Assembly (NCBI GenBank): GCA_019637915.1
Contig: JAHBUV010000001.1
Span: 558,001 to 622,000, forward strand
DNA from: Pseudobdellovibrionaceae bacterium
Lineage (GTDB): Bacteria; Bdellovibrionota; Bdellovibrionia; Bdellovibrionales; Bdellovibrionaceae
Reading direction: 5' to 3'
Length of the DNA: 64,000 bases
Numbering within the stretch: the stretch's first letter is position 1; every line of letters starts with the position of its first letter. The position numbers and the translations under genes are program-made. Below are positions 1-64,000 of the stretch, one piece after another. The notes beneath the pieces are model-generated. The model saw only the letters and a program-made list of their open reading frames with translations, searched no databases and was not told the DNA's origin.

Positions 1-759
1 GCAGTGGCCTTGCTGGCAGAATTCATTCAGCAGATGATGAAGGCCGGTGCGCAAGCGCGGCAAAGAGTCCGCGGCGTGTCCTTGCCGGAGGGCGAAGGCG
101 TCGATGATTTCAAAATCCAAGCCTTGTTCGCGCGCCAAATCGTAAGGACGCTCGCGCAAAGACTCGATCACCTCCGCGGCCGAGGACCGGCGGCTGAGAG
201 TTCGCGCCCAGGACAGAGGCAAGCCTTCACGGAATAAAAAATCGGCCAGTTCATGGCGGTCGCGGAATTCCCTCCAGCCGCGGGAGATCCGCTGACGTTT
301 TTGAGGGCCGATGCCGGGCACCTGCAGCAAGCGCGCGGGCGCGTGCTCCAGAATTTCCGGAAGCTCCCGGGAGGGGAAGGCCCGGGCCAACACCGTCGCC
401 AGATGCCCTTCCACGCCGGGCAGGGCCCCGGAGCGCAAAAATTTCCTCAAGGCTTTTTCCGAGGACGGCCAGTCGGCTTTCAATCGCGAGGCCTGGCGCA
501 CGCCCGCCCCCGGCACGGACGACTCCGACAGCTTGATCTCCACGCTCTGGCCGGGATGAACATCGGCCGCGTGACCGCCGACCAGGAGGCGCTCCTTGCC
601 GTTGTTCAGCAGAACCTCCAGCACGCATTGCCCGCTGTCCTCCTGAAAATGAACGACGCGCTCGATGCTTCCACGCAAAAAGCCGGAGTCGCCCTGGTCG
701 GGCGCTCCGGCGCTGGAGGAATCATCGGAAACGAGTTCCGTCAAACGCATCTGTCGCAT
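1..759 (-). CDS. recD2: RecD2-type ATP-dependent DNA helicase, N-terminal part (runs off the window)
   Basis: Only the first 253 codons lie in the window; the gene continues past base 1. The visible part has the RecD2 N-terminal layout: an OB-like segment (residues about 27-85, with RVVHFQEDSGQCVLEV), then helix-hairpin-helix repeats including LLQVPGIGPQKRQRIS and the YDLAREQGLDFEIIDAFA region. The helicase motor (Walker A and later motifs) would lie outside. RecD2 proteins are 5'-3' DNA helicases that act without RecBC in repair and replication-fork maintenance. The start at 759 is supported by AAGG five bases upstream; an in-frame ATG at 750 is an alternative. It lies 6 bases downstream of the preceding annealing-protein-like gene, so the two are probably co-transcribed. 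Confidence 0.88.
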   Translation of the reverse strand, partial: MRQMRLTELVSDDSSSAGAPDQGDSGFLRGSIERVVHFQEDSGQCVLEVLLNNGKERLLVGGHAADVHPGQSVEIKLSESSVPGAGVRQASRLKADWPSSEKALRKFLRSGALPGVEGHLATVLARAFPSRELPEILEHAPARLLQVPGIGPQKRQRISRGWREFRDRHELADFLFREGLPLSWARTLSRRSSAAEVIESLRERPYDLAREQGLDFEIIDAFALRQGHAADSLPRLRTGLHHLLNEFCQQGHC

Positions 760-765
760 GGGACC

Positions 766-1521
766 TTAGTGGGCCGCCGGCGGTGCGGGTTGTTGCTGCT
801 CGGCGGGCGCGTAAAGCTTTTCGAAAGCGTCACGCAGGAACTTCACCTGATGGGCCAGGGGCGTGCCGGGACGCACGTCGCTGTTTTCCAGCCAGCGAAG
901 ATAGCTTTGCAACTCGGACTTCGGGATCTCTTTCACCTTCCGGCCTTTGTATTTCCGGCCGAAGTTGATGAGATAGTCGCCGGGTTCGGACGCCGACGCC
1001 ATTTCCCCGGCTTCCGCTTCCGCCCCGGCGACGGCCGCGGAGGCGTCTTCGCTCCGCGAGGGGTCCTCGTTGTTCCTGTTGCCCGCCGTCATCGCGCCGC
1101 GATCGCGGGCCGCGGTCGGTCCCATGAAACGCTCGCCGCGCTGGCGGCTCGGCACGGGCGCGTCCACGATGCGACTGCCCTCGTCGAGTTCGTCCGCGCA
1201 GAACTGCGTGCCGTAACCAATCAGGGCCAAGGCCCGGCCGATGGCACCCGTTTCCGCTTTCTCGATGAAATCAGGGAAACCCTGGATGCTTTCGAATTTG
1301 TGGGAGGTCGCGATGATCCGTCCCGCCTCGTCCCGGATCGTCGCCCGCGCGTAGGCGGAAACGTCCGTCACGGAGATCAGCTCGGTCTCGATCGACCAGT
1401 CGGGATGGTCCTCGCGGAACCACACCAGGCGGTACTTCACCTCGAGATACTCTTTCCCGCGCAGATTCAAAAGCGGCAGCTCCGTCCCTTTCGCTGTTCG
1501 ATAACTTCTTGTCGTCGGCAT
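766..1521 (-). CDS. Putative single-strand-annealing-type protein with ExoX-like C-terminal domain
   Basis: This 251-residue protein has an N-terminal region (about 10-120) carrying KAETGAIGRALALIGYG followed by DELDEGSRIVDAP. The xAIGRALAxxGxG pattern is typical of Erf/Rad52-like phage and bacterial annealing proteins. A low-complexity Ala/Glu linker (about 125-185) leads to a C-terminal block (about 188-240) with FGRKYKGRKVKEIPKSEL and YLRWLE, resembling the small module at the C-terminus of ExoX-like and DUF3820-like proteins. I infer a role in ssDNA annealing or recombination, strengthened by the recD2 gene directly downstream. The annealing-family assignment is from motif resemblance only; a function in another DNA transaction is possible. 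Confidence 0.72.
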   Translation of the reverse strand: MPTTRSYRTAKGTELPLLNLRGKEYLEVKYRLVWFREDHPDWSIETELISVTDVSAYARATIRDEAGRIIATSHKFESIQGFPDFIEKAETGAIGRALALIGYGTQFCADELDEGSRIVDAPVPSRQRGERFMGPTAARDRGAMTAGNRNNEDPSRSEDASAAVAGAEAEAGEMASASEPGDYLINFGRKYKGRKVKEIPKSELQSYLRWLENSDVRPGTPLAHQVKFLRDAFEKLYAPAEQQQPAPPAAH

Positions 1522-1641
1522 GTCTTCATCCTTTGAAGTGGCGCGGGTTCCTTCCCGACCGGGCCCGATTGGAAAAGATCTTGGCGCCTTGTTAATTCCC
1601 CCTGGATCACCTCAAAAAATTCATCCAGGGCAGTACCTCAG

Positions 1642-1669
1642 AATATGTTAATGATATGTAATCTGTCAA
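1642..1669 (-). promoter_or_regulatory. Candidate sigma70 promoter for the annealing-protein/recD2 pair
   Basis: On the minus strand a perfect TTGACA (1664-1669) is followed after 16 bases by CATATT (1642-1647, 4 of 6 match to TATAAT); TATTCT with an 18-base spacer is an alternative -10. It sits in the only clearly AT-rich stretch upstream of base 1521, leaving a leader of roughly 110 bases. The rest of the gap up to 1792 shows nothing else that I can identify. Confidence 0.55.
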
Positions 1670-1792
1670 GGCAAAATAAGAAATCAAACTTGATTATAAC
1701 GACGAAAAAAAGCGAGCTTCCCCCGAGGGAATTCGAAAGGATTTTTCACGAGTGTCAGAGGGCAAAAAGACGCGATTCCAACCGGCGCGCGC

Positions 1793-2026
1793 TCAATGCG
1801 TCCAGGCCGGGGGATCGCTGGCCGGAAAGGATTCCCAGGAGGCCTCGTCGACCGGGTCGATCCTCTCCTGTCTCGACTCCGTCTCGCGTTCGGCTTGTGG
1901 CTCGACACGATTCTCCGGAGGAGCGATCACGAGCACCGAGGGCCGTGAGTCTTTCTTCCAGGCGGCATACAACAAAGCGCCGAGGGTCATGAAGAAAAGG
2001 GGCTCGCGCCAGAAACTGTTTTTCAT
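1793..2026 (-). CDS. Small single-TM protein ending in an ESFPASDPPAW motif
   Basis: A 77-residue protein with one hydrophobic segment near the N-terminus (FFMTLGALLYAAW, about residues 9-21), a charged disordered middle rich in Glu and Arg, and a C-terminal block DEASWESFPASDPPAWT. That block recurs at the end of small uncharacterised bacterial proteins; its function is unknown to me. The start at 2026 is chosen because GGGGAGGTGG lies just upstream; an upstream in-frame ATG at 2080 has no such site and would add an unconvincing extension. Likely an inner-membrane-associated protein. It follows a 53-residue Gln/Asn-rich gene on the same strand and may be co-expressed with it. Confidence 0.7.
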   Translation of the reverse strand: MKNSFWREPLFFMTLGALLYAAWKKDSRPSVLVIAPPENRVEPQAERETESRQERIDPVDEASWESFPASDPPAWTH

Positions 2027-2048
2027 TTTCCACCTCCCCAAGAAGAAA

Positions 2049-2069
2049 GAAGGAGCGCGAAGCCCCTTC
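2049..2069 (-). terminator. Candidate hairpin between two tiny genes
   Basis: GAAGGAGC (2049-2056) pairs with GCCCCTTC (2062-2069) with one mismatch and a 5-base loop. Read on the minus strand it is followed by a pyrimidine-rich run, CTTTCTTCTT. It lies between the stop of the upstream Gln/Asn-rich gene and the ribosome-binding site of the downstream gene, so it may attenuate rather than fully terminate. Confidence 0.35.
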
Positions 2070-2086
2070 TTTCCTGTCAAACGACG

Positions 2087-2248
2087 TCAAGACCGCTTGT
2101 TGCCGGGTGCTTGCTGCTGATTGGCCTGTTTGCCGCTTGTTTGCGAGGCGTTCTTGGAGTTTTGATTGCCGGAGACGGGCTGATTCATTTTTTGATTCTG
2201 GCTCGTCTGTTTCTGTTGATTCTGCGGGGCGCTCTTTTTGTTGTCCAT
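2087..2248 (-). CDS. 53-residue basic Gln/Asn-rich disordered protein
   Basis: The predicted peptide has 13 Gln, 9 Asn, 7 Lys and one Arg in 53 residues, a single acidic residue (Asp2) and no aromatic or cysteine residues, so it is expected to be fully disordered and basic. The start at 2248 is supported by AGGAGG four bases upstream (AGGAGGTCCTATG), which is among the strongest ribosome-binding sites in the window and argues that the gene is real. I recognise no family. Nucleic-acid binding or a stress or stationary-phase role would fit the composition but is speculation. Confidence 0.6.
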   Translation of the reverse strand: MDNKKSAPQNQQKQTSQNQKMNQPVSGNQNSKNASQTSGKQANQQQAPGNKRS

Positions 2249-2337
2249 AGGACCTCCTGCCCAGCACTCTGCCGCAACAAAAGGCTTGAAGACAGCGACG
2301 TTATCTTCCGCGGTTTTTGTGATTTGCCGGTCGGCGC

Positions 2338-2679
2338 TCACCCGCCCGGCTTGTTTTCCTGATCCCGGGCTTTGAGAAGTGCCGCGCGACAGGCGGCCTG
2401 AAGGGAGTTTTCATTTTCACGAAGGCAGGGTTCCACGCTCTCCGATTTTTTCCGCAGGCAACCCAGGCGACGGACATCCGCCTGGCAAACGCGCAGCACC
2501 TGCAAACGGGAGGACACCACCGCCCGGGGAAGTGGCGGTGGCGGCGCCTCGGGCATGGGCGCGGGCGCGGACGTCAGGCCCGTCCGGGCGACGATCAGCC
2601 CGCCGATCACTCCTCCCATCAAACCGCTCATCATGAAGAAGGCCGCCAGGGCCAGGGGGTGTTTCAGGATGTTCATCAT
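2338..2679 (-). CDS. Small membrane-anchored protein, translationally coupled to the fibre gene
   Basis: A 113-residue protein with a hydrophobic, glycine-rich N-terminal segment (LALAAFFMMSGLMGGVIGGL, about residues 6-25), a proline-rich linker (PAPMPEAPPPPLP), and a C-terminal domain with four cysteines (VCQADV, GCLRKK, PCLREN, ACRAAL) spaced as if forming disulfides in a periplasmic helical hairpin. The start codon overlaps the stop of the upstream fibre gene by one base (TGATG), with a second ATG three bases later. That tight coupling suggests it serves the fibre, for example as an anchor or chaperone; this is inference, and no family is recognised. Confidence 0.72.
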   Translation of the reverse strand: MMNILKHPLALAAFFMMSGLMGGVIGGLIVARTGLTSAPAPMPEAPPPPLPRAVVSSRLQVLRVCQADVRRLGCLRKKSESVEPCLRENENSLQAACRAALLKARDQENKPGG

Positions 2680-5600
2680 CAGTACCGACGCACGCAACGG
2701 ACGTTTTTACTGCTGTTCTTCAAAGCTTCCGTGACCGTCATATTGCCCAGGTCGATATAGACCGCCTGGCTGTTGTCCACGCTGGTCTGCGAAGCCACCC
2801 AGTAAGATGCGGTGGTGGGGAGATGGCCCGCCAATCCCATGCTCGCCGTGACCCCCAGGTAACCGCAGATGGTGGCCGCGGCCACACCATAGACATTGCA
2901 AACGAAAATATAAGACTCGGCCGCGGTCGGAAGATACCAGTCCGAGTAACCGCCGAACACCATGTCTTCGCAATAGCGGGCCGCCTGGTGCGGACCGCCC
3001 TGGGCCGGAGCCGTCACCGCCGCGATCAGGGCGGAGGACGCGGGGCCTTCCATCATCCCGGTGACGATGTCATCCACCCCCGTGAGGAAAGCATAGTTGG
3101 TGGTGCCGTTGTTCCACGTTTTCGAGATGTTCTCCGAACCATCTCCGTTGCAGGTGGGGTTGGTTGTCGAGTTCGTGCAACCGGACGGCATGATCATGTA
3201 GCGGTATCCATAAGCGGAACCGGCGTAAATCGATCCCCCTTCACAGGCCGTGCCCGCGGGTGAGCCGTGTTGATAACAAGGATCCACCGATCCCAGGGAG
3301 TAGCCGGCTTCCACCAGCCACTGGGTTCCGTTGCTCACCAAAGTGACGCTGTCATACTGACTTTTCAGGGTTTTCGTCTCGAAGCCGTCGATCTTCTGGG
3401 TGGAGTGCCCGTCCAGGATGACGTTCGCGGCGCCCGAGCCCGTGCGTTTCACCGCGAAGCGGAAGCCGCTGGGCACGGTGCCGACATCCGGCAAGGTCAG
3501 GGTGGCCGCCGCCGTCACGATGAACATCTTGCCGGCATCGGCCGAAGTCAGGGTCTGAGAGGAGGAGATCGTTTGCAGGGTCCATCCGGCTCCCCCACCG
3601 CCGCCCGACCATCCCGTCGAGATGTCATGGCAGTTGTTCCCGGTTTCATCGCAGATCTGCTCAGCGCGGATCGTGCCCGCCACATCCAAGGTCGATTGCG
3701 GATCGGTGCGGCCGATCCCCAACCGACCCGTGTTGGTCAGGGTCATGCGGCTGTCGGTGAGGGCGACGTTGCTCCCGTCCGTCAAAGAGCTCATCAAGAA
3801 ATGCAGGTTGCCGATGCCGCCGTTGGACGTGCGGTTGAAAACGATCCCGGACTTGTAGTTGGTGTCGCCGCTCGTTGAAGCCACTTTGAAGGCCATCCCC
3901 GTCGAAGAGCCGTTGACCGCATCCAGGTTTTGCATGCGGACAGGCAGGCTCAGACCCGACACCTGGCGGGCCACATGCAGGGCGCCGGCGGGCGTCGTCG
4001 TTCCGACGCCGACGTTCAAAGTGAGCGAATCCAAAGCCATGGCGATGCCCCAGCTCGAGCCGTTCCAATGGGACATCAGCAGATCGTTGCGCTGCTCGGC
4101 GGTACCGTAGGCGTCGCCGCGACCGACGAACTCCCACCCTTTGGTGGTGGCGTCGAAGTTGTCGTTGCCCGTGCCCTTGGTGATGAAATTGATGTTCGCC
4201 GATTGATTGGCGGTGGCGCCCGTGACGCTGAGTTGAATGGCGGAACTGGCGTCGGCGGATTCATGCAGCGTCAACTGCCGGAAAGGCGTCGTGGTGCCGA
4301 TCCCGACTTTGCCGTTCAGGAGGGTGGAGCCCGTGCCGCTGGGAGTGAGGGTGATGTTTTGATTGCCGCCGCCCGCCGCGAAGGTCAACGCCCCTGAACC
4401 CGTGATGGAGCCATCATTCGTGCCCGTCCCACCATGGGCGATCGGCAAAACACCGGACACATCCGACGTGAGATCGATGGAGTTCTTGGCGGCGATACTG
4501 CCGATCGTGCCAAGATCACTCACTTGGGACTTCGTGATCGAGATGTCCTCACAAGTCACCCGGTCCGGAACGGATTGCCACTTTACGGTCTTCCCCGCCC
4601 CGCAAGCACTGAAGTCAAAGGTGCTGTTGCCGGCTGAGTTCTTGATGTCGCCGATGTCGATCAAGGAACTTCCCCACACCCCACTCGTGCGCTTCAGGAA
4701 ATGCCCGTCCGTGCCAGATGGTGTATCCATCTTGCCATTGAAGGCATCATACTGCGCTTTACTGATGAGACCAGCAGACACACCCGTTTGATCGGCCATC
4801 GGAATGCTCAACGTGTGAGTCGCCGAACCATGAGCCCACGTGAGGCTCGTGCCCGTCGTGTTCACGGCCAAGCTTTGAGCGGAGTCCGAGAGGCCATTGA
4901 TGGTGGCAATGCCAGATCCTGAAGCACCGGCCGTGAAGTACTCCCATTTTTTTGCCGTGTTATTCCACTTCAAGGACTTGCCGTCTTCCGTGGCCGTCGG
5001 TGGCGCGGCTCCCGCGACTTCCTGCACACCAGTGCCATCCCAAAGGCTCAAAGCCTTGCGGTCCGAATTCCACCACACAGAGCCTTGATGTCCACTCGCT
5101 AAGGGCGAAGCCACCAGAGCCGTCTCTTGAACATCTGTCAGCGCCCCGAAGCGCAAAGTCTTTTGCGCGTTCAAAGACACATGCCCAGCGTTTAGCACAT
5201 CATAACCACCGAGCTTCAGATCTCCCGCCATCGTGCCAGAACCATCCAGCGGAAGCTTCGTGTTGTCCGTGCCGCCACCGCCTGAAGGAGTCACGCAATC
5301 CCAGGCACCAGAAGTCACACCCAAAACTTCCCCGTCCGAGCATTTCGCAAAACCCTCAAAGGCCGAGCCATCGGACTTCGACATGATGATCTGGCTGTTA
5401 CCGATCGTGGAAATCCCCGTCCCACCATGAGCAATGGGAAGAGTTCCGGCATTGATGTCAGAGGCATTGTGATTGTGAGCCGAAGGAGCGAACGTGGAAG
5501 GCTTGCCCGTGATGTCCGTCCAAGCCGGAGCGGCAGCCGCCGGCAGGATCGCCCACGTGCCATCGCCACGCAAGTAGGTCGTGCCACTGGCGGTTCCCGT

Positions 5601-6242
5601 GGGACTCCAGGCGGCCAGAGTGCCAAGACCCGGATAGGTGCCGTTCAGAATGGAATCCAAAGTGGCATAGCGCGAATACACGCTCTCCACGCGCGCCTGC
5701 TGGATATTGGCGGACGTCTGCACGAAGGCCGAGGCCGATTTGCCGGACAGGTTTTCCGCGTTCACCGCGAAAGGCGTCGTGCGCAAATTGAAATCGGCCG
5801 TGATCACATCACTGTTCGCGAGAGTCATGCTCACACGCACTTTGCGCGCGTCATTCGCACCCGGCGTGTAGGAGGTGAGACCGCCATTCACCGACCCATC
5901 CGGGTTCAAACAAACAAGGCCCGTCTTCGGCACCGCCGTGTTGTCCGCCATCTTCTGGAAATTGGCCCCGACGGGTTGCTGCGAAGCCGGCGTGCCCTTG
6001 CCCACCACCAGATTCAGATAACCATCCGTCACCGTGACGGAAGAGTGATTCTCGTCCCACAGCACGCAATCATTGGGCGACAAGATCTTCACGTTCACCG
6101 TGAGACCCGATTCCGTCAAAAGGGTCGTGTCCGGCTTCGTGATGCGGCCCTGGAACGTGAGGCCCTGCGAGCTTTGCGCCTTCACAGAAGGTGCACAAAT
6201 GAGAATGAGAAGGGCCGTGACGGCCGTGCAGAAAACTCTCAT
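2679..6242 (-). CDS. Secreted tail-fibre-like adhesin (mosaic adhesive trimer-like) with C-terminal DUF1566/Lcl-type domain
   Basis: This 1187-residue protein starts with a signal peptide (about 1-22). A head domain (about 24-165) leads into a long shaft with phage-tail-fibre features: PIAHGGTG turns near residues 270 and 597, Gly/Ser/Thr/Asn-rich beta segments, and TLDVAGTIRAEQICDETG near 855. After a beta domain (about 890-985) the tip (about 990-1187) has the DUF1566/Lcl pattern: cysteine-rich, GGYSDWYLPTAAE, SYWVASQ, and a terminal VRCVRRY. This architecture matches the trimeric fibres described in Bdellovibrio as mosaic adhesive trimers, whose variable tips bind prey or other surfaces. 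I infer a surface or vesicle-borne adhesin. There is no clear ribosome-binding site upstream of the ATG. The next gene overlaps the stop and may encode a partner. Confidence 0.82.
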   Translation of the reverse strand: MRVFCTAVTALLILICAPSVKAQSSQGLTFQGRITKPDTTLLTESGLTVNVKILSPNDCVLWDENHSSVTVTDGYLNLVVGKGTPASQQPVGANFQKMADNTAVPKTGLVCLNPDGSVNGGLTSYTPGANDARKVRVSMTLANSDVITADFNLRTTPFAVNAENLSGKSASAFVQTSANIQQARVESVYSRYATLDSILNGTYPGLGTLAAWSPTGTASGTTYLRGDGTWAILPAAAAPAWTDITGKPSTFAPSAHNHNASDINAGTLPIAHGGTGISTIGNSQIIMSKSDGSAFEGFAKCSDGEVLGVTSGAWDCVTPSGGGGTDNTKLPLDGSGTMAGDLKLGGYDVLNAGHVSLNAQKTLRFGALTDVQETALVASPLASGHQGSVWWNSDRKALSLWDGTGVQEVAGAAPPTATEDGKSLKWNNTAKKWEYFTAGASGSGIATINGLSDSAQSLAVNTTGTSLTWAHGSATHTLSIPMADQTGVSAGLISKAQYDAFNGKMDTPSGTDGHFLKRTSGVWGSSLIDIGDIKNSAGNSTFDFSACGAGKTVKWQSVPDRVTCEDISITKSQVSDLGTIGSIAAKNSIDLTSDVSGVLPIAHGGTGTNDGSITGSGALTFAAGGGNQNITLTPSGTGSTLLNGKVGIGTTTPFRQLTLHESADASSAIQLSVTGATANQSANINFITKGTGNDNFDATTKGWEFVGRGDAYGTAEQRNDLLMSHWNGSSWGIAMALDSLTLNVGVGTTTPAGALHVARQVSGLSLPVRMQNLDAVNGSSTGMAFKVASTSGDTNYKSGIVFNRTSNGGIGNLHFLMSSLTDGSNVALTDSRMTLTNTGRLGIGRTDPQSTLDVAGTIRAEQICDETGNNCHDISTGWSGGGGGAGWTLQTISSSQTLTSADAGKMFIVTAAATLTLPDVGTVPSGFRFAVKRTGSGAANVILDGHSTQKIDGFETKTLKSQYDSVTLVSNGTQWLVEAGYSLGSVDPCYQHGSPAGTACEGGSIYAGSAYGYRYMIMPSGCTNSTTNPTCNGDGSENISKTWNNGTTNYAFLTGVDDIVTGMMEGPASSALIAAVTAPAQGGPHQAARYCEDMVFGGYSDWYLPTAAESYIFVCNVYGVAAATICGYLGVTASMGLAGHLPTTASYWVASQTSVDNSQAVYIDLGNMTVTEALKNSSKNVRCVRRY

Positions 6243-6537
6243 CTCATATTATTCGTCATGTTTTCACAAGACTTGAACAAAAGCCCCATCATTTTATATG
6301 GGAAAAAGCCTCATCAAATTCGCTTCAAGATGAGACACCCTTCTCAAGGAGCTTTCAGGGAAGGCCCCAAAAAAAAGAAAATATTTTTTGTCTAGATCGA
6401 CCCCGTCAACTCAGTTGAAAACACCTGAATCGCCCGCGGAGGCGGACCATCGAGCAGGATCCGCCTTCCGGCCAACTCAAGCGCCGGGCGCAGCTCTGGC
6501 CCTTCCGCCGCGAGAACACTGTTTTTGCTGAAGGCGC
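6243..6537. other. Divergent intergenic region between fibre gene and comM
   Basis: This 295-base gap separates the minus-strand fibre gene from the plus-strand comM. It contains AT-rich stretches (around 6285-6300 with TATAAA on the minus strand, and 6368-6392, mostly A then T), so promoters in both directions are likely, but no -35/-10 pair with good spacing stands out. No RNA gene or convincing small ORF was seen. Confidence 0.4.
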
Positions 6538-7968
6538 ATGATCCTGCAATCCCTCATTCGCGAACATGATCGTCTCGTCCCGGCGGAAGTGGAGGTTCTG
6601 CTGCTGCCCGGACTCCCCCACATCCACCTCCTCGGCCTTCCCGACCAGGTCATCAAAGAAAGCCTGCACCGGGTGAGGAGCGCGTTGCGCAGCCAGGGTT
6701 TCGAGTGGCCGAAAGCCCGTCAGGTGCTGGTCAATATCCGCCCCGTGGACCGCCGCAAGAGTTCGCGCGGTTTGGAATTCGCCATCGCCGCCGGCCTCCT
6801 CTGGGAAACGGGGCAAAAGCCCCCGCCTCTTCAACAAAAAGGCTTGTACGTGTACGGCGAACTCAGTCTGTCCGGCGAAGTGATCGAGCCGGAAGATCTC
6901 GCCACGGATTTCCTGCCCGAGGACGGCGATCTGGTGATGACGGGATCAGGGACGGCGCAAAGGGGCTTTTCCCGGCTGCGCGTCCGCCAGCTCGCGGACC
7001 TGGATCGCCCGGAGCTCCATCCCATGGAGGCGCCGATGTTCGAGATCCGTCGCCCGCCCGAAGGGCTGCGGCGCTCGTTCACCGCCGTCGAGGCCCGTGC
7101 CTTGTCGATCGCCGCGCTGGGCGGGCATCACTGGCTGCTCGCCGGCGCCAGCGGCGGCGGCAAGACCACTTTGGCGCGGGCTCTTTGGTCTTTGCTGGAT
7201 CCACCCAGCGCCCTGGATCAGAAAACCGGTCGCCTGCAAGAGGGCTGGCGTCCTTGGGTGGCGCCTCATCACTCGGCGTCCGCGCTGTCCCTGGTGGGTG
7301 GCGGGATGCCTCCCCGCCCCGGGGAGATTTCCCGCGCCGACGGCGGCATTCTCTTTTTGGACGAGCTTCTGGAATTCTCTCCCGCCGTGCAGGAGGCCTT
7401 GCGGGAGCCCGTCGAGAGGGGCGTGATCCGTCTCAGCCGCGGGCATCACAGCCAGGTTTTTCCGGCGGCCCTGCAACTGGTGGCCACCACCAACCTCTGC
7501 CCTTGCGGCCGATGGGCCCCGGGCGTGAAGGTCGATTGCGGCCGTTCTTTGCGGCGTTGCGCTTCGGTTCTGGAGCGCATCTCGGGGCCTTTTTTCGATC
7601 GCTTTGATTTTCTGACTTTCGCGGATGGCCGCCGCCAGGTCCGGGATCACTCGGGGGAGGACCTGCTCCTCCGCCTCGAGGCCGCCCGCGCCTTTCGCGC
7701 GAACAGGCCGTCCAGGGGGAAACCGGGGATGTCCCCGGACGATGAGGTCCGCGCCCTTTGGGAGGACGTCGAAGAACCTTGGCGTTCGGAATTCCGCGAA
7801 TCCAACCTCTTTCACTCCGAGCGCCGGCGCCTTTCGACGCTTCGGGTCGCAAGGAGCCTGGCGGACCTGGATGCCTCCCCGACGATCCGCGGCCGGCACT
7901 GGGAAGAGGCCTTGGAGTGGACCTTGAAAAACTTCGAACGCCTGCGAACGGCCAGCCTCGGCATTTGA
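6538..7968 (+). CDS. comM: YifB/ComM family Mg-chelatase-like AAA+ ATPase
   Basis: A 476-residue protein with the ComM layout: an N-terminal domain with PGLPHIHLLGLPDQVIKES and VLVNIRPVDRRKSSRGLEFA (Lon-protease-like fold in the family), a central AAA+ module with Walker A GASGGGKTT (about residue 203) and Walker B GGILFLDELLEF, and a C-terminal Mg-chelatase-like region with the cysteine pair CPCGRW and a later VDCGRSLRRC. ComM proteins are hexameric branch-migration helicases that extend strand uptake in natural transformation. The protein is slightly shorter and more divergent at its N-terminus than typical members (about 500 residues). The start has AAGG five bases upstream. It is monocistronic, with tRNA-Cys 49 bases downstream. 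Confidence 0.85.
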   Translation: MILQSLIREHDRLVPAEVEVLLLPGLPHIHLLGLPDQVIKESLHRVRSALRSQGFEWPKARQVLVNIRPVDRRKSSRGLEFAIAAGLLWETGQKPPPLQQKGLYVYGELSLSGEVIEPEDLATDFLPEDGDLVMTGSGTAQRGFSRLRVRQLADLDRPELHPMEAPMFEIRRPPEGLRRSFTAVEARALSIAALGGHHWLLAGASGGGKTTLARALWSLLDPPSALDQKTGRLQEGWRPWVAPHHSASALSLVGGGMPPRPGEISRADGGILFLDELLEFSPAVQEALREPVERGVIRLSRGHHSQVFPAALQLVATTNLCPCGRWAPGVKVDCGRSLRRCASVLERISGPFFDRFDFLTFADGRRQVRDHSGEDLLLRLEAARAFRANRPSRGKPGMSPDDEVRALWEDVEEPWRSEFRESNLFHSERRRLSTLRVARSLADLDASPTIRGRHWEEALEWTLKNFERLRTASLGI

Positions 7969-8017
7969 CAAAGAAAGAGGCCCGCGGGTAGTGTGTGCTT
8001 CCTTCAACTCCGAATAA

Positions 8018-8091
8018 GGTGGCATGGCCGAGGAGTTAGGCAGCGCTCTGCAAAAGCGCGTACGGGGGTGCGAGTCCCTCTGCCACCTCCA
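8018..8091 (+). tRNA. tRNA-Cys (GCA), CCA end encoded
   Basis: The sequence folds as a cloverleaf: acceptor GGTGGCA pairs with TGCCACC, the anticodon arm GCGCT-CTGCAAA-AGCGC presents anticodon GCA, and the T arm is GGGGG-TGCGAGT-CCCTC-like with the GAGTC loop. The discriminator is T, as expected for tRNA-Cys, and CCA is encoded at 8089-8091. The matching cysteinyl-tRNA synthetase gene lies about 10 kb away in the same window. Confidence 0.95.
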
Positions 8092-8205
8092 AATTTTGCT
8101 GTCGCAAAATTCGAAAATCGAAGATGAGAAAATCGAAAATAGGAAGAGCTGGGGTCGGAGACGAACAGCAAAATTTCCTCGATTTTCAATTCTCGATTTT
8201 CCCGC
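8091..8205. repeat. Imperfect nested inverted repeat directly 3' of tRNA-Cys
   Basis: Immediately after the tRNA, AATTTTGC (8092-8099) pairs with GCAAAATT (8104-8111), forming a hairpin that may help end the tRNA transcript. A wider repeat joins AAATTTTGCTGT (8091-8102) to its exact complement at 8165-8176. Two GAAAATCGA copies on the left face two TCGATTTTC-type copies on the right (to about 8205). The AT-rich nested arrangement is unlike neighbouring sequence. Confidence 0.6.
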
Positions 8206-8259
8206 GTTTCCAGAAAGCCCAAAAAACCAAACACGGCTTCCCGTCCACGCAAAAAACCC

Positions 8260-8490
8260 TCAAGGCTGCGTGGCCACGACAGCGCTCGGCGCGGCCGGGA
8301 CGGGCAGTTCCTCCGCCGCCGGAGTGAACTCCCCGGAACTGCCGCTTTCACTGATCTGTTCTTTGACGAGGACTTCGGTCTGGGCCTGTCCTTCGGCGAC
8401 TTCGTCGATCAGGACGTTGAAATCAGCGACGCGCGCCTGGGCCAGCGAAGATCCGATCACCATCGACATCAGAATCAGAAGTTGTTTCAT
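8260..8490 (-). CDS. Small secreted protein of unknown function
   Basis: A 76-residue protein with a signal peptide (MKQLLILMSMVIGSSLAQA) followed by an acidic mature part rich in Glu, Ser, Ala and Pro. No cysteine, so not a lipoprotein. The start at 8490 follows GGGGGATTCG; an upstream in-frame ATG at 8583 would give an unlikely N-terminus. A hairpin-forming sequence (about 8512-8539) occupies its 5' leader. I recognise no family. Confidence 0.6.
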   Translation of the reverse strand: MKQLLILMSMVIGSSLAQARVADFNVLIDEVAEGQAQTEVLVKEQISESGSSGEFTPAAEELPVPAAPSAVVATQP

Positions 8491-8565
8491 CGAATCCCCC
8501 ATTGAAACAGCCGGGCCTGCTCTTTCAGAGAGCAAGGCCGGTGCCACGGGATTTGTTCGGCCGTG

Positions 8566-8591
8566 AAACGAAAAGCGCCTCACTTCGGCGC
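8566..8591 (-). terminator. Terminator-like hairpin downstream of the Xer gene
   Basis: On the minus strand GCGCC, a 7-base loop and GGCGC (8575-8591) are followed by TTTTCGTTT. It lies between the recombinase gene (stop at 8724) and the small secreted protein gene (start at 8490), in the right orientation to end transcripts from the former. Confidence 0.5.
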
Positions 8592-8723
8592 GAAAGACCC
8601 TGAAAACCCTGCCGAAGCCCCGACGCTGTCAAACAATCCTTCGACAGCTGTTCAGGCTCCGGCTTCCTTTTTCGGACCCAGGCGCATTCAACGTACCCGG
8701 GTCAGAAAAAACAACCTGGAACC

Positions 8724-9593
8724 CTATTCCTCGCTCAGGGGGTGCAGTTCGTCCACGGTGCGGCTGAGGACGCCGGTCGACACGGAGGTATAAATTTGAG
8801 TTGTTTGGATGCTGGCGTGACCGAGGAGCATCTGGATGGAGCGCAGATCGGCGCCGCCTTCGAGCAGCGCCGTGGCGCAACCATGGCGGAAGCGGTGGGG
8901 GTTCACCGGCTCCGGGAATCCCGCCTTCGCCGACCAGGCGGCGAGCCAGCGCCAGATGTCGACGCGCGAGGGACGATGGCCGCGGTCGTTCACGAGGATC
9001 GCCGGCATGGGCTCCTTCAACAGATGCGGGCGCACGTCACGCAGGTAATCGCTCAGGTGATTGGCCAGAGCCTCCGTCAACGGCACCAGGCGCTCCTTGC
9101 TGCCCTTGCCGACGATGCGCACCCAGCGCTCGGTGGGATTGTAGTCGTTCAGATTCAGGCCCACGAGCTCGCTGACCCGGCAACCCAGGCCGTACAGGAA
9201 CATCAGGGTCAAACGGTTGCGGGAATCGCGGTGGGGATCGCCGCTTTCGGAGGCCGCGATGAACAGGCGGTCGAATTCCTCCGGCGTCAGGCTCTTCGGC
9301 AAGGCCACCTTGACCCGCGGCGGGCGCAGTTCGCGCAGCTCGGGGCAGGTCATGCCCTGGCCTTCGCAGAAGCGGAAGTAGGTGCGCAGGCTCGAGATGA
9401 TGCGCGCCTGCGAGCGCACCGAGAGCTTGTGCTTTTTCATGAACTCGTAGAAGCCGCCGACGTTCTTGCCGCCTTCGGCGCGGTAGTTTTTCCACAGCTC
9501 CAGGTCGCGGCGGTACGCCATGACGGTGTTGAGCGAACGGCCGCGGATGTTTTGGAGATCATCGAAGAAGTCGATCCACAGTGGCAATTCCAT
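8724..9593 (-). CDS. Xer-type tyrosine recombinase
   Basis: A 289-residue tyrosine recombinase of XerC/XerD size. An N-terminal SAM-like DNA-binding domain (about 1-95, with FFDDLQNIRGRSLNTVMAYR) precedes the catalytic domain. All catalytic residues are visible: Arg in GLGCRVSELVGL, Lys in GKGSKERLVPL, His-x-x-Arg in HRFRHGCAT, His in LLGHASIQTT and the nucleophilic Tyr in QIYTSV. Xer enzymes resolve chromosome dimers at dif. Whether this is the XerC or XerD partner cannot be decided here; an integrase function is less likely given the length and lack of phage genes. A terminator separates it from the upstream lipoprotein gene, so it is probably transcribed alone. Confidence 0.88.
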   Translation of the reverse strand: MELPLWIDFFDDLQNIRGRSLNTVMAYRRDLELWKNYRAEGGKNVGGFYEFMKKHKLSVRSQARIISSLRTYFRFCEGQGMTCPELRELRPPRVKVALPKSLTPEEFDRLFIAASESGDPHRDSRNRLTLMFLYGLGCRVSELVGLNLNDYNPTERWVRIVGKGSKERLVPLTEALANHLSDYLRDVRPHLLKEPMPAILVNDRGHRPSRVDIWRWLAAWSAKAGFPEPVNPHRFRHGCATALLEGGADLRSIQMLLGHASIQTTQIYTSVSTGVLSRTVDELHPLSEE

Positions 9594-9611
9594 GCCCCGA
9601 TCAGATCACAA

Positions 9612-9646
9612 GAAAAAAAACCCCGCAAGCACCTTGCGGGGTTTTT
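9612..9646 (-). terminator. Strong rho-independent terminator
   Basis: CCCCGCAAG (9621-9629), a 3-base loop and CTTGCGGGG (9633-9641) form a perfect stem. On the minus strand it is followed by eight T (9613-9620 on the plus strand are A), and on the plus strand by five T, so it could work in both directions. It ends the two-lipoprotein operon and insulates the Xer gene. Confidence 0.9.
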
Positions 9647-9669
9647 CGAGAAGGATGGGAAAGACCGGA

Positions 9670-10239
9670 TCAATTCAGCGGGAAACCGGGATCCTGAGGG
9701 CAATTCGCGAAGTACAGCGTGCCGCTCATGCGACCTTGCGTGCCGAAATAATCGCCCTCGAACGCGATGGTCATGCCGGCCATGCCGCCGACCAGTTGCG
9801 CCTGCTGAATGGCGTAGTAACCGGAACCGCCGCTCTTGTTGCCGGGAACGACCGTGGCCACCTGATAAGTGCCGCCCGGCATGTAACCGCAGTAGGTCGA
9901 CAAGGCGCTGAAAGTGATGGTGCCCGCCAGGGCGTAGCGGCCCTGGTAGGTGATCGGCGGGGCCGAGCCCGTCATCTGCGAGGAGTATTGCGCCTGCTGG
10001 ATCGACATCAGGTCGCCGAGCATCTGCATGTTGAAGGTGATCTGACCGGCGGCGCCCGAGTATTGCATCGGTTGCTGGAACAGAACCTGGGCGTTCATGC
10101 CGGCGCAGCTCGGGCACTGACTGATGCCCCAGGGAGTGCTGGCGCTTTCGCCGCCGTTGCCGCCTTTCTGACAGGCCGTGAGGCTCAGCAGACCGGCCAG
10201 GAGGGCCGCGGTGAAGAAGTGCAGTTTCAACTTTTTCAT
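9670..10239 (-). CDS. Lipoprotein of unknown function, second gene of a lipoprotein pair
   Basis: A 189-residue protein with a type II signal peptide; the lipobox is LTAC, giving lipidated Cys followed by QKGGNGG. The mature part is rich in Gly, Gln, Met and aromatic residues (QYSGAAGQITFNMQM, YCGYMPGGTYQVATVV) with a CPSC pair near the start, suggesting a small beta-rich periplasmic or surface domain. The start at 10239 follows GAGAGG; three further in-frame ATGs upstream come from a 9-base tandem repeat. It begins 29 bases after the stop of another lipoprotein gene and is followed by a strong terminator. No family recognised. Confidence 0.8.
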   Translation of the reverse strand: MKKLKLHFFTAALLAGLLSLTACQKGGNGGESASTPWGISQCPSCAGMNAQVLFQQPMQYSGAAGQITFNMQMLGDLMSIQQAQYSSQMTGSAPPITYQGRYALAGTITFSALSTYCGYMPGGTYQVATVVPGNKSGGSGYYAIQQAQLVGGMAGMTIAFEGDYFGTQGRMSGTLYFANCPQDPGFPLN

Positions 10240-10248
10240 AACATCCTC

Positions 10249-10274
10249 TCTCATTTCTCTCATTTCTCTCATTT
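10249..10274. repeat. 9-base tandem repeat (three units) at the lipoprotein-gene junction
   Basis: TCTCATTTC occurs three times in a row (last unit ends in G). On the minus strand this reads ATGAGAGAA repeatedly, overlapping the stop codon of the upstream lipoprotein gene and supplying purine-rich Shine-Dalgarno-like GAGAG copies before the next start. Copy-number change would shift spacing of the ribosome-binding region. Confidence 0.7.
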
Positions 10275-11018
10275 GAAAGCCTGGGGCAGGGACAAGCCGC
10301 TGAAGGTTCCGAGTTTGCGGTACGTATCCGTGGGTTCAACGCCGGCCTTGGTCGACACGGCCCACGAGCGGCAGTCAAAGGGGCCGCCCTCGACGTGCCA
10401 GCACTTGCGGTACGGGCTCTGCGGCGCTTGCGAGGCCGGGAAATTGCGGTACCAGATCGAACCGCCCAGCACCGTGGTGTTCAGGCCGTCGCCGTTGCCT
10501 TGCGAACTGACCGAGTCGATCACCAGCACGATGGCGCCGTAAGAGTCCTGGAAGTAACCCGTGAACTTCGAGGAGTTCTGGAACCAGAAGTTGTGCTGGT
10601 ATTCCTTCAGGTAGTTGTAGTTGTTGTACTCGATCTTGTTGTTCACGCCCGTGCCCGACAGGAACACGCCCTCGTAGCGCATGTTGTTGTCGGTGTAACC
10701 GATGCGCACCGAGCCCGAGAACAGGTTCGTGCCGTCGTTCTGCAGATCCACCTGCACCGTGTAGTCCGTCGGGTAGTTCAAAGGACGGATGGCCACGTAG
10801 GAGTTCATCTCTTCGAAGGACACCGGCACGAACGTCACCTTGTTGGACCCGGCGGCGCCGCTGCCGCCGCCACCGTCGCCCGGCGGGATCTGCGGTTCCC
10901 AATCCTGACCGTTGTCGATGATCGAACCGCTCGAGGCGTCCATGGCGGTGAATTTATTCGAACAGCCCATCGCGAGCAGGGCCGTGAGCGCCAGCAGCAG
11001 ATGTTTCGTGTTTTTCAT
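10269..11018 (-). CDS. Lipoprotein of unknown function, first gene of a lipoprotein pair
   Basis: A 249-residue lipoprotein with the signal MKNTKHLLLALTALLAMGC (lipobox AMGC). A Gly-rich linker (PPGDGGGGSGAAGSN, about 47-58) is followed by a beta-rich domain with many Asn, Tyr and Phe residues (NNMRYEGVF, YNNYNYLKEYQHNFWFQNSS), and two late cysteines (KCWHVEGGPFDC) that could form a disulfide. The start is preceded by AGAGGTGATTT. It heads a two-gene operon with the next lipoprotein. The family is unknown to me; an outer-membrane, surface or periplasmic location is inferred from the lipobox. Confidence 0.82.
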   Translation of the reverse strand: MKNTKHLLLALTALLAMGCSNKFTAMDASSGSIIDNGQDWEPQIPPGDGGGGSGAAGSNKVTFVPVSFEEMNSYVAIRPLNYPTDYTVQVDLQNDGTNLFSGSVRIGYTDNNMRYEGVFLSGTGVNNKIEYNNYNYLKEYQHNFWFQNSSKFTGYFQDSYGAIVLVIDSVSSQGNGDGLNTTVLGGSIWYRNFPASQAPQSPYRKCWHVEGGPFDCRSWAVSTKAGVEPTDTYRKLGTFSGLSLPQAFK

Positions 11019-11329
11019 AAATCACCTCTTTCAAGCGGGCTCCCGGTTTCGGGGGCCTCACTTGACTGAGTCTGATGCCAAGGTCGTGCCGAAGCGGGCC
11101 CGCGGCGCAAATCCGCGGAATCAGGTGGCTTCAAGCTCCGGGTGTCTCGAAAGAAGACGAAGTGCCCCTGTCCGTCCCTCGACAAGGGACGAAGATTGGC
11201 AGTCACCCTCCCCAAAGTGTCAAAAGGATCGACTCAGGCTGAGACACTTGAGATTTCCAACGGAAGCCGCTGAAATTCCGGTCAAGTTTCCAAAAATTAG
11301 ACCGATCTGACTTATATCGAGGTGATCAA
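11019..11329. other. Divergent intergenic region upstream of the lipoprotein pair
   Basis: This 311-base gap holds the leader of the minus-strand lipoprotein operon and, to the right, the leader of a tiny plus-strand ORF. AGTGTC and GACACT form an inverted repeat around 11215-11255. TTATAT at 11312-11317 could serve as a -10 element for the small ORF, though no good -35 is seen. No RNA gene recognised. Confidence 0.35.
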
Positions 11330-11410
11330 ATGGTGACGACCAATATTTACAGCTTGATTGCGTTCATGACGGTGAGTCTCTTCGCCGCCAGAGTGTTCTT
11401 CAGCTTTTAG
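11330..11410 (+). CDS. 26-residue putative membrane peptide
   Basis: A 26-codon ORF preceded by GAGGTGATCAA, a near-ideal ribosome-binding site. The peptide is hydrophobic (IYSLIAFMTVSLFAARVFF) and could form one transmembrane helix. It ends in convergent overlap with the 3' end of the SpoIID-like gene. Only the ribosome-binding site and hydrophobicity support it; no family is known. Confidence 0.4.
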   Translation: MVTTNIYSLIAFMTVSLFAARVFFSF

Positions 11411-12564
11411 TTCCGTTTCGAAACCGGCGCGCTGAGCCGCGCCTTCGGATAATAGTGCGACAGGATTTTTTCCGCCGTCTCGCCCTTTTTTCCCATCACC
11501 TGGCTCCCCCACTGGCACAGACCCACGCCGTGACCGAAGCCCCGGCCGCGGAACTCGAGCCCCCCGTCCGATTCCTTCCAGTCGAAATTCGTGCTGCGCA
11601 ATTCCGCCGCCCCCACGGACAAACGAAATTCATTGGCATTGAGGCGCTTCACGCCGGCCGGCGTGCGCACATCGACGCCGATCACCCGCCCGTCGGCGAG
11701 CGAGGGCACGAGGCTCAGCCCCAGCACGCGCAGGCCCTGCAGGTTTTTCGCGAGCCGCGCGGTGAGTTCCCGCCAGGTGAGGCGCAAGGACCACTGCGCC
11801 GCCGGGCTGACCGGGCAGCTTTCATCGACGGCGACGCCCATGCCGGGATCGCCGCCCCACACGCGGGCCGAATCGACGGTGCGGCCGCCGCAGTCGGCGT
11901 GATAGTAGGCCTTCAGCACGCGCCGGTCCGGATCCAGCAGGATCAAACCGTCGGTGGACTTCACCGCCTCGCGGACCAGGGCCCACTCCTCGATCTTGTC
12001 GGGATCGTAGCGGAAGACCTGATCCTCCACCGTGGCCTCGAGATCCCAGGATTCCCCGCGCCGGGATTCGCGCACGGCGAGCGCGTAAGAGCGCGCCGCC
12101 ACGGTCTGGGCCTTCAAGGTTTCAAGGGGCCACTTCGGCGGCATCTCGTGGGCCACGACGCCGGTCAGATAATCGCGCAGGTTCATCGTCGCCACGATGG
12201 CGAAGCCGCCGCCCCGGGCCCGCAGGCTCAGGCGCTCCGGATAAGCCTGGCGCGGGCCGCGCAGGAATTGCCCGCGCACTTCCAGCACGGGACCGCGCAG
12301 GGTCAGACGCCGTTCCTCGCCGCCGACCTCGTCGATCTGCCAGTGATGGCGGGTCGACGACCAGCGCAGGTTCCAGCGCGATTGCCGGAGCAGATCCACC
12401 GGCGCCGTGTCGCCGATGAAGCGGAGGCCCTGGCCGGCCAGGGTGATGTCCTTCACGGATTTTTCCACCCGCACGCGCACCAGCTCCTCGACGTCGCGGC
12501 CGGGGGAAGCGCCGGCGACGGCGGGCAGAATGAGGGAAATCATCAGGGGCAGCCACAGATCCAT
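11407..12564 (-). CDS. SpoIID/LytB domain protein
   Basis: A 385-residue exported protein with a short signal peptide (about 1-19). The SpoIID/LytB domain is clear: YLTGVVAHEMPPKWPLETLKAQ and TVAARSYAL (about 134-165), YYHADCGGRT, and the C-terminal GRGFGHGVGLCQWGSQ with ILSHYYP. In sporulators SpoIID is a lytic transglycosylase acting on denuded peptidoglycan, and LytB modulates amidases; homologues in Gram-negative bacteria are thought to act on peptidoglycan. The conserved Glu of AHEMP, catalytic in SpoIID, is present. I infer cell-wall remodelling in the periplasm. It lies 39 bases downstream of the UDG-like gene on the same strand. Confidence 0.85.
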   Translation of the reverse strand: MDLWLPLMISLILPAVAGASPGRDVEELVRVRVEKSVKDITLAGQGLRFIGDTAPVDLLRQSRWNLRWSSTRHHWQIDEVGGEERRLTLRGPVLEVRGQFLRGPRQAYPERLSLRARGGGFAIVATMNLRDYLTGVVAHEMPPKWPLETLKAQTVAARSYALAVRESRRGESWDLEATVEDQVFRYDPDKIEEWALVREAVKSTDGLILLDPDRRVLKAYYHADCGGRTVDSARVWGGDPGMGVAVDESCPVSPAAQWSLRLTWRELTARLAKNLQGLRVLGLSLVPSLADGRVIGVDVRTPAGVKRLNANEFRLSVGAAELRSTNFDWKESDGGLEFRGRGFGHGVGLCQWGSQVMGKKGETAEKILSHYYPKARLSAPVSKRN

Positions 12565-12603
12565 CCCTTCGATGAGAGCACGGTCCTTGGTCTTGCCGGG
12601 AGT

Positions 12604-13140
12604 CTAGTTTTTGCGGGAAGGCGCGGCGCTCGCGCCGAGGGACCTCATGACGATCTGCAGATCGCCCCAGGCCGTTCTCTTCAGATCGGGGGCCTGCAAT
12701 AAATTTTGCGGAGAAAAACTTTCCAGGACCTTGGACGGGCCCAAGACATGCAGTTCCGGCCGGCGATTCGGCGCCGGCGACAGAATCAGCGAGACCGCGG
12801 CGGGATAGGTTTCCAGCACCTGCAACAGCACGCCCTCCAGATCCTCGCGGGCGGTCTCGATCTCCAGCACGCGCCGCGAACCGAGGTTCATGGCGCCTTT
12901 CATCTTGTCCCACAGCTCGGCGGTCTCGCCCTGGAAGAGCGCGCCCTCGCCGGCGTGAAGCACCAGCAGATCGAATTCCTGCGGCGGCGGCCAATGCCCC
13001 GTGCGGGTGTGGGCGACGGGCGTGAGTTCGCGCTCCGGCTGATCGGTCGCGCGCGGCTGGATGACCTGGTTCACGCCCAGGACGTCCTTCACGTATTGCA
13101 GGTAATCTTGCACCTCATCGCTCACGTCCTGGTGATACAC
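12604..13140 (-). CDS. Degenerate uracil-DNA glycosylase (family 4/5)-like protein, probably non-catalytic
   Basis: The C-terminus, NLLQAPDLKRTAWGDLQIVM, closely resembles the end of family 4 uracil-DNA glycosylases (HPAYLLRxPxxKRxxWxDLQxVM), and LFQGETAELWDKMKGAMNL resembles their PFVGxAGxLLDKML segment. The catalytic elements look lost: GEAPG is replaced by HAGEGAL and the HP of HPxxLLR is SP. FeS cysteines are absent. I infer a UDG-fold protein without glycosylase activity. A GTG start at 13140 is preferred (GGCGGGGG upstream; the family-like sequence begins there); an ATG at 13254 would add 38 unconvincing residues and overlap the divergent promoter region. Assignment is by eye. Confidence 0.6.
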   Translation of the reverse strand: MYHQDVSDEVQDYLQYVKDVLGVNQVIQPRATDQPERELTPVAHTRTGHWPPPQEFDLLVLHAGEGALFQGETAELWDKMKGAMNLGSRRVLEIETAREDLEGVLLQVLETYPAAVSLILSPAPNRRPELHVLGPSKVLESFSPQNLLQAPDLKRTAWGDLQIVMRSLGASAAPSRKN

Positions 13141-13268
13141 GGGCCCCCGCCCATGATCCAGCCTTTTTCGCGGGGCAGTAACCGGATTTCTTTCCTGGAC
13201 CGTCTCAAGTTGGGACGGGATCCGCCGATCAGAAAAGCAGGACGCTTTTCTCAAAGGAGCAGGACGCC

Positions 13269-13475
13269 ATGGAGATCTTTCGTTTCAACATCTCTCATCA
13301 CGAGGAACTGAACCGCCAGGAAACCTTCAAACAAAGCGTCAACCTCTGCCCCGCCTGCGGCACCGTGAAGAACTTCGAAGTGCAATTCACCCTGGAAGCC
13401 AAAACCGAAGTGCACGAGGTCGCCGACTGCCCCGCTTGCGGCCACACGGCCGCGTCGTTTCACCCGGTGCATTGA
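13269..13475 (+). CDS. Small zinc-ribbon protein
   Basis: A 68-residue protein with two CPACG knuckles (about residues 27-31 and 54-58), typical of a four-cysteine zinc ribbon, followed by two histidines at the C-terminus. The start is preceded by AAGGAGCAGG. It is transcribed divergently from the UDG-like gene and followed three bases after its stop by a 7-bp GC-rich stem. The function is unknown; zinc-mediated nucleic-acid or protein binding is the general expectation for such ribbons. Confidence 0.8.
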   Translation: MEIFRFNISHHEELNRQETFKQSVNLCPACGTVKNFEVQFTLEAKTEVHEVADCPACGHTAASFHPVH

Positions 13476-13764
13476 GACGCTTTCACGAGCCGCTTGAAAG
13501 CGCCCTCACTCCAGGACCCGCCCCCCATTTCCGGATTTCGTTCCTTGCTTTCCTTGCCCCCTTCTTCCCGAGCCAAGAAAAGGCTCCCCGCTTTCTGCAT
13601 AAATCCTCAAAATCTTTGTTGAAAATTGACCTGATGCCGTTGTGTGTACAAACGGCTCAGATGATGATAGGATTTGGGGAGTTGATGGGCCGTCATCTAC
13701 AAAATCCGGACCCACAAACTGATCACCATGTGGCCGGATCGACAGCTTCACCGGAGGTATCGGG
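13476..13764. other. Intergenic region with 3' hairpin and candidate operator
   Basis: CGCTTTC (13478-13484) and GAAAGCG (13496-13502) form a hairpin right after the zinc-ribbon gene, without a T tract. Around 13632-13650 the sequence CCGTTGTGTGTACAAACGG is partly dyad-symmetric (CCGTT/AACGG outer arms) and lies near a TTGACC hexamer, a plausible site for autoregulation by the CopG-like protein downstream. No other feature seen. Confidence 0.35.
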
Positions 13765-14085
13765 ATGAATAAGAAAAAGGATTCCGATTTATCGGCGATG
13801 GAAAAAAAGATGTCCCAAGATCCTTCCTGGAAGTCCGCCGGCAAGGAACGGCTTCACCGCGCCAAAAATAAAATCGAAGAGGCCGTCCAGCAACTGAAGG
13901 ACGAGCGCGTGAACATCCGTTTTTCCAAGGACGATCTGAGCGCGCTGAAACAACGGGCGATCGCGGAAGGCATCCCTTACCAGACTCTGCTGGGCAGCAT
14001 CGTTCACCGCTACGTCACCGGCCGTCTGGTCGACGTGGAGGATGCGCGGATGGCCCTGGAGGCCTTGCTGAAAAAGCGCGGCTGA
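13765..14085 (+). CDS. CopG/BrnA-like antitoxin-type DNA-binding protein, without a toxin partner
   Basis: A 106-residue protein whose C-terminal half (about 52-85) reads VNIRFSKDDLSALKQRAIAE then GIPYQTLLGSIVHRYVTGRL, the ribbon-helix-helix pattern shared by CopG-type antitoxins such as BrnA-like proteins. The N-terminal half is charged and helical. The start follows GGAGG. Such antitoxins normally sit next to a toxin gene, but the neighbours are a zinc-ribbon gene and, convergently, uvrC, so this looks like an orphan regulator or a TA remnant. Autoregulation at the upstream dyad is plausible. Confidence 0.72.
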   Translation: MNKKKDSDLSAMEKKMSQDPSWKSAGKERLHRAKNKIEEAVQQLKDERVNIRFSKDDLSALKQRAIAEGIPYQTLLGSIVHRYVTGRLVDVEDARMALEALLKKRG

Positions 14086-14088
14086 GCT

Positions 14089-16017
14089 TCAGTCGACCGG
14101 GATCTTGAAGCCCGGCGAGGTGTCGGCGTCGAGGTCTTCCTTCTCCCCGCCGTCGTCCTCGTCGTTCAGGTGGAGCAGGATGCGCTCGGCGAGCACGCGG
14201 TGGAAGCCCTTGATCTGGGCGATCTCTTCCGGGTCGGCGGCGCGGATCTCCTCCACCGAGCCGAACCGCTGCAGCAGGGCCTGCTTGCGTTTTTCCCCCA
14301 GCCCCACGATGGCGTCGAGCTCGCTCGACAGGCTCGTGTTCTCGCGCAGCTTGCGGTGATAGGTGATGGCGAAGCGGTGGGCCTCGTCGCGGATGCCGAC
14401 GAGAATGTGCAGGCCCTCCGAGTTCGAGCGGAAGGTCACGGGGTTCGAACGCCCCGGCAGGAAAAAACGCTCTTCCGTCGAGCGCACCTCGCGGGCCTGG
14501 AAATCGCTCTCGGTGCGGGCCTTGGCGAGACCGACCACCGGGATGTCCTTGCGGCCGATCTCCTCGAGAATGCGCAGGGCCTGCGTCAGCTGCCCCTTGC
14601 CGCCGTCGATGACGAGCAGATCCGGGTTCTCGTACTCGGTGTGGCGGAAACGCCGCGAGAGGACCTCGCGCATGGAGGCGAAGTCGTCCGTGCCGACGAC
14701 GGTCTTGATCTTGTAACGCCGGTAATGCTCGCGGGCCGGCACGCCGTCCTCGAAAACCACCTGCGAGGCCACCGTCTCCGCCCCCTGGAACGTCGAGATG
14801 TCGTAGCACTCGATGCGGCGGGGCCGCGCCGGCAGGTGCAGCTTCTCCCTGATCTCATCGAGGCCCGCCATCTTCTCTTCCGATTTCGAGACGTACTTGG
14901 CGAAATGCGCCTCGGCGTTGCGTTCGGCCATGTCGACGAGCTCGCGGCCCTTCTCGCCGACGGCGAAGCGCACCGTCGCCGCGTGGCCCGAGCGCTCCTT
15001 CAAGACGGCCTCCAGCAGCTTCATCATGTCGCTGCCGATCTCGGCGCCGAGCAGGACCTCGTCCGGGATGAAGTTGTCCTCGTAGTACTGGTTGGCGAAA
15101 TCCACCAGCCACTCGCGCACGTCCTCCAACGGATCATGGGGGTCGATCTGCGGCAGGAAGTGCGAGCGCGTGCCCAGCACCCGGCCGGCGCGCACGTGCA
15201 CGGTCTCAACCAACGTGCCGCGCTCGTCGCCGAAGAACCCGATCGCGTCCTGGTCCTTGTCGCTCGTGTCGTTGATGACGGCCTGCTTCTGCAGGATGGC
15301 CTTCACCGCCTCGATGGAATCCCGCAGGCGCGCCGCCACCTCGAATTTCTCCTCGTCGGCGGATTTCATCATGCGCTCCTTGAGGGCGGCCAGCACCTTG
15401 CGGTTCTGGCCCTTCAGGAACAGTTTCGCGCCCTCGACCTCGTGACGGTACTCCTCGCGGCTCACGTAGCGCACGCAAGGGGCCGAGCAGCGCCCGATCT
15501 GATGGGTCAGGCAGGGCCGCGTGCGCGTGCGGAACATGACGTCCGTGCAGTCGCGGATCTTGAACGTGCGGTTGAGGAAACGGATCGTGCCGTGCACGGC
15601 GAAGCCGCTCGTGTAAGGGCCGAAGTACAAAGACCCGTCCTTCTTCACCTTGCGCGCCAGGTACAACCGCGGGAAATCGTCGTTCCAGCTGAACTTGATG
15701 TAGGGGTAAGCCTTGTCGTCGCGCAGCCGGATGTTGTACTTCGGCCGGTGCTTCTTGATCAGCGAGGCCTCCAGCAGGAAGGCCTCCACCTCGGTCTTCG
15801 TCAGGATGTACTCGATCTCGTTCAGGGCCTGCACGAGGAGCCGCGTCTTCGGCGTGAGCTCGCCCTCGCCCAGGTAGGAGCGCACGCGGTTGCGCAGGTT
15901 CTTCGCCTTGCCGACGTAGATGATCTTCTCGGCGGCGTTTTTCATGATGTAAACGCCGCTCTGAGTGGGGAAATCGCGAACCTTGAGGCGCAGTTCCTCA
16001 GTCCGACTTGAGGCCAT
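14089..16017 (-). CDS. uvrC: Excinuclease ABC subunit C
   Basis: A 642-residue UvrC, normal length. The GIY-YIG nuclease domain is N-terminal ([25 protein letters not shown]), followed by a cysteine cluster region (CSAPC), a UVR domain ([16 protein letters not shown], about 215-232), the RNase H-like 5' nuclease domain ([16 protein letters not shown]), and a C-terminal helix-hairpin-helix pair ([20 protein letters not shown]). UvrC makes both incisions around a lesion in nucleotide-excision repair after UvrB loading. Its start lies inside the 3' end of uvrB (20-base overlap), implying translational coupling. Confidence 0.97.
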
Positions 16018-18079
16018 GATCGATCACCCGTTGGCTGTCCTTCTCGGTTTCCCCGGAGTGCAGGGAAAGCTCGAGAATCTGCAGCCGTTTGATTTCGTCG
16101 CGGATCTTCGCGGCCTCCTCGAATTCGAGTTTCTTCGACAGGGCCCGCATCTTTTCCCGCAGCTTCTCGATCTCCTTCTGGATTTTGCTGGGGTCACCGG
16201 AGAGTTTCGCGAGGCCCGTCTTCTCCGCCCCGCCGTCCAGCAGGCGCGTCGCCGGAGAGCCGTCGTACAGATCGCCCAGCCCCTCGCGGATGCGCTTGCG
16301 GATGGTCACCGGCGTGATGCCGTGGAGGGCGTTGTACTCCTCCTGGATGCGGCGACGGCGATCCGTCTCGGCCACGGCCTTTTTGATGGAATCCGTCTCC
16401 ACGTCGGCGTAGAGGATGACCCGGCCGTTGGCGTTGCGCGCCGCCCGGCCGATGGTTTGGATCAAAGAGCGCTCGGAGCGCAGGAAGCCCTCCTTGTCGG
16501 CGTCGGTGATCCCCACCAGGGAGACCTCCGGGATGTCCAACCCCTCGCGCAGCAGGTTGATGCCGACGAGCACGTCGAACACGCCCAGGCGCAGATCGCG
16601 CAGGATCTCGGAGCGCTCGATGGTGGCGATGTCCGAGTGCAGGTACTTGACCTTGACGCCCACCGATTCCAGGTACTCGGTCAGATCCTCGGAGGAACGC
16701 TTCGTCAGCGTCGTGATCAGCACGCGCTCCTTGAGCCCGATGCGCAGGCGGATCTCCTTCAGCAGGTCGTCCACCTGGTGGCGCACCGGGCGGATCTCGA
16801 TGATCGGATCCACGAGGCCCGTCGGGCGGATGATCTGCTCGACGATGATGCCCTCGGATTTCTGCAGCTCGTAGGCCCCCGGGGTCGCCGAGACGTAGAC
16901 GACCTTGTCCATCAGGCCCTCGAACTCCTGGAAATTCAGCGGCCGGTTGTCGAGGGCGCTGGGCAGGCGGAAGCCGTGCTCCACCAGGGTTTTCTTGCGG
17001 GCCTGGTCGCCGCGGTACATGCCGCCGATCTGCGGGATGGTGACGTGGGACTCGTCGACGAAGGTCACGAACTCGTTCGGGAAATACTCGAGCAGGGTCG
17101 GCGGCGGCTCGCCGGGCCCGCGGCCGGTGAGGTGGCGCGAGTAGTTCTCGATGCCCTGGCAGAAACCCATCTGCTCCATCATCTCGATGTCGTAGTAGGT
17201 GCGCTGCTCGAGGCGCTGGGCCTCGAGCAGTTTCAATTCCGTGTTGAGTTTTTTCAGATGAACCTGCAGCTCGTCCTGGATGGTGCGGACGGCGCGTTTC
17301 AGGTCCTCGTCCCCGGTCGCGTAGTGGGAGCCGGGATAGATGCCGATCTGATCGAGCTCGTCGAGGACCTGGCCCGTCACCGGGTCCACCCAGGAGATGC
17401 GCTCGATGAAATCGCCGAAGAACTCGATGCGGATGACCTTGTCCTCCTCGTAAGGGGGGAAGACCTCGACGATGTCGCCGCGCACGCGCACCGTGCCGCG
17501 GTGGAAATCGACGTTGTTGCGCTGGTACTGAATGCGCACGAGCTCGCGCAGCAACTGGTCGCGCTTCATCTCCGTGTTCGCCGCCACCTGGATCATCATG
17601 CCCTCGTAGGCTTCGGGGCTGCCGAGACCGTAGATGCAGGACACGGAGCTGACGATGATGACGTCGCGGCGGTCGAAAAGCGATCTCGTCGCCGAGTGGC
17701 GCATGCGCTCGATCTGCTCGTTGATGGCGGAGTCCTTTTCGATGTAGGTGTCCGAGGACGGGATGTAGGCTTCCGGCTGGTAATAATCGTAGTAGGAAAC
17801 GAAGTACTCGACGGCGTTGTGCGGGAAGAGCTCCTTAAACTCCGCGTAAAGCTGCGCCGCCAGGGTCTTGTTCGGCGCCAGCACCAGGGCCGGCTGATTC
17901 AGCTGCGCGATGACGTGGGCCATGGAGAAGGTCTTCCCCGAGCCGGTCACGCCCAGCAGAGTCTGGTGCTTCAGGCCCTGGGAGAAGTTCTGCACCATCT
18001 GCTCGATGGCCTTCGGCTGATCCCCGGACGGCTGGAAGTCCGACTTGAGCTGGAAATTCTTTTTGTACTGCCGTGACAT
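15998..18079 (-). CDS. uvrB: Excinuclease ABC subunit B
   Basis: A 693-residue UvrB helicase. Walker A is [14 protein letters not shown] near residue 45, the beta-hairpin region [18 protein letters not shown] is intact, the DExH box is TFVDESHV, helicase motif VI is [10 protein letters not shown], and the C-terminal UVR domain ([17 protein letters not shown]) that binds UvrC is present. UvrB verifies DNA damage delivered by UvrA and recruits UvrC. The ATG at 18079 is preferred over TTG one codon earlier; GAGG lies upstream. It is followed by overlapping uvrC and preceded by cysS 35 bases upstream. uvrA is not in the window. Confidence 0.97.
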
Positions 18080-18114
18080 CAAGGACCTCGTGGGGTCGCG
18101 ACCATGCGCCCCGG

Positions 18115-19575
18115 CTATTTGGCGACTTCCCAGTGGCTGCCGTTCGGCGTGTCCGAAACGGCGATGCCCATTCCGGCCAGTTTATCGCGAACTTCGTCCG
18201 ACGTCTTGAAATCTTTCGCCAGGCGCGCCGCCGCCCGTTGTTCGACAAGTTTATCGATCTCGGCCCGATCCAGGGATTTCGCCGCGAGCAGCAGATCATC
18301 CAGATCGCGAAGGAAGCTCGCCGCCGGCTGCTGGAAGAGGGACATCATGGAGCCCAGGCGGCGGATGAGGTCGCGGAACACCAGGGCCTTGCCCTGCGCC
18401 GCCTCGCTCACCTTCACGCCGCGCTTCACCTGGGCGTTGAACTGCCGCAGGAAATCGAACATCGCGGCGAAGGCCTCGGGCGTGTTGAGATCGTCATCCA
18501 GGGATTTTTCGACGCGGGCCCAGGTTTCCTGGGCGATTTTCTCGAAAGCCGGATCGGCCTTCACGCCCTCCCCTTCATGGGGCAGGAGGCTTTCCGCCGT
18601 GGCGAGCGCCGAGTAAATGCGGCCGAGCACGGTGACGGCGCGGTCCATGACCTCGGGATTGAAATCCGCCGTGTTGCGGTAATGCACCGACAGGATCATC
18701 CACTTGTAGATCTCCGGATGATGCTTCTGCAGGAAGTCCCGCATCGTCGTGAAGTTGCCCAGGGACTTCGACATCTTCTGCCCGTCGAAGTTGATCATGT
18801 TCCAATGGAACCAGTATTTCGAGAAACGCTCGTTCAAAGCGCCCTCGCTCTGTGCGATCTCGTTCTCGTGATGGGGGAACATCAGGTCCGTGCCGCCGCC
18901 GTGGATGTCGATCTGTTCGCCCAGGTGCTTGCAGGCCATGGCCGAGCACTCGATGTGCCAGCCGGGACGCCCCTGCCCCCAGGGGGAGGCCCAGGCGGGC
19001 TCGCCGGGCTTGGCGGTCTTCCACAGGGCGAAATCCAGGGGATCGCGCTTGATCTCGCCGACCTCGACCCGCGCGCCGGAGCGCAGGTCATCGACCTTGC
19101 GGCCGGAGAGCTGGCCGTAGCCCGGGAAGGAGCGGACGGCGTAATACACGTCGCCGTTGGGCGTGACGTAGGCGTGCTCGCGCTCGATCAGCGTCGCGAT
19201 GAAAGAGATGATCTCCGGCATGCTGCCGGTGACGGTGGGATTCGCCTCGTGGGCGCGCAGGCCCAGGGCGGCGAAGTCTTTCTTGTACTCGAAGATGTAC
19301 TTCTCGCTGATCTGCTCCGGGGGCACCTGTTGCTCCACCGAGGCCTTGATGATCTTGTCATCGACGTCGGTGAAGTTCAGGACGAAGTGCACCTGGAAAC
19401 CGCGGTGCTCGAGCCAATTGCGCAGCAGATTGCACACCACGGGACCGCGGAAGTTGCCGACGTGCAGGTAGTTGTAGACCGTCGGTCCGCAGACGTACAT
19501 CTTCACCGCCGGCGGCCGCAAGGGGACGAAGTCCTCCTTCTGTCGCGTCAGGGTGTTGTAAAGCTGCACGGCCAC
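18115..19575 (-). CDS. cysS: Cysteinyl-tRNA synthetase
   Basis: A 486-residue class I synthetase. The HIGH motif is [15 protein letters not shown] is conserved (KMSKSLGNF), and zinc ligands are visible in [17 protein letters not shown] and MFPHHENE. The DALR-type helical domain occupies the C-terminal third. It charges tRNA-Cys with cysteine in the cytoplasm. The start codon is GTG with AAGGA upstream. It sits between gltX and uvrB, all on the minus strand with short gaps (16 and 35 bases), suggesting one transcript of mixed function. Confidence 0.96.
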
Positions 19576-19591
19576 GCTCGCGGTCCTTTTC

Positions 19592-21079
19592 TCAATTCCA
19601 GCGCGCCAGCACCTGATCGGCGCGGCGGAGGAGGGATTGCTGGCTCATCAAGGGCACGAGGATTTTCAACTCCGTGCCGTGGGGCTTGCCGATCACCGCC
19701 ACGCGGACGGGCATGAAGAGATTCTTGCCCTTCGCGCCGCTGCGGTTTTTCACCTCGTCTTGGATCTTCAGGAATTCCTCTTCGGTGAAGTCCTCGCGCC
19801 CGTGGGCGGCGATCAGATCGCGCCAGGCGCCGACCACGGCCTTCGAGGTCTCCCAGCCCAGGGCCTCTTCCGCCTCGGGCAGAACGGTGAACTTGCCGTC
19901 ATCGAGGAGGCTGTAGAGGGGCACGGCATCGGCCAGCAGTTCCATGGAGGTCTTGAACACCTTCAGCGAGCGCTCCCGCCAGGCGGGGTCCGCGGGCGTT
20001 TGCACGCCGGCCTTCGCCAGGAAGGGCTGCACCATCGCCCACAGCTCGGCCTCGGGCAGGGCGCGCAGGTGCATGGCGTTCACCCACTTCAGCTTCACGC
20101 GGTCGAACACCGCACCGGCGGCGTTCAGGCGGTCCGTGGAGAAGGCCTCTTCCATGTCCTTCATCGACATGATCTCCTTGCCTTCCGGATGGCTCCAGCC
20201 CAGCAGCGCGATGAAGTTCTCCACGGCTTCGGCCAGGTAGCCTTCCTCGCGGAACTGGTTGCAGGAGACGGCGCCCTTGCGCTTCGAGAGTTTCTGGCGG
20301 TCCTCGTCCAGCACCAGGGAGACGTGACCGAACTCCGGCACGGGCCAGTTCATGGCCTCGTAGATCATCAGCTGGCGCAGGGTGTTCGACAGATGCTCCT
20401 CGGCGCGCAGCACGTGGGTGATGCGCATCAGGTGGTCGTCGACCACGCAACAAAAATTGTAGACCGGCATGCCGCCCGTGCGCAGGAGCACGAAGTCCCC
20501 GACCATGTCCGAGGGGAATTTCACCTCGCCGCGGATCAGGTCCTGGATGACGTAGTCTTTTTTCAGGTGCTTCGTCTTGTAGCGCACGACGGCCTTGCCG
20601 CCCTCGGCGATCTTGGCGCGGGCCTGTTCCAGGCTCCAGTCGGCGTAGGGCGAATTCACGTGGGGCGGACGCCCGGCCGCCATCGCCGCCTGGCGCTGCG
20701 CCTCGATCTCCTCATCGGTGAGGAAGCAGTAGTAGGCCTTGCCTTCGGCGAGCAGCTTGTCGGCCACGTCCTTGTAGAGGCTCAGACGCTGGCTCTGCCG
20801 GTAAGGGCCCACGGGCCCCTGATCCTTCAACGTGCCCGCGTCCGGGCCCTCGTCCCACAGCAGGTTCAGCCACACCAGGTCCTGGATCACCATCTTCAGC
20901 GACTCTTCGGTCGAGCGCGCCTCGTCGGTGTCCTCGATCCTCAGGATGAACTCGCCGCCGTTTTTTTTCGCGTAGAGATAATTGTAAAGAGCCGTGCGCG
21001 CCCCACCCACGTGCAAATAGCCGGTCGGTGAAGGAGCGAAACGAGTGCGGACTTTCGGAGAAATTTGACGCCAAGACAT
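19592..21079 (-). CDS. gltX: Glutamyl-tRNA synthetase
   Basis: A 495-residue class I synthetase starting at the ATG that encodes MSWRQ (an in-frame GTG at 21103 is an alternative). The HIGH-type motif is APSPTGYLHVGGARTAL and the KMSKS-type motif is KLSKRKGAVS. The C-terminal anticodon-binding region is complete. It charges tRNA-Glu; whether it is non-discriminating toward tRNA-Gln cannot be read from motifs here. The ribosome-binding site is weak and a perfect 6-bp hairpin (21088-21103) lies just upstream, which may affect initiation. Followed by cysS. Confidence 0.96.
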   Translation of the reverse strand: MSWRQISPKVRTRFAPSPTGYLHVGGARTALYNYLYAKKNGGEFILRIEDTDEARSTEESLKMVIQDLVWLNLLWDEGPDAGTLKDQGPVGPYRQSQRLSLYKDVADKLLAEGKAYYCFLTDEEIEAQRQAAMAAGRPPHVNSPYADWSLEQARAKIAEGGKAVVRYKTKHLKKDYVIQDLIRGEVKFPSDMVGDFVLLRTGGMPVYNFCCVVDDHLMRITHVLRAEEHLSNTLRQLMIYEAMNWPVPEFGHVSLVLDEDRQKLSKRKGAVSCNQFREEGYLAEAVENFIALLGWSHPEGKEIMSMKDMEEAFSTDRLNAAGAVFDRVKLKWVNAMHLRALPEAELWAMVQPFLAKAGVQTPADPAWRERSLKVFKTSMELLADAVPLYSLLDDGKFTVLPEAEEALGWETSKAVVGAWRDLIAAHGREDFTEEEFLKIQDEVKNRSGAKGKNLFMPVRVAVIGKPHGTELKILVPLMSQQSLLRRADQVLARWN

Positions 21080-21087
21080 AGCGCCCA

Positions 21088-21103
21088 GTGTCCCATTGGA
21101 CAC
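21088..21103. promoter_or_regulatory. Perfect hairpin in the gltX leader
   Basis: GTGTCC and GGACAC flank a CATT loop immediately upstream of the preferred gltX start, ending 9 bases before it. It could be an RNA hairpin near the ribosome-binding region or a DNA operator; its position makes it worth noting, but no regulator is known. Confidence 0.35.
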
Positions 21104-21207
21104 TCAACAAAATCAACAAGTTGAATGGCGCGATATAGACGGGAGGAGAAAGGCGGGCTCCCTGCCCGCCGCCGACGACCAACGCCGCCAGCGGGTCTTC
21201 AGCGTCC

Positions 21208-21690
21208 TCAGACGCCGAAGATGAGGCGGACTTCTTCTTCTTTGAAGAGGTCTTCTTGGCTGGTGGCCAGGGTCAGCTCTTTCAGCAGCAGGGTGCGGGC
21301 GCTGTCGAGCATCTTGCGTTCGCCGAAGGAGAGCTCCTTGTCGGCTTTCAGGAGGAACAGATCGCGCAGGACCTCGGCGATTTCGAAGACCGAGCCGGTT
21401 TTGATCTTTTCCATGTACTCGCGATAACGGCGGTTCCAGGTCTGATTGTCGACCTTGACCTCTTTGACTTTGAGGATTTCGACGACCTTGTCGGCCTCGT
21501 CCTTGGAGATGATCGGACGCAGGCCCACGGAGGCGACGTTGTTCTTCGGGATCATGATCTTCATTCCGGTTTCCAGCAGCTGGAGGGAGTAGAAAGTGTG
21601 CTCCGTCCCCAGAATCTCTTTGATCTCGATGGCCGCCACGCGACCCACCCCATGACCCGGATACACTGCATGATCACCGACTTTAAACAT
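21208..21690 (-). CDS. carD: CarD family transcriptional regulator
   Basis: A 160-residue CarD-type protein. The N-terminal RNA-polymerase-interacting domain shows FKVGDHAVYPGHGVGRVAAIE (split: FKVGDHAVYPGHG, VGRVAAIE), and the C-terminal helical DNA-binding domain has NRRYREYMEKIKTGSVFEIA and FGERKMLDSARTLL. CarD binds the beta subunit and stabilises open promoter complexes, notably at rRNA and other promoters. ATG at 21690 and GTG at 21693 are both possible starts; AAGGGG lies upstream. A well-spaced promoter is present upstream, and gltX follows 128 bases after its stop. Confidence 0.93.
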   Translation of the reverse strand: MFKVGDHAVYPGHGVGRVAAIEIKEILGTEHTFYSLQLLETGMKIMIPKNNVASVGLRPIISKDEADKVVEILKVKEVKVDNQTWNRRYREYMEKIKTGSVFEIAEVLRDLFLLKADKELSFGERKMLDSARTLLLKELTLATSQEDLFKEEEVRLIFGV

Positions 21691-21760
21691 CACGAATTCA
21701 ACCCCTTTGAAGAGCCCCGCAGATGGTGCTCAAGACCCGGACGAGTTTTGAGCCGTCGAT

Positions 21761-21789
21761 GTTCTATCAAATTTGACACAAGTTATCAA
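21761..21789 (-). promoter_or_regulatory. Candidate sigma70 promoter of carD
   Basis: On the minus strand TTGATA (21784-21789) and TAGAAC (21761-21766) are separated by exactly 17 bases, giving 5 of 6 and 4 of 6 matches to consensus. It leaves a leader of about 65 bases before carD. Between it and the upstream S1-domain gene lies an 8-bp inverted repeat (GGCTGCTG/CAGCAGCC, about 21846-21895) without a T tract. Confidence 0.6.
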
Positions 21790-21910
21790 TTTCGCGAGCG
21801 AAAAAAGGCACCGGGCTGTAAAAAAAACACCTGAAAACGCGGCCATGGCTGCTGAGCACTGCGGCATATTGCAGGGTGACAGCAGCCAAGACAAAACGAT
21901 TTTCAGTCAC

Positions 21911-23119
21911 TTAGCGCTTGGGCTTGAAGTCCTTCAGGAGATCTCCAAAAGTCCCCAGGCCTTTGCCGGCGGTGATCGCCCCACCCGCCGGATGCTGGCG
22001 CCAGGACTCATCGCCCTCCTCGCCGGGGACACCCAAGGAAATGCGGCGCTCTTCGGCGCGGATTTCGTCGATGCGGATCTTGATGGGGTCGCCCTTCTTT
22101 TTGTTTTCGAAGCTCGCGGCTTCGGTGGAGTCGCGCCACTTCGAACGGGGCAGAAGGCCCTGGAAGCCAGGCGCGAGGCTCACGAACAAACCGAAGCTTT
22201 CTTTTTTGGTGACGGTGCCGTCCCAGACGCTGCCCAGGGGGAATTTCTGGCTGATCTGCAGCCAGGGATCGCTCTCGCCCCCACCCTGCTTGATCGACAG
22301 GGAGATGCGCAGGCGGCCGTCGTGGTCCTCCATCTTCAGGATCTTCACCCGCACCGGCATGCCCTGTTGCAGGAGCTCCGAGGGATGCTGCAGGCGGGCC
22401 CAGGAGATCTCGGAGATGTGCACGAGGCCCTCGACGCCGGGAACGAGCTCCACGAAAGCGCCGAAGGTGTCGAGGCGGGTCACCTTGCCCTCGACGATGT
22501 CCTCGGGCTTGTGGGCGGTCATGAACTCGCCTTCGGCCTCGGCCTTTTGCTGATCGAGGAGCTTGCGGCGCGAGACGACGATGTTGCGGCCGGCTTTCTC
22601 GAATTGCGTGAGGACGAATTCGTACTTGTTGCCGATGAACTGCGTGGTGTCCGTCACCGGGCGCGAGTCGATCTGGCTGATCGGGCAAAAGGCCGTCTTG
22701 CCCATGACGCTGACGCGGAACCCGCCCTTGACGGCTTCGAGCACCTTGCCCTCGACGGGCAATTCCATGTCGAAGGCGTCCTCGAGGCTGTCGAGCTCGG
22801 CGGCGCCCTTGGCGGAGCGCAGGCGCAGGCGGACTTCGCCGTCGCGGACTTTCAGCACGACGACCTCGATCAGGTCGCCGACCTTGTACTTGATCTGCTT
22901 GTTCTCATCGAGCAGCTCGAGGGTCGGGATCAGGCCGTCCGTCGGCGTGCCGGTGGAGACGAAGGACTCTTCTTTGCCGATGGACAGGATCTCGCCCTTG
23001 AAGTTGTCGCCGACGCGCAGGCCGCGCTCGAGACCGCGAAAGGATTGATCCAGCAAAGCGCCGAAATCGTCGGCGGCCTTGGCTTCTTCTTCGAACAGGG
23101 AATTGTTTTTGCGACTCAT
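21911..23119 (-). CDS. Protein with four S1 RNA-binding domains (RpsA-like)
   Basis: A 402-residue protein made of about four S1 OB-fold repeats. The clearest is the third (about 205-280): VEGKVTRLDTFGAFVELVPG, VEGLVHISEISW and MPVRVKILKMEDHDGRLRIS. The others start near VGDNFKGEILSIG, VEGKVLEAVKGGFRVSV and WDGTVTKKESFGLFVSL. It is shorter than ribosomal protein S1 of E. coli (six domains), so it may be the four-domain S1-like type or an additional RNA-binding factor rather than the main S1. Encoded upstream of carD on the same strand. Confidence 0.85.
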   Translation of the reverse strand: MSRKNNSLFEEEAKAADDFGALLDQSFRGLERGLRVGDNFKGEILSIGKEESFVSTGTPTDGLIPTLELLDENKQIKYKVGDLIEVVVLKVRDGEVRLRLRSAKGAAELDSLEDAFDMELPVEGKVLEAVKGGFRVSVMGKTAFCPISQIDSRPVTDTTQFIGNKYEFVLTQFEKAGRNIVVSRRKLLDQQKAEAEGEFMTAHKPEDIVEGKVTRLDTFGAFVELVPGVEGLVHISEISWARLQHPSELLQQGMPVRVKILKMEDHDGRLRISLSIKQGGGESDPWLQISQKFPLGSVWDGTVTKKESFGLFVSLAPGFQGLLPRSKWRDSTEAASFENKKKGDPIKIRIDEIRAEERRISLGVPGEEGDESWRQHPAGGAITAGKGLGTFGDLLKDFKPKR

Positions 23120-23209
23120 GGGGCCTAGCTTTCCCCCGGCGGAAGAGCGGCGTCAATGGCCGGCTCCCGACAAACGGAGCCGGGCGTCATGGCGGAGAAA
23201 AGTTCCCGC

Positions 23210-24718
23210 TCACAGGGCGGCGGCGAAAACGAAGTCGCAGGCCGGGGCGGTTTGCACCTTCTTGAATTCCAGGTACTGCTCCGGCGCGGGGATGTATTGG
23301 CGTTCGGCCTGGATCGCCTTCACCCAGTCGAAGTCGGTGGCGTAGGCGGCATCCGCGGGCTTCGAGAAGAAACGGATGCCGATGGGAAAGCCCATGAAGC
23401 GGGCCGTGAATTTCTGGCGGAATTCCGTGCGAATGTCGTTGAGCTCATCATAACTGAGCTCGCGGGGCGCATCGAGCAGCACCAGGGTCTCCAGATCCGA
23501 GATCGTCGTGAGACCGCCTTCGCGCACGGAGTTTTTTTGCACGCCATCGTCGGCCACCGGCATCTGGGTGCCCGACTGGGCATTCACTTCCGAGCGCGGC
23601 ATGACCCGCGAGCCGTAGAAAAAACCGCCGCGCAGGGAGAGGCCCGGCCGGCGGCGCAGGACTTCGGCGATGGTGCCCATCAAAAGCGTGTGCACTTCGG
23701 AGGTGAGGCCGGCGACGCGCAGCTCGCGACCGGCGACGTTGACGCCCTTCAACTGGCGGCGGTCCTCCTGCACCTGATGGAAGGTGCGCTTCTTCAGGTG
23801 ATCGCGGCCGAGGCGCATGTCCATGTTCACGGACGAGAGGCCTTCTTCCAGGTACTGCATCTCGTGGGTGAAGTCCCGGTAGCGGCGACCGGCGCGCGGG
23901 CCCAGGCCCACGTCGATCAGGGTCACGGCCTTCACTTGGGAGCGCGAGTCGTCCGCGTAGCTCACCATGATGTTGTGGGGCGAAAGCGAGAGCCCGATCG
24001 AGGGGTCTTGCTGAATGGCGCGGATCATTTCCATCGTTGCCTTCATCACCTGCCGCACGCGGGCGTCGTGGGTGAGCACGTCCTTCGCCAGGCGGGAGAT
24101 GATGGCCTCGCCGCTCTGCCCGTCCAGGCTGTAGACCCGGTAGCGGAAGAAAAACTCCGCCAGGGTCTCGCCCTCGACGCGTTTTTTGACGGAGTAAAAT
24201 CCGGCCGGATGGGTGAAGCGGTGTTCGAGGACCTGGTAAGTGGCGCGGCTGTCGCGGCGGGCTTTGTCCCAGCGGGCAGCGCCATCGGCCTCTTCGGCCA
24301 GCACCAGGAAATCCCGGGGCGTGCCCTTCGGAAGCTTCAGCACTTCGTCCGTGCCCTCGATGGCGTACACGACGCCGCGGGCGCCTTCGCCCAGGGCGGG
24401 CAGTTTCAGGCGGAAGTCGCGGCCGTTGATTTCCAGGTGGGCGCTCGAAGCGGGGCTTTGTTGAAGGCGCGCGATGGTTTGCCGGAGCATCTGGCCGATC
24501 TGATCGGCGTGCTGGCTTTTGCCAAGGCTCAGGCCGTTCAGGCGGATTTGCAGGCTCTCCCCGCTCTGGGCGAGCTGCTGCTGCCATTGGATCCGGTCCT
24601 GGTCGGCGGTGGGGGCGGCCGGGGTTTGAGCCTGGCCCGGGAGGGACGCCGAAAGCCCCAGGAAAAGGAAACCCAGAGCCCAAAGCGACAACTTGTTCGA
24701 CAGCTGACTGAATGGCAT
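23210..24718 (-). CDS. Exported protein kinase-like / nucleotidyltransferase-like protein
   Basis: A 502-residue protein with a signal peptide (about 1-30). Residues 105-295 resemble a protein-kinase fold: Gly loop GEGARGVVY (110-118), Lys128 in DEVLKLPKG, a hinge-like YSVKKRVEGETLAEF, SLSPHNIMV (244-252) at the HRDxxxxN position, and IDVGLG (268-273) at the DFG position. The catalytic Asp of HRD appears replaced (Ser/Leu), while the Asn and DFG Asp are kept. Residues about 345-455 resemble a minimal nucleotidyltransferase: FFYGSRV (hGS, 367-372), ISDLETLVLL (Dh[DE]h, 407-415) and IGIRFF. The ribosome-binding site AGGAG supports the start. Function unknown; ATP is not normally available in the periplasm, so a secreted effector or pseudoenzyme is possible. 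Confidence 0.68.
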   Translation of the reverse strand: MPFSQLSNKLSLWALGFLFLGLSASLPGQAQTPAAPTADQDRIQWQQQLAQSGESLQIRLNGLSLGKSQHADQIGQMLRQTIARLQQSPASSAHLEINGRDFRLKLPALGEGARGVVYAIEGTDEVLKLPKGTPRDFLVLAEEADGAARWDKARRDSRATYQVLEHRFTHPAGFYSVKKRVEGETLAEFFFRYRVYSLDGQSGEAIISRLAKDVLTHDARVRQVMKATMEMIRAIQQDPSIGLSLSPHNIMVSYADDSRSQVKAVTLIDVGLGPRAGRRYRDFTHEMQYLEEGLSSVNMDMRLGRDHLKKRTFHQVQEDRRQLKGVNVAGRELRVAGLTSEVHTLLMGTIAEVLRRRPGLSLRGGFFYGSRVMPRSEVNAQSGTQMPVADDGVQKNSVREGGLTTISDLETLVLLDAPRELSYDELNDIRTEFRQKFTARFMGFPIGIRFFSKPADAAYATDFDWVKAIQAERQYIPAPEQYLEFKKVQTAPACDFVFAAAL

Positions 24719-24793
24719 GCGCTCTCCTGCCCTTCCGCGCGGTCAGGGGCCGTGCTCCGGAAGGGTCATGGGGAGAGGATGCAAGGCCGGAGC

Positions 24794-25822
24794 CTATTCC
24801 AGGCCGCGGGAGTAGAAAATGCCTTGGCGGGAAGGACGGCCGGTCGTGGCGTCTTTGCCGTAGGCTTGGGCGCAGACCAGGACCTGGTCGTTTTCGACGT
24901 AGAAGTCGCCCATCAGCTCCACGAACAAGTTGTCTTGTTGAGTGCGGGTGACGAGCCAGCTGCCCTGCATGGTGCGGGACTGCTTCATGTCGGAGAGTTT
25001 CGCGACCTGCAGAAGGCCCCAGTTGTTGATGACGACTTTGTCACCGACGACTTTGGCGCGGGCGTAGGACAGGCCGCCGGCCTGGGCGCGGTTCGAGGGG
25101 AACTTCGTCACCGACCGGCTCTGCACGTCGACGATCATCAGGCCGTTGAAGGCGAAGGGGGGCTTTTCGGAAACGGTGACGTTGTCGACGACCACCAGCA
25201 CCTGGCGTTCGTTGATCGGCGTGACGTCGATGGCTTTGGAGATGTGGCCGCCTTGGTCCTGCAGGCCGAGATCGCTCAGGGGCTGCACGTGGTTGGCGCG
25301 CTCGTCATAGAGCGCGAGGCCGCGGGAGCCATGGGCGATGATCAGGCGGTCGCCCACCCAGGTCATGCTGTGGGCGGCGGCGTGGGTTTCCGGAGCGAAG
25401 GAGGGGTCGTGGGTGCGGGCTTCGCTCAGCACCTGGCCGTCTTGCGGATCGACGCTGAGGAGGCGGTTGCGGAAGAGGACCCACAGCTTGCCGCCGTGGA
25501 ACTGGATGTCGGCGGGACGCTCCTGGAAACGGATGACTTCGCGGGCGCTCACGGGGTTCGCGCGATCGATCGCCGTGATGGCGAAGGCGCCGGCGGCGGT
25601 GGGACGCAGGTGGCGCGTGGCGAACAAGGTGGTTTCCGACAGGGCGAAGTTCGGGCGCTCGAGGTGCCAGAAGCCGGGCTTCGTCGGATGCGGCGTCACC
25701 ACATCGGCGCAGACTTCCTGCACGGCCGGCGAGGTGAAGAGGATCTGCAGGGGCTCGCCGAGGCGGGTTTCAGCCGGGACGTTCAGGGAAAACATCAACA
25801 GGGAAAGGGCCAGGAATTTCAT
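24794..25822 (-). CDS. Exported beta-propeller-like protein of unknown function
   Basis: A 342-residue protein with a signal peptide (MKFLALSLLMFSLNVPAE). The mature part has repeated blade-like segments of the form GKLWVLFRNRLLSVDPQDG, WVGDRLIIAHGSRGLALYD and NGLMIVDVQSRSV, suggesting a beta propeller of the YVTN/WD-like kind. A single cysteine near residue 38 and one near the end are present, but there is no lipobox. The start at 25822 is preferred because the signal peptide begins there. It lies 75 bases upstream of the exported kinase-like gene on the same strand, so the two may act together in the periplasm or outside; this is inference. Confidence 0.7.
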   Translation of the reverse strand: MKFLALSLLMFSLNVPAETRLGEPLQILFTSPAVQEVCADVVTPHPTKPGFWHLERPNFALSETTLFATRHLRPTAAGAFAITAIDRANPVSAREVIRFQERPADIQFHGGKLWVLFRNRLLSVDPQDGQVLSEARTHDPSFAPETHAAAHSMTWVGDRLIIAHGSRGLALYDERANHVQPLSDLGLQDQGGHISKAIDVTPINERQVLVVVDNVTVSEKPPFAFNGLMIVDVQSRSVTKFPSNRAQAGGLSYARAKVVGDKVVINNWGLLQVAKLSDMKQSRTMQGSWLVTRTQQDNLFVELMGDFYVENDQVLVCAQAYGKDATTGRPSRQGIFYSRGLE

Positions 25823-25931
25823 CACGCATCTCATTTCCGTGAATGGTTGCACATCGTCGGCGATCTTCCTCCAGCCGCCCCGCCGATGCAACCCGGAGGT
25901 CAGCCGTGCCCGCGCGTAAAGCACCGCGCCA

Positions 25932-26014
25932 TCGCGAAATTTCGTTGAATCGCGACCTGCGACCGAAGGTCGGGACCAGTCACGGAGGATTCTGCTGAAA
26001 GCCTAGGCAGAATT
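25932..26014 (+). repeat. 83-bp direct repeat, left copy (C1)
   Basis: This segment, beginning TCGCGAAATTTCG and ending GGCAGAATT, recurs at 26793-26875 in the same orientation with 77 of 83 bases identical. It contains the perfect palindrome CGAAATTTCG. It abuts palindrome A1 directly, and the pair C1-A1 lies just left of the lower-GC lipoprotein gene. Confidence 0.9.
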
Positions 26015-26073
26015 AAAGGTGCCAGGTCCTGTTTGGGGATGCGCTGCATCCCCAAACAGGACCTGGCACCTTT
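26015..26073. repeat. 59-bp perfect palindrome, family A copy 1
   Basis: Two 28-base arms (left starts AAAGGTGCCAGGTCCTG, ends GGGGATGC) flank a GCT loop and are exactly complementary. It lies 21 bases beyond the stop of the minus-strand lipoprotein gene, so in RNA it would form a very stable 3' hairpin. Related copies are at 26730 and 27982. Confidence 0.95.
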
Positions 26074-26094
26074 CCGAAGCGGCACTAGCGGCAC

Positions 26095-26616
26095 TTAATT
26101 TGACTGAACCCGGCACTGATTGAGGATGGAGTTTCGCAAATCCGCCGCACGCTCCGCGGCTTGATTGAAGGCTCTGTTGAAACTCTCTTCCGAGGGAAAC
26201 TTGAGACGAACAATGGGTAAACCAGGCTTCGCGCCCACATATAAGCGATCCACATTCAACGCACCGATTTCCATTTGCGCTAAGATGATTTGATCTGCCA
26301 GATCGGCACAGGAAAATTCACCAATAAACTTCTGGCGAGCATCGGACAAATTCTTTTTTCTCTCGGTTTCCTGCTGGCTGGTGCGCGTATAAATGGCCTT
26401 GTAACCCGCAAGATCCGACTTTGAAACATTCGCCGCATGCAAAGCGATGGACTCAACTGTCAGACCATGCAACTGAGCCGCAACCTGCAAAGCATCGACT
26501 GAAAAATTCAGCCTGCTGGCTTGAGCCTCAACGTCCGACGCAGGATGGCGCGTCCCAAAAGATGCACAACCACTTGTGAAACTGACAAGAGCCACAAATA
26601 AAGCAGTTTTCCCCAT
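26095..26616 (-). CDS. Lipoprotein of unknown function in a lower-GC islet
   Basis: A 173-residue lipoprotein: signal MGKTALFVALVSFTSGC with lipobox TSGC. The mature part is mostly helical, with no aromatic-rich or repeat region, and has two cysteines (FSCADL, NQCRVQ) that may pair. The start follows GGAGGATTTCATC. Base composition is visibly lower in GC (roughly 43-53 percent in sampled lines) than the surrounding genome, and the gene is flanked by direct repeats C1 and C2 and palindromes A1 and A2. I infer acquisition by horizontal transfer or repeat-mediated rearrangement. No family recognised. Confidence 0.75.
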   Translation of the reverse strand: MGKTALFVALVSFTSGCASFGTRHPASDVEAQASRLNFSVDALQVAAQLHGLTVESIALHAANVSKSDLAGYKAIYTRTSQQETERKKNLSDARQKFIGEFSCADLADQIILAQMEIGALNVDRLYVGAKPGLPIVRLKFPSEESFNRAFNQAAERAADLRNSILNQCRVQSN

Positions 26617-26729
26617 GATGAAATCCTCCTCTCTTGATCATGAGTAGCAATCAATATGGTGACAAGAACTATTCCAAGTCACCCGACATCACTCACTTCC
26701 ACACCGGAAACGATTTGAGAAAAGAGGAG

Positions 26730-26790
26730 AAAAGGTGCCAGGTCCTGCTTGGAGATGCGTTGCATCCCCAAGCAGGACCTGGCACCTTTT
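26730..26790. repeat. 61-bp palindrome, family A copy 2
   Basis: Arms of 29 bases with a GTT loop and one mismatch. Relative to copy 1, the left arm has CTGCTTGG instead of CTGTTTGG, and the right arm carries the matching CCAAGCAG instead of CCAAACAG, so the pair is preserved. It lies upstream of the islet lipoprotein gene and two bases before repeat C2. Confidence 0.93.
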
Positions 26791-26792
26791 CG

Positions 26793-26875
26793 TCGCGAAA
26801 TTTCGTTGAATCGCGAACTGCGACCGCAGGTCCGGACCAGCCACGGAGGATTTTGCTGAAAGCCTGGGCAGAATT
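26793..26875 (+). repeat. 83-bp direct repeat, right copy (C2)
   Basis: Same-orientation copy of C1 (25932-26014) with six mismatches. Together with A2 it mirrors the order on the left side: C1-A1-gene-A2-C2. The remaining part of the 26617-27001 gap holds only these repeats, a short hairpin at 26889-26908 and the leader of the VOC gene. Confidence 0.9.
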
Positions 26876-26888
26876 CGTGATCCTCAGG

Positions 26889-26908
26889 CACTTCCGGCAC
26901 CGGAAGTG
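26889..26908. repeat. Perfect 9-bp-arm hairpin
   Basis: CACTTCCGG and CCGGAAGTG flank a CA loop, and further flanking GTGAT/ATCAC (about 26877-26915) extend the symmetry. It adjoins repeat C2 and lies about 90 bases upstream of the VOC gene; function unknown. Confidence 0.6.
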
Positions 26909-27001
26909 GAATCACACCTCGTCTCCCCACTCAGGAACGCTGATCCAGAGGAAATGCTTTCGTGAATGACGGACCAAATTTGACGTGCTCAACTTGTTGT
27001 C

Positions 27002-27352
27002 ATGAAAGTCAAAAGAATCGTCGCAAACATCGAAGCGAAGAGACCTGCTGCGGCCAAGAGATTCTATCAGGGCATCCTTGGTCTTGAAATTTTCATGGAT
27101 CATGAGTGGATAAAGACTTACGGAAGCTCAGCGAAAATGGCCGTACAAGTCAGTTTTGCCTCTGAAGGAGGTTCTGGCACGGACGTGCCGGCCCTTTCGA
27201 TTGAAGTGGACGATGTCGATGAGGCGTTCCGGCGGATGAAAAAGGCACGATTCAAAATCGAATATCCTTTGACCGATGAACCCTGGGGCGTCCGGAGGTT
27301 TTTCGTCCGGGATCCATTTGGACAACTCGTGAATATCCTCGCGCACAGCTAA
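27002..27352 (+). CDS. VOC (glyoxalase/bleomycin-resistance/dioxygenase) superfamily protein
   Basis: A 116-residue single VOC module: KVKRIVANIEAKRPAAAKRFYQ opens the first beta-alpha-beta unit (KVKRIVANIEAKRP, AAAKRFYQGILGLEIF), and VRRFFVRDPFGQLVNILAH closes the second with the common RDPxGxxxNI motif. The usual N-terminal metal-binding His is not evident (VANIEA), so this may not be a metal-dependent enzyme. Substrate cannot be predicted. The ribosome-binding site is weak. GC content is near 50 percent, like the adjacent islet. A terminator-like hairpin follows the stop. Confidence 0.82.
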   Translation: MKVKRIVANIEAKRPAAAKRFYQGILGLEIFMDHEWIKTYGSSAKMAVQVSFASEGGSGTDVPALSIEVDDVDEAFRRMKKARFKIEYPLTDEPWGVRRFFVRDPFGQLVNILAHS

Positions 27353-27391
27353 CAATGAAGCCTGGCTGTCACGAGCCAGGCTCGTTGTTTT
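27353..27391. terminator. Convergent rho-independent terminator
   Basis: AGCCTGGCT (27359-27367) pairs with AGCCAGGCT (27374-27382) around a 6-base loop, followed by CGTTGTTTT on the plus strand; AACAA upstream mirrors TTGTT. It lies between the convergent VOC gene and the secreted-protein gene and may serve both. Confidence 0.75.
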
Positions 27392-27398
27392 GCAAAGC

Positions 27399-27836
27399 TC
27401 AGCAAGAGCCCATCTTCGTGCGCGTGCCGTAAATCAAACCCGGTACGGTCATCCGAAGGAGCAAGGCGCTTCCGGTCGTGGTGCCGATTTCATAGGTCGC
27501 CTCTTTGGTGCGGATCAAAATGGACTGAAAACGGCCGTCGTTCTCCCAAATCAGATCATAGGAGGCGGGAGAAAGCGTCACGGGAGCGCCGTTCTGGAAC
27601 ACGATCACCCGGAGTTTTTTCTTCTCCTCGATGGTGAATGACCGGCTGCGAGCCGTCTCGAAAGTCCCTGAGAGACGAAGGAGCGGAGCGGGATGGTCGA
27701 GATTCCCAACACCCTCTTCGCACTTCCAATCAATGTTCGCGACGGCCGGCAACTCCCAGGCGAAGGCCGGATCGGCGAACGCGGAGAGCAGGGCGGCACC
27801 CAGCACAAGTTTTGAGAGAGAAAAAACGGTTTTCAT
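27399..27836 (-). CDS. Secreted protein of unknown function
   Basis: A 145-residue protein with a signal peptide (about 1-26, ending ADPAFA). The mature part looks beta-rich (LRVIVFQNG, YDLIWENDGRFQSILI, SALLLRMTVPG) and has two cysteines, WKCEEG near the start and a terminal GSC, which could form a disulfide. I recognise no family. It is followed by the convergent terminator and preceded by a 145-base gap that ends at palindrome A3. Confidence 0.7.
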   Translation of the reverse strand: MKTVFSLSKLVLGAALLSAFADPAFAWELPAVANIDWKCEEGVGNLDHPAPLLRLSGTFETARSRSFTIEEKKKLRVIVFQNGAPVTLSPASYDLIWENDGRFQSILIRTKEATYEIGTTTGSALLLRMTVPGLIYGTRTKMGSC

Positions 27837-27981
27837 CAGTCTTCCTTCCGGCGCGAAAAAGGCCCGCCAAATTCATTTCGTAGCAAGATTCTCAGCAAGC
27901 GGGATGCCAGTCTGCCGAAGAGCAGGCTTCGAAAGGGCCTCAAAGCCCTGTCGAAAAACCCATCAATCGGGAAAAACTTCC

Positions 27982-28042
27982 AAAAGGTGCCAGGTCCTGT
28001 TTGGGGACGCAGCGCATCCCCAAACAGGACCTGGCACCTTTT
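27982..28042. repeat. 61-bp palindrome, family A copy 3
   Basis: Arms of 29 bases with an AGC loop and one mismatch (GGGGACGC facing GCATCCCC). It lies 45 bases beyond the recG stop. An isolated partial arm, CCTGGCACCTT (28078-28088), overlaps the recG stop codon. Confidence 0.93.
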
Positions 28043-28086
28043 CGGGAGGCGGTGAGGCGGTGCGGCCCGAAGGGGAGCCTGGCACC

Positions 28087-30171
28087 TTAGGGCACGGCGG
28101 TGGGGCCGTGGGTGTGGATGAGTTCGTTGCGCAGGGCTTGGTGGTCGCGGTGCTTGAGCTGGGGGTCGTGGTGCAGGACTTCGAAAGCGGCTTCGCGGGC
28201 TTCCTGGAGGATCGCGAGGTCGCGCACGAGGTTGGCCATCTTGAAGCCGGCCAGGCCCGACTGGCGCGTGCCCAGGAATTCGCCCGGGCCGCGCAGCTCG
28301 AGGTCGAATTCGGCGATCTTGAAGCCGTCCGTGGTGCGCTCCATGAATTCCGTGCGCTGGCGCGCCTCCTCCGAGACCGCGTAACCCAGGATCATGATGC
28401 AGAAACTCTTGAACTCGCCCCGCCCCACCCGGCCACGCAACTGGTGCAGCTGCGACAGGCCGAAACGCTCGGCGTGCTCGATCAGCATGATGTTGGCGTT
28501 CGGCACGTCGACGCCGACCTCAATCACCGTTGTTGAAACCAGCACCTGGGTCTCGCCGGCGCGGAAGCGCTCCATGACGGCGTCCTTCTCCGCGGGCTTC
28601 ATCTTGCCGTGCAGGAGATCGAAACGCACCGCCGGGAAGCGCGCCTTCAAGGCCTCGAACTCGCTGACGGCGTCCTTGAGGTCGATCTTCTCGCTCTCCT
28701 CCACGAGGGGGTAGACGATGTAGGCCTGGCGACCCTTCGCCAGCTGCTGCATCATGAAGTCCAGCGCCTGGGCCTTCTTGCTGTCGAAGATGACCCGCGT
28801 CTGGATCGGCGAACGACCCGGCGGCAGCTCGTCGATCACCGACACGTCCAGATCGCCGTACACCGTCATCGCCAGCGTGCGCGGGATCGGCGTCGCCGTC
28901 ATCACCAGGAAGTGGGGACTCACGCCCTTGTTCTTCAGCTCCCCGCGCTGCTCGACGCCGAAGCGGTGCTGCTCGTCGACGATGACCAGGCCCAGACGGG
29001 CGAACTTCACCTCGTCCTCGATCAAAGCGTGCGTGCCGATGAGAAGATCGATGTTCCCCGCCGCGAGCTCCGCCAGAAGGGCCTTTCTTTCCGCCGCCCT
29101 GGTCGAACCCGTCAGCAAGGCCAGGCGCAGACCCAAAGGCTCCAGAAATTTCCGGGCGTTTTTGAAATGCTGCTCGGCCAGGATCTCCGTCGGCGCCATC
29201 AAAGTCGATTGATAGCCGCTCTCGGCCGCCGTCACCGCCGCCAGAAAACACACCAGCGTCTTGCCCGACCCCACGTCCCCCTGCACGAGCCGGTGCATGG
29301 GCGAGCCGCTGGCGAGATCGCGGCGGATGTCCTCGAAGGCGCGCTCCTGCGCCGCCGTCAGTTGGAACGGCAGCGAGGCCCGCAAGCGCTTCGCCCCCTC
29401 CCCCGGCGGATCGATGAGGGGACCCTGCTCTTTTTTGAAACCCGTGCGGCGGGCCGCGAGGTACAGCTCGAGCCAGAAGAACTCCTCGAAGATCAGCCGG
29501 CGGTGGGCCGCGCTCTTCATGTCGAGGTACTCCCGCGCCTTGTCCGACTCCGGATGATGGATGCGCTTCAGGGCGTCCCAGCGCGGGATCACGTCGTACG
29601 TCTTCCGCAACCACTCCGGGAAAACCTCGTCCCCCCAGTCGGCGGGCTTGAGCTGCGCGAACGCCAACTTGACCAGTTTATGGATCTTCGAGCTCGCCAG
29701 CCCCTCGATCTCGGTGTACAGCGGCACCAGGTCGTCCTGGACCTCCTCGTCGGGCTCGATGTCGCGCAGATCCGGGTGATGGAACTCCAGCCGGCCGCGG
29801 TACTCGAGCACCTTGCCGACGACGCGGACCTCTTTGAAGGGCGTGAAGCGCTCGAAATATCCCCGGTAGGGCACGCGGAAGAACTTGCAGTGGATGCGCC
29901 CCGTCGGGTCCTGGACCACCACGTCCACCATCTTGCGGCTGGAGCGCCCCATGGGGACGCTGTGGACGGTGACGACCTGGGCTTTCAGACTGACGACGTC
30001 CCCGGCGCGCAGCGAGGAGATCTGCCGGGCGGCCCGGCGGTCCTCGTAGGAACGCGGGTAAAACTCGAGGAGGTCCTGGATCGTTTTGAGACCCTTGCGG
30101 GAAAACAGATCCCCGAGCTTGGGGCCCACGCCTTTGAGGAATTGAATCGCTGTGTCTCGACGAAGGGCCAT
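28087..30171 (-). CDS. recG: ATP-dependent DNA helicase RecG
   Basis: About 694 residues, normal for RecG. The N-terminal wedge/OB domain starts at FLKGVGPKLGDLF and YPRSYEDRR; the helicase core shows Walker A QGDVGSGKT, DEQH box VIVDEQHRFGV, motif III MTATPIPRTLAMTVYGDLD and C-terminal motifs with QLRGRVGRG. RecG remodels stalled replication forks and branch-migrates Holliday junctions. ATG at 30171 is used; a GTG at 30189 is an alternative. It is divergent from the HD-GYP gene (63-base gap). The stop TAA overlaps a partial family A repeat arm. Confidence 0.96.
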   Translation of the reverse strand: MALRRDTAIQFLKGVGPKLGDLFSRKGLKTIQDLLEFYPRSYEDRRAARQISSLRAGDVVSLKAQVVTVHSVPMGRSSRKMVDVVVQDPTGRIHCKFFRVPYRGYFERFTPFKEVRVVGKVLEYRGRLEFHHPDLRDIEPDEEVQDDLVPLYTEIEGLASSKIHKLVKLAFAQLKPADWGDEVFPEWLRKTYDVIPRWDALKRIHHPESDKAREYLDMKSAAHRRLIFEEFFWLELYLAARRTGFKKEQGPLIDPPGEGAKRLRASLPFQLTAAQERAFEDIRRDLASGSPMHRLVQGDVGSGKTLVCFLAAVTAAESGYQSTLMAPTEILAEQHFKNARKFLEPLGLRLALLTGSTRAAERKALLAELAAGNIDLLIGTHALIEDEVKFARLGLVIVDEQHRFGVEQRGELKNKGVSPHFLVMTATPIPRTLAMTVYGDLDVSVIDELPPGRSPIQTRVIFDSKKAQALDFMMQQLAKGRQAYIVYPLVEESEKIDLKDAVSEFEALKARFPAVRFDLLHGKMKPAEKDAVMERFRAGETQVLVSTTVIEVGVDVPNANIMLIEHAERFGLSQLHQLRGRVGRGEFKSFCIMILGYAVSEEARQRTEFMERTTDGFKIAEFDLELRGPGEFLGTRQSGLAGFKMANLVRDLAILQEAREAAFEVLHHDPQLKHRDHQALRNELIHTHGPTAVP

Positions 30172-30234
30172 CCAGAGCCGATTTTCCACCTTTCCGTTTC
30201 CGAGTCAACGGAAGCGTGTCAAAATCAAGGAGTC

Positions 30235-31188
30235 ATGACAGGCCAGGAACTCGCCCAATATTTTCGCATCCGACTCAGCACGATCCATCCGGGCAAACTC
30301 ACGCCCTTCGATATCTACCTGCTCCTCGACGGGCGCATGGTGCTTTACCTGCGCGCCGGCGATCAGCTGAGCGACGGCAAGATCCAGTCCCTGCACGCCC
30401 GCGACACCGGCAATTCCTTTTTCGTGCGCATTGAGGACCAGCAGAAATACCGCAACTGGGTCCGCGAGGAGATGAACCGCGACGACCTCGATTCCTTTTC
30501 CAAAGCGAAGATCCTGCGCGAGTCCTCCGTCGCCATCATGGAGGACCTCTTCGAGAACCCGGACGTGAACTCCGCCCTCGATCAGTCCCGCCCCATCATC
30601 ACCGACTTCATCAAGTTCATGGAGCGCGAGCCCGAGGCCATGCAGTTCCTGATCTCGCTCTCGGGCCATGACTTCTACACCTACAACCACTCCCTCGACG
30701 TCAGCATCTACTCCCTGGGCCTGGGCACCGTGCTGGGCTTCAACAAGGTCGAGCTCGAGGAGCTCGGCGTCGCCTCCCTGTTCCACGACGTGGGCAAGCG
30801 CCACGTCTCCCTCGACATCCTCTGCAAGAAGGGCGCCCTGGACGAGGCCGAGTGGGAGCAGATGAAGCGCCACCCGCAGTACGGCCTGCAGATCCTGAAC
30901 CAGCACCCGAACATCTCCGACGCCATCAAGGCCGCCTGCTTCGAGCACCACGAATCCTGGTCCGGCAACGGCTATCCCCAGCAAATCGCCGGGCAGGAGA
31001 TCCACCCCTTCGCCCGCATCGTCGCCATCACCGACACCTACGACGCCATGACCACGCAGCGCTCGTACAACGTACCGCTGAAGCCCCTGGACGCCGTCGC
31101 CATCATGAAAGAGAAACTCGCCGGCCGCTACGATCCCGACATGCTGAAGGCGATGTACTCCGTCCTGTTCAAAATGAAAGCGGCCTGA
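30235..31188 (+). CDS. HD-GYP domain cyclic-di-GMP phosphodiesterase
   Basis: A 317-residue protein. The C-terminal half is an HD-GYP domain: SLFHDVGKRHVSLDIL contains the HD pair, then MKRHPQYG, HHESWSGNGYP (the GYP motif) and ITDTYDAMTTQRSY. The N-terminal region (about 1-110), FDIYLLLDGRMVLYLRAGD and a linker helix, is a sensor-like module of unclear family. HD-GYP proteins hydrolyse c-di-GMP to pGpG or GMP, controlling motility and life-style switches. The start follows AAGGAGTC. A secreted Cys-rich protein gene follows after 2 bases. Confidence 0.93.
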   Translation: MTGQELAQYFRIRLSTIHPGKLTPFDIYLLLDGRMVLYLRAGDQLSDGKIQSLHARDTGNSFFVRIEDQQKYRNWVREEMNRDDLDSFSKAKILRESSVAIMEDLFENPDVNSALDQSRPIITDFIKFMEREPEAMQFLISLSGHDFYTYNHSLDVSIYSLGLGTVLGFNKVELEELGVASLFHDVGKRHVSLDILCKKGALDEAEWEQMKRHPQYGLQILNQHPNISDAIKAACFEHHESWSGNGYPQQIAGQEIHPFARIVAITDTYDAMTTQRSYNVPLKPLDAVAIMKEKLAGRYDPDMLKAMYSVLFKMKAA

Positions 31189-31190
31189 CC

Positions 31191-31601
31191 ATGAAGAAAC
31201 TCCTGCTGGCCCTCCTCCTGTCGTCTTTCGCTTTGCCCGCGGCCGCCATCGACGCCGTCAATCCGGAAACCCTGTGCGAACGCTTCCTGAAGGACGCCGA
31301 CCGCCAGTCCTGCCGCCAGCAGGCGAAGAAACTCGATCTCGACTGGTACGCCGCCTCGGTGTGCGCTCTGGTCGACAGCGACAGCGAATTCATGAGCTGC
31401 TGGCAGGACGTCAACGGCCGCCACTACTCGCCGCCGGACCTCGTGGAGTGCGTGACCGAGGACATGGCCGACAGCGAACGCCGCGACTGCCTGAAACGCA
31501 TCAGCCTGAAAAACGCCAAGCGCGATCGCCTGCCGGCCTCGAGCCCGGCGGCGAAAAAGCCCGTCAAAAAAGAATATCAAGACATGAAAATCCGGCGCTG
31601 A
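31191..31601 (+). CDS. Secreted cysteine-rich protein
   Basis: A 136-residue protein with a signal peptide (about 1-19). The mature region is helical and has six cysteines in spaced pairs (LCERFL, SCRQQA, VCALVD, SCWQDV, ECVTED, DCLKRI), consistent with a disulfide-bonded helical bundle in the periplasm or outside. The C-terminal tail is basic. It starts two bases after the HD-GYP stop and is surely co-transcribed with it. No family recognised. Confidence 0.78.
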   Translation: MKKLLLALLLSSFALPAAAIDAVNPETLCERFLKDADRQSCRQQAKKLDLDWYAASVCALVDSDSEFMSCWQDVNGRHYSPPDLVECVTEDMADSERRDCLKRISLKNAKRDRLPASSPAAKKPVKKEYQDMKIRR

Positions 31602-31609
31602 AGCGCCGG
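31592..31609. terminator. GC hairpin enclosing a stop codon
   Basis: CCGGCGC (31592-31598) and GCGCCGG (31603-31609) flank TGAA, whose TGA is the stop of the secreted Cys-rich protein. There is no T tract on either side. It lies at a convergent gene junction and may stabilise or end both messages. Confidence 0.5.
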
Positions 31610-31610
31610 C

Positions 31611-32057
31611 CTACGCCAGGCTGAAGACGTAACGGCCCGCGAACTGGGCGCAGACCTCGCCCTGGTACAAAACCCGCGCCCGCACTTCCAGGCGGCCTTT
31701 GCCGATGCGGTCCAGTTGATCGAAGAAACGCCGGATGAGGTCCTCGTCAGGACGCGAGGCTTCCACCTGGAAGTCGCCGCGCACGGGTTTGAGATACTGG
31801 ATCTGGCCGTGCTGGATGACGAGGTCGTCCGTCAAAGGCCTCTCCGCCCCCGCCACGGCCTGAAACATCGTGTAACAGGCCAGGGCGCCGGCGGAATAAA
31901 TCGATCCGCCGAAAACACTGCCCACATGGTTGATGTTCGCCTTCAAGGGGGCCGACAACAAAACACGTTGAGGCGAAAACTCGCTCACCTCGATGCCCAT
32001 GGCCGCGCTCAAAGGAATGCGTTCATGCAACCGCTGGGTGAATTCCCGGGGAGTCAT
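31611..32057 (-). CDS. Hotdog-fold thioesterase, YiiD C-terminal-like
   Basis: A 148-residue protein with the hotdog pattern: LKANINHVGSVFGGSIYSAGAL (split: LKANINHVGSVFGGS, IYSAGAL) is typical of the YiiD C-terminal thioesterase family, followed by the long strands VIQHGQIQYLKPVRGDF and GRLEVRARVLYQGEVCAQF. Such proteins are putative acyl-CoA or acyl-ACP thioesterases. Its start overlaps the stop of the rhodanese-like gene by four bases (ATGA), so it is translationally coupled to it. Substrate unknown. Confidence 0.82.
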   Translation of the reverse strand: MTPREFTQRLHERIPLSAAMGIEVSEFSPQRVLLSAPLKANINHVGSVFGGSIYSAGALACYTMFQAVAGAERPLTDDLVIQHGQIQYLKPVRGDFQVEASRPDEDLIRRFFDQLDRIGKGRLEVRARVLYQGEVCAQFAGRYVFSLA

Positions 32058-33001
32058 GGCCGGACGGACCCCAGGCCCCGCAACCCCGTCGACAGCACGC
32101 GGGGTTTGCCGAAACCGCAGACGTCGAGGGCGAAACCCACGGCCGCCGCCGCCACGCCGTCCTCATCGACGACGAGGATCTCCTGGCCTTCGCGCACGCC
32201 CTGCTTCGCCAGATCCTGAGTGCCGGCGCAGCGCACGCGGCCGAACTCATCGTACAAACCGCGCCAGGGGAAAATCACCACCGGCCATTGCGGCGCCAGG
32301 ACCGACAAAGGCTTCACTTTCTGCTCCGCCGGGTGACGCACGTCCAGGATCACGCGCGCCGGCTCCGGATTCACGGGCGCCCCCCCGCCCTGCAGGGCCT
32401 GGGCGCGGGCCTTCGTGGGCACGGCGATGCGGGTTTTCGACAGGGCCCGTTTGAAAAATTCCGCCGGCGCGATTTCCAGCTCGTCCCGCGTCGCGGGTTT
32501 CCACGAGGGTTTGTTCTCGGGACGCGATTCATCCTCGCGGGGAATCTGACCGCGGAACAAACGGATCGAACCGGTTTCGACCTGCTTCACGCCGAGAAAA
32601 CGCAGCATCCAGGCCATGCGGCCCTCTTCGCCCCGTCCCTCGGGACCCATCCCCACCACCAGGACCGGCGTGCCGGGATCGAGGCCCCACAGGGCCAGAC
32701 GGCGCGCCAGCGCGAAGTGGTCCGGATCCAGGGCATGGCTCTTCCCGCCCGACGGGGAGAAGTCCTCCCAGCGCGTGTTGATGGCGCCGGGCACGTGGCT
32801 GATGCCGTAATCCATCGGCGCCTGCACATCGAGGATGACGGGCTTTTGCGCCAGCACGCGGGTCACGAACGTCGCCGCGTCCTCTTGTCCGCCGGGCGGC
32901 ACGGGCTGCGGGGTCTCGCGCACCCGCGTGGGTTGCATCTGACAGGCCACCAGGCCCGTCAGCAACAAGGCCGGAATGAGACTTCGCCTCACCGAAAACA
33001 T
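32054..33001 (-). CDS. Lipoprotein with two rhodanese-like domains lacking the catalytic cysteine
   Basis: A 315-residue lipoprotein (lipobox LVAC after an RRSLIPALLL signal). Two rhodanese-like domains follow: residues about 50-155 (VILDVQAPMDYGISHVPGAIN, TPVLVVGMGPEGRGEEGR) and about 210-310 (RVILDVRHPAEQ, EILVVDEDGVAAAAVG). The position that normally holds the persulfide-forming Cys is GMGPEG in the first domain and DEDGVA in the second, so sulfurtransferase activity is unlikely; a binding or scaffold role is inferred. The ATG at 33001 has GGGAGG at ideal spacing; an ATG at 33019 overlapping the lysS stop is an alternative. Followed by a coupled thioesterase gene. Confidence 0.8.
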   Translation of the reverse strand: MFSVRRSLIPALLLTGLVACQMQPTRVRETPQPVPPGGQEDAATFVTRVLAQKPVILDVQAPMDYGISHVPGAINTRWEDFSPSGGKSHALDPDHFALARRLALWGLDPGTPVLVVGMGPEGRGEEGRMAWMLRFLGVKQVETGSIRLFRGQIPREDESRPENKPSWKPATRDELEIAPAEFFKRALSKTRIAVPTKARAQALQGGGAPVNPEPARVILDVRHPAEQKVKPLSVLAPQWPVVIFPWRGLYDEFGRVRCAGTQDLAKQGVREGQEILVVDEDGVAAAAVGFALDVCGFGKPRVLSTGLRGLGSVRP

Positions 33002-33015
33002 CCCCGCCTCCCGGC

Positions 33016-34491
33016 TCATTTGAACTTCATCGTCGGGAAAAGAATGATGTCGCGGATGCTGGCGCGGTCGGTGATCAGCATCACCAGGCGCTCGACCCCG
33101 ATGCCGACGCCGCCCGTGGGCGGCATGCCGAAATCGATGGCGGCCAGGAAGTCCTCATCCATGGGATGGGCCTCTTCATCCGTCGAACGTTTCTGCTCCT
33201 GCTCTTTCAAGCGGGCGCGCTGCTCCTCGGGATCGTTCAACTCGGAGTAGGAGTTGCCGATCTCCATGCAAGCGGCGAAGGGTTCGAAGCGCTCCACCAG
33301 GCGCGAATCATGGCGATGGATCTTCGTCAGCGGCGAGATCTCCACCGGATGATCCATCACGAAGGTCGGCTGCCACAGATGCTCTTCCACCGTCAGCTCG
33401 AACAGCTCCATGAGCATCTCGCCCTTGGACACCGGGTTCTCGAGCTTGGAGCCTTTTTTCTTGCAGAGCTCATAGAGCTCCATGGGCAGGATCTTGTCGG
33501 GATCGATGCCGTTGTGCTCGCGGATGCCGTCCAGCACCGTCAGGCGGCGCCACGGCGGCGTGAAGTCCACTTCCTTGCCCTGGAAGTTCACCTTGAAGGA
33601 ACCCGTGAGCTCCTTGACCATCGAGGACACCAGCTCCTCGAACTGCTTCATCTGGTGGTTGTAGTCGGTGTAGGCCTCGTACCACTCCACCATGGTGAAT
33701 TCCGGGTTGTGGGTGCGGTCGATGCCCTCGTTGCGGAACATCTTGCCCATGTCGTAAACCTTGTCGAAGCCGCCGACGATCAGGCGCTTCAGGTACAACT
33801 CCGGTGAAATGCGCATGTAGAGCTTCATGTCCAAAGCGCGGTGATGGCTGGTGAAGGGATGGGCGGCCGCGCCCCCGTAGATGGGCTGCAGGATCGGCGT
33901 CTCCACCTCGAGGAAACCGCGGTCGTCCAAAAAGCGGCGGATGAATTTCAAAACCTTGCTGCGGGTCTCGAAGACCTTGCGCGACTCCGCGTCCGTCGCC
34001 AGATCCAGGTGGCGGTGACGGTACTTGATCTCGACGTCCTGGATACCGTGGAATTTCTCCGGCAGGGGCTCGAGGGTTTTGGTGAGCATCGTGTAGGACT
34101 TCACCCACAGGGACAGCTCGCCCTTCTGCGTGCGGAAGGGAAAACCCTCGACGCCGACGATGTCGCCGAGATCGGTGAGATCGAAAGCGGCGCGGTCCTT
34201 CTCGTTCAGGTCCTCCAGGCGGAGGTAGACCTGGATGGAATCCGTCATGTCCTGCAGGTTGAAGAACACCGCCTTGCCCATGGACCGCAGGGTCATCACG
34301 CGGCCGGCGAGACGGAACAGGGACGATTCGGCCTTCTCGCCGGGCTTCAGGGAATCGAAGTCGGCTTTGACCTGGGCGGCCGATCCGCTGCGATCGAAGG
34401 CGTAGGGAAAGGGGTTGATGCCCTTTTCCCGGAGCGCGTGCAGCTTGCGGCGTTTTTCGGCTTTGATCGGATTGTCCTGTTCCATCGACAT
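33016..34491 (-). CDS. lysS: Lysyl-tRNA synthetase, class II
   Basis: A 491-residue class II synthetase. The N-terminal OB anticodon-binding domain (about 60-160, LAGRVMTLRSMGKAVFFNL) precedes the catalytic core with motif 2 EFTMVEWYEAYTDY preceded by GKMFRNEGIDRTHNPE, and motif 3 PPTGGVGIGVERLVM. It charges tRNA-Lys. AAGGA lies ten bases upstream of the first ATG. It follows the aldolase gene by 13 bases and precedes the rhodanese-like lipoprotein, forming a fbaB-lysS-led operon. Confidence 0.97.
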   Translation of the reverse strand: MSMEQDNPIKAEKRRKLHALREKGINPFPYAFDRSGSAAQVKADFDSLKPGEKAESSLFRLAGRVMTLRSMGKAVFFNLQDMTDSIQVYLRLEDLNEKDRAAFDLTDLGDIVGVEGFPFRTQKGELSLWVKSYTMLTKTLEPLPEKFHGIQDVEIKYRHRHLDLATDAESRKVFETRSKVLKFIRRFLDDRGFLEVETPILQPIYGGAAAHPFTSHHRALDMKLYMRISPELYLKRLIVGGFDKVYDMGKMFRNEGIDRTHNPEFTMVEWYEAYTDYNHQMKQFEELVSSMVKELTGSFKVNFQGKEVDFTPPWRRLTVLDGIREHNGIDPDKILPMELYELCKKKGSKLENPVSKGEMLMELFELTVEEHLWQPTFVMDHPVEISPLTKIHRHDSRLVERFEPFAACMEIGNSYSELNDPEEQRARLKEQEQKRSTDEEAHPMDEDFLAAIDFGMPPTGGVGIGVERLVMLITDRASIRDIILFPTMKFK

Positions 34492-34504
34492 GCTTTGAAA
34501 TCCT

Positions 34505-35434
34505 TTACTTGGCGGGACCGGCTTTGGCGAACACGTCCATCACGTCTTGCAGCAGCTTCACCGCCTCGCCCTTCGGGCGCTGGAAGGCGTTGCGGCCCAT
34601 GATCGAACCGAAGGCGCCGCCGTCGGCGAGGCCCTGCACTTCCTTCAGCAGATCCGGCGTGCTCTTCGCTTCGCCGCCCGAGAAGATGACGATGCGGCGG
34701 CCGTTGAAGCAGCTCTGCACGACGTGGCGGATGCGCTCGGCCATGGTCTCCACCGGGATTTTTTCCGACTGGTAGACCTTGCGGGCGGCGTCCTGCTCGA
34801 TGTGCGCCGAGGGCGGCTTCACTTTGACGATGTGGGCGCCGAGCTGGCAGGCGATCTGCGCGCCGTAGGCGATGACGTCGATGGCGGTCTCGCCCTCTTT
34901 CGAGAGCTGCTCGCCGCGCGGGTAGGACCACACGATCACGGCCAGGCCGGCTTTTTTCGCTTCGGCCGAGGCCTTGGCGATTTCTTCGTACATCGCTTTG
35001 CGCTCGCTCGAGCCCGGATAAATCGTGAAGCCGATGCCGGCGCAACCCAGGCGCAAAGCATCGTCGACGCCGCTCGTGAGGGCGGAGATCGGGGACTTCG
35101 GGCCGTAGAGAGTGTCGGAGTTGTTGATCTTCAGGATCAGGGGGATTTCACCCGCGAACTCGCGCGCGCCGGCCTCGATGAAGCCCAGGGGGGCGGCGTA
35201 AGCGTTGCAACCCGACTCGATGGCCAGTTGGAAATGATAGGAAGGGTCGTAACCGGCGGCGTTTTTCGCGAAAGAACGGGCCGGGCCGTGCTCGAAACCC
35301 TGGTCCACGGGCAGAATCACGAGTTTTCCCGTGCCGGCCAGGCGGCCGTGGTTCATCAGGCGCGCGAGGTTGGTCAAAACGCCCGGATTGTCAGCTCCGT
35401 ACCAGCTGAGGATGTTCTTTACCGCAGGTGTCAT
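34505..35434 (-). CDS. fbaB: Class I fructose-bisphosphate aldolase, DhnA/FbaB type
   Basis: A 309-residue protein of the archaeal/bacterial class I aldolase family: ILPVDQGFEHGPARSF near the N-terminus, GCNAYAAPLGFIEAG, and the Schiff-base Lys region HIVKVKPPSAH, followed by RRIVIFSGGEAKS and GGAFGSIMGRNAFQRP (phosphate-binding). It cleaves or condenses fructose-1,6-bisphosphate in glycolysis or gluconeogenesis. AGGGAG lies upstream of the ATG. With a PEPCK gene nearby, gluconeogenic use is plausible. Divergent from nfu. Confidence 0.92.
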   Translation of the reverse strand: MTPAVKNILSWYGADNPGVLTNLARLMNHGRLAGTGKLVILPVDQGFEHGPARSFAKNAAGYDPSYHFQLAIESGCNAYAAPLGFIEAGAREFAGEIPLILKINNSDTLYGPKSPISALTSGVDDALRLGCAGIGFTIYPGSSERKAMYEEIAKASAEAKKAGLAVIVWSYPRGEQLSKEGETAIDVIAYGAQIACQLGAHIVKVKPPSAHIEQDAARKVYQSEKIPVETMAERIRHVVQSCFNGRRIVIFSGGEAKSTPDLLKEVQGLADGGAFGSIMGRNAFQRPKGEAVKLLQDVMDVFAKAGPAK

Positions 35435-35457
35435 TTTTTCGGTCTCCCTTGAGGTGA

Positions 35458-35486
35458 TTGAAAAACTCCGAAAAAGTAGTCATATT
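35458..35486 (+). promoter_or_regulatory. Candidate sigma70 promoter of nfu
   Basis: TTGAAA (35458-35463) and CATATT (35481-35486) are separated by exactly 17 bases in the 78-base gap between the divergent fbaB and nfu genes. The predicted leader is about 20 bases and includes AAGGA eight bases before the nfu ATG. Confidence 0.6.
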
Positions 35487-35512
35487 CCATTCTTAAAGCA
35501 AGGACTTCAGCC

Positions 35513-36097
35513 ATGGAAATCGACATGAAACAAGCAGTCAATCCGTCCGCCCCCGTGAGCTTCGAGGCCACGCCCAATCCGGCCACTCTCAAATTTCTTT
35601 TGTTCCGCCCGGTGGCCTCGGATCCCTTTGATTGCCCGACGCCGATGGAGGCGGAGCGCTCCCCCCTGGCCTCGAAGATTTTCGGCTTTCCGTGGACCGC
35701 CAGCGTCTACGTGGGCACGGATTTCATCACCGTCACCAAGCATGACTGGGTGGACTGGTCGGTGCTGGCCCAGCCTCTGGCGGGTTTGATCCAGGAGCAC
35801 CTCGACAACGGCGAGCCCCTGGTCGTCGATGCCCCGGCCCGCGGCAGCAATGAGGCCTCGCCCGACGACAGCCCGGTCGTGCGCCAGATCAAAGACATCC
35901 TGAACCGCGAGATCCGCCCCGTGGTGGCACTGGACGGCGGCGACATCACCTTTGCCAAGTACGAGAACCATGTGGTTTTCCTGCACATGAAGGGCGCCTG
36001 CTCGGGCTGCCCGTCCTCGTCGGCGACGCTGAAGGACGGCATCGAAGTCCGCCTGAAAGAAGCCATTCCCGAAATCATCGAAGTGGTGTCGGTCTGA
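35513..36097 (+). CDS. nfu: Nfu-type iron-sulfur cluster carrier
   Basis: A 194-residue protein with the two Nfu domains: an N-terminal Nfu_N domain (about 15-105, FEATPNPATLKFLL, SVYVGTDFITVTKHDWVDW) and a C-terminal NifU-like domain (about 120-194, VVALDGGDITFAKYE, HMKGACSGCPSSSATL) with the cluster-binding CxxC. Nfu proteins accept 4Fe-4S clusters from the assembly machinery and pass them to client enzymes. The stop overlaps the next gene by one base (TGATG). Confidence 0.92.
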   Translation: MEIDMKQAVNPSAPVSFEATPNPATLKFLLFRPVASDPFDCPTPMEAERSPLASKIFGFPWTASVYVGTDFITVTKHDWVDWSVLAQPLAGLIQEHLDNGEPLVVDAPARGSNEASPDDSPVVRQIKDILNREIRPVVALDGGDITFAKYENHVVFLHMKGACSGCPSSSATLKDGIEVRLKEAIPEIIEVVSV

Positions 36098-36864
36098 TGT
36101 CCACGCTTCGCCCGACGGAAAGATTCTCGGACCGGGTGGAGAACTACAAAAAATTCCGCCCGGGTTATCCGGCCGGGGTCATCACCTCGCTGCAGGATCT
36201 GTTCCCCGCCGACCGCCGTCCTTTGCGCATCGCCGACGTCGGCGCCGGCACGGGCATCTTCACCCGTCTTTTGCTGGAAGCCGGTCATGAGGTCTGGGCC
36301 GTGGAGCCCAACGATGAAATGCGCTTCGTCGCGGAAAAGGATCTCGCCTCCTACCCGTCTTTCCATGCCCTCAAAGGCAGCTCGGAGCGCATGGGGCTGC
36401 CCGCGGCGGAGTTCGACCTCGTCACCGCCGCCCAGGCCTTTCATTGGTTCGATCCGCGCGCCACCCGCCGCGAGTTCCGCCGCCTGCTGAAACCCGACGG
36501 CCGGGCCGCCATCCTCTGGAACAACCGCCAGGTCCTGTCGCCCGTGGAGATCGCTTACGAGAATTTCCTGACCGACACCTCGAAAGAGTACGCGCAGGTC
36601 CGCGCCCAAACGAAAAAGGCCATCGTCAATCTCCAGACTTTTTTCACGGAAGGCAGCCTGCGGCACCAGAGCTTCGAGAATCACCAGGATTTCGACTGGG
36701 AGAGTTTCTGGGGCCGCTACCTCTCGAGCTCCTACGCCGCGAAGCCGGGTTCACCCCAGGCCCAGGACGCCCTGGGACTGCTGCGCGCGATTTTCCAGCG
36801 CTATTCGGAAAACGACCTGGTTCGCATTCATTACGTGACGGATCTCTACACCGGCCGCTGCTGA
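36097..36864 (+). CDS. Class I SAM-dependent methyltransferase
   Basis: A 255-residue methyltransferase of the type 11 kind. Motif I is IADVGAGTGIFTRLLLEAG (about residues 45-63), the acidic ribose-binding residue is in WAVEPNDEMR, and FDLVTAAQAFHWFD is the motif common in small-molecule methyltransferases. Substrate unknown. Translationally coupled to nfu by a TGATG junction, and its 3' end overlaps the convergent MOSC gene by 19 bases. Confidence 0.88.
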   Translation: MSTLRPTERFSDRVENYKKFRPGYPAGVITSLQDLFPADRRPLRIADVGAGTGIFTRLLLEAGHEVWAVEPNDEMRFVAEKDLASYPSFHALKGSSERMGLPAAEFDLVTAAQAFHWFDPRATRREFRRLLKPDGRAAILWNNRQVLSPVEIAYENFLTDTSKEYAQVRAQTKKAIVNLQTFFTEGSLRHQSFENHQDFDWESFWGRYLSSSYAAKPGSPQAQDALGLLRAIFQRYSENDLVRIHYVTDLYTGRC

Positions 36865-37634
36865 ACCGCGTCCCCGACCCGCAGAACGCCCGGGCGCAAA
36901 ACCCTGAGGTGCACGCCGAAATCCGCCGTGGGGCGATGGCCTTTGACATCGTTCTTCAGGGCCTGCAGGGCCTCCGGCGAGCCCACCTGGCCGGTGAGCT
37001 GATCGATGGTGATGATCTTGCACCGCGAGCAGGGTTTCAACACGGCGAATTCCATGTCCCCGATGGTGATTTTTCCCCAGGACTCCTCCACCCAGGCCTC
37101 CAAGCCATCGATCACGATGTTGGGACGGAAGCGGCTCATCGGCAGGGGGTGCTCGATGGCGGCATTCAGGGCCTCAAGACTTTTTGTTGTGGTGAGAAGG
37201 ACCGGCGCCTGGTCGGGAAAACGGATCTCGAAGGCCTCGCCGGTTTTTTTGTCCCGGCCCGGCCGCGGCTGCGAGACCCGGAAAAGCTGCACCGGCGTCC
37301 CCAGGGCCTGCGTCAGGAAATGATCGGCCTGCGGCGACACGCGCCGGGCGCGGACCTGATCCTTCCAGACTTGGATGATTTTTTCATCCCCCTGATCGGG
37401 GACATGGGCCGAGATCTCCTGGCCCTCGAAGCGCAAATGCAAGTGCTCATGATGAAAAGAGGCCCGCACCAGCGCCATGATCGGCAACTGGCGCTGCGTG
37501 AGGAAGCGCCCCTCGAGATCGGTGATCACGAACTCGCGGTCACCGACCAGTCCCCTCTCGTCCACCGGGGCTTCCGGCAGATCGATCCCCCGCAGGGACT
37601 TCACCGGATAGCGATGCAGCGAGAGGACTTTCAC
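36846..37634 (-). CDS. MOSC domain protein, YcbX-like
   Basis: A 262-residue protein beginning at a GTG: an N-terminal beta-barrel MOSC_N domain (LSLHRYPVKSLRGIDLPEA, GLVGDREFVI) and a C-terminal MOSC domain (FRPNIVIDGLEAWVEESW, VLKPCSRCKIITID). YcbX-type proteins reduce N-hydroxylated compounds with a molybdenum cofactor; the conserved cysteine in PCSRC that binds the metal is present. The GTG start at 37634 lies six bases after the DHS-like gene stop, implying co-transcription. A start further upstream would overlap that gene and add no family-like sequence. Confidence 0.88.
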   Translation of the reverse strand: MKVLSLHRYPVKSLRGIDLPEAPVDERGLVGDREFVITDLEGRFLTQRQLPIMALVRASFHHEHLHLRFEGQEISAHVPDQGDEKIIQVWKDQVRARRVSPQADHFLTQALGTPVQLFRVSQPRPGRDKKTGEAFEIRFPDQAPVLLTTTKSLEALNAAIEHPLPMSRFRPNIVIDGLEAWVEESWGKITIGDMEFAVLKPCSRCKIITIDQLTGQVGSPEALQALKNDVKGHRPTADFGVHLRVLRPGVLRVGDAVQQRPV

Positions 37635-37639
37635 GGGCC

Positions 37640-38611
37640 CTACCAGCCGAGAATGTAGGCGAACATCAGCGGCGCGACGATGGAGGCGTCGCTCTCGACG
37701 ATGAACTTCGGCGTGTCGACGCCGAGCTTGCCCCAGGTGATCTTCTCGTTCGGCACGGCGCCCGAGTAGGACCCGAAGGAGGTCGTCGAATCGGAGATCT
37801 GGCAGAAGTAACCCCACAGCGGGACTTCGGTGTAACCGAGATCCTGATGGAGCATCGGCACGACGCAGATCGGGAAATCGCCGGCGATGCCGCCGCCGAT
37901 CTGAAAGAAACCGACGGTGGAGTTCGTTTTCGCGGCGGACATGTACCACTCGGCGAAGGACTTCATGTACTCGATGCCCGTGCGCACGGTGTGCACGTTC
38001 TTGATGTCGCCGGCGATGACGTGGCCGGTGAAGATGTTGCCGAGGGTGGAATCTTCCCAGCCAGGGACCACCATGGGCAGGTTCTTCTCGGCGGCGGCGA
38101 GCAGCCAGGAGTCCTTCGGGTCGATCTGGTAGTGCTGCTTCAGCTTGCCCGACAGCAGGATCTTGTACATGAACTCATGGGGGAAGTAGGACTTGCCCTC
38201 TTTGTCGGCCTGGGTCCACTCCTCCAGCACGGCCTTCTCGATGCGGCGGATGGCCTCCTCTTCCGGAATGCAGGTGTCCGTCACGCGGTTCAGGTGCTTG
38301 TCGAGAAGCTTCTGTTCGTCCTCGGGGGTGAGGTCGCGGTAGTTCGGCACGCGCACGTAGTGATTGTGCGCGACGAGGTTGAAGACGTCCTCTTCGAGGT
38401 TGGCGCCGGTGCAGGAGATGGCGTGCACCTGGCCGCGACGGATCATCTCCGCCAGGGACAGACCGAGTTCCGCCGAGGACATGGCGCCGGCGAGGGTGAC
38501 GAGCATTTTGCCGCCGCCGTCGATGTGGGCTTTGTAACCGATGGCCGCATCCCGCATGGCCGCCGCGTTGAAGTGGCGATAATGATGGTCAATGAATTTG
38601 GAAATGTGCAT
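37640..38611 (-). CDS. Deoxyhypusine synthase-like protein
   Basis: A 323-residue protein of the deoxyhypusine synthase family: YKAHIDGGGKMLVTLAGAMS near the N-terminus, ISCTGANLEEDVFN, VGFFQIGGGIAGDFP, and the active-site segment KITWGKLGVD, which keeps the Lys that forms the enzyme intermediate in eukaryotic DHS, then ESDASIVAPLMFA. In bacteria, which lack eIF5A, relatives act on polyamines (homospermidine-type synthesis) or have unknown targets. The start at 38611 has GGGAGG upstream. Co-directional with the MOSC gene downstream. Confidence 0.9.
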   Translation of the reverse strand: MHISKFIDHHYRHFNAAAMRDAAIGYKAHIDGGGKMLVTLAGAMSSAELGLSLAEMIRRGQVHAISCTGANLEEDVFNLVAHNHYVRVPNYRDLTPEDEQKLLDKHLNRVTDTCIPEEEAIRRIEKAVLEEWTQADKEGKSYFPHEFMYKILLSGKLKQHYQIDPKDSWLLAAAEKNLPMVVPGWEDSTLGNIFTGHVIAGDIKNVHTVRTGIEYMKSFAEWYMSAAKTNSTVGFFQIGGGIAGDFPICVVPMLHQDLGYTEVPLWGYFCQISDSTTSFGSYSGAVPNEKITWGKLGVDTPKFIVESDASIVAPLMFAYILGW

Positions 38612-38672
38612 GGCGTCCTCCCAAGGGTGATGCAAACCCGAGGTTCTAGGACAATGCGGCAGGAAAGGCAAT

Positions 38673-38735
38673 CCGAAGGTACCGCCTCCTTTCTGGTATC
38701 GCATCGCGATACCAGAAAGGAGGCGGTACCTTCGG
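38673..38735. repeat. 63-bp perfect palindrome, family B copy 1
   Basis: Two exactly complementary 30-base arms (left starts CCGAAGGTACCGCCTCC, ends GGTATCGC) flank an ATC loop. It begins two bases beyond the stop codon of the minus-strand lipoprotein gene. A second copy is at 40339. Confidence 0.95.
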
Positions 38736-38737
38736 TC

Positions 38738-39145
38738 CTACTGACAGCGGAACTGCATATCGACGGCGTAACCATTGCCCAGAGCGCCGTCCGCGATGCC
38801 GCCACCCAGACCGACGATGCCACCGACATTCGATTCTTTCTGGCCGCCGAACACCCAGGCCGCCCCACCCACGCCTTGCGCCACTTTGGCGGCGGTCTTG
38901 GCCTTGCGGTAATCGGACTCCTTCATGGTGCCAGTGTAGCTCTGCTTCTCTTCCATGAAAACGGCGTGTTTGCCGAATTGATCGCAGTAGTGGTTGGCCT
39001 GGGCGATGGCGTCGCGGGAGCCTTCGTCGGTGTTGTCGGTTTTCACCAGGACGCGGTTCAGGCCGTTGGGGCCCGGGCGCACATCGCGGTGGTGGGCGCA
39101 GGCGGACAGGGACAAAACAGCCAAGACGAAGAGGAACTTTCTCAT
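38738..39145 (-). CDS. Glycine-zipper lipoprotein
   Basis: A 135-residue lipoprotein (signal MRKFLFVLAVLSLSAC, lipobox LSAC). A glycine-rich hydrophobic stretch (VGGIVGLGGGIADGALGNG, about 107-125) resembles a glycine zipper that packs in or on the outer membrane. Two cysteines (HYCDQF and the terminal FRCQ) may pair. The start at 39145 has GGAG five bases upstream. It is followed immediately by palindrome B1. Similar to small glycine-zipper envelope proteins in general form, but no family is certain. Confidence 0.75.
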   Translation of the reverse strand: MRKFLFVLAVLSLSACAHHRDVRPGPNGLNRVLVKTDNTDEGSRDAIAQANHYCDQFGKHAVFMEEKQSYTGTMKESDYRKAKTAAKVAQGVGGAAWVFGGQKESNVGGIVGLGGGIADGALGNGYAVDMQFRCQ

Positions 39146-39283
39146 GGTCACTCCATAAAAAATGTTGATCAGGAGCCCGCCGCTCGACGAGCGGGCGCGG
39201 CGACTGATGGTGTGTCTTTGACAATGATTTTAGATGGAGGACAAAACAAAAGCAGGTGGTTTTTTCCCGGGAAGCGCGGAGTC

Positions 39284-40318
39284 TTATGGCTTTTCAGCGA
39301 CAAGACCTTTTGCCAGAAAGCCACGCTGGCAACGCGCCCCTTGCAAGCCCGCGTCCTCCAAGAGCTTTTCCATGGGGTGCGAGGTGTAGTTCTTGAAGAA
39401 CGGCTCATGGAACTCCGTGGGAAACTGCTCCAACGCCCATTGGAATTCCTCGCCGTCGTTTTTTTGCAACGAATCCACGAGGCCATAGAGGCCCCCGGGC
39501 CTCAGCAAACGCATCCCCTCCCGCACGACCTGGCGCCGAACGGCGTGGGGCAGCTCGTGGAACAGGAAGCAGGAGTAGACCGCGTCGTAGGTCGCGTCCT
39601 TGAAAGGCAGGTTCTCGGCCGCCGCCTGCATGAATTCCACGCGGTCGAGATCCGCCAGGCGCGAGCGCGCCTCCTGCAGATATGGCCACGACAGATCCGT
39701 CACCGTCACCCGCGCCTTCGGGTAAGCGAGCTTCACGAAGCGCGACAGACGCCCCGTGCCCGCCGCCACCTCCAGAAAGTGCAAGCCCTCGCCGTCCCCG
39801 GGCCATTTTTCCCTCATCAGGGGCAGGATCAGGCGCCGCATGGCGTCCGCGCCGCCGGCGAAAAGAATCTCCACCTGGTGCTCGTACAAACGCGCCGACT
39901 GACGGGTCAGATAGCCGCCCGTTTGAAAATGGAAATTGCGCCGGTAGTACTCCGGAACTTCCTCGAGATAAACCCGGGCCTCGTCATCGAAATCATGGGC
40001 GTCTTTTTTTTCCTTGCGGTGGGAAATGCGCCATCCATCCATGAGAATGCGGGCGAAACGGCCCCAGTGAGTCCCCGGCCCCTCCGGCTTCAACACTTCC
40101 CAAGGATAAACGCCGGCGCTGATGCGCGTGGAATCCTCTTTCAAGAGATCAAACAGTGCGTTCAAGGTTTGCAAACGCTTCGCCTCGAAGTCCTCGGGCA
40201 AAGGGCGCTTTCGTCCCGTCGCCAAGCGATCAAGAAAAGGCAGGGTGAGCTGTTGTCCGGCGTAGTGAGCGCTGCGGGCGGTCTGATAGGTCAGGAAAAG
40301 GGCCGTTTTCATGTCCAT
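39284..40318 (-). CDS. SAM-dependent methyltransferase with long N-terminal helical region
   Basis: A 344-residue protein. The N-terminal 150 residues are helical and charged with no recognised domain; the class I methyltransferase domain follows: HFLEVAAGTGRLSRFVKLA (motif I), VTVTDLSWPYL, and YDAVYSCFLFHELPHAVR then MRLLRPGGLYGLVDSL. Substrate unknown. No clear ribosome-binding site is seen at the ATG (ATGGACATG allows two starts). Palindrome B2 lies 20 bases upstream of its start, i.e. between it and pckG. Confidence 0.85.
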   Translation of the reverse strand: MDMKTALFLTYQTARSAHYAGQQLTLPFLDRLATGRKRPLPEDFEAKRLQTLNALFDLLKEDSTRISAGVYPWEVLKPEGPGTHWGRFARILMDGWRISHRKEKKDAHDFDDEARVYLEEVPEYYRRNFHFQTGGYLTRQSARLYEHQVEILFAGGADAMRRLILPLMREKWPGDGEGLHFLEVAAGTGRLSRFVKLAYPKARVTVTDLSWPYLQEARSRLADLDRVEFMQAAAENLPFKDATYDAVYSCFLFHELPHAVRRQVVREGMRLLRPGGLYGLVDSLQKNDGEEFQWALEQFPTEFHEPFFKNYTSHPMEKLLEDAGLQGARCQRGFLAKGLVAEKP

Positions 40319-40338
40319 GACACGAGATTACCCCGGAA

Positions 40339-40399
40339 CGAAGGTACCGCCTACTTTCTGGTATCGCAGCGCGATACCAGAAAGTAGGCGGTACCTTCG
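40339..40399. repeat. 61-bp perfect palindrome, family B copy 2
   Basis: Arms of 29 bases, exactly complementary, with an AGC loop. Relative to copy 1, CCTCCTTT is CCTACTTT in the left arm and AAAGGAGG is AAAGTAGG in the right arm: a compensated pair change. It starts nine bases beyond the pckG stop. Confidence 0.95.
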
Positions 40400-40401
40400 A
40401 G

Positions 40402-40422
40402 CCGCGAATCAAGGATTCGCGG
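40402..40422 (-). terminator. Hairpin enclosing the pckG stop codon
   Basis: CCGCGAATC and GATTCGCGG (9-bp arms) flank a 3-base loop, and the TGA stop of pckG lies across the loop and 3' arm. It is followed by palindrome B2, giving two consecutive hairpins at the pckG 3' end. Confidence 0.5.
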
Positions 40423-42376
40423 CGGAGGTTTGGGAAAGGCTCGCTTTGGTTTTCACCCAGAGGCGCTCTTGTTGATTCACAAATTCCAGCGGCAGGCGGT
40501 CGTTGAATTTCAGGAAGAAATCTTGATGGGAGGCCACTTCCTGTTCCCAGCGGCGCAGGTCCAGCGAGGTGACGCGCGCGAATTGCTCCGCGGAGAAATC
40601 CAGGCCCGACCAGTCGAGGTCCTCGTAACGGGGCATGGCGCCGAAGATCGTCGCTTGCGCGCCGCCTTGGCCGTCCACGCGGGAGAACATCCATTTCAGG
40701 ACACGCATGTTCTGACCGAAACCGGGCCACATGAAACGACCTTCCTCGTCCTTGCGGAACCAGTTGACGATGAAGATCGACGGCACCCGCGCCGCGCGGT
40801 CCTTCATCTTCAGCCAGTGCGTGAAGTAATCGCCCATGTTGTAACCGCAGAACGGCAACATCGCCATGGGATCCCGGCGCACGACACCCACCTGGCCCGT
40901 CGCGGCCGCGGTGGTTTCGGAACCGATCGTCGCCGCGAAGTACACGCCGCTCTCCCAGGATTCCGGCTGGAACACCAAAGGAACGGTGTCGGCGCGGCGA
41001 CCGCCGAAGATGAGGCCCGAGATCGGCACGCCGGCCGGATTCTCCATGTTCTCGTCGGCCGAGGGACATTGCGCGGCCGACACCGTGAAGCGCGAGTTCG
41101 GATGGGCGGCGGGACGGCCGCAACCCGGCGTCCATTCCCGACCCTGCCAGTCGGTGAGTTTTTCCGGCGGCAGGTCCGTCAAACCTTCCCACCACACGTC
41201 GCCGTCTTCCGTCAGCGCGACGTTCGTGAAGATCGTGTTCTTCTCGATGGTGCGCAAGGCATTGGGATTGGTCTTCAAAGACGTGCCCGGGGCCACGCCG
41301 AAGTAACCGGCCTCGGGATTGATGGCGCGAAGCACGCCCTCGCGGTCCACTTTCAACCAGGCGATGTCGTCGCCGATGGTGCTGACCGTCCAGCCGTCGA
41401 GCTCCTTCGGCGGAATGAGCATGGCGAAGTTCGTCTTGCCGCAGGCGCTGGGGAAAGCGGCGGCCATGTACTTCTTCTCGCCCTGGGGATTCCGCACGCC
41501 CAGGATCAGCATGTGCTCGGCGAGCCAGCCCTCGTCGCGGCCCATGGTCGAAGCGATGCGCAAGGCGAAGCACTTTTTGCCCAGCAAAGCATTGCCGCCG
41601 TAACCCGAACCGAAGGACCAGATCGAACGCTCTTCCGGGAAATGCACGATGTACTTCTGATCGGCGTTGCACGGCCAGGCCACATCGGCCTGACCCGCGG
41701 CGAGGGGCATCCCCACCGAGTGCACGCAACGCACGAACTCGCCGCGGCCCAGGGCCTGCAAGGCGGCGCGACCCATGCGGGTCATGATGCGCATGTTGGC
41801 GACGACATAAGGCGAATCGGAGATTTCCACGCCGAACTGCGAGATCGGCGAACCCAAAGGGCCCATGCAGAAGGGAATGACGTACAGGGTGCGGCCGCGC
41901 ATGCAGCCGTCGAACAGACCGCCCAAAGTGGCGCGCATCTCCGCCGGGGCCGTCCAGTTGTTGGTGGGACCGGCGTCCTCTTTCTTCTCGGAGCAGATGA
42001 AGGTGCGGTCCTCGACGCGGGCGACGTCGCTCGGATCCGACCAGGCCAGGTAGGAGCCCGGGCGTTTCACGGGATTCAGGGCCTTCAGCGTGCCCTTCTG
42101 CACCATCAGGTCCAGCATCCGGCGGTTTTCCTCTTCGGAGCCGTCGCACCAGTGGATGGCATCCGGCTTGGTGAGGGCGGCGATCTCCGACACCCAGGCG
42201 AGCAGAGCCTCGTTGTCGACCGTCATGGTGTTGTGAACCGGAATGCTCTTCATCTCTTTTTCCTTCCGACGCGATTCGATCTTCTGGATCCGATACTGGT
42301 ACAAGGTCACGCCGACGACGATGAAACCGAAGATCACGACGGAAATCATCATGCCGAAATAAATCACGATGGACAT
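40409..42376 (-). CDS. pckG: GTP-dependent phosphoenolpyruvate carboxykinase with an N-terminal membrane anchor
   Basis: A 655-residue protein. The GTP-PEPCK core is clear: [13 protein letters not shown] (kinase-1a loop), [46 protein letters not shown]. It converts oxaloacetate and GTP to PEP, CO2 and GDP. Unusually, the first 41 residues contain a strong transmembrane segment ([19 protein letters not shown]) and a basic linker (SRRKEKE). GGGAGG six bases before the ATG at 42376 supports translation of this extension. A second start at 42253 (MKSIPVHN, with AGGA upstream) would give the usual soluble enzyme. It begins one base after tcdA's stop. Confidence 0.93.
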
Positions 42377-42377
42377 C

Positions 42378-43220
42378 TCAAGCCTCCCCGACGATCTGCC
42401 GCACCACCCAGGAGGCGGCGACCAGGCCGAACGTGCCCGTCACGAAACTGGCCGTGCCGTAAATGACGTTGCGGTGCTCGCAGGAATGCAGATCGTTCTG
42501 TTTCTGCGGGCAGACGCATTTGAAACCTTCACCCTTGTCGTACTTGAGCACGACCGGTTCCCGCGGCGCCTCGTCGGAGAACACGCAAGGGATGCCGAAG
42601 AATTTCTCCTCGGGGAAAGCGTGCTTCTGGCGCAGGATCTTGCGCACCTGCTGGGCCATGGGATCCACCGTGGTCTGCGCGAGGTCGACGAGCCGCACGC
42701 GCAAGGGATCGAATTTGGCGGCGGACCCGGCGCTGGTGATGACCTTGATGCCGCGCTCGCGGCAGGTCGCCAGCAAATGGCATTTCGCCGTGAGGTTGTC
42801 GATGGCGTCGATGATGTAATCCGGCCGGAGGGCGAGGATGCTCTCGGCGTTTTCCTGGTTGTAGAACACCGGCAAAGCGTCGACGCGGGCCTGGGGATTG
42901 ATCTTGCGCAGGCGCTCCGCCATGATGTCGGATTTCTTGCGGCCGACCAGGCCCTGCAGGGCGTGCAGCTGGCGGTTGGCGTTGGTGATGCAGATGTCGT
43001 CGAAATCGACGACGGTCAGACGACCCACGCCGGAACGGGCCAGGGACTCCGCCGCCCAGGAGCCGACGCCGCCCAGGCCGATGACCATGACGTGGGAATT
43101 GAAAAGGCTCTTCATCGCCTCGTCGCCGACCAGACGGCCCATGCGGTCGAAACGGCGGTGCAGAACGTATTCGCTCTCCACCGGCTGCGGAAGAGAGGGC
43201 GCGGGATTCAGTGTTTCCAT
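42378..43220 (-). CDS. tcdA: tRNA threonylcarbamoyladenosine dehydratase
   Basis: A 280-residue E1-like (ThiF/MoeB) protein of the TcdA/CsdL type: [14 protein letters not shown], the nucleotide loop [53 protein letters not shown], and two CxxC-like pairs (VCPQKQ, SCEHRN). It activates the carbamoyl carboxylate of t6A37 with ATP to form cyclic t6A in tRNAs. A C-terminal hydrophobic segment ([15 protein letters not shown]) is normal for the family. pckG follows after one base. Confidence 0.92.
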
Positions 43221-43231
43221 CCGTCCTCGAT

Positions 43232-44011
43232 TTACAGTTGAAAAAGGCGTCGAAAATTCGAGGCGGTGATATCAAGGATTTCGCCGGGAGTCACCCCCCG
43301 CAAATCGGCAATGGCCCGGGCCACGTGCCAAAGGGCGGAGGGCGGGTTTTTTCCCCCTTGAAAGGCCGGCGGAGGCTGGTCGGGGCTGTCGGTCTCGATC
43401 AGTAAAAATTCCAAAGGCATCTGCCGGACGGCCTGGTGCAGCTTGCCGTTGTCGGGCCGGGCCACGGGGCCGCCCACCGACAGGAAGAGGGAGCGCGACA
43501 GGAAATCCTGCGCCTTGTGCCAGGAGCCGTTGAAGGAGTGCACGAGGCCGCCCGCTTTCGGCAGGCCCCACAGGTCCATGATCTGCAAGGCCTCCTCATG
43601 GGCCTGCACGAGGTGCAGCACCACGGGCAGCTCGACGGCGGTGGCGAGTTCCAGCTGCTGCTGGAAAAAAGTGATCTGCTTGTCGCGGCTGTCCTTCATG
43701 ATGTGCGGACGGAAATCGAGACCGGTCTCCCCCAAGGCCATGGCGCGCGGGAGCTTCACCGCCAGGGCGTCCAGGGCGATCTCCAGAACCTCCTCGTCAT
43801 GGGCCGCCACGAAGTAAGGGTGCAACCCGAAGCACAGGCCGATGCGGCCCGGATGACGGGCCCGCAGTTTTTCCTGGGCCTCCCAGTCCTCGGGACCGAT
43901 CCCGCCCTGCAGGAAAAAACCAATGCCCGACTTCACGGCCTCCGCCAGAACCTGGTCGGCCTCCTGCCCCCAACGGGGATCCGCCAAATGCGAGTGCGCA
44001 TCAATCCACAT
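43232..44011 (-). CDS. tatD: TatD family deoxyribonuclease/metal hydrolase
   Basis: A 259-residue TIM-barrel metalloenzyme. MWIDAHSHLADPRW gives the HxH metal ligands, CFGLHPYFV a conserved His, ALGETGLDF the bridging Glu, PVVLHLVQAHEEAL and LVHSFNG further ligands, and LLIETDSPDQPP the final Asp. TatD-type proteins act as metal-dependent DNases or in RNA or D-Tyr-tRNA-related quality control. The start at 44011 matches the usual family N-terminus; longer in-frame starts lack support. Eleven bases separate it from tcdA. Confidence 0.9.
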   Translation of the reverse strand: MWIDAHSHLADPRWGQEADQVLAEAVKSGIGFFLQGGIGPEDWEAQEKLRARHPGRIGLCFGLHPYFVAAHDEEVLEIALDALAVKLPRAMALGETGLDFRPHIMKDSRDKQITFFQQQLELATAVELPVVLHLVQAHEEALQIMDLWGLPKAGGLVHSFNGSWHKAQDFLSRSLFLSVGGPVARPDNGKLHQAVRQMPLEFLLIETDSPDQPPPAFQGGKNPPSALWHVARAIADLRGVTPGEILDITASNFRRLFQL

Positions 44012-44172
44012 GCCCCGCAAAGTACGCCCTTCGTCCCGGGAATCAAAGCGGAAAACCCCGACTTTCATCATCCCCATGGCGCGCCGCCTTCCCGCCGGTC
44101 GTCCGGACCCTTGAAAAACCCGACTCATTTTTGGACGGGAAAATCCGATGCGGGGATGTGGAGGACACACTG

Positions 44173-45228
44173 ATGAGTCGCTCGTTCAAATTCGGATTCG
44201 ATGTGGTGATGGAAAAAGCCTCGATGCCCCGGCCCGTGGCCGTGAAGGCCTGGAGCTCCCTCGAGAAAATGGACAAAGGCGGCCCCCACAAGCCCTTCAA
44301 ATACCTGGCGGACGCCCTGTGCGGCCTGGCCCTCATCCGCCTCAACCCGAACCTGAAGTGCCCGGTTTCGCGTCCCGGCGCCAACGCCGGTTTCTGCGAC
44401 GAAGCCTGGCAGGCCCTGGATCCCCACTGGGAGCTGTGGCAGCGCGCCCAGGACCGCGTGCAATCCCTGCACGGCAAATCGAACAAGGTCGACGCACGCA
44501 CCTGCGCCGATTTCGAGAAGCGCTTCAACGGGTCCCTCGAGCACGCCATGACGCCGGAAGGGCTGGACCTGAAGGATCTCTGGGCGCTGATCGACACCGT
44601 CAACGACCTCGAGAGCCGCAAGAACTCCCCCCTGCTCTACAATTTCGGTTTGAAATTCACGCCCCAGTTCGTCGACCGCCTGCACGCGCTTTATTCCTTC
44701 CTGTTCCACCTGCGCTCGATCGTCGCGGTCGACTGGAACGCCCACGTCGACGACGCCACCCACGAGGCCGTCAAAGTCGACTCGATCACCGACTACGTCC
44801 CGAAGGCCGAGTACGTCGTCAACGACGCCCTTCTGTACTGGCACTTCAAAAAATTGAGCCAACCCTTCGTGGCCGGACGCAATTCCGACGTGAAAGTGGA
44901 GAAGCTGCTGGTGGAGCCCCTGCGCAGCGCCTTCAACCAGACCTCGCACAACGCCTGCTGCCTGATCGATCAGCTGCCGGCCTCTTTCCTGGAAAAGATG
45001 GGCCCGGCGGATCTCGAGGAAGCCCTCTACCACGTGCAGATGGATTGGCTGCTGGGAAGCCCGGCGGGACTGCTTTTCCGCATCCGCGAGGAGCTCTACG
45101 GCCTGCAAAACGGCTATGACCGGATCTTCTGGCGCGACGTCGAGGACGGCCCCAAGAAAAAGCCCTTCAATCTGTCGCTGTGTTTTGAATTGCGCGAATC
45201 CGACTGGCGCGTTTCGAAGGCCGCCTAA
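44173..45228 (+). CDS. Conserved-looking cytoplasmic protein of unknown function
   Basis: A 351-residue protein with no signal peptide, no transmembrane segment and no domain I recognise. It is mostly helical, with a Cys pair in HNACCLID and numerous Trp and Phe residues; LLYWHFKKLSQPF and LVEPLRSAFNQTSHNACCL look like core helices. The start at 44173 has GGAGG eight bases upstream; an upstream in-frame ATG at 44131 has none. It is divergent from tatD and its last bases overlap the convergent secreted-protein gene. Structure prediction would be the most informative test. Confidence 0.8.
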   Translation: MSRSFKFGFDVVMEKASMPRPVAVKAWSSLEKMDKGGPHKPFKYLADALCGLALIRLNPNLKCPVSRPGANAGFCDEAWQALDPHWELWQRAQDRVQSLHGKSNKVDARTCADFEKRFNGSLEHAMTPEGLDLKDLWALIDTVNDLESRKNSPLLYNFGLKFTPQFVDRLHALYSFLFHLRSIVAVDWNAHVDDATHEAVKVDSITDYVPKAEYVVNDALLYWHFKKLSQPFVAGRNSDVKVEKLLVEPLRSAFNQTSHNACCLIDQLPASFLEKMGPADLEEALYHVQMDWLLGSPAGLLFRIREELYGLQNGYDRIFWRDVEDGPKKKPFNLSLCFELRESDWRVSKAA

Positions 45229-45581
45229 GGACGGCCGCGGAGCGCGAAAGTCTCCTGCCGGATCTCGGCGATGTCGTCGCAGATGTCCGTCAGGTCCTTG
45301 TTGTCGTCGCAGGCGCGGTTGAGCTTGCTCTCGATGACGTCCCATCCCTCCGCCCACACCGAAGCTTCCTCCAGGTTGGCTTGCTTCAACAGGTTCAAGG
45401 ACGGGATCTCCACGATCTGTTCGGAGAGTTCCTTGAGATAGAATTTTTTCTGTTCCTCGTCCCAATCGCTGAACTCGTCATAGGACGCCATGCGGAAGGG
45501 CGGCTCGCGCTGGGCGGCCCCGGCGGGCCGCGCGACACCGAAACCCAGAAGCACCACCATCATCAGGCTGAAGATCCTCAT
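45225..45581 (-). CDS. Small secreted acidic protein
   Basis: A 118-residue protein with a signal peptide (about 1-23, ending RPAGAA) and an acidic helical mature part (FSDWDEEQKKFYLKELSEQ). Two cysteines close together (ACDDNKDLTDIC) could pair. Its start overlaps the stop of the 3D-domain gene by four bases (ATGA), so it is translationally coupled and may act with it in the periplasm. No family recognised. Confidence 0.75.
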   Translation of the reverse strand: MRIFSLMMVVLLGFGVARPAGAAQREPPFRMASYDEFSDWDEEQKKFYLKELSEQIVEIPSLNLLKQANLEEASVWAEGWDVIESKLNRACDDNKDLTDICDDIAEIRQETFALRGRP

Positions 45582-46438
45582 TGCACGCCTCCGCTGCCGT
45601 TCGCCGTTTGATCGTCATCGCGGTTTTTCGCCAGGTTGACCTGGGACGAAGTCCCGTTCATCGCCTCGCCGATGTCGGCTTTGGCCTGTTCCCAGCGGTC
45701 CGAACCGCGGCGGATCACCGAGAACTTTTTATGGCTGTCGCAATCGCTCTTGTCCACCATCCGCATGTCCTCGGGCCCGGAATGACCGAAGGGGTTTTGG
45801 GGATTCTTCGGGCCGACCAGGCCCGAGTAGGTGTCGAAGCGGTTCACGCCGCGGATCGCGGATCCGACGTCGGCGACGACGAAGTAGCCGGGATGCTCGA
45901 AGCTCTTGCCGTTGGGAAGCGTGATCTTCTTGCCGCGCAGGCTCGGCATGTCGATGATGTCGCCGGTGCGGTAGTAGCGCATGTCCGCCGCCACCGAGAC
46001 GTAAGGGATCAGGCAGGGGCCGCCGGCGCCCGTGGTGGTTTCGCAGTTTTTCGGGGGACGCTCGGTGCGACCCGTGTAACGGTAGATCTGCCCGTTGTTC
46101 AGGCGCCCCGAGCCCGTGCCGTAACCGGGAGCGCTGACGATGCGTTTGAACTCGGGGCACAGATCGCCCTTCGGGCAGTATTCACTCTGGGCCGGCGTGT
46201 AGTAAACGCTGGTCGTGGCGATGCTGCGGTCCGAGCAGAGAAAGCCGTCGCTTCTTTTTTTCGCGCGTTTCTTGCGCGCGGCCGTTTTCTTGCCGGCGAC
46301 GGAACGGCTCTTCTTCCACGAAGAGGACGTGGACTTCCGGGGGCGGGCCTCGGACGTCTCGGAAAGAAACGCGCCGGTGGCCGCGATCAGGATGGCCGAC
46401 AGGAACAGCATCAAGCGTCGTTGTTGTCTTCGTCTCAT
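45578..46438 (-). CDS. Exported protein with C-terminal 3D domain
   Basis: A 286-residue protein. A signal anchor (LMLFLSAILIAATGAFL) is followed by a Lys/Arg/Ser-rich stretch (KKSRSVAGKKTAARKKRAKK) and a cysteine-bearing domain. The C-terminal part (about 145-240), PYVSVAADMRYYRTGDIIDMP and YFVVADVGSAIRGVNRFD, matches the 3D domain, the three-Asp barrel found in MltA-type lytic transglycosylases and cell-wall proteins. I infer a cell-wall-related role. The start at 46438 has AAGGGC upstream. Coupled to a small secreted protein downstream. Confidence 0.8.
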   Translation of the reverse strand: MRRRQQRRLMLFLSAILIAATGAFLSETSEARPRKSTSSSWKKSRSVAGKKTAARKKRAKKRSDGFLCSDRSIATTSVYYTPAQSEYCPKGDLCPEFKRIVSAPGYGTGSGRLNNGQIYRYTGRTERPPKNCETTTGAGGPCLIPYVSVAADMRYYRTGDIIDMPSLRGKKITLPNGKSFEHPGYFVVADVGSAIRGVNRFDTYSGLVGPKNPQNPFGHSGPEDMRMVDKSDCDSHKKFSVIRRGSDRWEQAKADIGEAMNGTSSQVNLAKNRDDDQTANGSGGVQ

Positions 46439-46579
46439 GCCCTTGAGAAAAAGCAAAAGCAGGGCCAGACGAGGGCGAACTGGGGCCCTCTCGGCGTCGA
46501 AAGCTTGGGCAGCTGATGTCACATTCCACAGATTCCATCCGGCGGGATCAGAATGAGACGTCCCGCTTTCGAACGCTTC

Positions 46580-47080
46580 TCAGGAGGAACGGCGCAGGGT
46601 CAGGAAACCGAAAAGCCGGTGCTCGATGAAGTCCTCCTCCATCGGATCGCCGCAATCCGGGCAATCCACCGGCTCCGGCAGACGGGTGAAGGGCTTGCCC
46701 GGGTTCTCCGCCGATCCGGAACCGTAATGGACGCCGTCCTCGAAGAGCAGGGTCCTTTCGGCGTTGCACGAGGGGCAGACATAGGGGGCCTGCAGGGATT
46801 CCACCACCCCGCCCTTCGGCATGAAGCCGTGCACGTTGCGCAGCTGGTTCAGCAGCAGCATCGGGCACTGCCGCATTTTCACCTTGAGCCCGGGGGGCAG
46901 TTTCGCCGCCCATTGGATCCAGTTCGTCACGCCCACCGAGTTGATGAAGCTGAGTCCCTTCATGTCGAGAATGAGAGTTTGAGCGCCCGTCAGATCGTGA
47001 CGGAAGAGGGGGGCTTTTTCATCCAGGGGGCCTTCGATGACAAATTCGTGGGTGTCGCCATGAATTTTCGGGTTCGTCAC
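46580..47080 (-). CDS. STAS-like domain fused to a zinc ribbon
   Basis: About 166 residues starting at a GTG at 47080 (GAGG eight bases upstream); a GTG at 47089 is an alternative. The N-terminal part (about 1-90) resembles a STAS domain: LILDMKGLSFINSVGVTNWI, where the Ser of the phosphorylation loop is present. The C-terminal part has two CxxC knuckles (VCPSCNAE, DCPDCGDP) forming a zinc ribbon. STAS domains act as anti-sigma-factor antagonists or sensors; coupling to a ribbon is unusual to me. It is 21 bases downstream of the DedA gene. Confidence 0.72.
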   Translation of the reverse strand: MTNPKIHGDTHEFVIEGPLDEKAPLFRHDLTGAQTLILDMKGLSFINSVGVTNWIQWAAKLPPGLKVKMRQCPMLLLNQLRNVHGFMPKGGVVESLQAPYVCPSCNAERTLLFEDGVHYGSGSAENPGKPFTRLPEPVDCPDCGDPMEEDFIEHRLFGFLTLRRSS

Positions 47081-47101
47081 TCGAAGCACCTCGCTTTTTG
47101 G

Positions 47102-47842
47102 TTAGCGGTCGAGACCGGCCTGCTCCGCGGCGTTTTCCGCTTGATTGAGGATCGCCTCCGGAGCGACGTGCGCGCGCGCCAGTTGCCTGGCGCGGGCCCG
47201 GTCGCGGAGTTTGATGGCGATGACCACGATCAAGAGCGCGCCGAGAACGCCGAAGACGACCATTTTGAATTGTTTCAGAGCGCCCAGAATGTGCTCCCCG
47301 TAGTGGGCGATCAAAAGGACTTGGGTGGGCACGCTGATCAGCACGGCGAGGCCGTCGACCAGGGCGAACTTCCAGGGCGAGAACCGCAGGATCCCGCACA
47401 GCAGGTGACCGGGAAAACGCACGCCGGGCGTGAAACGGAAAATGCCCGTGGCGAGCATGCCGTACTTGCGCACGAAGGATTCGGCGCGCTCGAGCAACGC
47501 CGCCGAGAAAAAGCGCGACATGCGCGGATGGGTCACGAGGCGGCGGCCGTAACGGCGGCCGATCCAGTAAATCAGGAAGTCCGCGCCGAACACCGCCAGG
47601 GCGGCGACGATGGCCGCCTCGGTGGGGTTGACGACGGGGGCGCCGGGATACGGCGGCGGGAAAAGATCGGGATTCGCGCCCATGAAGGCGAGCAGTCCCG
47701 TGCTGAGCAGGGTGACCTCTTCCGGCAAGGGCAAACCGAAAGCCGACAGAAGCATCATGAGCACGACCGCGGTGTAGACCATCAGCGGTTGATAAGCGAA
47801 TTGGGACATCCAGATGAAAATTTCGTGCTGCGCGAATTCCAT
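47102..47842 (-). CDS. DedA family membrane protein
   Basis: A 246-residue integral membrane protein with about five to six hydrophobic segments. The DedA/SNARE-associated signatures are LLSAFGLPLPEEVTLLSTG with acidic residues in the re-entrant region and IFRFTPGVRFPGHLLCGIL. DedA proteins are implicated in recycling undecaprenyl phosphate or phospholipid flipping. The start at 47842 avoids overlap with the divergent pseudouridine-synthase gene; an ATG at 47932 would overlap it. The STAS-ribbon gene follows. Confidence 0.85.
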   Translation of the reverse strand: MEFAQHEIFIWMSQFAYQPLMVYTAVVLMMLLSAFGLPLPEEVTLLSTGLLAFMGANPDLFPPPYPGAPVVNPTEAAIVAALAVFGADFLIYWIGRRYGRRLVTHPRMSRFFSAALLERAESFVRKYGMLATGIFRFTPGVRFPGHLLCGILRFSPWKFALVDGLAVLISVPTQVLLIAHYGEHILGALKQFKMVVFGVLGALLIVVIAIKLRDRARARQLARAHVAPEAILNQAENAAEQAGLDR

Positions 47843-47908
47843 GCGATCATCTTTCACGAAGATGCGGGGCTTGAACAGCCCTTTCGCCCCGTGATATGGG
47901 CTTTTCCC

Positions 47909-48817
47909 ATGCGGAGCAACAAAATCCGGCATTTGATCGTGGCGAGCCCCGTCTCAGAAGATTTGAGCGAGGCTTTCACGTCGACGATCGCGGTTGAACT
48001 CCGACGGCGTCTGGACCTCGACGAAAGTTCAATCCATGAACTCTTCCGTCTCGGTGCCGTTTATTTGAACAAAAGCCGCCATCACGCCGACGCTCCGGTC
48101 CGGCCCGGCGATTACCTGCGCGTGCACACGGAGCCGCGACGTTACCAACGTCCCGCCGGTCTCGAGCGACGCATCCTCTGGCGGGACGAGCGCTGGCTGC
48201 TCCTGGACAAGCCGCCCGGCGTGCCCTGCCACCCGACTCTCGACAACGGCGTCGAGAACCTGCTGACGTGGCTCGCGGAAATCCTCGGCCGGAACGTGCA
48301 CATCACCCACCGCCTCGACGGTCCCACCTCGGGCTGCCTGATGTTCGCCTTCAGTGCCCGCGACGCCGGACGTTTCAACAAGCTGATGCTGAAAGATCAG
48401 GTGAGCAAAGAGTACGAAGCCCTCGTCGAAGGCGAGTTCACGCGCACGGGACCGGTCACGCATTGGATGAAAAAAGGCCTTTGGGCGCCGCGCGAGGTGC
48501 GCGACGCGGATTTCGAGGACTCCCTGGAGTGCCGTTTGGACGTGCTGAGCGCCGCCCCCCTGAAGGGCGGCCTGTCGCGCCTGCGATTGCGATTGCACAC
48601 CGGGCGCACCCATCAGATCCGCGCCCAGATGGCGGCTTTGGGTCATCCCGTCTGGAACGATCAATTGTACGGAGCCCGCCCGCGGCGGGAAGAAGAGGTG
48701 ATCGGTCTGCGCGCCTGCGTCCTGGTCTTTCGCGATCCCGATCAGGGCGGCCTGGTGCGGAGCGAGGCGCCGGCCCGCTGGCGGGAGCTTTTTCCCGACT
48801 TGGATCTCACGGATTGA
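47909..48817 (+). CDS. RluA family pseudouridine synthase
   Basis: A 302-residue protein. An S4-like N-terminal region (ELFRLGAVYLNKSRH) precedes the RluA catalytic domain: LLLDKPPGVPCHPT, HITHRLDGPTSGCLMFA with the catalytic Asp, FNKLMLKDQVSKEYEALV, and RTHQIRAQMAALGHPVWND. It isomerises uridine to pseudouridine in rRNA or tRNA; the specific site cannot be assigned. The ribosome-binding site is weak. Divergent from dedA, with a 66-base gap; the 3' end overlaps a tiny antisense ORF. Confidence 0.88.
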   Translation: MRSNKIRHLIVASPVSEDLSEAFTSTIAVELRRRLDLDESSIHELFRLGAVYLNKSRHHADAPVRPGDYLRVHTEPRRYQRPAGLERRILWRDERWLLLDKPPGVPCHPTLDNGVENLLTWLAEILGRNVHITHRLDGPTSGCLMFAFSARDAGRFNKLMLKDQVSKEYEALVEGEFTRTGPVTHWMKKGLWAPREVRDADFEDSLECRLDVLSAAPLKGGLSRLRLRLHTGRTHQIRAQMAALGHPVWNDQLYGARPRREEEVIGLRACVLVFRDPDQGGLVRSEAPARWRELFPDLDLTD

Positions 48818-48878
48818 CGTAGAAGATCACCAGGCCGGCCACGAGAAAAAACAAGGTGATCAAAGGAACGTGTTTCAT
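48807..48878 (-). CDS. 23-residue putative membrane peptide
   Basis: A 23-codon ORF preceded by GGGGG six bases upstream; the peptide MKHVPLITLFFLVAGLVIF plus four residues could form a single transmembrane helix. It lies downstream of the RlmL-like gene on the same strand and overlaps the convergent pseudouridine-synthase gene by 11 bases. No family known; support is the ribosome-binding site and hydrophobicity. Confidence 0.4.
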   Translation of the reverse strand: MKHVPLITLFFLVAGLVIFYVNP

Positions 48879-48923
48879 CGCAAACCCCCGCCCTTCAAGT
48901 CTAGGGGCGACGGGGTCCCGCAA

Positions 48924-50153
48924 TCAATTATTATTGTTTTGAGTCGGGTCAATTTCGCCGGCCGACGGCGTCCCCCGGATCTCGTTCCCGGACAGGTCCC
49001 AGACCAAAAACCGGCAGTCGATCCCGCCGTTTTTCACCGCCGCGTCCGCGATCAATCCCTTTCCGGAGCGCTTCAAAAGGACGCGCGCCTGGTGTTCAGG
49101 AATGAGCAGACCCAGGCGCCGCGGCTTCCACCGCCTGAGCAGAGCCTGATGGAGATCCTCCACCGGCGGCGCCTTCAGGCGCTCGCCGTAAGGCGGATTG
49201 CAGATCACCCAGCGCTCGTCGCCGGGGAGATCCGCCGGCGCCGCGGCGGCGTACAGATCCTCGACCCCCAGGTCCAGGGACAACAAATCCGCTTGAGAGG
49301 CCGGCAGCAGGGCGCGGGCCCTTTCCAGGTTGCTGGCGCTGATCGCGACCATCCCCGCGTCGACGTCGCGCCCGTGCAGAAAACGAAAAGGCGGCAGGGT
49401 CGTCAGGCGGTAATTGGCGGCGAAGTTTTCCTGCCGGAAAAGCTTCGGCAGGCGGCGGTAGCTTTGAAAGGCGTAAGAGCGCCGGAAGTTGCCGCTCCAC
49501 AGGGTCATGGCTTCGCTCAGGAACGTGCCCGAGCCGCACATCGGATCGATGAGATCGACTTTGGCGACGTCCGCCGCCGGCGTGTCCCCGATCATTCGCC
49601 CCAGGCAGAAGGCCGCCAGAGTCTCGCGCAACGGCGCCTCGCCGCGCAGGCGGCTGACGCCGCGGCGGTGCAGGTGCTCGCCGGTGGTGTCGAGGCTCAC
49701 GGTGCAGAGATCGTTGTCGAGACGCAGGTACAATCCCGCCTCCGCCGCGGGGTCCTCGCGCAGGCCCCAGGCTTTCAGCGCCGTTTCCACGACGCGCTTT
49801 TCATGGCCCAAACGGGATTTGGCGGCGGCCGCCTCCACGCGCACCGGTCCCTCCCCGACCCAGGCTTTGACATCGAGGCGGCGCAGGCGTTCGTGCAGCT
49901 TCGGGAAATCGCGCGCGCGGAATTCCGCCAGGCGGTACAAGACCCGGCTGGCGCTTTTCAGGAAAAAATTCAACTGCACGGCGGTGAAGAGGTCCGTTTC
50001 GAACTCCAAACCGCCGCGCTCCCGCCGGATCTCCGGCAGGGCCTCGGCGTGGGGGCGCGCCGCGGAGTCGAGGAGATCCGGCCAGATCTCCCGCAACTCG
50101 CGCTCGGCGTCCTCTTCAAATCCCGGTGGAACGACGATGAAACAACGGTCCAT
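48924..50153 (-). CDS. THUMP-domain rRNA N2-guanine/N6-adenine methyltransferase, RlmL-like
   Basis: A 409-residue protein: an N-terminal ferredoxin-like/THUMP region (about 1-165, CFIVVPPGFEEDAERELREI) and a methyltransferase domain with DPMCGSGTFLSEAM (about 201) and the catalytic NPPYGER (about 317), the signature of RlmL/YcbY-type enzymes. It probably methylates a base in 23S rRNA. The second (RlmK) domain of E. coli RlmKL is absent. It ends in a Gln-Asn-rich tail (TQNNNN). Its start lies inside the 3' end of the MFS gene (38-base overlap). Confidence 0.87.
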   Translation of the reverse strand: MDRCFIVVPPGFEEDAERELREIWPDLLDSAARPHAEALPEIRRERGGLEFETDLFTAVQLNFFLKSASRVLYRLAEFRARDFPKLHERLRRLDVKAWVGEGPVRVEAAAAKSRLGHEKRVVETALKAWGLREDPAAEAGLYLRLDNDLCTVSLDTTGEHLHRRGVSRLRGEAPLRETLAAFCLGRMIGDTPAADVAKVDLIDPMCGSGTFLSEAMTLWSGNFRRSYAFQSYRRLPKLFRQENFAANYRLTTLPPFRFLHGRDVDAGMVAISASNLERARALLPASQADLLSLDLGVEDLYAAAAPADLPGDERWVICNPPYGERLKAPPVEDLHQALLRRWKPRRLGLLIPEHQARVLLKRSGKGLIADAAVKNGGIDCRFLVWDLSGNEIRGTPSAGEIDPTQNNNN

Positions 50154-51285
50154 AACTCACCAAAAAAATAAGCGACACGGCCAGCACCGCCGGGCCCGTC
50201 CAGAGCGCGGCGTGAATGCCGTGCTCATCCGTCAGCCAACCCACGAGAACGTGCATGACGACGACCATGAAACTCTGCAGGGTCAGCGCCCAGCTCATGG
50301 TCGAATCGATGTGCCGCGGGATCTGCTGGGCGATGAAAGCCACGACGACGGGATAAAAGGGCGCCATGGCGAGGCCGCTCAGGATCAGACCCCATGTCCA
50401 TCCCTGAAGCCCCAGGATCAGCAGTGAAATGGAACCGATCAGGCTTCCCGCCAGGATCCGGCGCAAAGACCCGGTCCCGGGCAGGACGGCCATCAGCAGG
50501 CGGCCCGCCAGCAGTCCGACGAAAAACATGGTCACGGCCAGGCTGGAGGACTCGAGGTCGGCGCCGGATTCGCGCCGCAGATACAAAGCCAGGCGCGTGC
50601 CGATCAGGATTTCGGCGACCACGTAACAGGAGAGGATCACCGACACCCAAAGCTGCTCCGCCCGTCGCGGCGGCGGACCGCCCCGGGCGGAGCGGTGGGA
50701 GCCCTTGTGCAGGGTCTCTTCGGGTTCGCGCGGCAGTTTCCACAGGGTCCAGACCGCCAGCAGCGCCGTCACCGCGGCGGCCATCAGGAACGGCGAGCGC
50801 CAGCTCCCCGTCCACGGCACGAGGACGGCCACCAGCATCGGCGCCAGCAAGCTCGCCAGGCCGTACATGGAATGCAACCCGCCCAGGATCTGGCGGCGGC
50901 GATGCTCCGGCGCGCCCACCGAGGCGAGGGCGTTCTGGCAGACCGAGATCAGACCCATGGAAAAACCGAAACCCGCGCAGGCCGCGAGCATCCAGAAAAA
51001 GTCCGGCGCCAGCCCCATGCCCGCCAGCGAAAAAGCCATCACCACCAGGGAGAAATTCAGCGTGCGGACCCGGTCCCAGCGGCGGAAAAACGCGTGGCTG
51101 GCGAGGCTGCCCAGCACCCCGGCCAGGGACGACAGACCGAACACCCAGGAACCGGCGGTGTTGCTGAGCTCGTAGGCGCGCAGGATTTCCGGGTACAAAG
51201 GACCGCGGATGTTGTCGCCCAGGCCGTAGGCGAACAAGGACAGGTAAGCCAGGATCACGCACCAGGAAGCCGCGCTCAGGATCAC
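50116..51285 (-). CDS. Major facilitator superfamily transporter
   Basis: A 389-residue protein with about 12 hydrophobic segments and the typical MFS arrangement: six, a charged loop (LPREPEETLHKGSHRSARGG), six. The motif between TM2 and TM3, FFRRWDRVRTLNFS, resembles the MFS GxxxDRxGRR loop. Substrate unknown. Its GTG start overlaps the stop of the EF-hand lipoprotein gene (GTGA), and the RlmL-like gene overlaps its end, so OMP-lipoprotein-MFS-RlmL look like one operon. Confidence 0.85.
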   Translation of the reverse strand: MILSAASWCVILAYLSLFAYGLGDNIRGPLYPEILRAYELSNTAGSWVFGLSSLAGVLGSLASHAFFRRWDRVRTLNFSLVVMAFSLAGMGLAPDFFWMLAACAGFGFSMGLISVCQNALASVGAPEHRRRQILGGLHSMYGLASLLAPMLVAVLVPWTGSWRSPFLMAAAVTALLAVWTLWKLPREPEETLHKGSHRSARGGPPPRRAEQLWVSVILSCYVVAEILIGTRLALYLRRESGADLESSSLAVTMFFVGLLAGRLLMAVLPGTGSLRRILAGSLIGSISLLILGLQGWTWGLILSGLAMAPFYPVVVAFIAQQIPRHIDSTMSWALTLQSFMVVVMHVLVGWLTDEHGIHAALWTGPAVLAVSLIFLVSYGPLFHRRSTGI

Positions 51286-53672
51286 GGGTTCGCCTTGGAG
51301 GAGGGGTTGGCCAGTTCATCCTTCAGATTGCTGAACACGCGCACGAGGTGGCCGCGATCGGCGTACTTCGGGCTGCCGGTCAGCCATTGCCTGAAACGAT
51401 CCAGCATGTTGTCGCCGAGGCCCACGGCGTCCGGCTTCTGCCCTTTGAACACCAGGGCGACGAAACCCTGGGTCACCAGGGTGCGGTTGTTGAGGCCGCT
51501 CACCTGCCGCAGCAAGTTCATGAAACGCGGCGCCGCCGCCTCGACCTCGGCCACCGACAGGCGTTCGTCGCGGTCGGTGTCGTAGATCGTGAAGAGCGCT
51601 TCCACGTAATGCAGGATCATCACGCCGGTGCGCAGATCCGCCGTTTCGATCAGGCCGCTGTCCGGCGACGAGGTGCGGGCGGTGCTGATCCAATCGTTGT
51701 AGAAGGAGTTCCACTCCTGGTCGTTCAGGCGGGACACGTATTTCACCAGGCCCGGCAGATTGTCGAAGTCATCGCCGAAGTGGCCGCGCAGCTCGCGCTT
51801 GAAACAGGCCTCGTTCAGCATCGGCAGGTCGAAGATGTCCCGCTGCGCGACCTCGCAGGACAGGTCATGCAGGGAGGCCGTGACGGAGTTCACCGTGTTG
51901 AGGCCGCCGGACACCAGCATGCTCACGAATTCGAACATCTCGTCCATGCTGATGCGGTCATCGCCGTTGCCGCTGAACGTGAAGAAGCTCGCCTCCTTGA
52001 AACTGCGGGCGCCGGAGTTGCCGGAACGCGGGTCGAAGGCGCGGATGGCGATGCCGAAATCCTGGAAGTCGGCGTACCAGCGGATCATGTCTTTTTCCGA
52101 GCAATGGGCCAGCACCGGATCGCGGTGATCCCCGTAGCCGAGCATGAAACCGCGCACCAGGAAGTGCATGACGTTGAAGCGCGTGAGGCCGTGCCAGGTC
52201 CAGCGCAGATCCTTGGTGTTGGTCAGGATGGAGATGCGCCCTTTTTCATTGAAAGCCACCGGGCGGGACTTCAGCAGCAGGTCCTTGAATTTCGCCCAGG
52301 CCGCCACCAGGGCTTCGGCCTCTCCCGGGTCCGCCGTGAGCCTCTTCGCCACGTCCGCCGCGGGGAACTGCCGGGCGACGCGCAGGCGCGACTCCGGATC
52401 CAGCTGCCGGGCGCCGGCGCTGAAGCTCCAGTCGGCGAAGAATTGATTCAGGCGAAAGATGTTGAACTCGCGGCGCAGGGACAGCAGGTGCACGCGCTCG
52501 ATGGCGTCGGCGCCGCGGCTGTCGCCGCGCCGGACGGGATCCAGCATGCCGAGCACGATGCGGCGGTACATCGGCTTGAGGACCTCCGCCGAAGCCGGCA
52601 GGTCCACGATCTTCCGCGCGTAAACCTCGTCGATGAGTTGATCGAGGGCGGTGAACGGCAGGCGGCCCGTGCGGTTGATTTGATGGGAGGTTTCCAGCAG
52701 ACGCAAAATGCGGTCGGCGAAATCCAGGGCGATCTTCAAATCCCGGGGGGTGTCGTAACGGCTGCCCTGCAGGAAATAATGGTAGCGCAGCACCAGATCG
52801 TAAAGATCCACGACCGTGTTGATGGCGTCGTACCACTCGCGCTGACCCTGCAGGTTGGCGCGCTCCCCGAAGAACACGACTTTCACCGTCTTCAGGAGCG
52901 GCAGCCAGGAGCGGATCTGGTCGATGCCGCCGTTGTTTTTGAGCGCCAGGCGGGACACGGGGGCGGGCGCCGGCCGCGGGCCCGTCGCCTCCTCCACGAA
53001 CTGGCTGAGGGCGGTGAACATCTCCTGCAGATCGGCGAAGGAGTAATCGCTGCGGCTGAGCTCCACCTGGTTCAGCAAAATCTTGAGGGTCTTGCGCACC
53101 TGCTCGACTGACTCCTGCAGGCGTTCCGGTCCGGGGGCGGATTTTTTGTCCCCGAGCAGGACCTTCATGTGCGGGGCCATCTTGACGGTTTCATCCTCGA
53201 CGACGCGCAGGATGTCGACGATGCGATCCAGTTCCGGCTTGGTGATGTAACGGTCGGAGCCGCCGATCAGGGCTTTCTTCAAACGCATGAAACCTTCCGA
53301 GAACTGCGGCGTGATCTCGGTCTGTTTGACGAAGTACTTGCGGAAGAATTTGCGCAGGTCCGCGGCCGTGTAGGCCTCCGGCAGGCTGCCCACGGTGCGT
53401 TCGCGGAAGTACTGGAAAGCCTCGCGCATGCAACCGAGGTTGGCGCGGATCTGGTCTTCCTTGGCGTCGCCCACGGAGAAATCGCGCAGCAGGACCGGCA
53501 TCTGATCCAGGCATTTCAGGCGCTCGTCCGAAAGCTCGATGACTTGCGCCTCTTTCTTCTTGCCGTTCAGGTAATCCCCGCAGGCGGTCAGGCCGGTCGC
53601 GAGGGCCAGGCCCAAGAGCGCCATCGACAGGAAAGCGCCGCGACCGCGCGGCCCGGGGCGGTCAAAAGACAT
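51282..53672 (-). CDS. Large EF-hand lipoprotein
   Basis: A 796-residue lipoprotein (lipobox LTAC, about residue 31). The long helical mature part has two EF-hand-like loops: SGNGDDRISMDE (about 566-577; first ligand Ser instead of Asp) and DTDRDERLSVAE (about 696-707; canonical ligands), each within helix-loop-helix surroundings. Calcium binding is likely at least at the second. No other domain is recognised. The start overlaps the stop region of the upstream outer-membrane protein gene (11-base overlap), so the two are coupled and probably form a complex at the outer membrane; this is inference. Confidence 0.8.
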   Translation of the reverse strand: MSFDRPGPRGRGAFLSMALLGLALATGLTACGDYLNGKKKEAQVIELSDERLKCLDQMPVLLRDFSVGDAKEDQIRANLGCMREAFQYFRERTVGSLPEAYTAADLRKFFRKYFVKQTEITPQFSEGFMRLKKALIGGSDRYITKPELDRIVDILRVVEDETVKMAPHMKVLLGDKKSAPGPERLQESVEQVRKTLKILLNQVELSRSDYSFADLQEMFTALSQFVEEATGPRPAPAPVSRLALKNNGGIDQIRSWLPLLKTVKVVFFGERANLQGQREWYDAINTVVDLYDLVLRYHYFLQGSRYDTPRDLKIALDFADRILRLLETSHQINRTGRLPFTALDQLIDEVYARKIVDLPASAEVLKPMYRRIVLGMLDPVRRGDSRGADAIERVHLLSLRREFNIFRLNQFFADWSFSAGARQLDPESRLRVARQFPAADVAKRLTADPGEAEALVAAWAKFKDLLLKSRPVAFNEKGRISILTNTKDLRWTWHGLTRFNVMHFLVRGFMLGYGDHRDPVLAHCSEKDMIRWYADFQDFGIAIRAFDPRSGNSGARSFKEASFFTFSGNGDDRISMDEMFEFVSMLVSGGLNTVNSVTASLHDLSCEVAQRDIFDLPMLNEACFKRELRGHFGDDFDNLPGLVKYVSRLNDQEWNSFYNDWISTARTSSPDSGLIETADLRTGVMILHYVEALFTIYDTDRDERLSVAEVEAAAPRFMNLLRQVSGLNNRTLVTQGFVALVFKGQKPDAVGLGDNMLDRFRQWLTGSPKYADRGHLVRVFSNLKDELANPSSKANP

Positions 53673-55014
53673 AACCCACTCCCACCTGCAGCCGGTCGTT
53701 GTTGTTGAATTCGGAGATTTCGTTGCGGTTGTCCTTGGTCAGCTCGGCGGCGTCCACCAATTGCAGTTCGGACTGCACGCTCCACAGGCGGGAGAATTCC
53801 AAACGCCCCTCCCAGCGCAGGAGGCGGAACTGGTTCTTCTCGCTCTGCGTGTAGGAGCCCTTCATGATCAGGCGGTGGCTGCGGGTCAGGCGGCGGTCGA
53901 CCTCCAGGGAAACCGCGTTCGCCTGCAGATAAGGGTAGCGGCTCGAGATCGAGGGCCGGTCGGGGCTGGCGTCGGGGCCTTCCTCGCTGATTTCCCCGCC
54001 GCGCACGCTCAGGTGCTGCACGCTCAAGGTCCAGCCTTTGGCGATCAAAGCATCGAAGAAAGGGCTCATCAAAAAAGCGTCCGAGTAGATCGGGCGGTTC
54101 CAGTCCGCCTGGAAACGGTTGTCCTTCGTCGGCCGGTCATAAGCGGCGGACACGCCGAAGCGCAGGCGCTGGCCTTGGTAGTAAGCATCCCCGCTGGTGA
54201 CGTTGTGGTACATGACCTGGGGAACCACGTCGACCAGGGCGCGATCGGTGGGGATGCTGAGGATGCCTTTTTTGTAACCCAGGGCCAGCTGGTTCATGGG
54301 TTTGTAAAGGGAGGCCAGGCGCGCCCGGTAAGGCGTGCCCTCGCCCACATCGAGGCGCACCCCGTAGCTGCTCTGCAAAACCACCTGGGAGTCGTTGGGG
54401 CGGTCCAGGTTGTACTCGATCTGCGAGGCCTCCGACATGACGTGGATGGATTCGGGCGGCCGGCGGAACCAGGGGTTGCCGCGCACGAACTGCCCATCGG
54501 AATCGATGTCAAAGCTCGGTCCCTGATCCGGCAGGTAAATGAAAGACCCGAACAGGCTGATGCGCGACCAGCCGGTCTGCACTTCCCAGAAAAGACCGGT
54601 CAGACCTTGGGACTCCGGCGAGAGGGGGTTCCATTTGAACACCGGCTCGATGAGGCCGAAGTTCCAGCGCCGGTCCAACTCGCTCCAGCGCTGGCGATGA
54701 CGGCCCATGGTGAAAACCTGGTTGTCGTTCACTTCGATGCGGTAGGAGAGCTCCTTGATGTTGATGTAGGACATCAGGGGCGCCCCGAAGGCGTAGGCGG
54801 CGCGCAGGTCGACTTTCAAGGGATCGAGGGTGATGGGGTCGGACGCGAAATTGGCGCCGACGAACTGATAGGTGGTCTGATCGCCGGAATTGTAGGCCGG
54901 GGACAGGAAACTGTCCGACAGCAAACGCAGCTCGGAAGCCACTTCCGCTTGAGCGGGGAAGTGCAACAGGAGCGCCCCGAGGGGCAGAAATAAAAGATTC
55001 CGCGACCAGCTCAT
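53662..55014 (-). CDS. Outer-membrane beta-barrel protein
   Basis: A 450-residue protein with a signal peptide (about 1-24) and many amphipathic strands (YQFVGANFASDPITLD, RFGVSAAYDRPTKD, HRLIMKGSYTQSEKN) ending in the aromatic C-terminal signature VGVGYVF that is recognised by the BAM machinery. It resembles porin-like or alginate-export-like barrels in length, but I cannot name a family. The start at 55014 is an ATG preceded by AAGGGG. It heads a coupled operon with the EF-hand lipoprotein, an MFS transporter and an rRNA methyltransferase. Confidence 0.82.
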   Translation of the reverse strand: MSWSRNLLFLPLGALLLHFPAQAEVASELRLLSDSFLSPAYNSGDQTTYQFVGANFASDPITLDPLKVDLRAAYAFGAPLMSYINIKELSYRIEVNDNQVFTMGRHRQRWSELDRRWNFGLIEPVFKWNPLSPESQGLTGLFWEVQTGWSRISLFGSFIYLPDQGPSFDIDSDGQFVRGNPWFRRPPESIHVMSEASQIEYNLDRPNDSQVVLQSSYGVRLDVGEGTPYRARLASLYKPMNQLALGYKKGILSIPTDRALVDVVPQVMYHNVTSGDAYYQGQRLRFGVSAAYDRPTKDNRFQADWNRPIYSDAFLMSPFFDALIAKGWTLSVQHLSVRGGEISEEGPDASPDRPSISSRYPYLQANAVSLEVDRRLTRSHRLIMKGSYTQSEKNQFRLLRWEGRLEFSRLWSVQSELQLVDAAELTKDNRNEISEFNNNDRLQVGVGYVF

Positions 55015-55147
55015 CTTCCCCTTCGTGTTCAAGCTTCATGCCCCCGGCCCGGGAGCGAGCCCCCCGCAGCCTCCGTTTCAGCGCCGCCGTTTCGTTCAAA
55101 ACTTCGACAGGTGACACTTTTCGGCCCCTTGTCTATGATCGAATGAC

Positions 55148-56194
55148 ATGAAGATCCTGATGGTCCGCTTTTCAAGCTTCGGGGATGTCACTCAAAGTCT
55201 GAGTGTGCCCTCCGCCCTCACCGCCCGGTTCCCGGGGGCGGAGGTCCATTGGGTGGTGCGATCGGATCTGGCCCCGCTGCTGCGGAACCATCCCCACGTC
55301 GCCAGGATCTGGTCCTTCGACCGCCGCCAGGGATTGGGCGGCTTGTTCGATCTTCTCCGCTCGCTGCGCGCCGAAAAATTCGACCGCATTTACGATGCGC
55401 ACAACAATCTGCGTTCCCGTCTGCTGTGCGCCGGGCTGAGGTTTCCCGGAGATTGGCGTCGACTCTGGCGTCCTCCTGTTTTTCGACGACGATCGATCAA
55501 ACGGTGGAAAAGATTCCTTCTTTTCCGCTTTCGGATCAATCTTTTTGAGCAGCCCTTCGCCGGACAGAGGGACCTGCTGGAACCCCTGCAGGCCTGGGGA
55601 ATTCCGAAATTCCCCCCTCCGGCGGCGCCCCAGTTGTTTTTATCGCCCTCGGATCATGCGGAGGCGCGGCAATTGCTGGGGAGCTGGGGCGATGAAGATT
55701 TCATTGCGTGCGCCGCGTCGGCGGCGCACTTGCTGAAGCGCTGGCCTGTCGCGCACTGGCAAAAGCTCATCGCCGACCACCCCGAGAGCCGTTTCGTTTT
55801 GCTGGGCGGACCGGAGGATCGTTTCTTCGAGGAGATCGTCGCCGTCGCCCCGGACCGCGTTTTGAACTTGGCCGGCCGCTGCGGCCTCACGGTCAGCGCC
55901 GCGGTGGTGGCGCGTTCGCGCGGCCTGGTGACCAACGACACCGGCTTGCTGCACGTGGCGGAGCAGCTCGGCGTGCGCGCCGTCGCCCTGATGGGACCGG
56001 CGCCTTTCGGCTTCCCCTGCCGCCCGACAACAAAAATACTTGAACTGGACTTGTCCTGCCGGCCCTGCAGCAAGCATGGGCAGGGTCCGTGCGTGAACGA
56101 CAAACACCAGCGCTGCCTGGTCGACATCACGCCCGGCGCGGTGGGCGCCATCGTGGCGCGCTGGCACGGGCGAGCCCTCGAGGCGGCGCCATGA
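55148..56194 (+). CDS. Glycosyltransferase family 9 (LPS heptosyltransferase)
   Basis: A 348-residue GT9 protein: MKILMVRFSSFGDVTQSLSV (GDxxxxxP-type N-terminus), VHWVVRSDLAPLLR, FVLLGGPEDR, and VARSRGLVTNDTGLLHVAEQ with the conserved D-TG-HxA. Such enzymes add heptose from ADP-heptose to the LPS inner core. The late PCSKHGQGPC segment is a common C-terminal cysteine pattern in heptosyltransferases. Its stop overlaps the start of the Kdo-transferase gene by four bases (ATGA). Confidence 0.92.
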   Translation: MKILMVRFSSFGDVTQSLSVPSALTARFPGAEVHWVVRSDLAPLLRNHPHVARIWSFDRRQGLGGLFDLLRSLRAEKFDRIYDAHNNLRSRLLCAGLRFPGDWRRLWRPPVFRRRSIKRWKRFLLFRFRINLFEQPFAGQRDLLEPLQAWGIPKFPPPAAPQLFLSPSDHAEARQLLGSWGDEDFIACAASAAHLLKRWPVAHWQKLIADHPESRFVLLGGPEDRFFEEIVAVAPDRVLNLAGRCGLTVSAAVVARSRGLVTNDTGLLHVAEQLGVRAVALMGPAPFGFPCRPTTKILELDLSCRPCSKHGQGPCVNDKHQRCLVDITPGAVGAIVARWHGRALEAAP

Positions 56195-57456
56195 TTTTCG
56201 CCCTTTACCGCTTCGTGCTTTTCCCCGGGGCCTGGCTGATTTTCCAGCTGGGGCGCTGGATCGGCGACGACAAATGGCGGGCCTTGCTGCGCGCCAAGAA
56301 CAGCGGCGAGTTCCACTTCAACCGCCTGTCGCCGAAGGAGCTGCGGGCCCGACGCCCGCTGTGGGTGCACGCCTCCAGCGGCGAGATCGAGTACGCCCGC
56401 CCGGTGCTGCGCGAATGGAAGCGCCGCCATCCCGACATCCCCCTGGTCGTGACCTACTCCTCGCCCTCCGCCGTGCGCATCCTGCGGCAACTCGCCGAGA
56501 TCGACGCCTGGGGGGCGGTGCCCTGGGAATTCCGCGGCAGCGTGGAGAAATTCCTGCGGCGTTTCGAACCGCGCGCCGCGCTGGTGGCGCGCACCGACCT
56601 GTGGCCGGTCATGGCCGACACCCTCCGCCGGCACGACATCCCGACGCTGATGTTCGCCGCCACCTTCGCGGAAAACTCCTCGCGGCTGCGCGGCCTGTCC
56701 CGGCGCCTCACCGCCCGCTCCCTGAGCGCCTTGTCGGAACTGCAAGTGGTGTCCGAGGAGGACAAACAAAACTTGGGTGATTTATCAGAACGGCTTCCCG
56801 TCCGCGTCTCCGGCGACACGCGCTTCGATCAGGTGTTCAACCGCCTGCAGAACCCGCAAAGCCTGCCGGCGCCGCTGAAGCCCGAGGGGCCGGAAAAAAT
56901 CCTCGTGGCGGGTTCGACCTGGCCCGAGGACGAAGCGGTGCTGCTGCCGGCCTTCGCCGCCGCGAAAAACTGGAAAATGATCCTGGCGCCCCACGAGGTC
57001 AGCGAAGAGCGCCTGGCGGCGCTGGAAAAAAAATTCGCCGAGATGGGCCTCGCCACCCAGCGCTTTTCCGCCGAGGGCCGCTGGACGGCCCCGGTCCTGC
57101 TGGTGGACCGCCTCGGCGTCCTCGCCGAGCTCTACACCTGGGGCGATCTGGCGTTCGTCGGCGGCTCCTTCCGCCGCCAGGTGCATTCGGTGATGGAGCC
57201 CCTGGCGGCGGGGCTGCGCGTGCTGGTCGGGCCGTTTCACCTGAACAACCGCGAGGCCCTCATGTTCCGCGAGGAGTTCGCGGATCAGGATCCCCTGGTT
57301 CTGCCCGTCCGCGACGGCGCCGACATGATCGCCGCCCTCGAGAAACCGTCGCTGCTGTCCGCGCAAGGACGCGACGAGATCCGCGACATCCTCAACCTGC
57401 ACCGGGGCGCCACCGAGCGGGTCCTGCGATGGTGCGAGACCGTCGTCCCAAATTGA
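56191..57456 (+). CDS. waaA: 3-deoxy-D-manno-octulosonic acid (Kdo) transferase
   Basis: A 421-residue GT30 protein: LWVHASSGEIEYARPVLREW with the acceptor-site Glu, VVTYSSPSAVRIL, VARTDLWPVMADTL, FAATFAENSSRL, then the donor domain with GSTWPEDEAVLLPAF, APHEVSEERL, and FVGGSFRRQVHSVMEPLAAGL. It transfers Kdo from CMP-Kdo to lipid IVA. A hydrophobic N-terminus (LYRFVLFPGAWLIFQL) anchors it in the inner membrane, as usual. Coupled to the heptosyltransferase gene. Confidence 0.92.
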   Translation: MIFALYRFVLFPGAWLIFQLGRWIGDDKWRALLRAKNSGEFHFNRLSPKELRARRPLWVHASSGEIEYARPVLREWKRRHPDIPLVVTYSSPSAVRILRQLAEIDAWGAVPWEFRGSVEKFLRRFEPRAALVARTDLWPVMADTLRRHDIPTLMFAATFAENSSRLRGLSRRLTARSLSALSELQVVSEEDKQNLGDLSERLPVRVSGDTRFDQVFNRLQNPQSLPAPLKPEGPEKILVAGSTWPEDEAVLLPAFAAAKNWKMILAPHEVSEERLAALEKKFAEMGLATQRFSAEGRWTAPVLLVDRLGVLAELYTWGDLAFVGGSFRRQVHSVMEPLAAGLRVLVGPFHLNNREALMFREEFADQDPLVLPVRDGADMIAALEKPSLLSAQGRDEIRDILNLHRGATERVLRWCETVVPN

Positions 57457-57601
57457 AACGCCCCTTCGCACCTGTTCGCCTTTTTTGTCCCTGCGTCGCC
57501 GGGGATGACAGCGGCAGCCCGCCGTTGCCCCGCTATTGCGTTCTGATTTGATTTCCCCCGGCCTGGCTCTTGAACCCCTTCCCCGTGAAGGAGTGGATCG
57601 C

Positions 57602-58777
57602 ATGAGATTCCCGGTCGGAGTTCTGTTAGGAAGCCTCACGTTCGCCGCGACGGTGACCCCCGCCGCCGGCCCCCGTGACGCGTCCCCGGGCACCGACCAT
57701 CGCCTGCAAACGCGCCTCTCCGCGCCGGCGCCCGCGGCGGCCCCGGACTGGGTCAAGCAATGGCGCATGGAACTGTCCGGCCGCGACTTCGACAGCCGGG
57801 AAACCTCCACGAAGCTCGTCAACTTCCGCTTCGATCTGCAGTTGAAATACCGCCTGAGCGAGGACGTGCTGCTGAAGATCGCGCCGGCGGCCCGCTTGCA
57901 ATCGGGCGCCACGCAGTCCTCCGACGGCCGCCTGAGCCCTGAAAATAAAATTTATTTCCGCGAGGCCTCCGCCCTGTGGCGCGCCGGCTCTTTCGCCCTG
58001 CTCAAGGCGGGCGCCCTCGACATGGGCGAGACGCATTCGCCGCTGCTGCTGGATCCGCGCCCCTTTCCGGCGGCGCGCGCGCAAATCTCCTACGGCGACG
58101 GCGACTGGCGCCTGAGCCTTCTCGCCGAAGGGGCGGTGCCGACGACGGTGGGCCTCAACACCAATCAGGGCGAAAAGGAACCGACGCCGGTTTTCCAAAG
58201 CTATTCCCTCCGCCACGACTGGAAATCAGGGCCGCTGTGGAAGGGCATGCTGCGCGCCGGGGCCTTCGCCTTCAGCGCCCTGCCCACCAGCCTCGCCAAC
58301 GACAGCCGCCTGCTCGGCAACACCGTCGACACGGTGTCGGACACCGAATCGCGCTTCCGCGAGCGCTACGCCGGCGTCGAGGCGCAAGGCGAATTGCGGT
58401 TCCCCCTGCCCGGCCCCGTCGACGGCCGCCTGCGGGCGAGCCACGTGCGCAACACCTCGGCGCCGGACGGTTTCAACCAGGCCTCCCAATTCGCGGCCGA
58501 TCTGACATGGCGCTGGGACACGCGCCGGGATCTGCTGCTCGGTGCGGAGGCCTTCCGCGCCGAGCCCGACGCCGCGGTCGCCTCGTTCGTGCAGGACGCT
58601 TACTCGGGCACGAACCGCGCCGGTTACCGCGTCGACGCCGGCATCGCCTTCGGCAAGCGCAAGGCGGCCCGCCTGGTGGGCGGCGCCGGCGAGTCACAAC
58701 TGATCTATCAGAACAGCCCGCAGAGCCGCGAACGCTTCGTGATCATGAAACTGGAGACGGACTATGCCGATTTTTAA
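57602..58777 (+). CDS. Outer-membrane beta-barrel protein, second OMP-lipoprotein cluster
   Basis: A 391-residue protein with a signal peptide (about 1-22) and alternating amphipathic strands (VNFRFDLQLKYRLSE, FREASALWRAGSFAL, LSLLAEGAVPTTVG) ending in KLETDYADF with a C-terminal Phe. GAAGGAG upstream supports the start at 57602. It overlaps the next gene, a giant lipoprotein, by 14 bases, so the pair is coupled. Likely a barrel of 12-16 strands; no family named. Confidence 0.8.
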   Translation: MRFPVGVLLGSLTFAATVTPAAGPRDASPGTDHRLQTRLSAPAPAAAPDWVKQWRMELSGRDFDSRETSTKLVNFRFDLQLKYRLSEDVLLKIAPAARLQSGATQSSDGRLSPENKIYFREASALWRAGSFALLKAGALDMGETHSPLLLDPRPFPAARAQISYGDGDWRLSLLAEGAVPTTVGLNTNQGEKEPTPVFQSYSLRHDWKSGPLWKGMLRAGAFAFSALPTSLANDSRLLGNTVDTVSDTESRFRERYAGVEAQGELRFPLPGPVDGRLRASHVRNTSAPDGFNQASQFAADLTWRWDTRRDLLLGAEAFRAEPDAAVASFVQDAYSGTNRAGYRVDAGIAFGKRKAARLVGGAGESQLIYQNSPQSRERFVIMKLETDYADF

Positions 58778-61700
58778 ATGGCTCTTCGGAGTTTTCCTGG
58801 CGCTGAGTTTGCCGGCCTGTCACCTGCCGGAACCGCAAAGCCGCGAAGGCCGCGAGGACGACGGCAATTTCCTCGTCGAATCCGTGAGCGGCAAGGTCAG
58901 CAGCTCGGAATTCAAAGGATCTTTTTCCCTGCCGACGGCGCGGATCTACGATTTCTCCGCCTGCTTGCATGACCTCGACCGCGGCCGCCCCCTGACGGGC
59001 CAGCCTTTTGAGGTCGTCGAGACCGCGCGAACCGTCAAAGCCGACGCCAGGGGCTGCGTGCACTGGTCGGAAAAAATCGAATTCGATTACCTGGCGGAAT
59101 CCGGCTATGTCCCTTTCGACCGCACCCTCAAGGCGAAGGGTCTGGCGCGCGGCTCCCGCCAGCTGCGCCTGGCCCTGAACCCGTGGGCCCACGGCGAAGA
59201 CGCCAAGGCCACCGAGGCCGTGGACCTGAGCAAAACCCAGGTCGTGAAACTGCACGCGGGCCTGAAGGACGCGCCCCGGACCGGGCGCGGCCTGTGGATG
59301 GAGGACGCCCGGCTGTCGGTGACCGACGACCGCCTGACCGCGCAAGGCCAAACGCTGACCTATCAGATTTACGGCGTGCCGAAGGTGGTGCTTTCGACGA
59401 TCAACGGCGAACGTTTTCTGCAGCCCCTGAGCCGCGGCCGCTTCAACGCCCGCGTGGAATTGATCCACCAGGATTTCATCGAAGGCCGCGAAACCCGCCG
59501 CGTGCTGGCGACGCGGAATCTGCAGGACGTCTCGATCCAGAACGACGTGCTGGCCTTGCGCGTGCCCCTGCTGCTGGCGCAAACCCCCCAGGCCGGGCAA
59601 CTGTTCCTGACCCTGCGGCTGGAGCCCCTGGACCCGCCGCCGGGCCTGAAGGGCTTCGAAGGCCTTTATCCCATGGGGGACGACAAGAGCCTGAAGACGC
59701 CGAACTTCCTGAAAGTCAGCCCCGCGCAGCTGCAACAAAAGGATTTCCGCCTCGACAACTTCGTCACGGAGAAAGCGCCGCCTCCCGGAAGCGGGGACAA
59801 AAACTTCACGCCGCCGCCCGCCCATGCCCAGAAGGCCGGCCTTTACATCGAGACGTTCACCATTCTGCCCAGCCAGCGTGGCGATGAAGGCACGCTGAAG
59901 TCGCAGATCACCTACCGCGTGTCGGCCTGCCTGCGCTCGGGGGTCGACCAAAAACCCGTGATCGCGCGCTCCTTCCAGGTGACGAAGTTCCGCTCGCAGG
60001 AATCCGATCGCGCCGAGACCCTGAGCCTCAACACCCAGAACACCTCCTGCCTGTACTGGGAGGACACGGTGCGCTTCGATCCCTACGCCTGCCAGCACTA
60101 CATCCCGGGCTTCGTGCAGATCCGCAACGACGACCTCGGGCTGAACGAGAAATACGAATACCTGCTGAACCCCTGGGCGACGGGCCCGGCCTTCGCGATC
60201 TACGGCCGCGACGCGGGCGACAAAAAGAACCTCGCGCTGAAGTGCGACCCCGTCCAGAAGCCCCGGGCGCAGATGATGTTGCGCAATTACACCTACACGA
60301 CGCCCGAGGGCGGCTACTCCTACCAGGTGGATCAGGGATTGAACCTCTCCGTGAAGAAGAGGATCCATCTCAGCGTCGATCCACAGGTTTTGTTGTATTC
60401 AAGCACCAACCAGGGCTTGGAAGCGAGGCAAAGCCTGCGCGACGGCGTCTACGCCGTGCGCGCCGTCATCACCCGCGGCCTGTCCCTGGATTCCTCGAAC
60501 TCTTATGTCACGCACGCCGAGGGGCTCGCCAACAATCTCGGCGGCAGCCTCAATGTCGAACTGGAATTCCACTCCCACGATCTGAAGGCCCTCGGCAACC
60601 GCAGCACCCTGCTGCTGGACGTGCGCCCGGTGGACGCGGCGAAAGTGCGCCTGGACGACAAGGGCCGCCCGCGCCTGAAAGAGGGTGTGAGCCGCGTCTC
60701 GGACGCCGTGGTCGCGTCGACGGAATTGGTGAGCGGCGTCTTCCGCGGCACCATCATCCTCAATCAGGACGAGGGCACGGGCCCGGTGCAGATCTTCGAT
60801 CAAAGTTCCTTGGCGGCCTACCTCACCCAGTTGCAACTGCCGGCCGGGCCGGGCGATCGCCTGCTCGACACCCTGATCCAGCGGGGCGAGGAGCTGCGCC
60901 GCCAGCAGATCACCGAGCTGTCGACGGCCGTGAGCCCGGCCGCCGCGGCCCGCGCGCAGAACCATCTCTTCATCGGGAAAAACGAGGAGTGGGGCCACGG
61001 CCGCCTCGGCCCGCAGGACCGCGCCAAACTGTGCGAGCTGTTCGCCCGCCAGATCCTGAAAGACGCCCTCATGCCCGCCCTGGTGCCGTCCTTCCTCAAT
61101 GACTGCGGCCGCAGCGACCCCGGGAAATTCTTCAGCATCGAACACCGCTGGGTCCTGAAAAGCTTCAAAGACGGCGACCCCATCGCCGCCATCGAGGGCA
61201 ATCGCTTCAACCTGGGGGTGGAGGCCTCCTTCGGGGTCGAGCGCACCCGCAGCCAGAGCACGAGTTCGCAATGGTCGGCGGGCGCCAGCGCCAGTCTGGG
61301 CAAAGATTTCTTCAAGGTGCTGAGCCTCGGCGTCACCGGCGGCTACTCGATGTCCTGGAGCGACAGCGACAGCCGCGGGGCGGGCAACGCCGTCGGCGTC
61401 GCCGAGGGACTCAACCTCAACGTGTTCGAAAACCGCCTGCGCCTGCGCGTCGACCGCGCCGAGGCCTGCTCGGTCATCCGACTGAATCCGGATCTCTTCG
61501 GCCACGGCGGCGGCTTTTGGTCTTTCCTGCGGGCGCCGGCCCTCGAATCGTTCTTCCGCCGCGAGCTCAGCCCGAATCAACGGATCGAGTTCGCCCGCCG
61601 CGGCGTTTTCGCTTGCGCGGGCCGCGACGAAATCATGCGGGAGGACTGGACCGAGACCTACTACACCGTCACTCAGGACACCAGCGGCGCGAGCGAAACC

Positions 61701-61913
61701 CAAGACGGCGCGGATCCCCGCAACCGCCCCTTCTTCATGGTGCTCAGGGGCACGGCGGATTACCAGCGCTTCGTCAACCTCGTCAAAGGCGTGGCCCGCG
61801 TGCCGAAGGGCGCGGCCAAAGAGGACATGAACTTCTCCGACGTCGGCGAGGCCTTGAAGGCTTACTTCCGGCAGTCGCCGGTCACCCCGGGCCACCGCCT
61901 GGCGCCGCGCTGA
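58764..61913 (+). CDS. Giant lipoprotein with duplicated N-terminal domain
   Basis: A 1049-residue lipoprotein (lipobox LPAC, Cys19). Two related segments are visible: residues about 52-144 (IYDFSACLHD, GCVHWSEKIEFDY, LALNPWAHG) and about 375-472 (TYRVSACLRS, SCLYWEDTVRFDP, YLLNPWATG), each with a SACL cysteine, a second Cys before HW/YW, and a closing NPWA-x-G. The C-terminal third has a Ser/Gly-rich alternating region (RSQSTSSQWSAGASASLG, VTGGYSMSWSDSDSRGAG) of a kind seen in membrane-inserting beta hairpins; this reading is speculative. No family recognised. It overlaps the OMP gene by 14 bases. Confidence 0.8.
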   Translation: MPIFKWLFGVFLALSLPACHLPEPQSREGREDDGNFLVESVSGKVSSSEFKGSFSLPTARIYDFSACLHDLDRGRPLTGQPFEVVETARTVKADARGCVHWSEKIEFDYLAESGYVPFDRTLKAKGLARGSRQLRLALNPWAHGEDAKATEAVDLSKTQVVKLHAGLKDAPRTGRGLWMEDARLSVTDDRLTAQGQTLTYQIYGVPKVVLSTINGERFLQPLSRGRFNARVELIHQDFIEGRETRRVLATRNLQDVSIQNDVLALRVPLLLAQTPQAGQLFLTLRLEPLDPPPGLKGFEGLYPMGDDKSLKTPNFLKVSPAQLQQKDFRLDNFVTEKAPPPGSGDKNFTPPPAHAQKAGLYIETFTILPSQRGDEGTLKSQITYRVSACLRSGVDQKPVIARSFQVTKFRSQESDRAETLSLNTQNTSCLYWEDTVRFDPYACQHYIPGFVQIRNDDLGLNEKYEYLLNPWATGPAFAIYGRDAGDKKNLALKCDPVQKPRAQMMLRNYTYTTPEGGYSYQVDQGLNLSVKKRIHLSVDPQVLLYSSTNQGLEARQSLRDGVYAVRAVITRGLSLDSSNSYVTHAEGLANNLGGSLNVELEFHSHDLKALGNRSTLLLDVRPVDAAKVRLDDKGRPRLKEGVSRVSDAVVASTELVSGVFRGTIILNQDEGTGPVQIFDQSSLAAYLTQLQLPAGPGDRLLDTLIQRGEELRRQQITELSTAVSPAAAARAQNHLFIGKNEEWGHGRLGPQDRAKLCELFARQILKDALMPALVPSFLNDCGRSDPGKFFSIEHRWVLKSFKDGDPIAAIEGNRFNLGVEASFGVERTRSQSTSSQWSAGASASLGKDFFKVLSLGVTGGYSMSWSDSDSRGAGNAVGVAEGLNLNVFENRLRLRVDRAEACSVIRLNPDLFGHGGGFWSFLRAPALESFFRRELSPNQRIEFARRGVFACAGRDEIMREDWTETYYTVTQDTSGASETQDGADPRNRPFFMVLRGTADYQRFVNLVKGVARVPKGAAKEDMNFSDVGEALKAYFRQSPVTPGHRLAPR

Positions 61914-61988
61914 AAAAGCCCGTCTCAAAACGGGATCGGCGGCAAGGCCTGTGGCGATCCCGGGTCTTCCATGCCATGATGAAAGACC

Positions 61989-63383
61989 GTGGGAAAAACA
62001 GTCCTGATTTTCTTTCTCGGTCTTCTTTGTTCTCTTTCGGCCGGGGCCGTCGATTTTTCCAGCCAGCAGGAATGCCTGGAGTACCACCGCAGCCGGCTCG
62101 ATCAGCGCAACCTCACCCAGCAATGCAAGGGGAAAAACCAGTCCAGCTGCCAGAACCAGTACGGCGAGGACTACGTCAGCACCATCGAGAACACCTGCCG
62201 CCAGTATTTCAGCAGCCAAGACACGGCGGTGACGACGCCCCCGCAGATGGCCACCGACTGCTCCAGCGCCACGCAAAGCCAGCTGCAGGCGGCGGCCAAC
62301 TCCTGCCTGTCCCTCGGAGAGGTGGCCGGCACCCGCTGCAGCACCGAGGAGGCCCAGCAGGTCATTCAGATGGCCGGGCGGCGCGCCCAAACGAATATCA
62401 ACGACAGCTCCAGCCAGCAACGCGCCTGCCAGGAGATGCAAAACTTCAGCGCCCAGGCGGAATCCGCCATGCGCAACTTCGAGGCGCGCTGCGAGCCGGC
62501 CATCACCGAGGGCCAGGCGGTTTGCGCCCGCGCCCGTCAGATGATCGACTCCTCCGGCTGCGCCGCCAAAGTGAAGAGCGGCTACAACCAGAGCGTCTCG
62601 CGGGGCCTCGGCATGTTCACCACCCACCAGACCACGCTCGGCAATGCCCGGCAGAACGTGCAGGCCGCGAAACAGTCGGGAACGGAAACGGCGTCCTGCC
62701 TCGCCAACACCGCCGCGCAAACCGCCTCCAACCTCAAGGATTCTCAAGACAAGGGCGCGGCCGCGACTCTGGCGGACACCGCGGCGGCAGCGGCCACCAC
62801 GGTGTCCGCGACCGACAGCGCCGGCGGCCGGGCGCCGGGCGCGGCCGCAGGCTCGAACTCCCTCTCCTTCGAAAGCTCACCGACGGTGACGGCCAATGCC
62901 GAGAAGACCGGCGCCTCCTCCGGCGCGGGCCAGGCTCTTTGGGACCTGCCGCGCTCCCCGGCCGCGAGCGCGGAAGTCGCCGCCCTGACGGCGGCTTCCG
63001 ACGGCGAAACGAAATCCGCCCCCCCTCCCGCCGGCGGGGATGAAAAAGACAAGAGCGCTCCGGCGAAGGGGACAGCCGCGGACATCCTGAGCGGCACCGA
63101 CGGCGGAAGCGGCGGCGGGCGCGGTTTCACGGGCTTCACCCTCCCCGCTTCCTCCGCCGGCCCCGCGGACAAAGCCGGCTTGAAAACGAAGAGCCCCGTC
63201 AGCCCGGAAGACAAACCGGATCTGTCGAGATTCCTGCCCTCGCAGGTGAGCGGCGCCGCCGACCGGGGCGGTTCCTGCGCCAGCGTCGCCCGCGACGGCA
63301 TCACCGGTCCCCACTGCAGTCAGTGGGAAAAAATCCGCAACCGCTATCAGTTCCTGCGCTCCGGCCTGTACGAAGGCCCTTGA
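61989..63383 (+). CDS. Secreted Cys-rich protein with long disordered Ala/Ser/Pro tail
   Basis: A 464-residue protein starting at a GTG, with a signal peptide (about 1-20). The first 240 residues are helical with about twelve cysteines (QECLEYH, QQCKGKN, SCQNQY, NTCRQYF, DCSSAT, NSCLSLG) that likely form disulfides; then a low-complexity linker rich in Ala, Gly, Ser and Pro (about 245-420), and a short C-terminal block with SCASVAR and HCSQWEKIRNRYQFL. No family recognised. It follows the giant lipoprotein by 75 bases. Confidence 0.75.
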   Translation: MGKTVLIFFLGLLCSLSAGAVDFSSQQECLEYHRSRLDQRNLTQQCKGKNQSSCQNQYGEDYVSTIENTCRQYFSSQDTAVTTPPQMATDCSSATQSQLQAAANSCLSLGEVAGTRCSTEEAQQVIQMAGRRAQTNINDSSSQQRACQEMQNFSAQAESAMRNFEARCEPAITEGQAVCARARQMIDSSGCAAKVKSGYNQSVSRGLGMFTTHQTTLGNARQNVQAAKQSGTETASCLANTAAQTASNLKDSQDKGAAATLADTAAAAATTVSATDSAGGRAPGAAAGSNSLSFESSPTVTANAEKTGASSGAGQALWDLPRSPAASAEVAALTAASDGETKSAPPPAGGDEKDKSAPAKGTAADILSGTDGGSGGGRGFTGFTLPASSAGPADKAGLKTKSPVSPEDKPDLSRFLPSQVSGAADRGGSCASVARDGITGPHCSQWEKIRNRYQFLRSGLYEGP

Positions 63384-63477
63384 AAATCATCATGCGTTTC
63401 GCGAATGATTCATTGTTCAATATTCATTGGGCAGTGAATGATCTTTCGGGCACAACAAAGACCGAAGGAGACGCACC

Positions 63478-63843
63478 ATGAAAAACCAACTGTTCCTCAT
63501 TCTCTTCCTGCTCGCCCCGCTCTCGGCCCAGGCGTTTTTCCCTCAGACCACGTCCCTGAGCTGCGACAATCCCGCCTCCGCCGTGAGCCTGGTCGTGCGC
63601 GTGGGCGCTTTCGCCGGCGAGAGCAACAATTGGGGCCTCGAGATCTACGAGTTCGACAAACAATCCCGTCGCCCCGTTGGTCTCACGGATCACCTCGCCG
63701 GCCGCCTGCAGGGCGGGGAGAAAAACGTCATGACCATGATCGAAGGACGCGCCGGCCACGTTTACGGGGTCATCCGCCGCACGGGCGCCCAGAGCTTCGT
63801 TTACCAGGACCGCCGCGGCGCCATGCCCTGCGTGATGCTCTGA
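63478..63843 (+). CDS. Small secreted beta-rich protein
   Basis: A 121-residue protein with a signal peptide (about 1-19) and a beta-rich mature part (VSLVVRVGAFAG, WGLEIYEFDKQS, HVYGVIRRTG, SFVYQDRRG) with two cysteines (SLSCDN and PCVML) that can link the ends. GAAGGAG supports the start. The AT-rich 95-base gap upstream contains ATTCATTG twice and may hold its own promoter. A strong terminator follows. No family recognised. Confidence 0.8.
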   Translation: MKNQLFLILFLLAPLSAQAFFPQTTSLSCDNPASAVSLVVRVGAFAGESNNWGLEIYEFDKQSRRPVGLTDHLAGRLQGGEKNVMTMIEGRAGHVYGVIRRTGAQSFVYQDRRGAMPCVML

Positions 63844-63938
63844 GGTCTTGTCGCTTTTCCGGCTCAAAATATCGAGGAAAGCGGAAGTCTCCGGCAGACC
63901 GTCGAGGAAAATTCCACATTCCCTGAAATTCCCGCGCA

Positions 63939-63970
63939 AACGCCCGTTGTCAGGGCGTTTTTTTCTTTTG
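63939..63970 (+). terminator. Rho-independent terminator
   Basis: AACGCCC (63939-63945) and GGGCGTT (63953-63959) flank a 7-base loop and are followed by a T-rich run (TTTTTCTTTT). It lies about 95 bases after the last gene and closes the right-hand gene cluster. Confidence 0.85.
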
Positions 63971-64000
63971 GTGCAACCCCTGGGCTACTGCCGACTCCCT

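Follow-up and report, generated by a model that had tools for sequence, protein, structure and literature searches.

A probable mosaic adhesive trimer fibre with a predicted DUF1566/Lcl-type lectin-like tip in a Pseudobdellovibrionaceae genome

In the 64,000-nucleotide stretch of a Pseudobdellovibrionaceae genome that was analysed here (hereafter, the window), one gene very probably encodes an adhesin of the mosaic adhesive trimer (MAT) family, which would be exported by the Sec pathway and would present, on a trimeric shaft, a DUF1566/Lcl-type lectin-like tip to a ligand on the prey surface (Table 1). Family membership and domain order are evident from the profile matches, and the modelled fold of the tip is C-type-lectin-like; by analogy with characterised MATs and with Legionella Lcl, the fibre would trimerise, be displayed at the surface, and bind a ligand. 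In the mechanism that we propose, the Sec signal peptide would direct export, the MAT N-terminal domain would be located at the surface of the predator (a predatory host being assumed by likeness), the trimeric beta-helical shaft with its tail-fibre elements and capping loops would project the C-terminal tip, and the tip, probably acquired by exchange on a common shaft, would bind a ligand on the prey surface, a glycan being the most likely one, via a face near the C terminus. MAT fibres are the best candidates for the means by which Bdellovibrio-type predators recognise many prey, and DUF1566-tipped MATs would provide an additional, directly testable class of tip.

Table 1. Features of the fibre gene and of the ORF coupled to it, with positions counted from the first letter of the window
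Feature	Residues	Position	Strand	Evidence
MAT-family fibre gene, 1187 aa		2679..6242	-	ORF; NCBIfam NF053851 Bdello_MAT_N, 119.4 bits, curated cut-off 60 bits
Sec signal peptide	1-22	6177..6242	-	Sequence; hydrophobic peak at residue 3
MAT N-terminal domain	26-167	5742..6167	-	Order-wide profile matches; NF053851
Shaft segment common with paralogue at C1:931-933 kb		4293..6179	-	DNA 81.6% identical; similarity stops at about residue 650
Pyocin/phage tail-fibre-like element	235-284	5391..5540	-	phmmer to 6cl5, 6ct8, 6cl6; PHROG minor tail proteins
Capping-loop motif VGIGTTTPFRQL	646-657	4272..4307	-	Motif of PMC10769870
Capping-loop motif VGVGTTTPAGAL	744-755	3978..4013	-	Motif search
Capping-loop motif LGIGRTDPQSTL	841-852	3687..3722	-	Motif search
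89-bp block, possible recombination joint		3598..3686	-	93% identical to L014 fibre gene (start of contig C1)
Tip domain, predicted C-type-lectin-like fold	987-1187	2682..3284	-	AlphaFold2 model; 8q4e Z 10.4, 8oks Z 10.3
Lcl_C/DUF1566 homology	1085-1185	2688..2990	-	Pfam PF07603
Counterpart of the variable region in relatives targeted by diversity-generating retroelements, predicted ligand face	about 1150-1185	2688..2795	-	Variable regions of L160, L148, L159, L149; tip alignment
TGATG stop/start overlap of fibre gene and 113-aa ORF		2677..2681	-	Sequence
Coupled ORF, 113 aa, orphan		2338..2679	-	Translation, codon usage, homology searches
Transmembrane segment of 113-aa partner	13-31	2587..2643	-	Single hydrophobic segment
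Pro-rich linker of 113-aa partner	35-52	2524..2577	-	Sequence
Four-Cys helical domain of 113-aa partner	60-108	2356..2502	-	C-x8-C-x10-C-x11-C; AlphaFold2

The reading frame exists as an earlier, sequence-only reading of the window had claimed it, and its signal peptide is predicted to be cleaved between MRVFCTAVTALLILICAPSVKA and QS. The signal peptide is followed by the N-terminal domain, conserved and some 130 aa long, that is a trait of the MAT family, since the NCBIfam model NF053851 ("mosaic adhesive trimer family chimeric fiber protein") covers residues 14 to 177 of the fibre. The Pfam search detected Lcl_C as the sole domain and no S74 peptidase/chaperone at the C terminus, which is why the fibre is placed in the NS74 group of MATs. 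It shares the signal peptide, the MAT N-terminal domain, the beta-helical shaft with capping loops, and the exchangeable tip with the Bdellovibrio bacteriovorus members of this group (PMC10769870; NF053851), especially Bd2740. Compared with Bd2740, which has 627 aa, the window fibre is much longer, and its gene overlaps the ORF of a small membrane protein.

According to our profile search, the MAT N-terminal domain is present in 101 of the 141 genomes of the order, with up to 29 copies per genome; none of 14 control genomes has it. The window genome harbors five such domains above the NF053851 cut-off. In addition, it contains L014, a fibre truncated where a contig begins, and L016, which is divergent and scores under the cut-off, and both of these likewise end in DUF1566. 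A MAT N-terminal domain and a DUF1566 tip were found in one protein in G001, which belongs to the window's genus, and in G020, G023, G046, G052, G057, and G104; as defined by these matches, the architecture is a class rather than a singleton and extends to at least six further genera within the order. The fibre is therefore less new than had been proposed: it is new as a DUF1566-tipped variant, while the MAT family itself and the tip fold, which is that of the solved Bd2740 tip, were already known. The genes to the right of the fibre (xerD-like, lipoprotein-like, SpoIID, and ComM genes) are syntenic in G001, where those at 8.7 to 13.3 kb and ComM are retained, the fibre block is missing, and other genes follow ComM. 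The fibre occupies a variable site, as for an accessory, exchangeable gene.

The fibre gene had also been reported to be coupled to a membrane protein with four cysteines. The ORF, the TGATG overlap, a single transmembrane segment, and the four cysteines (residues 65, 74, 85, and 97) were all found, but no homologue lies beside any related fibre examined, an outcome that had been named beforehand as a refutation and that tells against the fibre and the small membrane protein as a conserved pair. As a whole protein, the 113-aa product belongs to no family in Pfam, PHROGs, or NCBIfam; it has no homologue in 60 relatives and no convincing one in 369 genomes of the phylum, and no partner-like gene was detected downstream of roughly 45 other MAT or MAT-like fibres. 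Weak matches in G038, G123, and G138 were rejected since they align the Pro-rich linker or are without the cysteine pattern. With such a distribution, there is an appreciable, though minor, probability that the ORF reflects chance, or is an unrelated gene, and overlaps the fibre stop codon without contributing to fibre function. Its codon usage, however, is gene-like (0.23 bits/codon, within the range of true-frame windows and top of the six frames), which supports a gene, although the scores of true and wrong frames overlap and are hence no proof. The organised topology, in which a transmembrane segment is followed by a Pro-rich linker and a four-Cys helical domain, also argues against a chance ORF. 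The AlphaFold2 single-sequence model of the product is poor overall (pLDDT 61), with helices at residues 52-71, 82-88, and 90-108 reaching a pLDDT of about 70 to 83. A Cys-rich-repeat/CHCH relation was considered from the cysteine spacing; for the C-terminal part alone, Pfam returned only a sub-threshold PET191-like match (E 0.024).

A further point against chance is the repeated presence of coupled envelope genes downstream of other MAT or MAT-like fibres. Gly-rich secreted-protein genes overlap or nearly touch the fibres L014 and L175, secreted-protein genes with or without DUF1566 do the same at L088 and L082, and the L084 fibre is coupled to a differently built protein that combines a transmembrane segment, a Pro-rich part, and pentapeptide repeats (Pfam E 7e-15). 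Coupling to an envelope partner thus recurs among these fibres, while the partner itself differs from one to another. The position, topology, and cysteines of the 113-aa product are the basis on which we tentatively regard it as a possible inner-membrane-tethered periplasmic accessory that would help to fold, hold, or export the window fibre. Coupled small envelope proteins, if they are fibre-specific assembly factors, would bear on the delivery of MATs to the surface and on their anchoring, two points that the MAT paper (PMC10769870) does not settle.

The start of the tip, previously given as residue 985, was found at about residue 987, and its assignment to DUF1566 is borne out by the Pfam match to Lcl_C (E 4e-8), which scores 33.9 bits by hmmscan, slightly below the curated cut-off of 34.9, and 37.7 bits, above this cut-off, in the genome-wide search. 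Fifteen DUF1566 tips of the order, when aligned, match the C-terminal domain of Legionella Lcl (Lcl-CTD, 8q4e) by profile comparison (E 9e-14). An AlphaFold2 monomer model of residues 975 to 1187 was obtained with modest confidence (mean pLDDT 67, dropping under 50 at the start; pTM 0.73), and the best matches in a fold search with this model are Lcl-CTD (Foldseek E 3e-4; 3.3 A over 121 residues) and the MAT tip of B. bacteriovorus Bd2740 (8oks; 2.0 A over 100 residues). The view that the protein is a mosaic fibre like the MATs of Bdellovibrio, with a Lcl-like tip, is thus supported by NF053851, by Lcl_C, and by both the profile and the fold matches to 8q4e. The window tip is probably a sequence-divergent form of the tip fold already known in MATs; DUF1566 does not appear in the main text of the MAT paper (PMC10769870), whereas the window tip carries the DUF1566/Lcl_C signature. 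The fold search also returned 20-odd C-type-lectin domains of snake venoms and NK receptors (Z 6 to 7.7), from which no ligand is deduced since such matches reflect the common fold only.

Since both its sequence and its modelled fold mark the tip as a homologue of Lcl-CTD, it could be thought to belong to a Lcl-like adhesin for sulphated glycosaminoglycans (GAGs) or another ligand of a eukaryotic host, which we deem very unlikely. In both proteins, a DUF1566 domain with a C-type-lectin-like fold ends a stalk (8q4e; PMC11162425), and Lcl-CTD is C-type-lectin-like and trimeric according to its authors (PMC11162425). However, the stalk of Lcl is collagen-like, whereas the window fibre, in which Pfam detected no collagen match, has a MAT N-terminal domain and a beta-helix-type shaft, and Lcl-CTD is without disulphides, whereas window-type tips have conserved cysteines. 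Moreover, when the ligand residues R342, K369, K380, K385, and K391 of Lcl are traced into the window tip (alignments read by eye), they correspond to non-basic or uncertain positions, and at most one of the five has a basic counterpart; the tip contains 8 K+R versus 14 D+E. Because these basic GAG-contact residues are largely not kept, it would be unwarranted to ascribe the sulphated-glycan ligand of Lcl to the window tip. Of the glycan or collagen-like ligands suggested earlier, a glycan of the GAG type is therefore doubtful, the Lcl homology speaking for it and the basic residues against it, while a collagen-like ligand is not supported, as the collagen-like repeats of Lcl are its stalk and not a ligand (PMC11162425). 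A MAT adhesin directed at a prey-surface ligand is the reading that we retain.

In the shaft, the proposed phage-tail-fibre turns were recovered: an element at residues 235 to 284 resembles R2-pyocin/phage tail fibres, with phmmer matches over residues 240 to 284 (E about 1e-7), and three beta-helix capping-loop motifs are present, versus 0.09 expected from shuffled sequences. That the protein is instead a prophage or tailocin tail fibre, as this similarity and the resemblance of phage DUF1566 proteins to the tip might suggest, is hardly tenable in view of the Sec signal peptide, of a MAT N-terminal domain absent from all control genomes, and of neighbours encoding ComM, a XerD-like recombinase, SpoIID, and lipoprotein-like products, among which no gene for a tail or baseplate was seen.

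The shaft is also where the history of the MAT fibre can be followed. The protein of a paralogue in the same genome (L015) is 78% identical to the window fibre over residues 6 to 767 and carries a different tip, and the identity of about 82% at the DNA level ends at about residue 650. Since a shared shaft is combined with another tip, tip exchange between these paralogues is, judging from the alignments, real and gives direct evidence of mosaicism, in agreement with the interchangeable tips expected of such fibres. The 89-bp block resembling L014 is placed just upstream of the tip module.

The most valuable lead of this analysis lies outside the window, in relatives whose MAT fibres are targets of diversity-generating retroelements (DGRs). 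It is reasonably probable that lectin-like MAT tips (DUF1566 and FGE-like) are a class that predators hypermutate by means of DGRs, yielding, within cellular genomes, an evolvable repertoire for prey recognition, and that the window fibre is a fixed, retroelement-free representative of this class with a fibre-specific membrane partner. Predators may in this way re-tune what they bind, and DGR targeting would link prey recognition with the way in which Bordetella phage switches host. In the main texts of freely accessible papers that were searched, we found none linking DGRs with Bdellovibrio prey-recognition fibres. DUF1566 is a frequent DGR target domain (PMC6642488); the window tip shares this domain with the DUF1566/C-type-lectin variable proteins of DGRs, and related MAT fibres of the order are themselves DGR targets, but a reverse transcriptase (PF00078), found in 47 of the 141 genomes of the order, was not detected in the window genome. 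The window fibre was accordingly rejected as an active DGR target, and its copy is taken to be fixed.

In at least four related genomes, DGRs target MAT fibres whose tips are of the DUF1566 or another lectin-like type. The fibre gene is accompanied by a repeat of its 3' end for DUF1566-tipped MATs in G104 (L160), G046 (L148), and G057 (L150) and for a MAT with an FGE-like C-type-lectin tip in G015 (L158, identical with L169; Oligoflexia bacterium BroJett040), and all four targets pass NF053851. At L160, L148, and L158, the template repeat lies together with genes for a small protein of the Avd type and for a reverse transcriptase, one Avd being confirmed by Pfam bAvd (7e-16) and one reverse transcriptase by PF00078 (2e-15); reverse transcriptase matches adjoin the others, and an Avd-like ORF lies downstream of the L150 fibre. 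In G104, G046, and G057, the DUF1566 tip is the DGR variable region, as would be expected of a face that recognises a ligand. The variable region of the relatives maps to about residues 1150 to 1185 of the window fibre and points to predicted ligand-contact residues there. All mismatches between template and variable repeat fall on a template A at L160 (7/7), L148 (12/12), L150 (8/8), and L158 (13/13). The same holds for 10/10 mismatches at the L161 fibre of G001, which is 81% identical to the L158 fibre and is cut by a contig end. At L149, L159, and L164, whose MAT domain is either missing or cut away, the mismatches on a template A amount to 8/8, 16/17, and 12/12, respectively.

Diversity-generating retroelements (DGRs) target mosaic adhesive trimer (MAT) fibres in related genomes of the order, namely at loci L160 (genome G104), L148 (G046), L150 (G057) and L158/L169 (G015), where the fibre tips are of the DUF1566 or the FGE-like C-type-lectin kind. 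Each target is accompanied by Avd, a template repeat and a reverse transcriptase, and every template-versus-target mismatch falls on a template A. In G001, which belongs to the window's genus, a fibre cut by the contig end (L161) shares 81% identity with the MAT fibre at L158 and has its own DGR, with template A at 10/10 mismatches.

The window's own genome encodes two further fibres with DUF1566 tips, of which that at L016 has a divergent tip and an N-terminal domain scoring under the NCBIfam cut-off. The other, at L014, overlaps, via TGATGATG, the gene of a secreted glycine-rich protein of 295 aa, and similar proteins lie behind the MAT fibres of L175 and L180. In T-even phages, gp38 is a separate tip protein; by analogy, the glycine-rich protein after the L014 fibre might be one too.

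The next gene after the L084 fibre (genome G024), joined by a TAATG overlap, encodes a 145-aa protein with a TM segment, a Pro-rich part and pentapeptide repeats, also a small membrane partner but of different build from the window's 113-aa one. At L088 and L082, the overlapping gene next after the fibre encodes a secreted protein; at L088 it ends in a DUF1566 domain, as if the tip were provided as its own chain. For the two small ORFs downstream of the 113-aa partner, no family matches were found; the one at 1793-2080 finishes with the motif DEASWESFPASDPPAW. The tandem long MAT fibres at L173 have overlapping ends, and both bear an FGE-like C-type-lectin tip (RGG.W ... GFRCA).

Coordinates of the fibres and neighbouring genes
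Feature	Location	Strand
Small ORF after 113-aa partner	window 1793-2080	-
Small ORF after 113-aa partner	window 2087-2248	-
Second DUF1566-tipped fibre, G000	L014:1-4107 (start of G000:C1)	
Third fibre, G000	L016:4373-7690 (G000:C1:3.01 Mb)	
MAT fibre, G024	L084:3221-5161	-
Secreted protein	L088:4800-5810	-
Secreted protein	L082, downstream of 4930	
Cut fibre, G001	L161:9801-10919	
Tandem fibre pair	L173:5878-13888

Follow-up and report, generated by a model that had tools for sequence, protein, structure and literature searches.

What role could a protein retain that resembles a repair glycosylase from which the catalytic residues have gone? The question is raised by a minus-strand gene of a Pseudobdellovibrionaceae bacterium, located within a stretch of 64,000 nucleotides (the window) whose preliminary description, made from the letters alone, had proposed a UDG-fold protein that has lost its catalytic motifs. 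Computation established the fold and ancestry of the protein, the disappearance of its catalytic residues, the selection acting on the gene and its synteny. The gene is an orthologue of family-4 uracil-DNA glycosylase (UDG4) at the ancestral locus, and on balance its product probably acts now as a replisome accessory akin to psi (HolD), a small subunit of the DNA polymerase III clamp loader.

Gene and protein layout

The minus-strand frame between 12604 and 13140 is open without interruption. The GTG at 13125 is the likelier start as its position in the alignment coincides with the initiating ATG of a same-genus orthologue in locus L002 (Table 1). Relatives were sought in 59 genomes, including that of the bacterium itself, and 35 of these yielded matches at E≤1, many of them weak. 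Alignment A1 consists of 22 frames: the window protein and 21 relatives. Of 30 loci, nine were set aside: L001, which is the window; L004 and L005, which scarcely differ from L003; L014, a fragment at the end of a contig; L025 and L030, which on visual inspection encode other proteins; and the weak matches L022, L027 and L029. Family members outside the genus share 19–35% identity with the window protein. Among 290 genomes of the phylum, 246 gave a profile match at E≤0.1, and these matches include intact UDGs.

The AlphaFold model obtained with A1 (pLDDT 83.7) has a confident alpha/beta core. A helix spans residues 4–16 at the N-terminus, and a low-confidence stretch follows at residues 24–42, within which residues 24–26 and 28–42 of the linker have pLDDT values <50. 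Gly-17 of the N-terminal peptide is invariant in A1 (22/22), as are Lys-149 and Trp-153 in the part of the C-terminal signature that aligns with UDG4 (22/22 each).

Table 1. Features of the pseudo-UDG4 locus in window coordinates.
Feature	Position	Strand	Remarks
SpoIID-domain gene	11407..12564	-	PF08486, E 4.9e-22; conserved neighbour, also beside relatives' copies
Pseudo-UDG4 gene	12604..13125	-	173 aa; likely start GTG 13125; stop TAG 12604-12606
UDG-fold core, residues 45-166	12628..12993	-	per-block pLDDT 77-97; region of the Foldseek and VIA-align matches
C-terminal signature ESFSPQNLLQAPDLKRTAWGDLQIVMRSL, residues 135-163	12637..12723	-	counterpart of the UDG4 TYHPxYLLRNPxxKxxxWxDLxxVM region
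Ser138 codon	12712..12714	-	position of the UDG4 catalytic His, by alignment to intact UDG4
Linker, residues 19-44	12994..13071	-	mostly low model confidence
N-terminal helix peptide YLQYVKDVLGV, residues 8-18	13072..13104	-	proposed docking peptide
uvrC	14089..16017	-	Pfam UvrC domains; conserved neighbour on the other side
uvrB	15998..18082	-	Pfam UvrB domains; upstream of the pseudo-UDG4 gene, same strand

Relationship to family-4 UDG

The window protein alone produced no UDG match in Pfam or NCBIfam scans. Among the 22 family members, the Pfam UDG model (PF03167) matched eight (best E 9.4e-4) and the NCBIfam model UDG_fam4 matched ten (best E 0.0041). Profile-profile comparison of the window family with 30 intact UDG4s gave a score of 71.4, and 100 column shuffles reached no more than 20.1. 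The strong C-terminal likeness to family-4 UDG noted in the preliminary description is therefore beyond chance. When PDB sequences were searched, the window protein gave one meaningless match (E 1.3) and the A1 profile recovered only the UDG 4zbx, also at E 1.3. Structural searches with the window model returned the T. thermophilus family-4 UDG 1ui1 as the top Foldseek match (E 1.7e-5). VIA-align superposed the model on 1ui0 (Z 10.4, rmsd 3.4 over 122 residues) and on 4zby (Z 10.1), and its first 49 rows were all UDG-superfamily chains. The model overlay bears out the proposed relation to the UDG superfamily, and a UDG fold for the window protein is supported by modeling.

The fold and the C-terminal signature are common to family-4 UDG (UDGa; TIGR00758; PDB 1ui0 and 4zbx) and the window protein. 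The helix (E)LLxKMxxAMxL and the gene position in the phylum also are shared by family-4 UDG and the window family. Based on profile similarity and gene position, the window protein and family-4 UDG are related by common descent.

Loss of catalytic residues

Whereas family-4 UDG possesses FeS cysteines, motif 1, motif 3 and a catalytic histidine, the window protein is devoid of these elements. The 173-residue protein contains no cysteine, and alignment to intact UDG4 leaves gaps at all four FeS-cysteine positions, at the motif-1 Glu and at the motif-3 Asn. Motif 1 (GE[AG]PG) is missing, and Ser-138 replaces the catalytic His of motif 2. The equivalent change in T. thermophilus UDGa, H155S, lowers k2/Km from 2.4e5 to 9.4e1 according to an excerpt of the published study (PMC5387724). 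Eighty-two sequences were classified by these positions, comprising the 22 of A1 and 60 picked by hand from the phylum-wide profile matches to cover the families, a sample that is not random; 20 were intact, nine partial and 53 degenerate. All 30 classified sequences from the window's order (families f1–f10) were degenerate, and the catalytic-His column within the order contains S, G, T, D, E, N, H or a gap. Intact and degenerate forms reside side by side in families f13, f16, f17 and f21, a mixture which indicates that catalysis probably was lost several times. Judged on its sequence, the window gene product is a pseudo-UDG4 whose catalytic residues have been lost. The same genome also encodes an ordinary family-1 UNG. 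The absence of the catalytic motifs and FeS cysteines described initially is confirmed, and the altered motif positions, when compared across orthologues, proved to be degenerate in every sequence classified from the window's order.

Additional pseudo-UDG forms were noticed. Outside the window, the genome contains a UDG-domain match (E 3.3e-6; G000:C1:1443398-1443673) within a 560-aa frame, and similar long frames are present in several relatives. Family f18 (L218, L219, L300–L307) is composed of long pseudo-UDG frames of about 267–318 aa with a different N-terminal region; the motifs are mostly degenerate and L304 retains all four cysteines. Families f17 and f21 possess another N-terminal motif, roughly LPxxAxVMxRK, that is common to intact and degenerate UDG4s (L224, L228, L229, L230, L234, L237, L270, L274, L280, L287, L288, L297 and L299).

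Selection and gene neighborhood

The dN/dS ratio in genus g6 was 0.009–0.116 (median 0.075) across 13 usable pairs, which are those of the 171 pairs of 19 sequences with dS of 0.05–1.5, computed on the full frame from stop to stop. The gene was matched in every genus-g6 genome listed. The low dN/dS values imply that the window protein is functional and under strong purifying selection instead of being a relic. The earlier proposal of a protein that is conserved although apparently inactive fits these values and the uniform degeneracy predicted from sequence in the order.

Searches with tblastn of the window neighbors against the loci of relatives revealed that uvrC adjoins two intact UDG4s (L225 and L292) and the partial form L222, that spoIID adjoins the intact UDG4 L278, and that uvrC or spoIID is next to many degenerate family members. 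The flanks searched were about 0.5–1.5 kb so that absence of a neighbor means little. As uvrC and spoIID flank intact UDG4s too, the window gene occupies the ancestral UDG4 locus. The preliminary description correctly placed the gene beside a SpoIID-like gene, but it misleads in stating that the gene lies outside a repair operon, because uvrC and uvrB are adjacent and because uvrC or spoIID also accompany the intact UDG4s of the phylum. The N-terminal helix peptide of the family also is present in L225 and L278, which are intact UDG4s of the same class (0/500 shuffles as high for each).

Other genes were observed in the vicinity. A 68-aa zinc-ribbon-like protein with two CxxC pairs is encoded divergently from the pseudo-UDG4 gene (13269-13475, plus strand), and a relative of this protein is located near the pseudo-UDG4 gene in many genus-g6 loci. 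A 106-aa protein encoded between the pseudo-UDG4 gene and uvrC (13765-14085, plus strand) bears a weak resemblance to CopG/BrnA antitoxins (E 4.6e-4, below cut-off); among the loci tested, only the window has a copy. A tyrosine recombinase of the phage integrase family (Pfam E 2.8e-37) is specified by positions 8724-9593 on the minus strand.

Comparison of the window family with psi

Both ends of the window protein are reminiscent of HolD, which prompted the comparison with psi. Psi (HolD, PF03603; PDB 1em8 and 3sxu) and the window protein display profile similarity over the core and, at a borderline level, over the peptide, and are alike in the order of an N-terminal helix, a linker and a small alpha/beta core without catalytic residues. 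A strict psi set of 29 sequences matched the window family with P 85.7%, E 5.4e-6 and a score of 40.4 (maximum 18.2 in 100 column shuffles), and full-length profile comparison of A1 with a 30-sequence psi alignment (A2) gave P 93.4% and E 2.5e-7. The core of the window family alone matched psi with E 6.7e-7 and a score of 43.5 (maximum 15.6; 0/50 shuffles as high). Control comparisons with reversed alignments, family-1 UNG and RimI gave probabilities <1.7% throughout.

Similarity was fainter with fixed models: each of four psi models from Pfam and NCBIfam weakly matched one A1 member (E 0.046 to 0.13), PF03603 matched 1/22 family members (E 0.049), and a search for PF03603 in the bacterium's own genome found nothing at E≤10. 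Single-sequence comparison of the window protein with E. coli HolD gave no alignment at E≤100. Solved psi structures are absent among the matches listed for the window model by Foldseek and VIA-align, which excludes nothing.

The peptides were compared separately. A psi-peptide matrix recognized 0/22 window-family N-termini at p<0.05. The peptide-only profile of the window family scored 9.7 against psi, a borderline result with 0/100 shuffles as high and a maximum of 9.2, and scored 9.3 against UDG4 peptides, with 3/100 shuffles as high. The window-family peptide matrix recognized 5/22 motif-filtered UDG4s of the phylum (L225, L227, L268, L278 and L281), 5/30 gammaproteobacterial UDG4s and 0/29 psi sequences at p<0.05. 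The psi peptide includes Trp and Arg, both of which are lacking in the window-family peptide. Chi (PF04364) had no match over the cut-off in 39/39 genomes including that of the bacterium, a search that a very divergent chi would escape, and rimI was beside 0/88 tested loci of the phylum, a set in which at least 13 loci do not belong to the window family. Thus, unlike psi, the window family has neither a detected chi nor a rimI neighbor and falls below PF03603 detection. With chi undetected, no rimI neighbor, a borderline peptide match and N-termini that the psi matrix does not recognize, the window family is not assigned to HolD.

Psi and family-4 UDG in Gammaproteobacteria

PF03603 was found in 44/79 genomes of the order to which an Escherichia genome belongs and in 8/185 of its class. 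GTDB places the former Betaproteobacteria in Gammaproteobacteria. Comparison of psi with 30 intact UDG4s using hhalign gave E 4.7e-7 and a score of 48.8 (maximum 19.8 in 100 shuffles); values were E 2.3e-12 for the peptide alone and E 0.0019 for the core alone (0/50 shuffles as high). VIA-align with a psi model (pLDDT 83.2) recovered psi crystal structures first (Z 20.7 and 20.2), followed by the family-4 UDGs 4zby (Z 6.7, rmsd 3.7, 109 residues), 1ui1 (Z 5.8) and 1vk2 (Z 5.6), with UdgX further down the ranking and the first unrelated chain at Z 5.1. The psi-UDG Z values of 5.5–6.7 are modest and the argument rests on the ranking. In Foldseek alone, no UDG was among the best 50 matches listed for the psi model; UDGs appeared only in the VIA rerank.

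In a search of the class, UDG4 (TIGR00758) was present in 133/171 genomes, from which the best-scoring 30 loci formed the gammaproteobacterial sample. A psi-like peptide, typically YLxAMGIxxWxxR, is situated at the N-terminus of all 30. The strict-psi peptide matrix recognized 30/30 at p<0.05 and 28/30 at p<0.01, compared to 0/15 UNG and 4/59 RimI controls at p<0.05. The rimI gene follows UDG4 in the same orientation in 24 of these 30 loci, and was found in 116/119 HolD loci, many of which are from close enterobacterial relatives. HolD and UDG4 occurred together in 0/171 genomes, eight of which have HolD. Chi was detected in 144 of the 171, comprising 123 genomes with UDG4, four with HolD and 17 with neither; as these genomes are related, Fisher values are unsafe and the counts are relied on.

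An origin of psi as a dead UDG4 at the rimI locus predicts that one is concealed there in the 17 genomes with chi only, and this prediction was checked. The psi profile matched at E≤1 in 6/17 of these genomes, and RimI was located in 15/17. The frame upstream of rimI exhibited both the peptide and the C-terminal K..W pattern in 7/15 loci and at least one of the two in 13/15; the patterns are loose, and in L318 and L320, which are two of the seven, the N-terminal match is upstream of the likely peptide. The clearest case is L324, in which the peptide LRRQYLHAMGIDVW accompanies a degraded motif 1 and a retained YHPAWLLRNP; PF03167 matched with E 6.8e-7, above the cut-off, and the psi profile matched at the same place (L310) with E 8.1e-4. 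These features indicate that a half-way form between UDG4 and psi exists. In the divergent psi alignment, 1/13 members matches PF03167 (E 0.0016). The N-terminus of psi binds DnaX, as stated in portions of two reports (PMC3290774; PMC3197488), and an excerpt of the second describes ssDNA binding by P. aeruginosa psi (PMC3197488), a property that would suit a UDG ancestry. In the literature searched, no link between psi and UDG was evident from titles and the starts of abstracts, and mentions of uracil in two of the papers concerned other matters.

Proposed role and alternative explanations

The suggestion in the preliminary description of a DNA-binding or inhibitor-like factor can be sharpened to a psi-like clamp-loader accessory, as we infer from the comparisons above. 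The FeS cluster and active site of UDG4 were probably lost in the ancestor of the window's order while purifying selection stayed strong. The N-terminal helix (YLxxVLGxxxx) may attach the protein to a component of the replisome, with the DnaX collar as the likeliest site, much as the psi peptide does. A flexible linker would follow the docking helix, and the dead UDG core may provide a platform that binds protein or ssDNA. A precedent is the vaccinia virus UDG, a protein of UDG fold that, with A20, contributes to a replication complex in a way that does not depend on catalysis (PMC1936997); unlike the window protein, it is viral and a polymerase processivity factor, and so serves as precedent only.

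A broader proposition, for which the chances appear even, is that psi itself is a family-4 UDG without catalysis, that the active UDG4 of Gammaproteobacteria is the 'missing psi' of genomes that have chi, and that the window's order independently converted the dead enzyme into a replisome part. If so, an active UDG4 with the same clamp-loader peptide and at the same locus before rimI would be present in most Gammaproteobacteria in the GTDB sense, and the conversion in the window's order would rank among several losses of this kind within its phylum.

The most credible alternative, albeit an unlikely one, is that the pseudo-UDG4 still serves repair by binding DNA or sensing damage, for instance together with UvrC, and has no connection with the clamp loader. 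The adjacency of uvrB and uvrC and the recurrence of the uvrC linkage in relatives are in line with this role, as are the DNA-binding nature of the UDG core and the failure to detect chi in relatives. However, motifs 1–3 are gone, the core similarity to psi is significant, and the uvrC and spoIID linkage extends to intact UDG4 which points to ancestry and not to a new role with UvrC. Less probable still, the N-terminal helix docks a different replisome partner, such as SSB, the sliding clamp or primase, making the protein an accessory that is not psi-like. The borderline similarity of the peptide to that of psi is compatible with this arrangement, and the same core carries a quite different N-terminal motif in other families of the phylum; the N-terminal region of families f17, f18 and f21 is of another kind than that of the window family, which counts against the psi-like reading. 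Nevertheless, the helix, the Leu-Gly-hydrophobic motif, the low-confidence linker and the core succeed each other as in psi. Retention of glycosylase activity through other residues is very improbable: catalytic residues do vary among UDG families, as part of one study describes (PMC5387724), but here all catalytic positions are absent at once with no consistent replacement in the order, and the genome has family-1 UNG. That the gene is decaying without function, for which the low identity among family members might speak, is scarcely credible in view of the dN/dS values and its presence in every genus-g6 genome listed.

Implications

Chi occurs in genomes in which psi cannot be found, according to a review (PMC3290774) and a study of Pseudomonas chi and psi (PMC3197488). 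If the psi peptide is present in UDG4 and psi is itself a UDG4 without catalysis, this gap of chi without psi would be closed, a base-excision repair enzyme would count among the subunits of the clamp loader, and the evolutionary source of one replisome component would be accounted for. An active UDG4 that bears the clamp-loader peptide would place uracil repair on the replisome. The window family would then represent an independent natural experiment in which the scaffold outlived the glycosylase activity.
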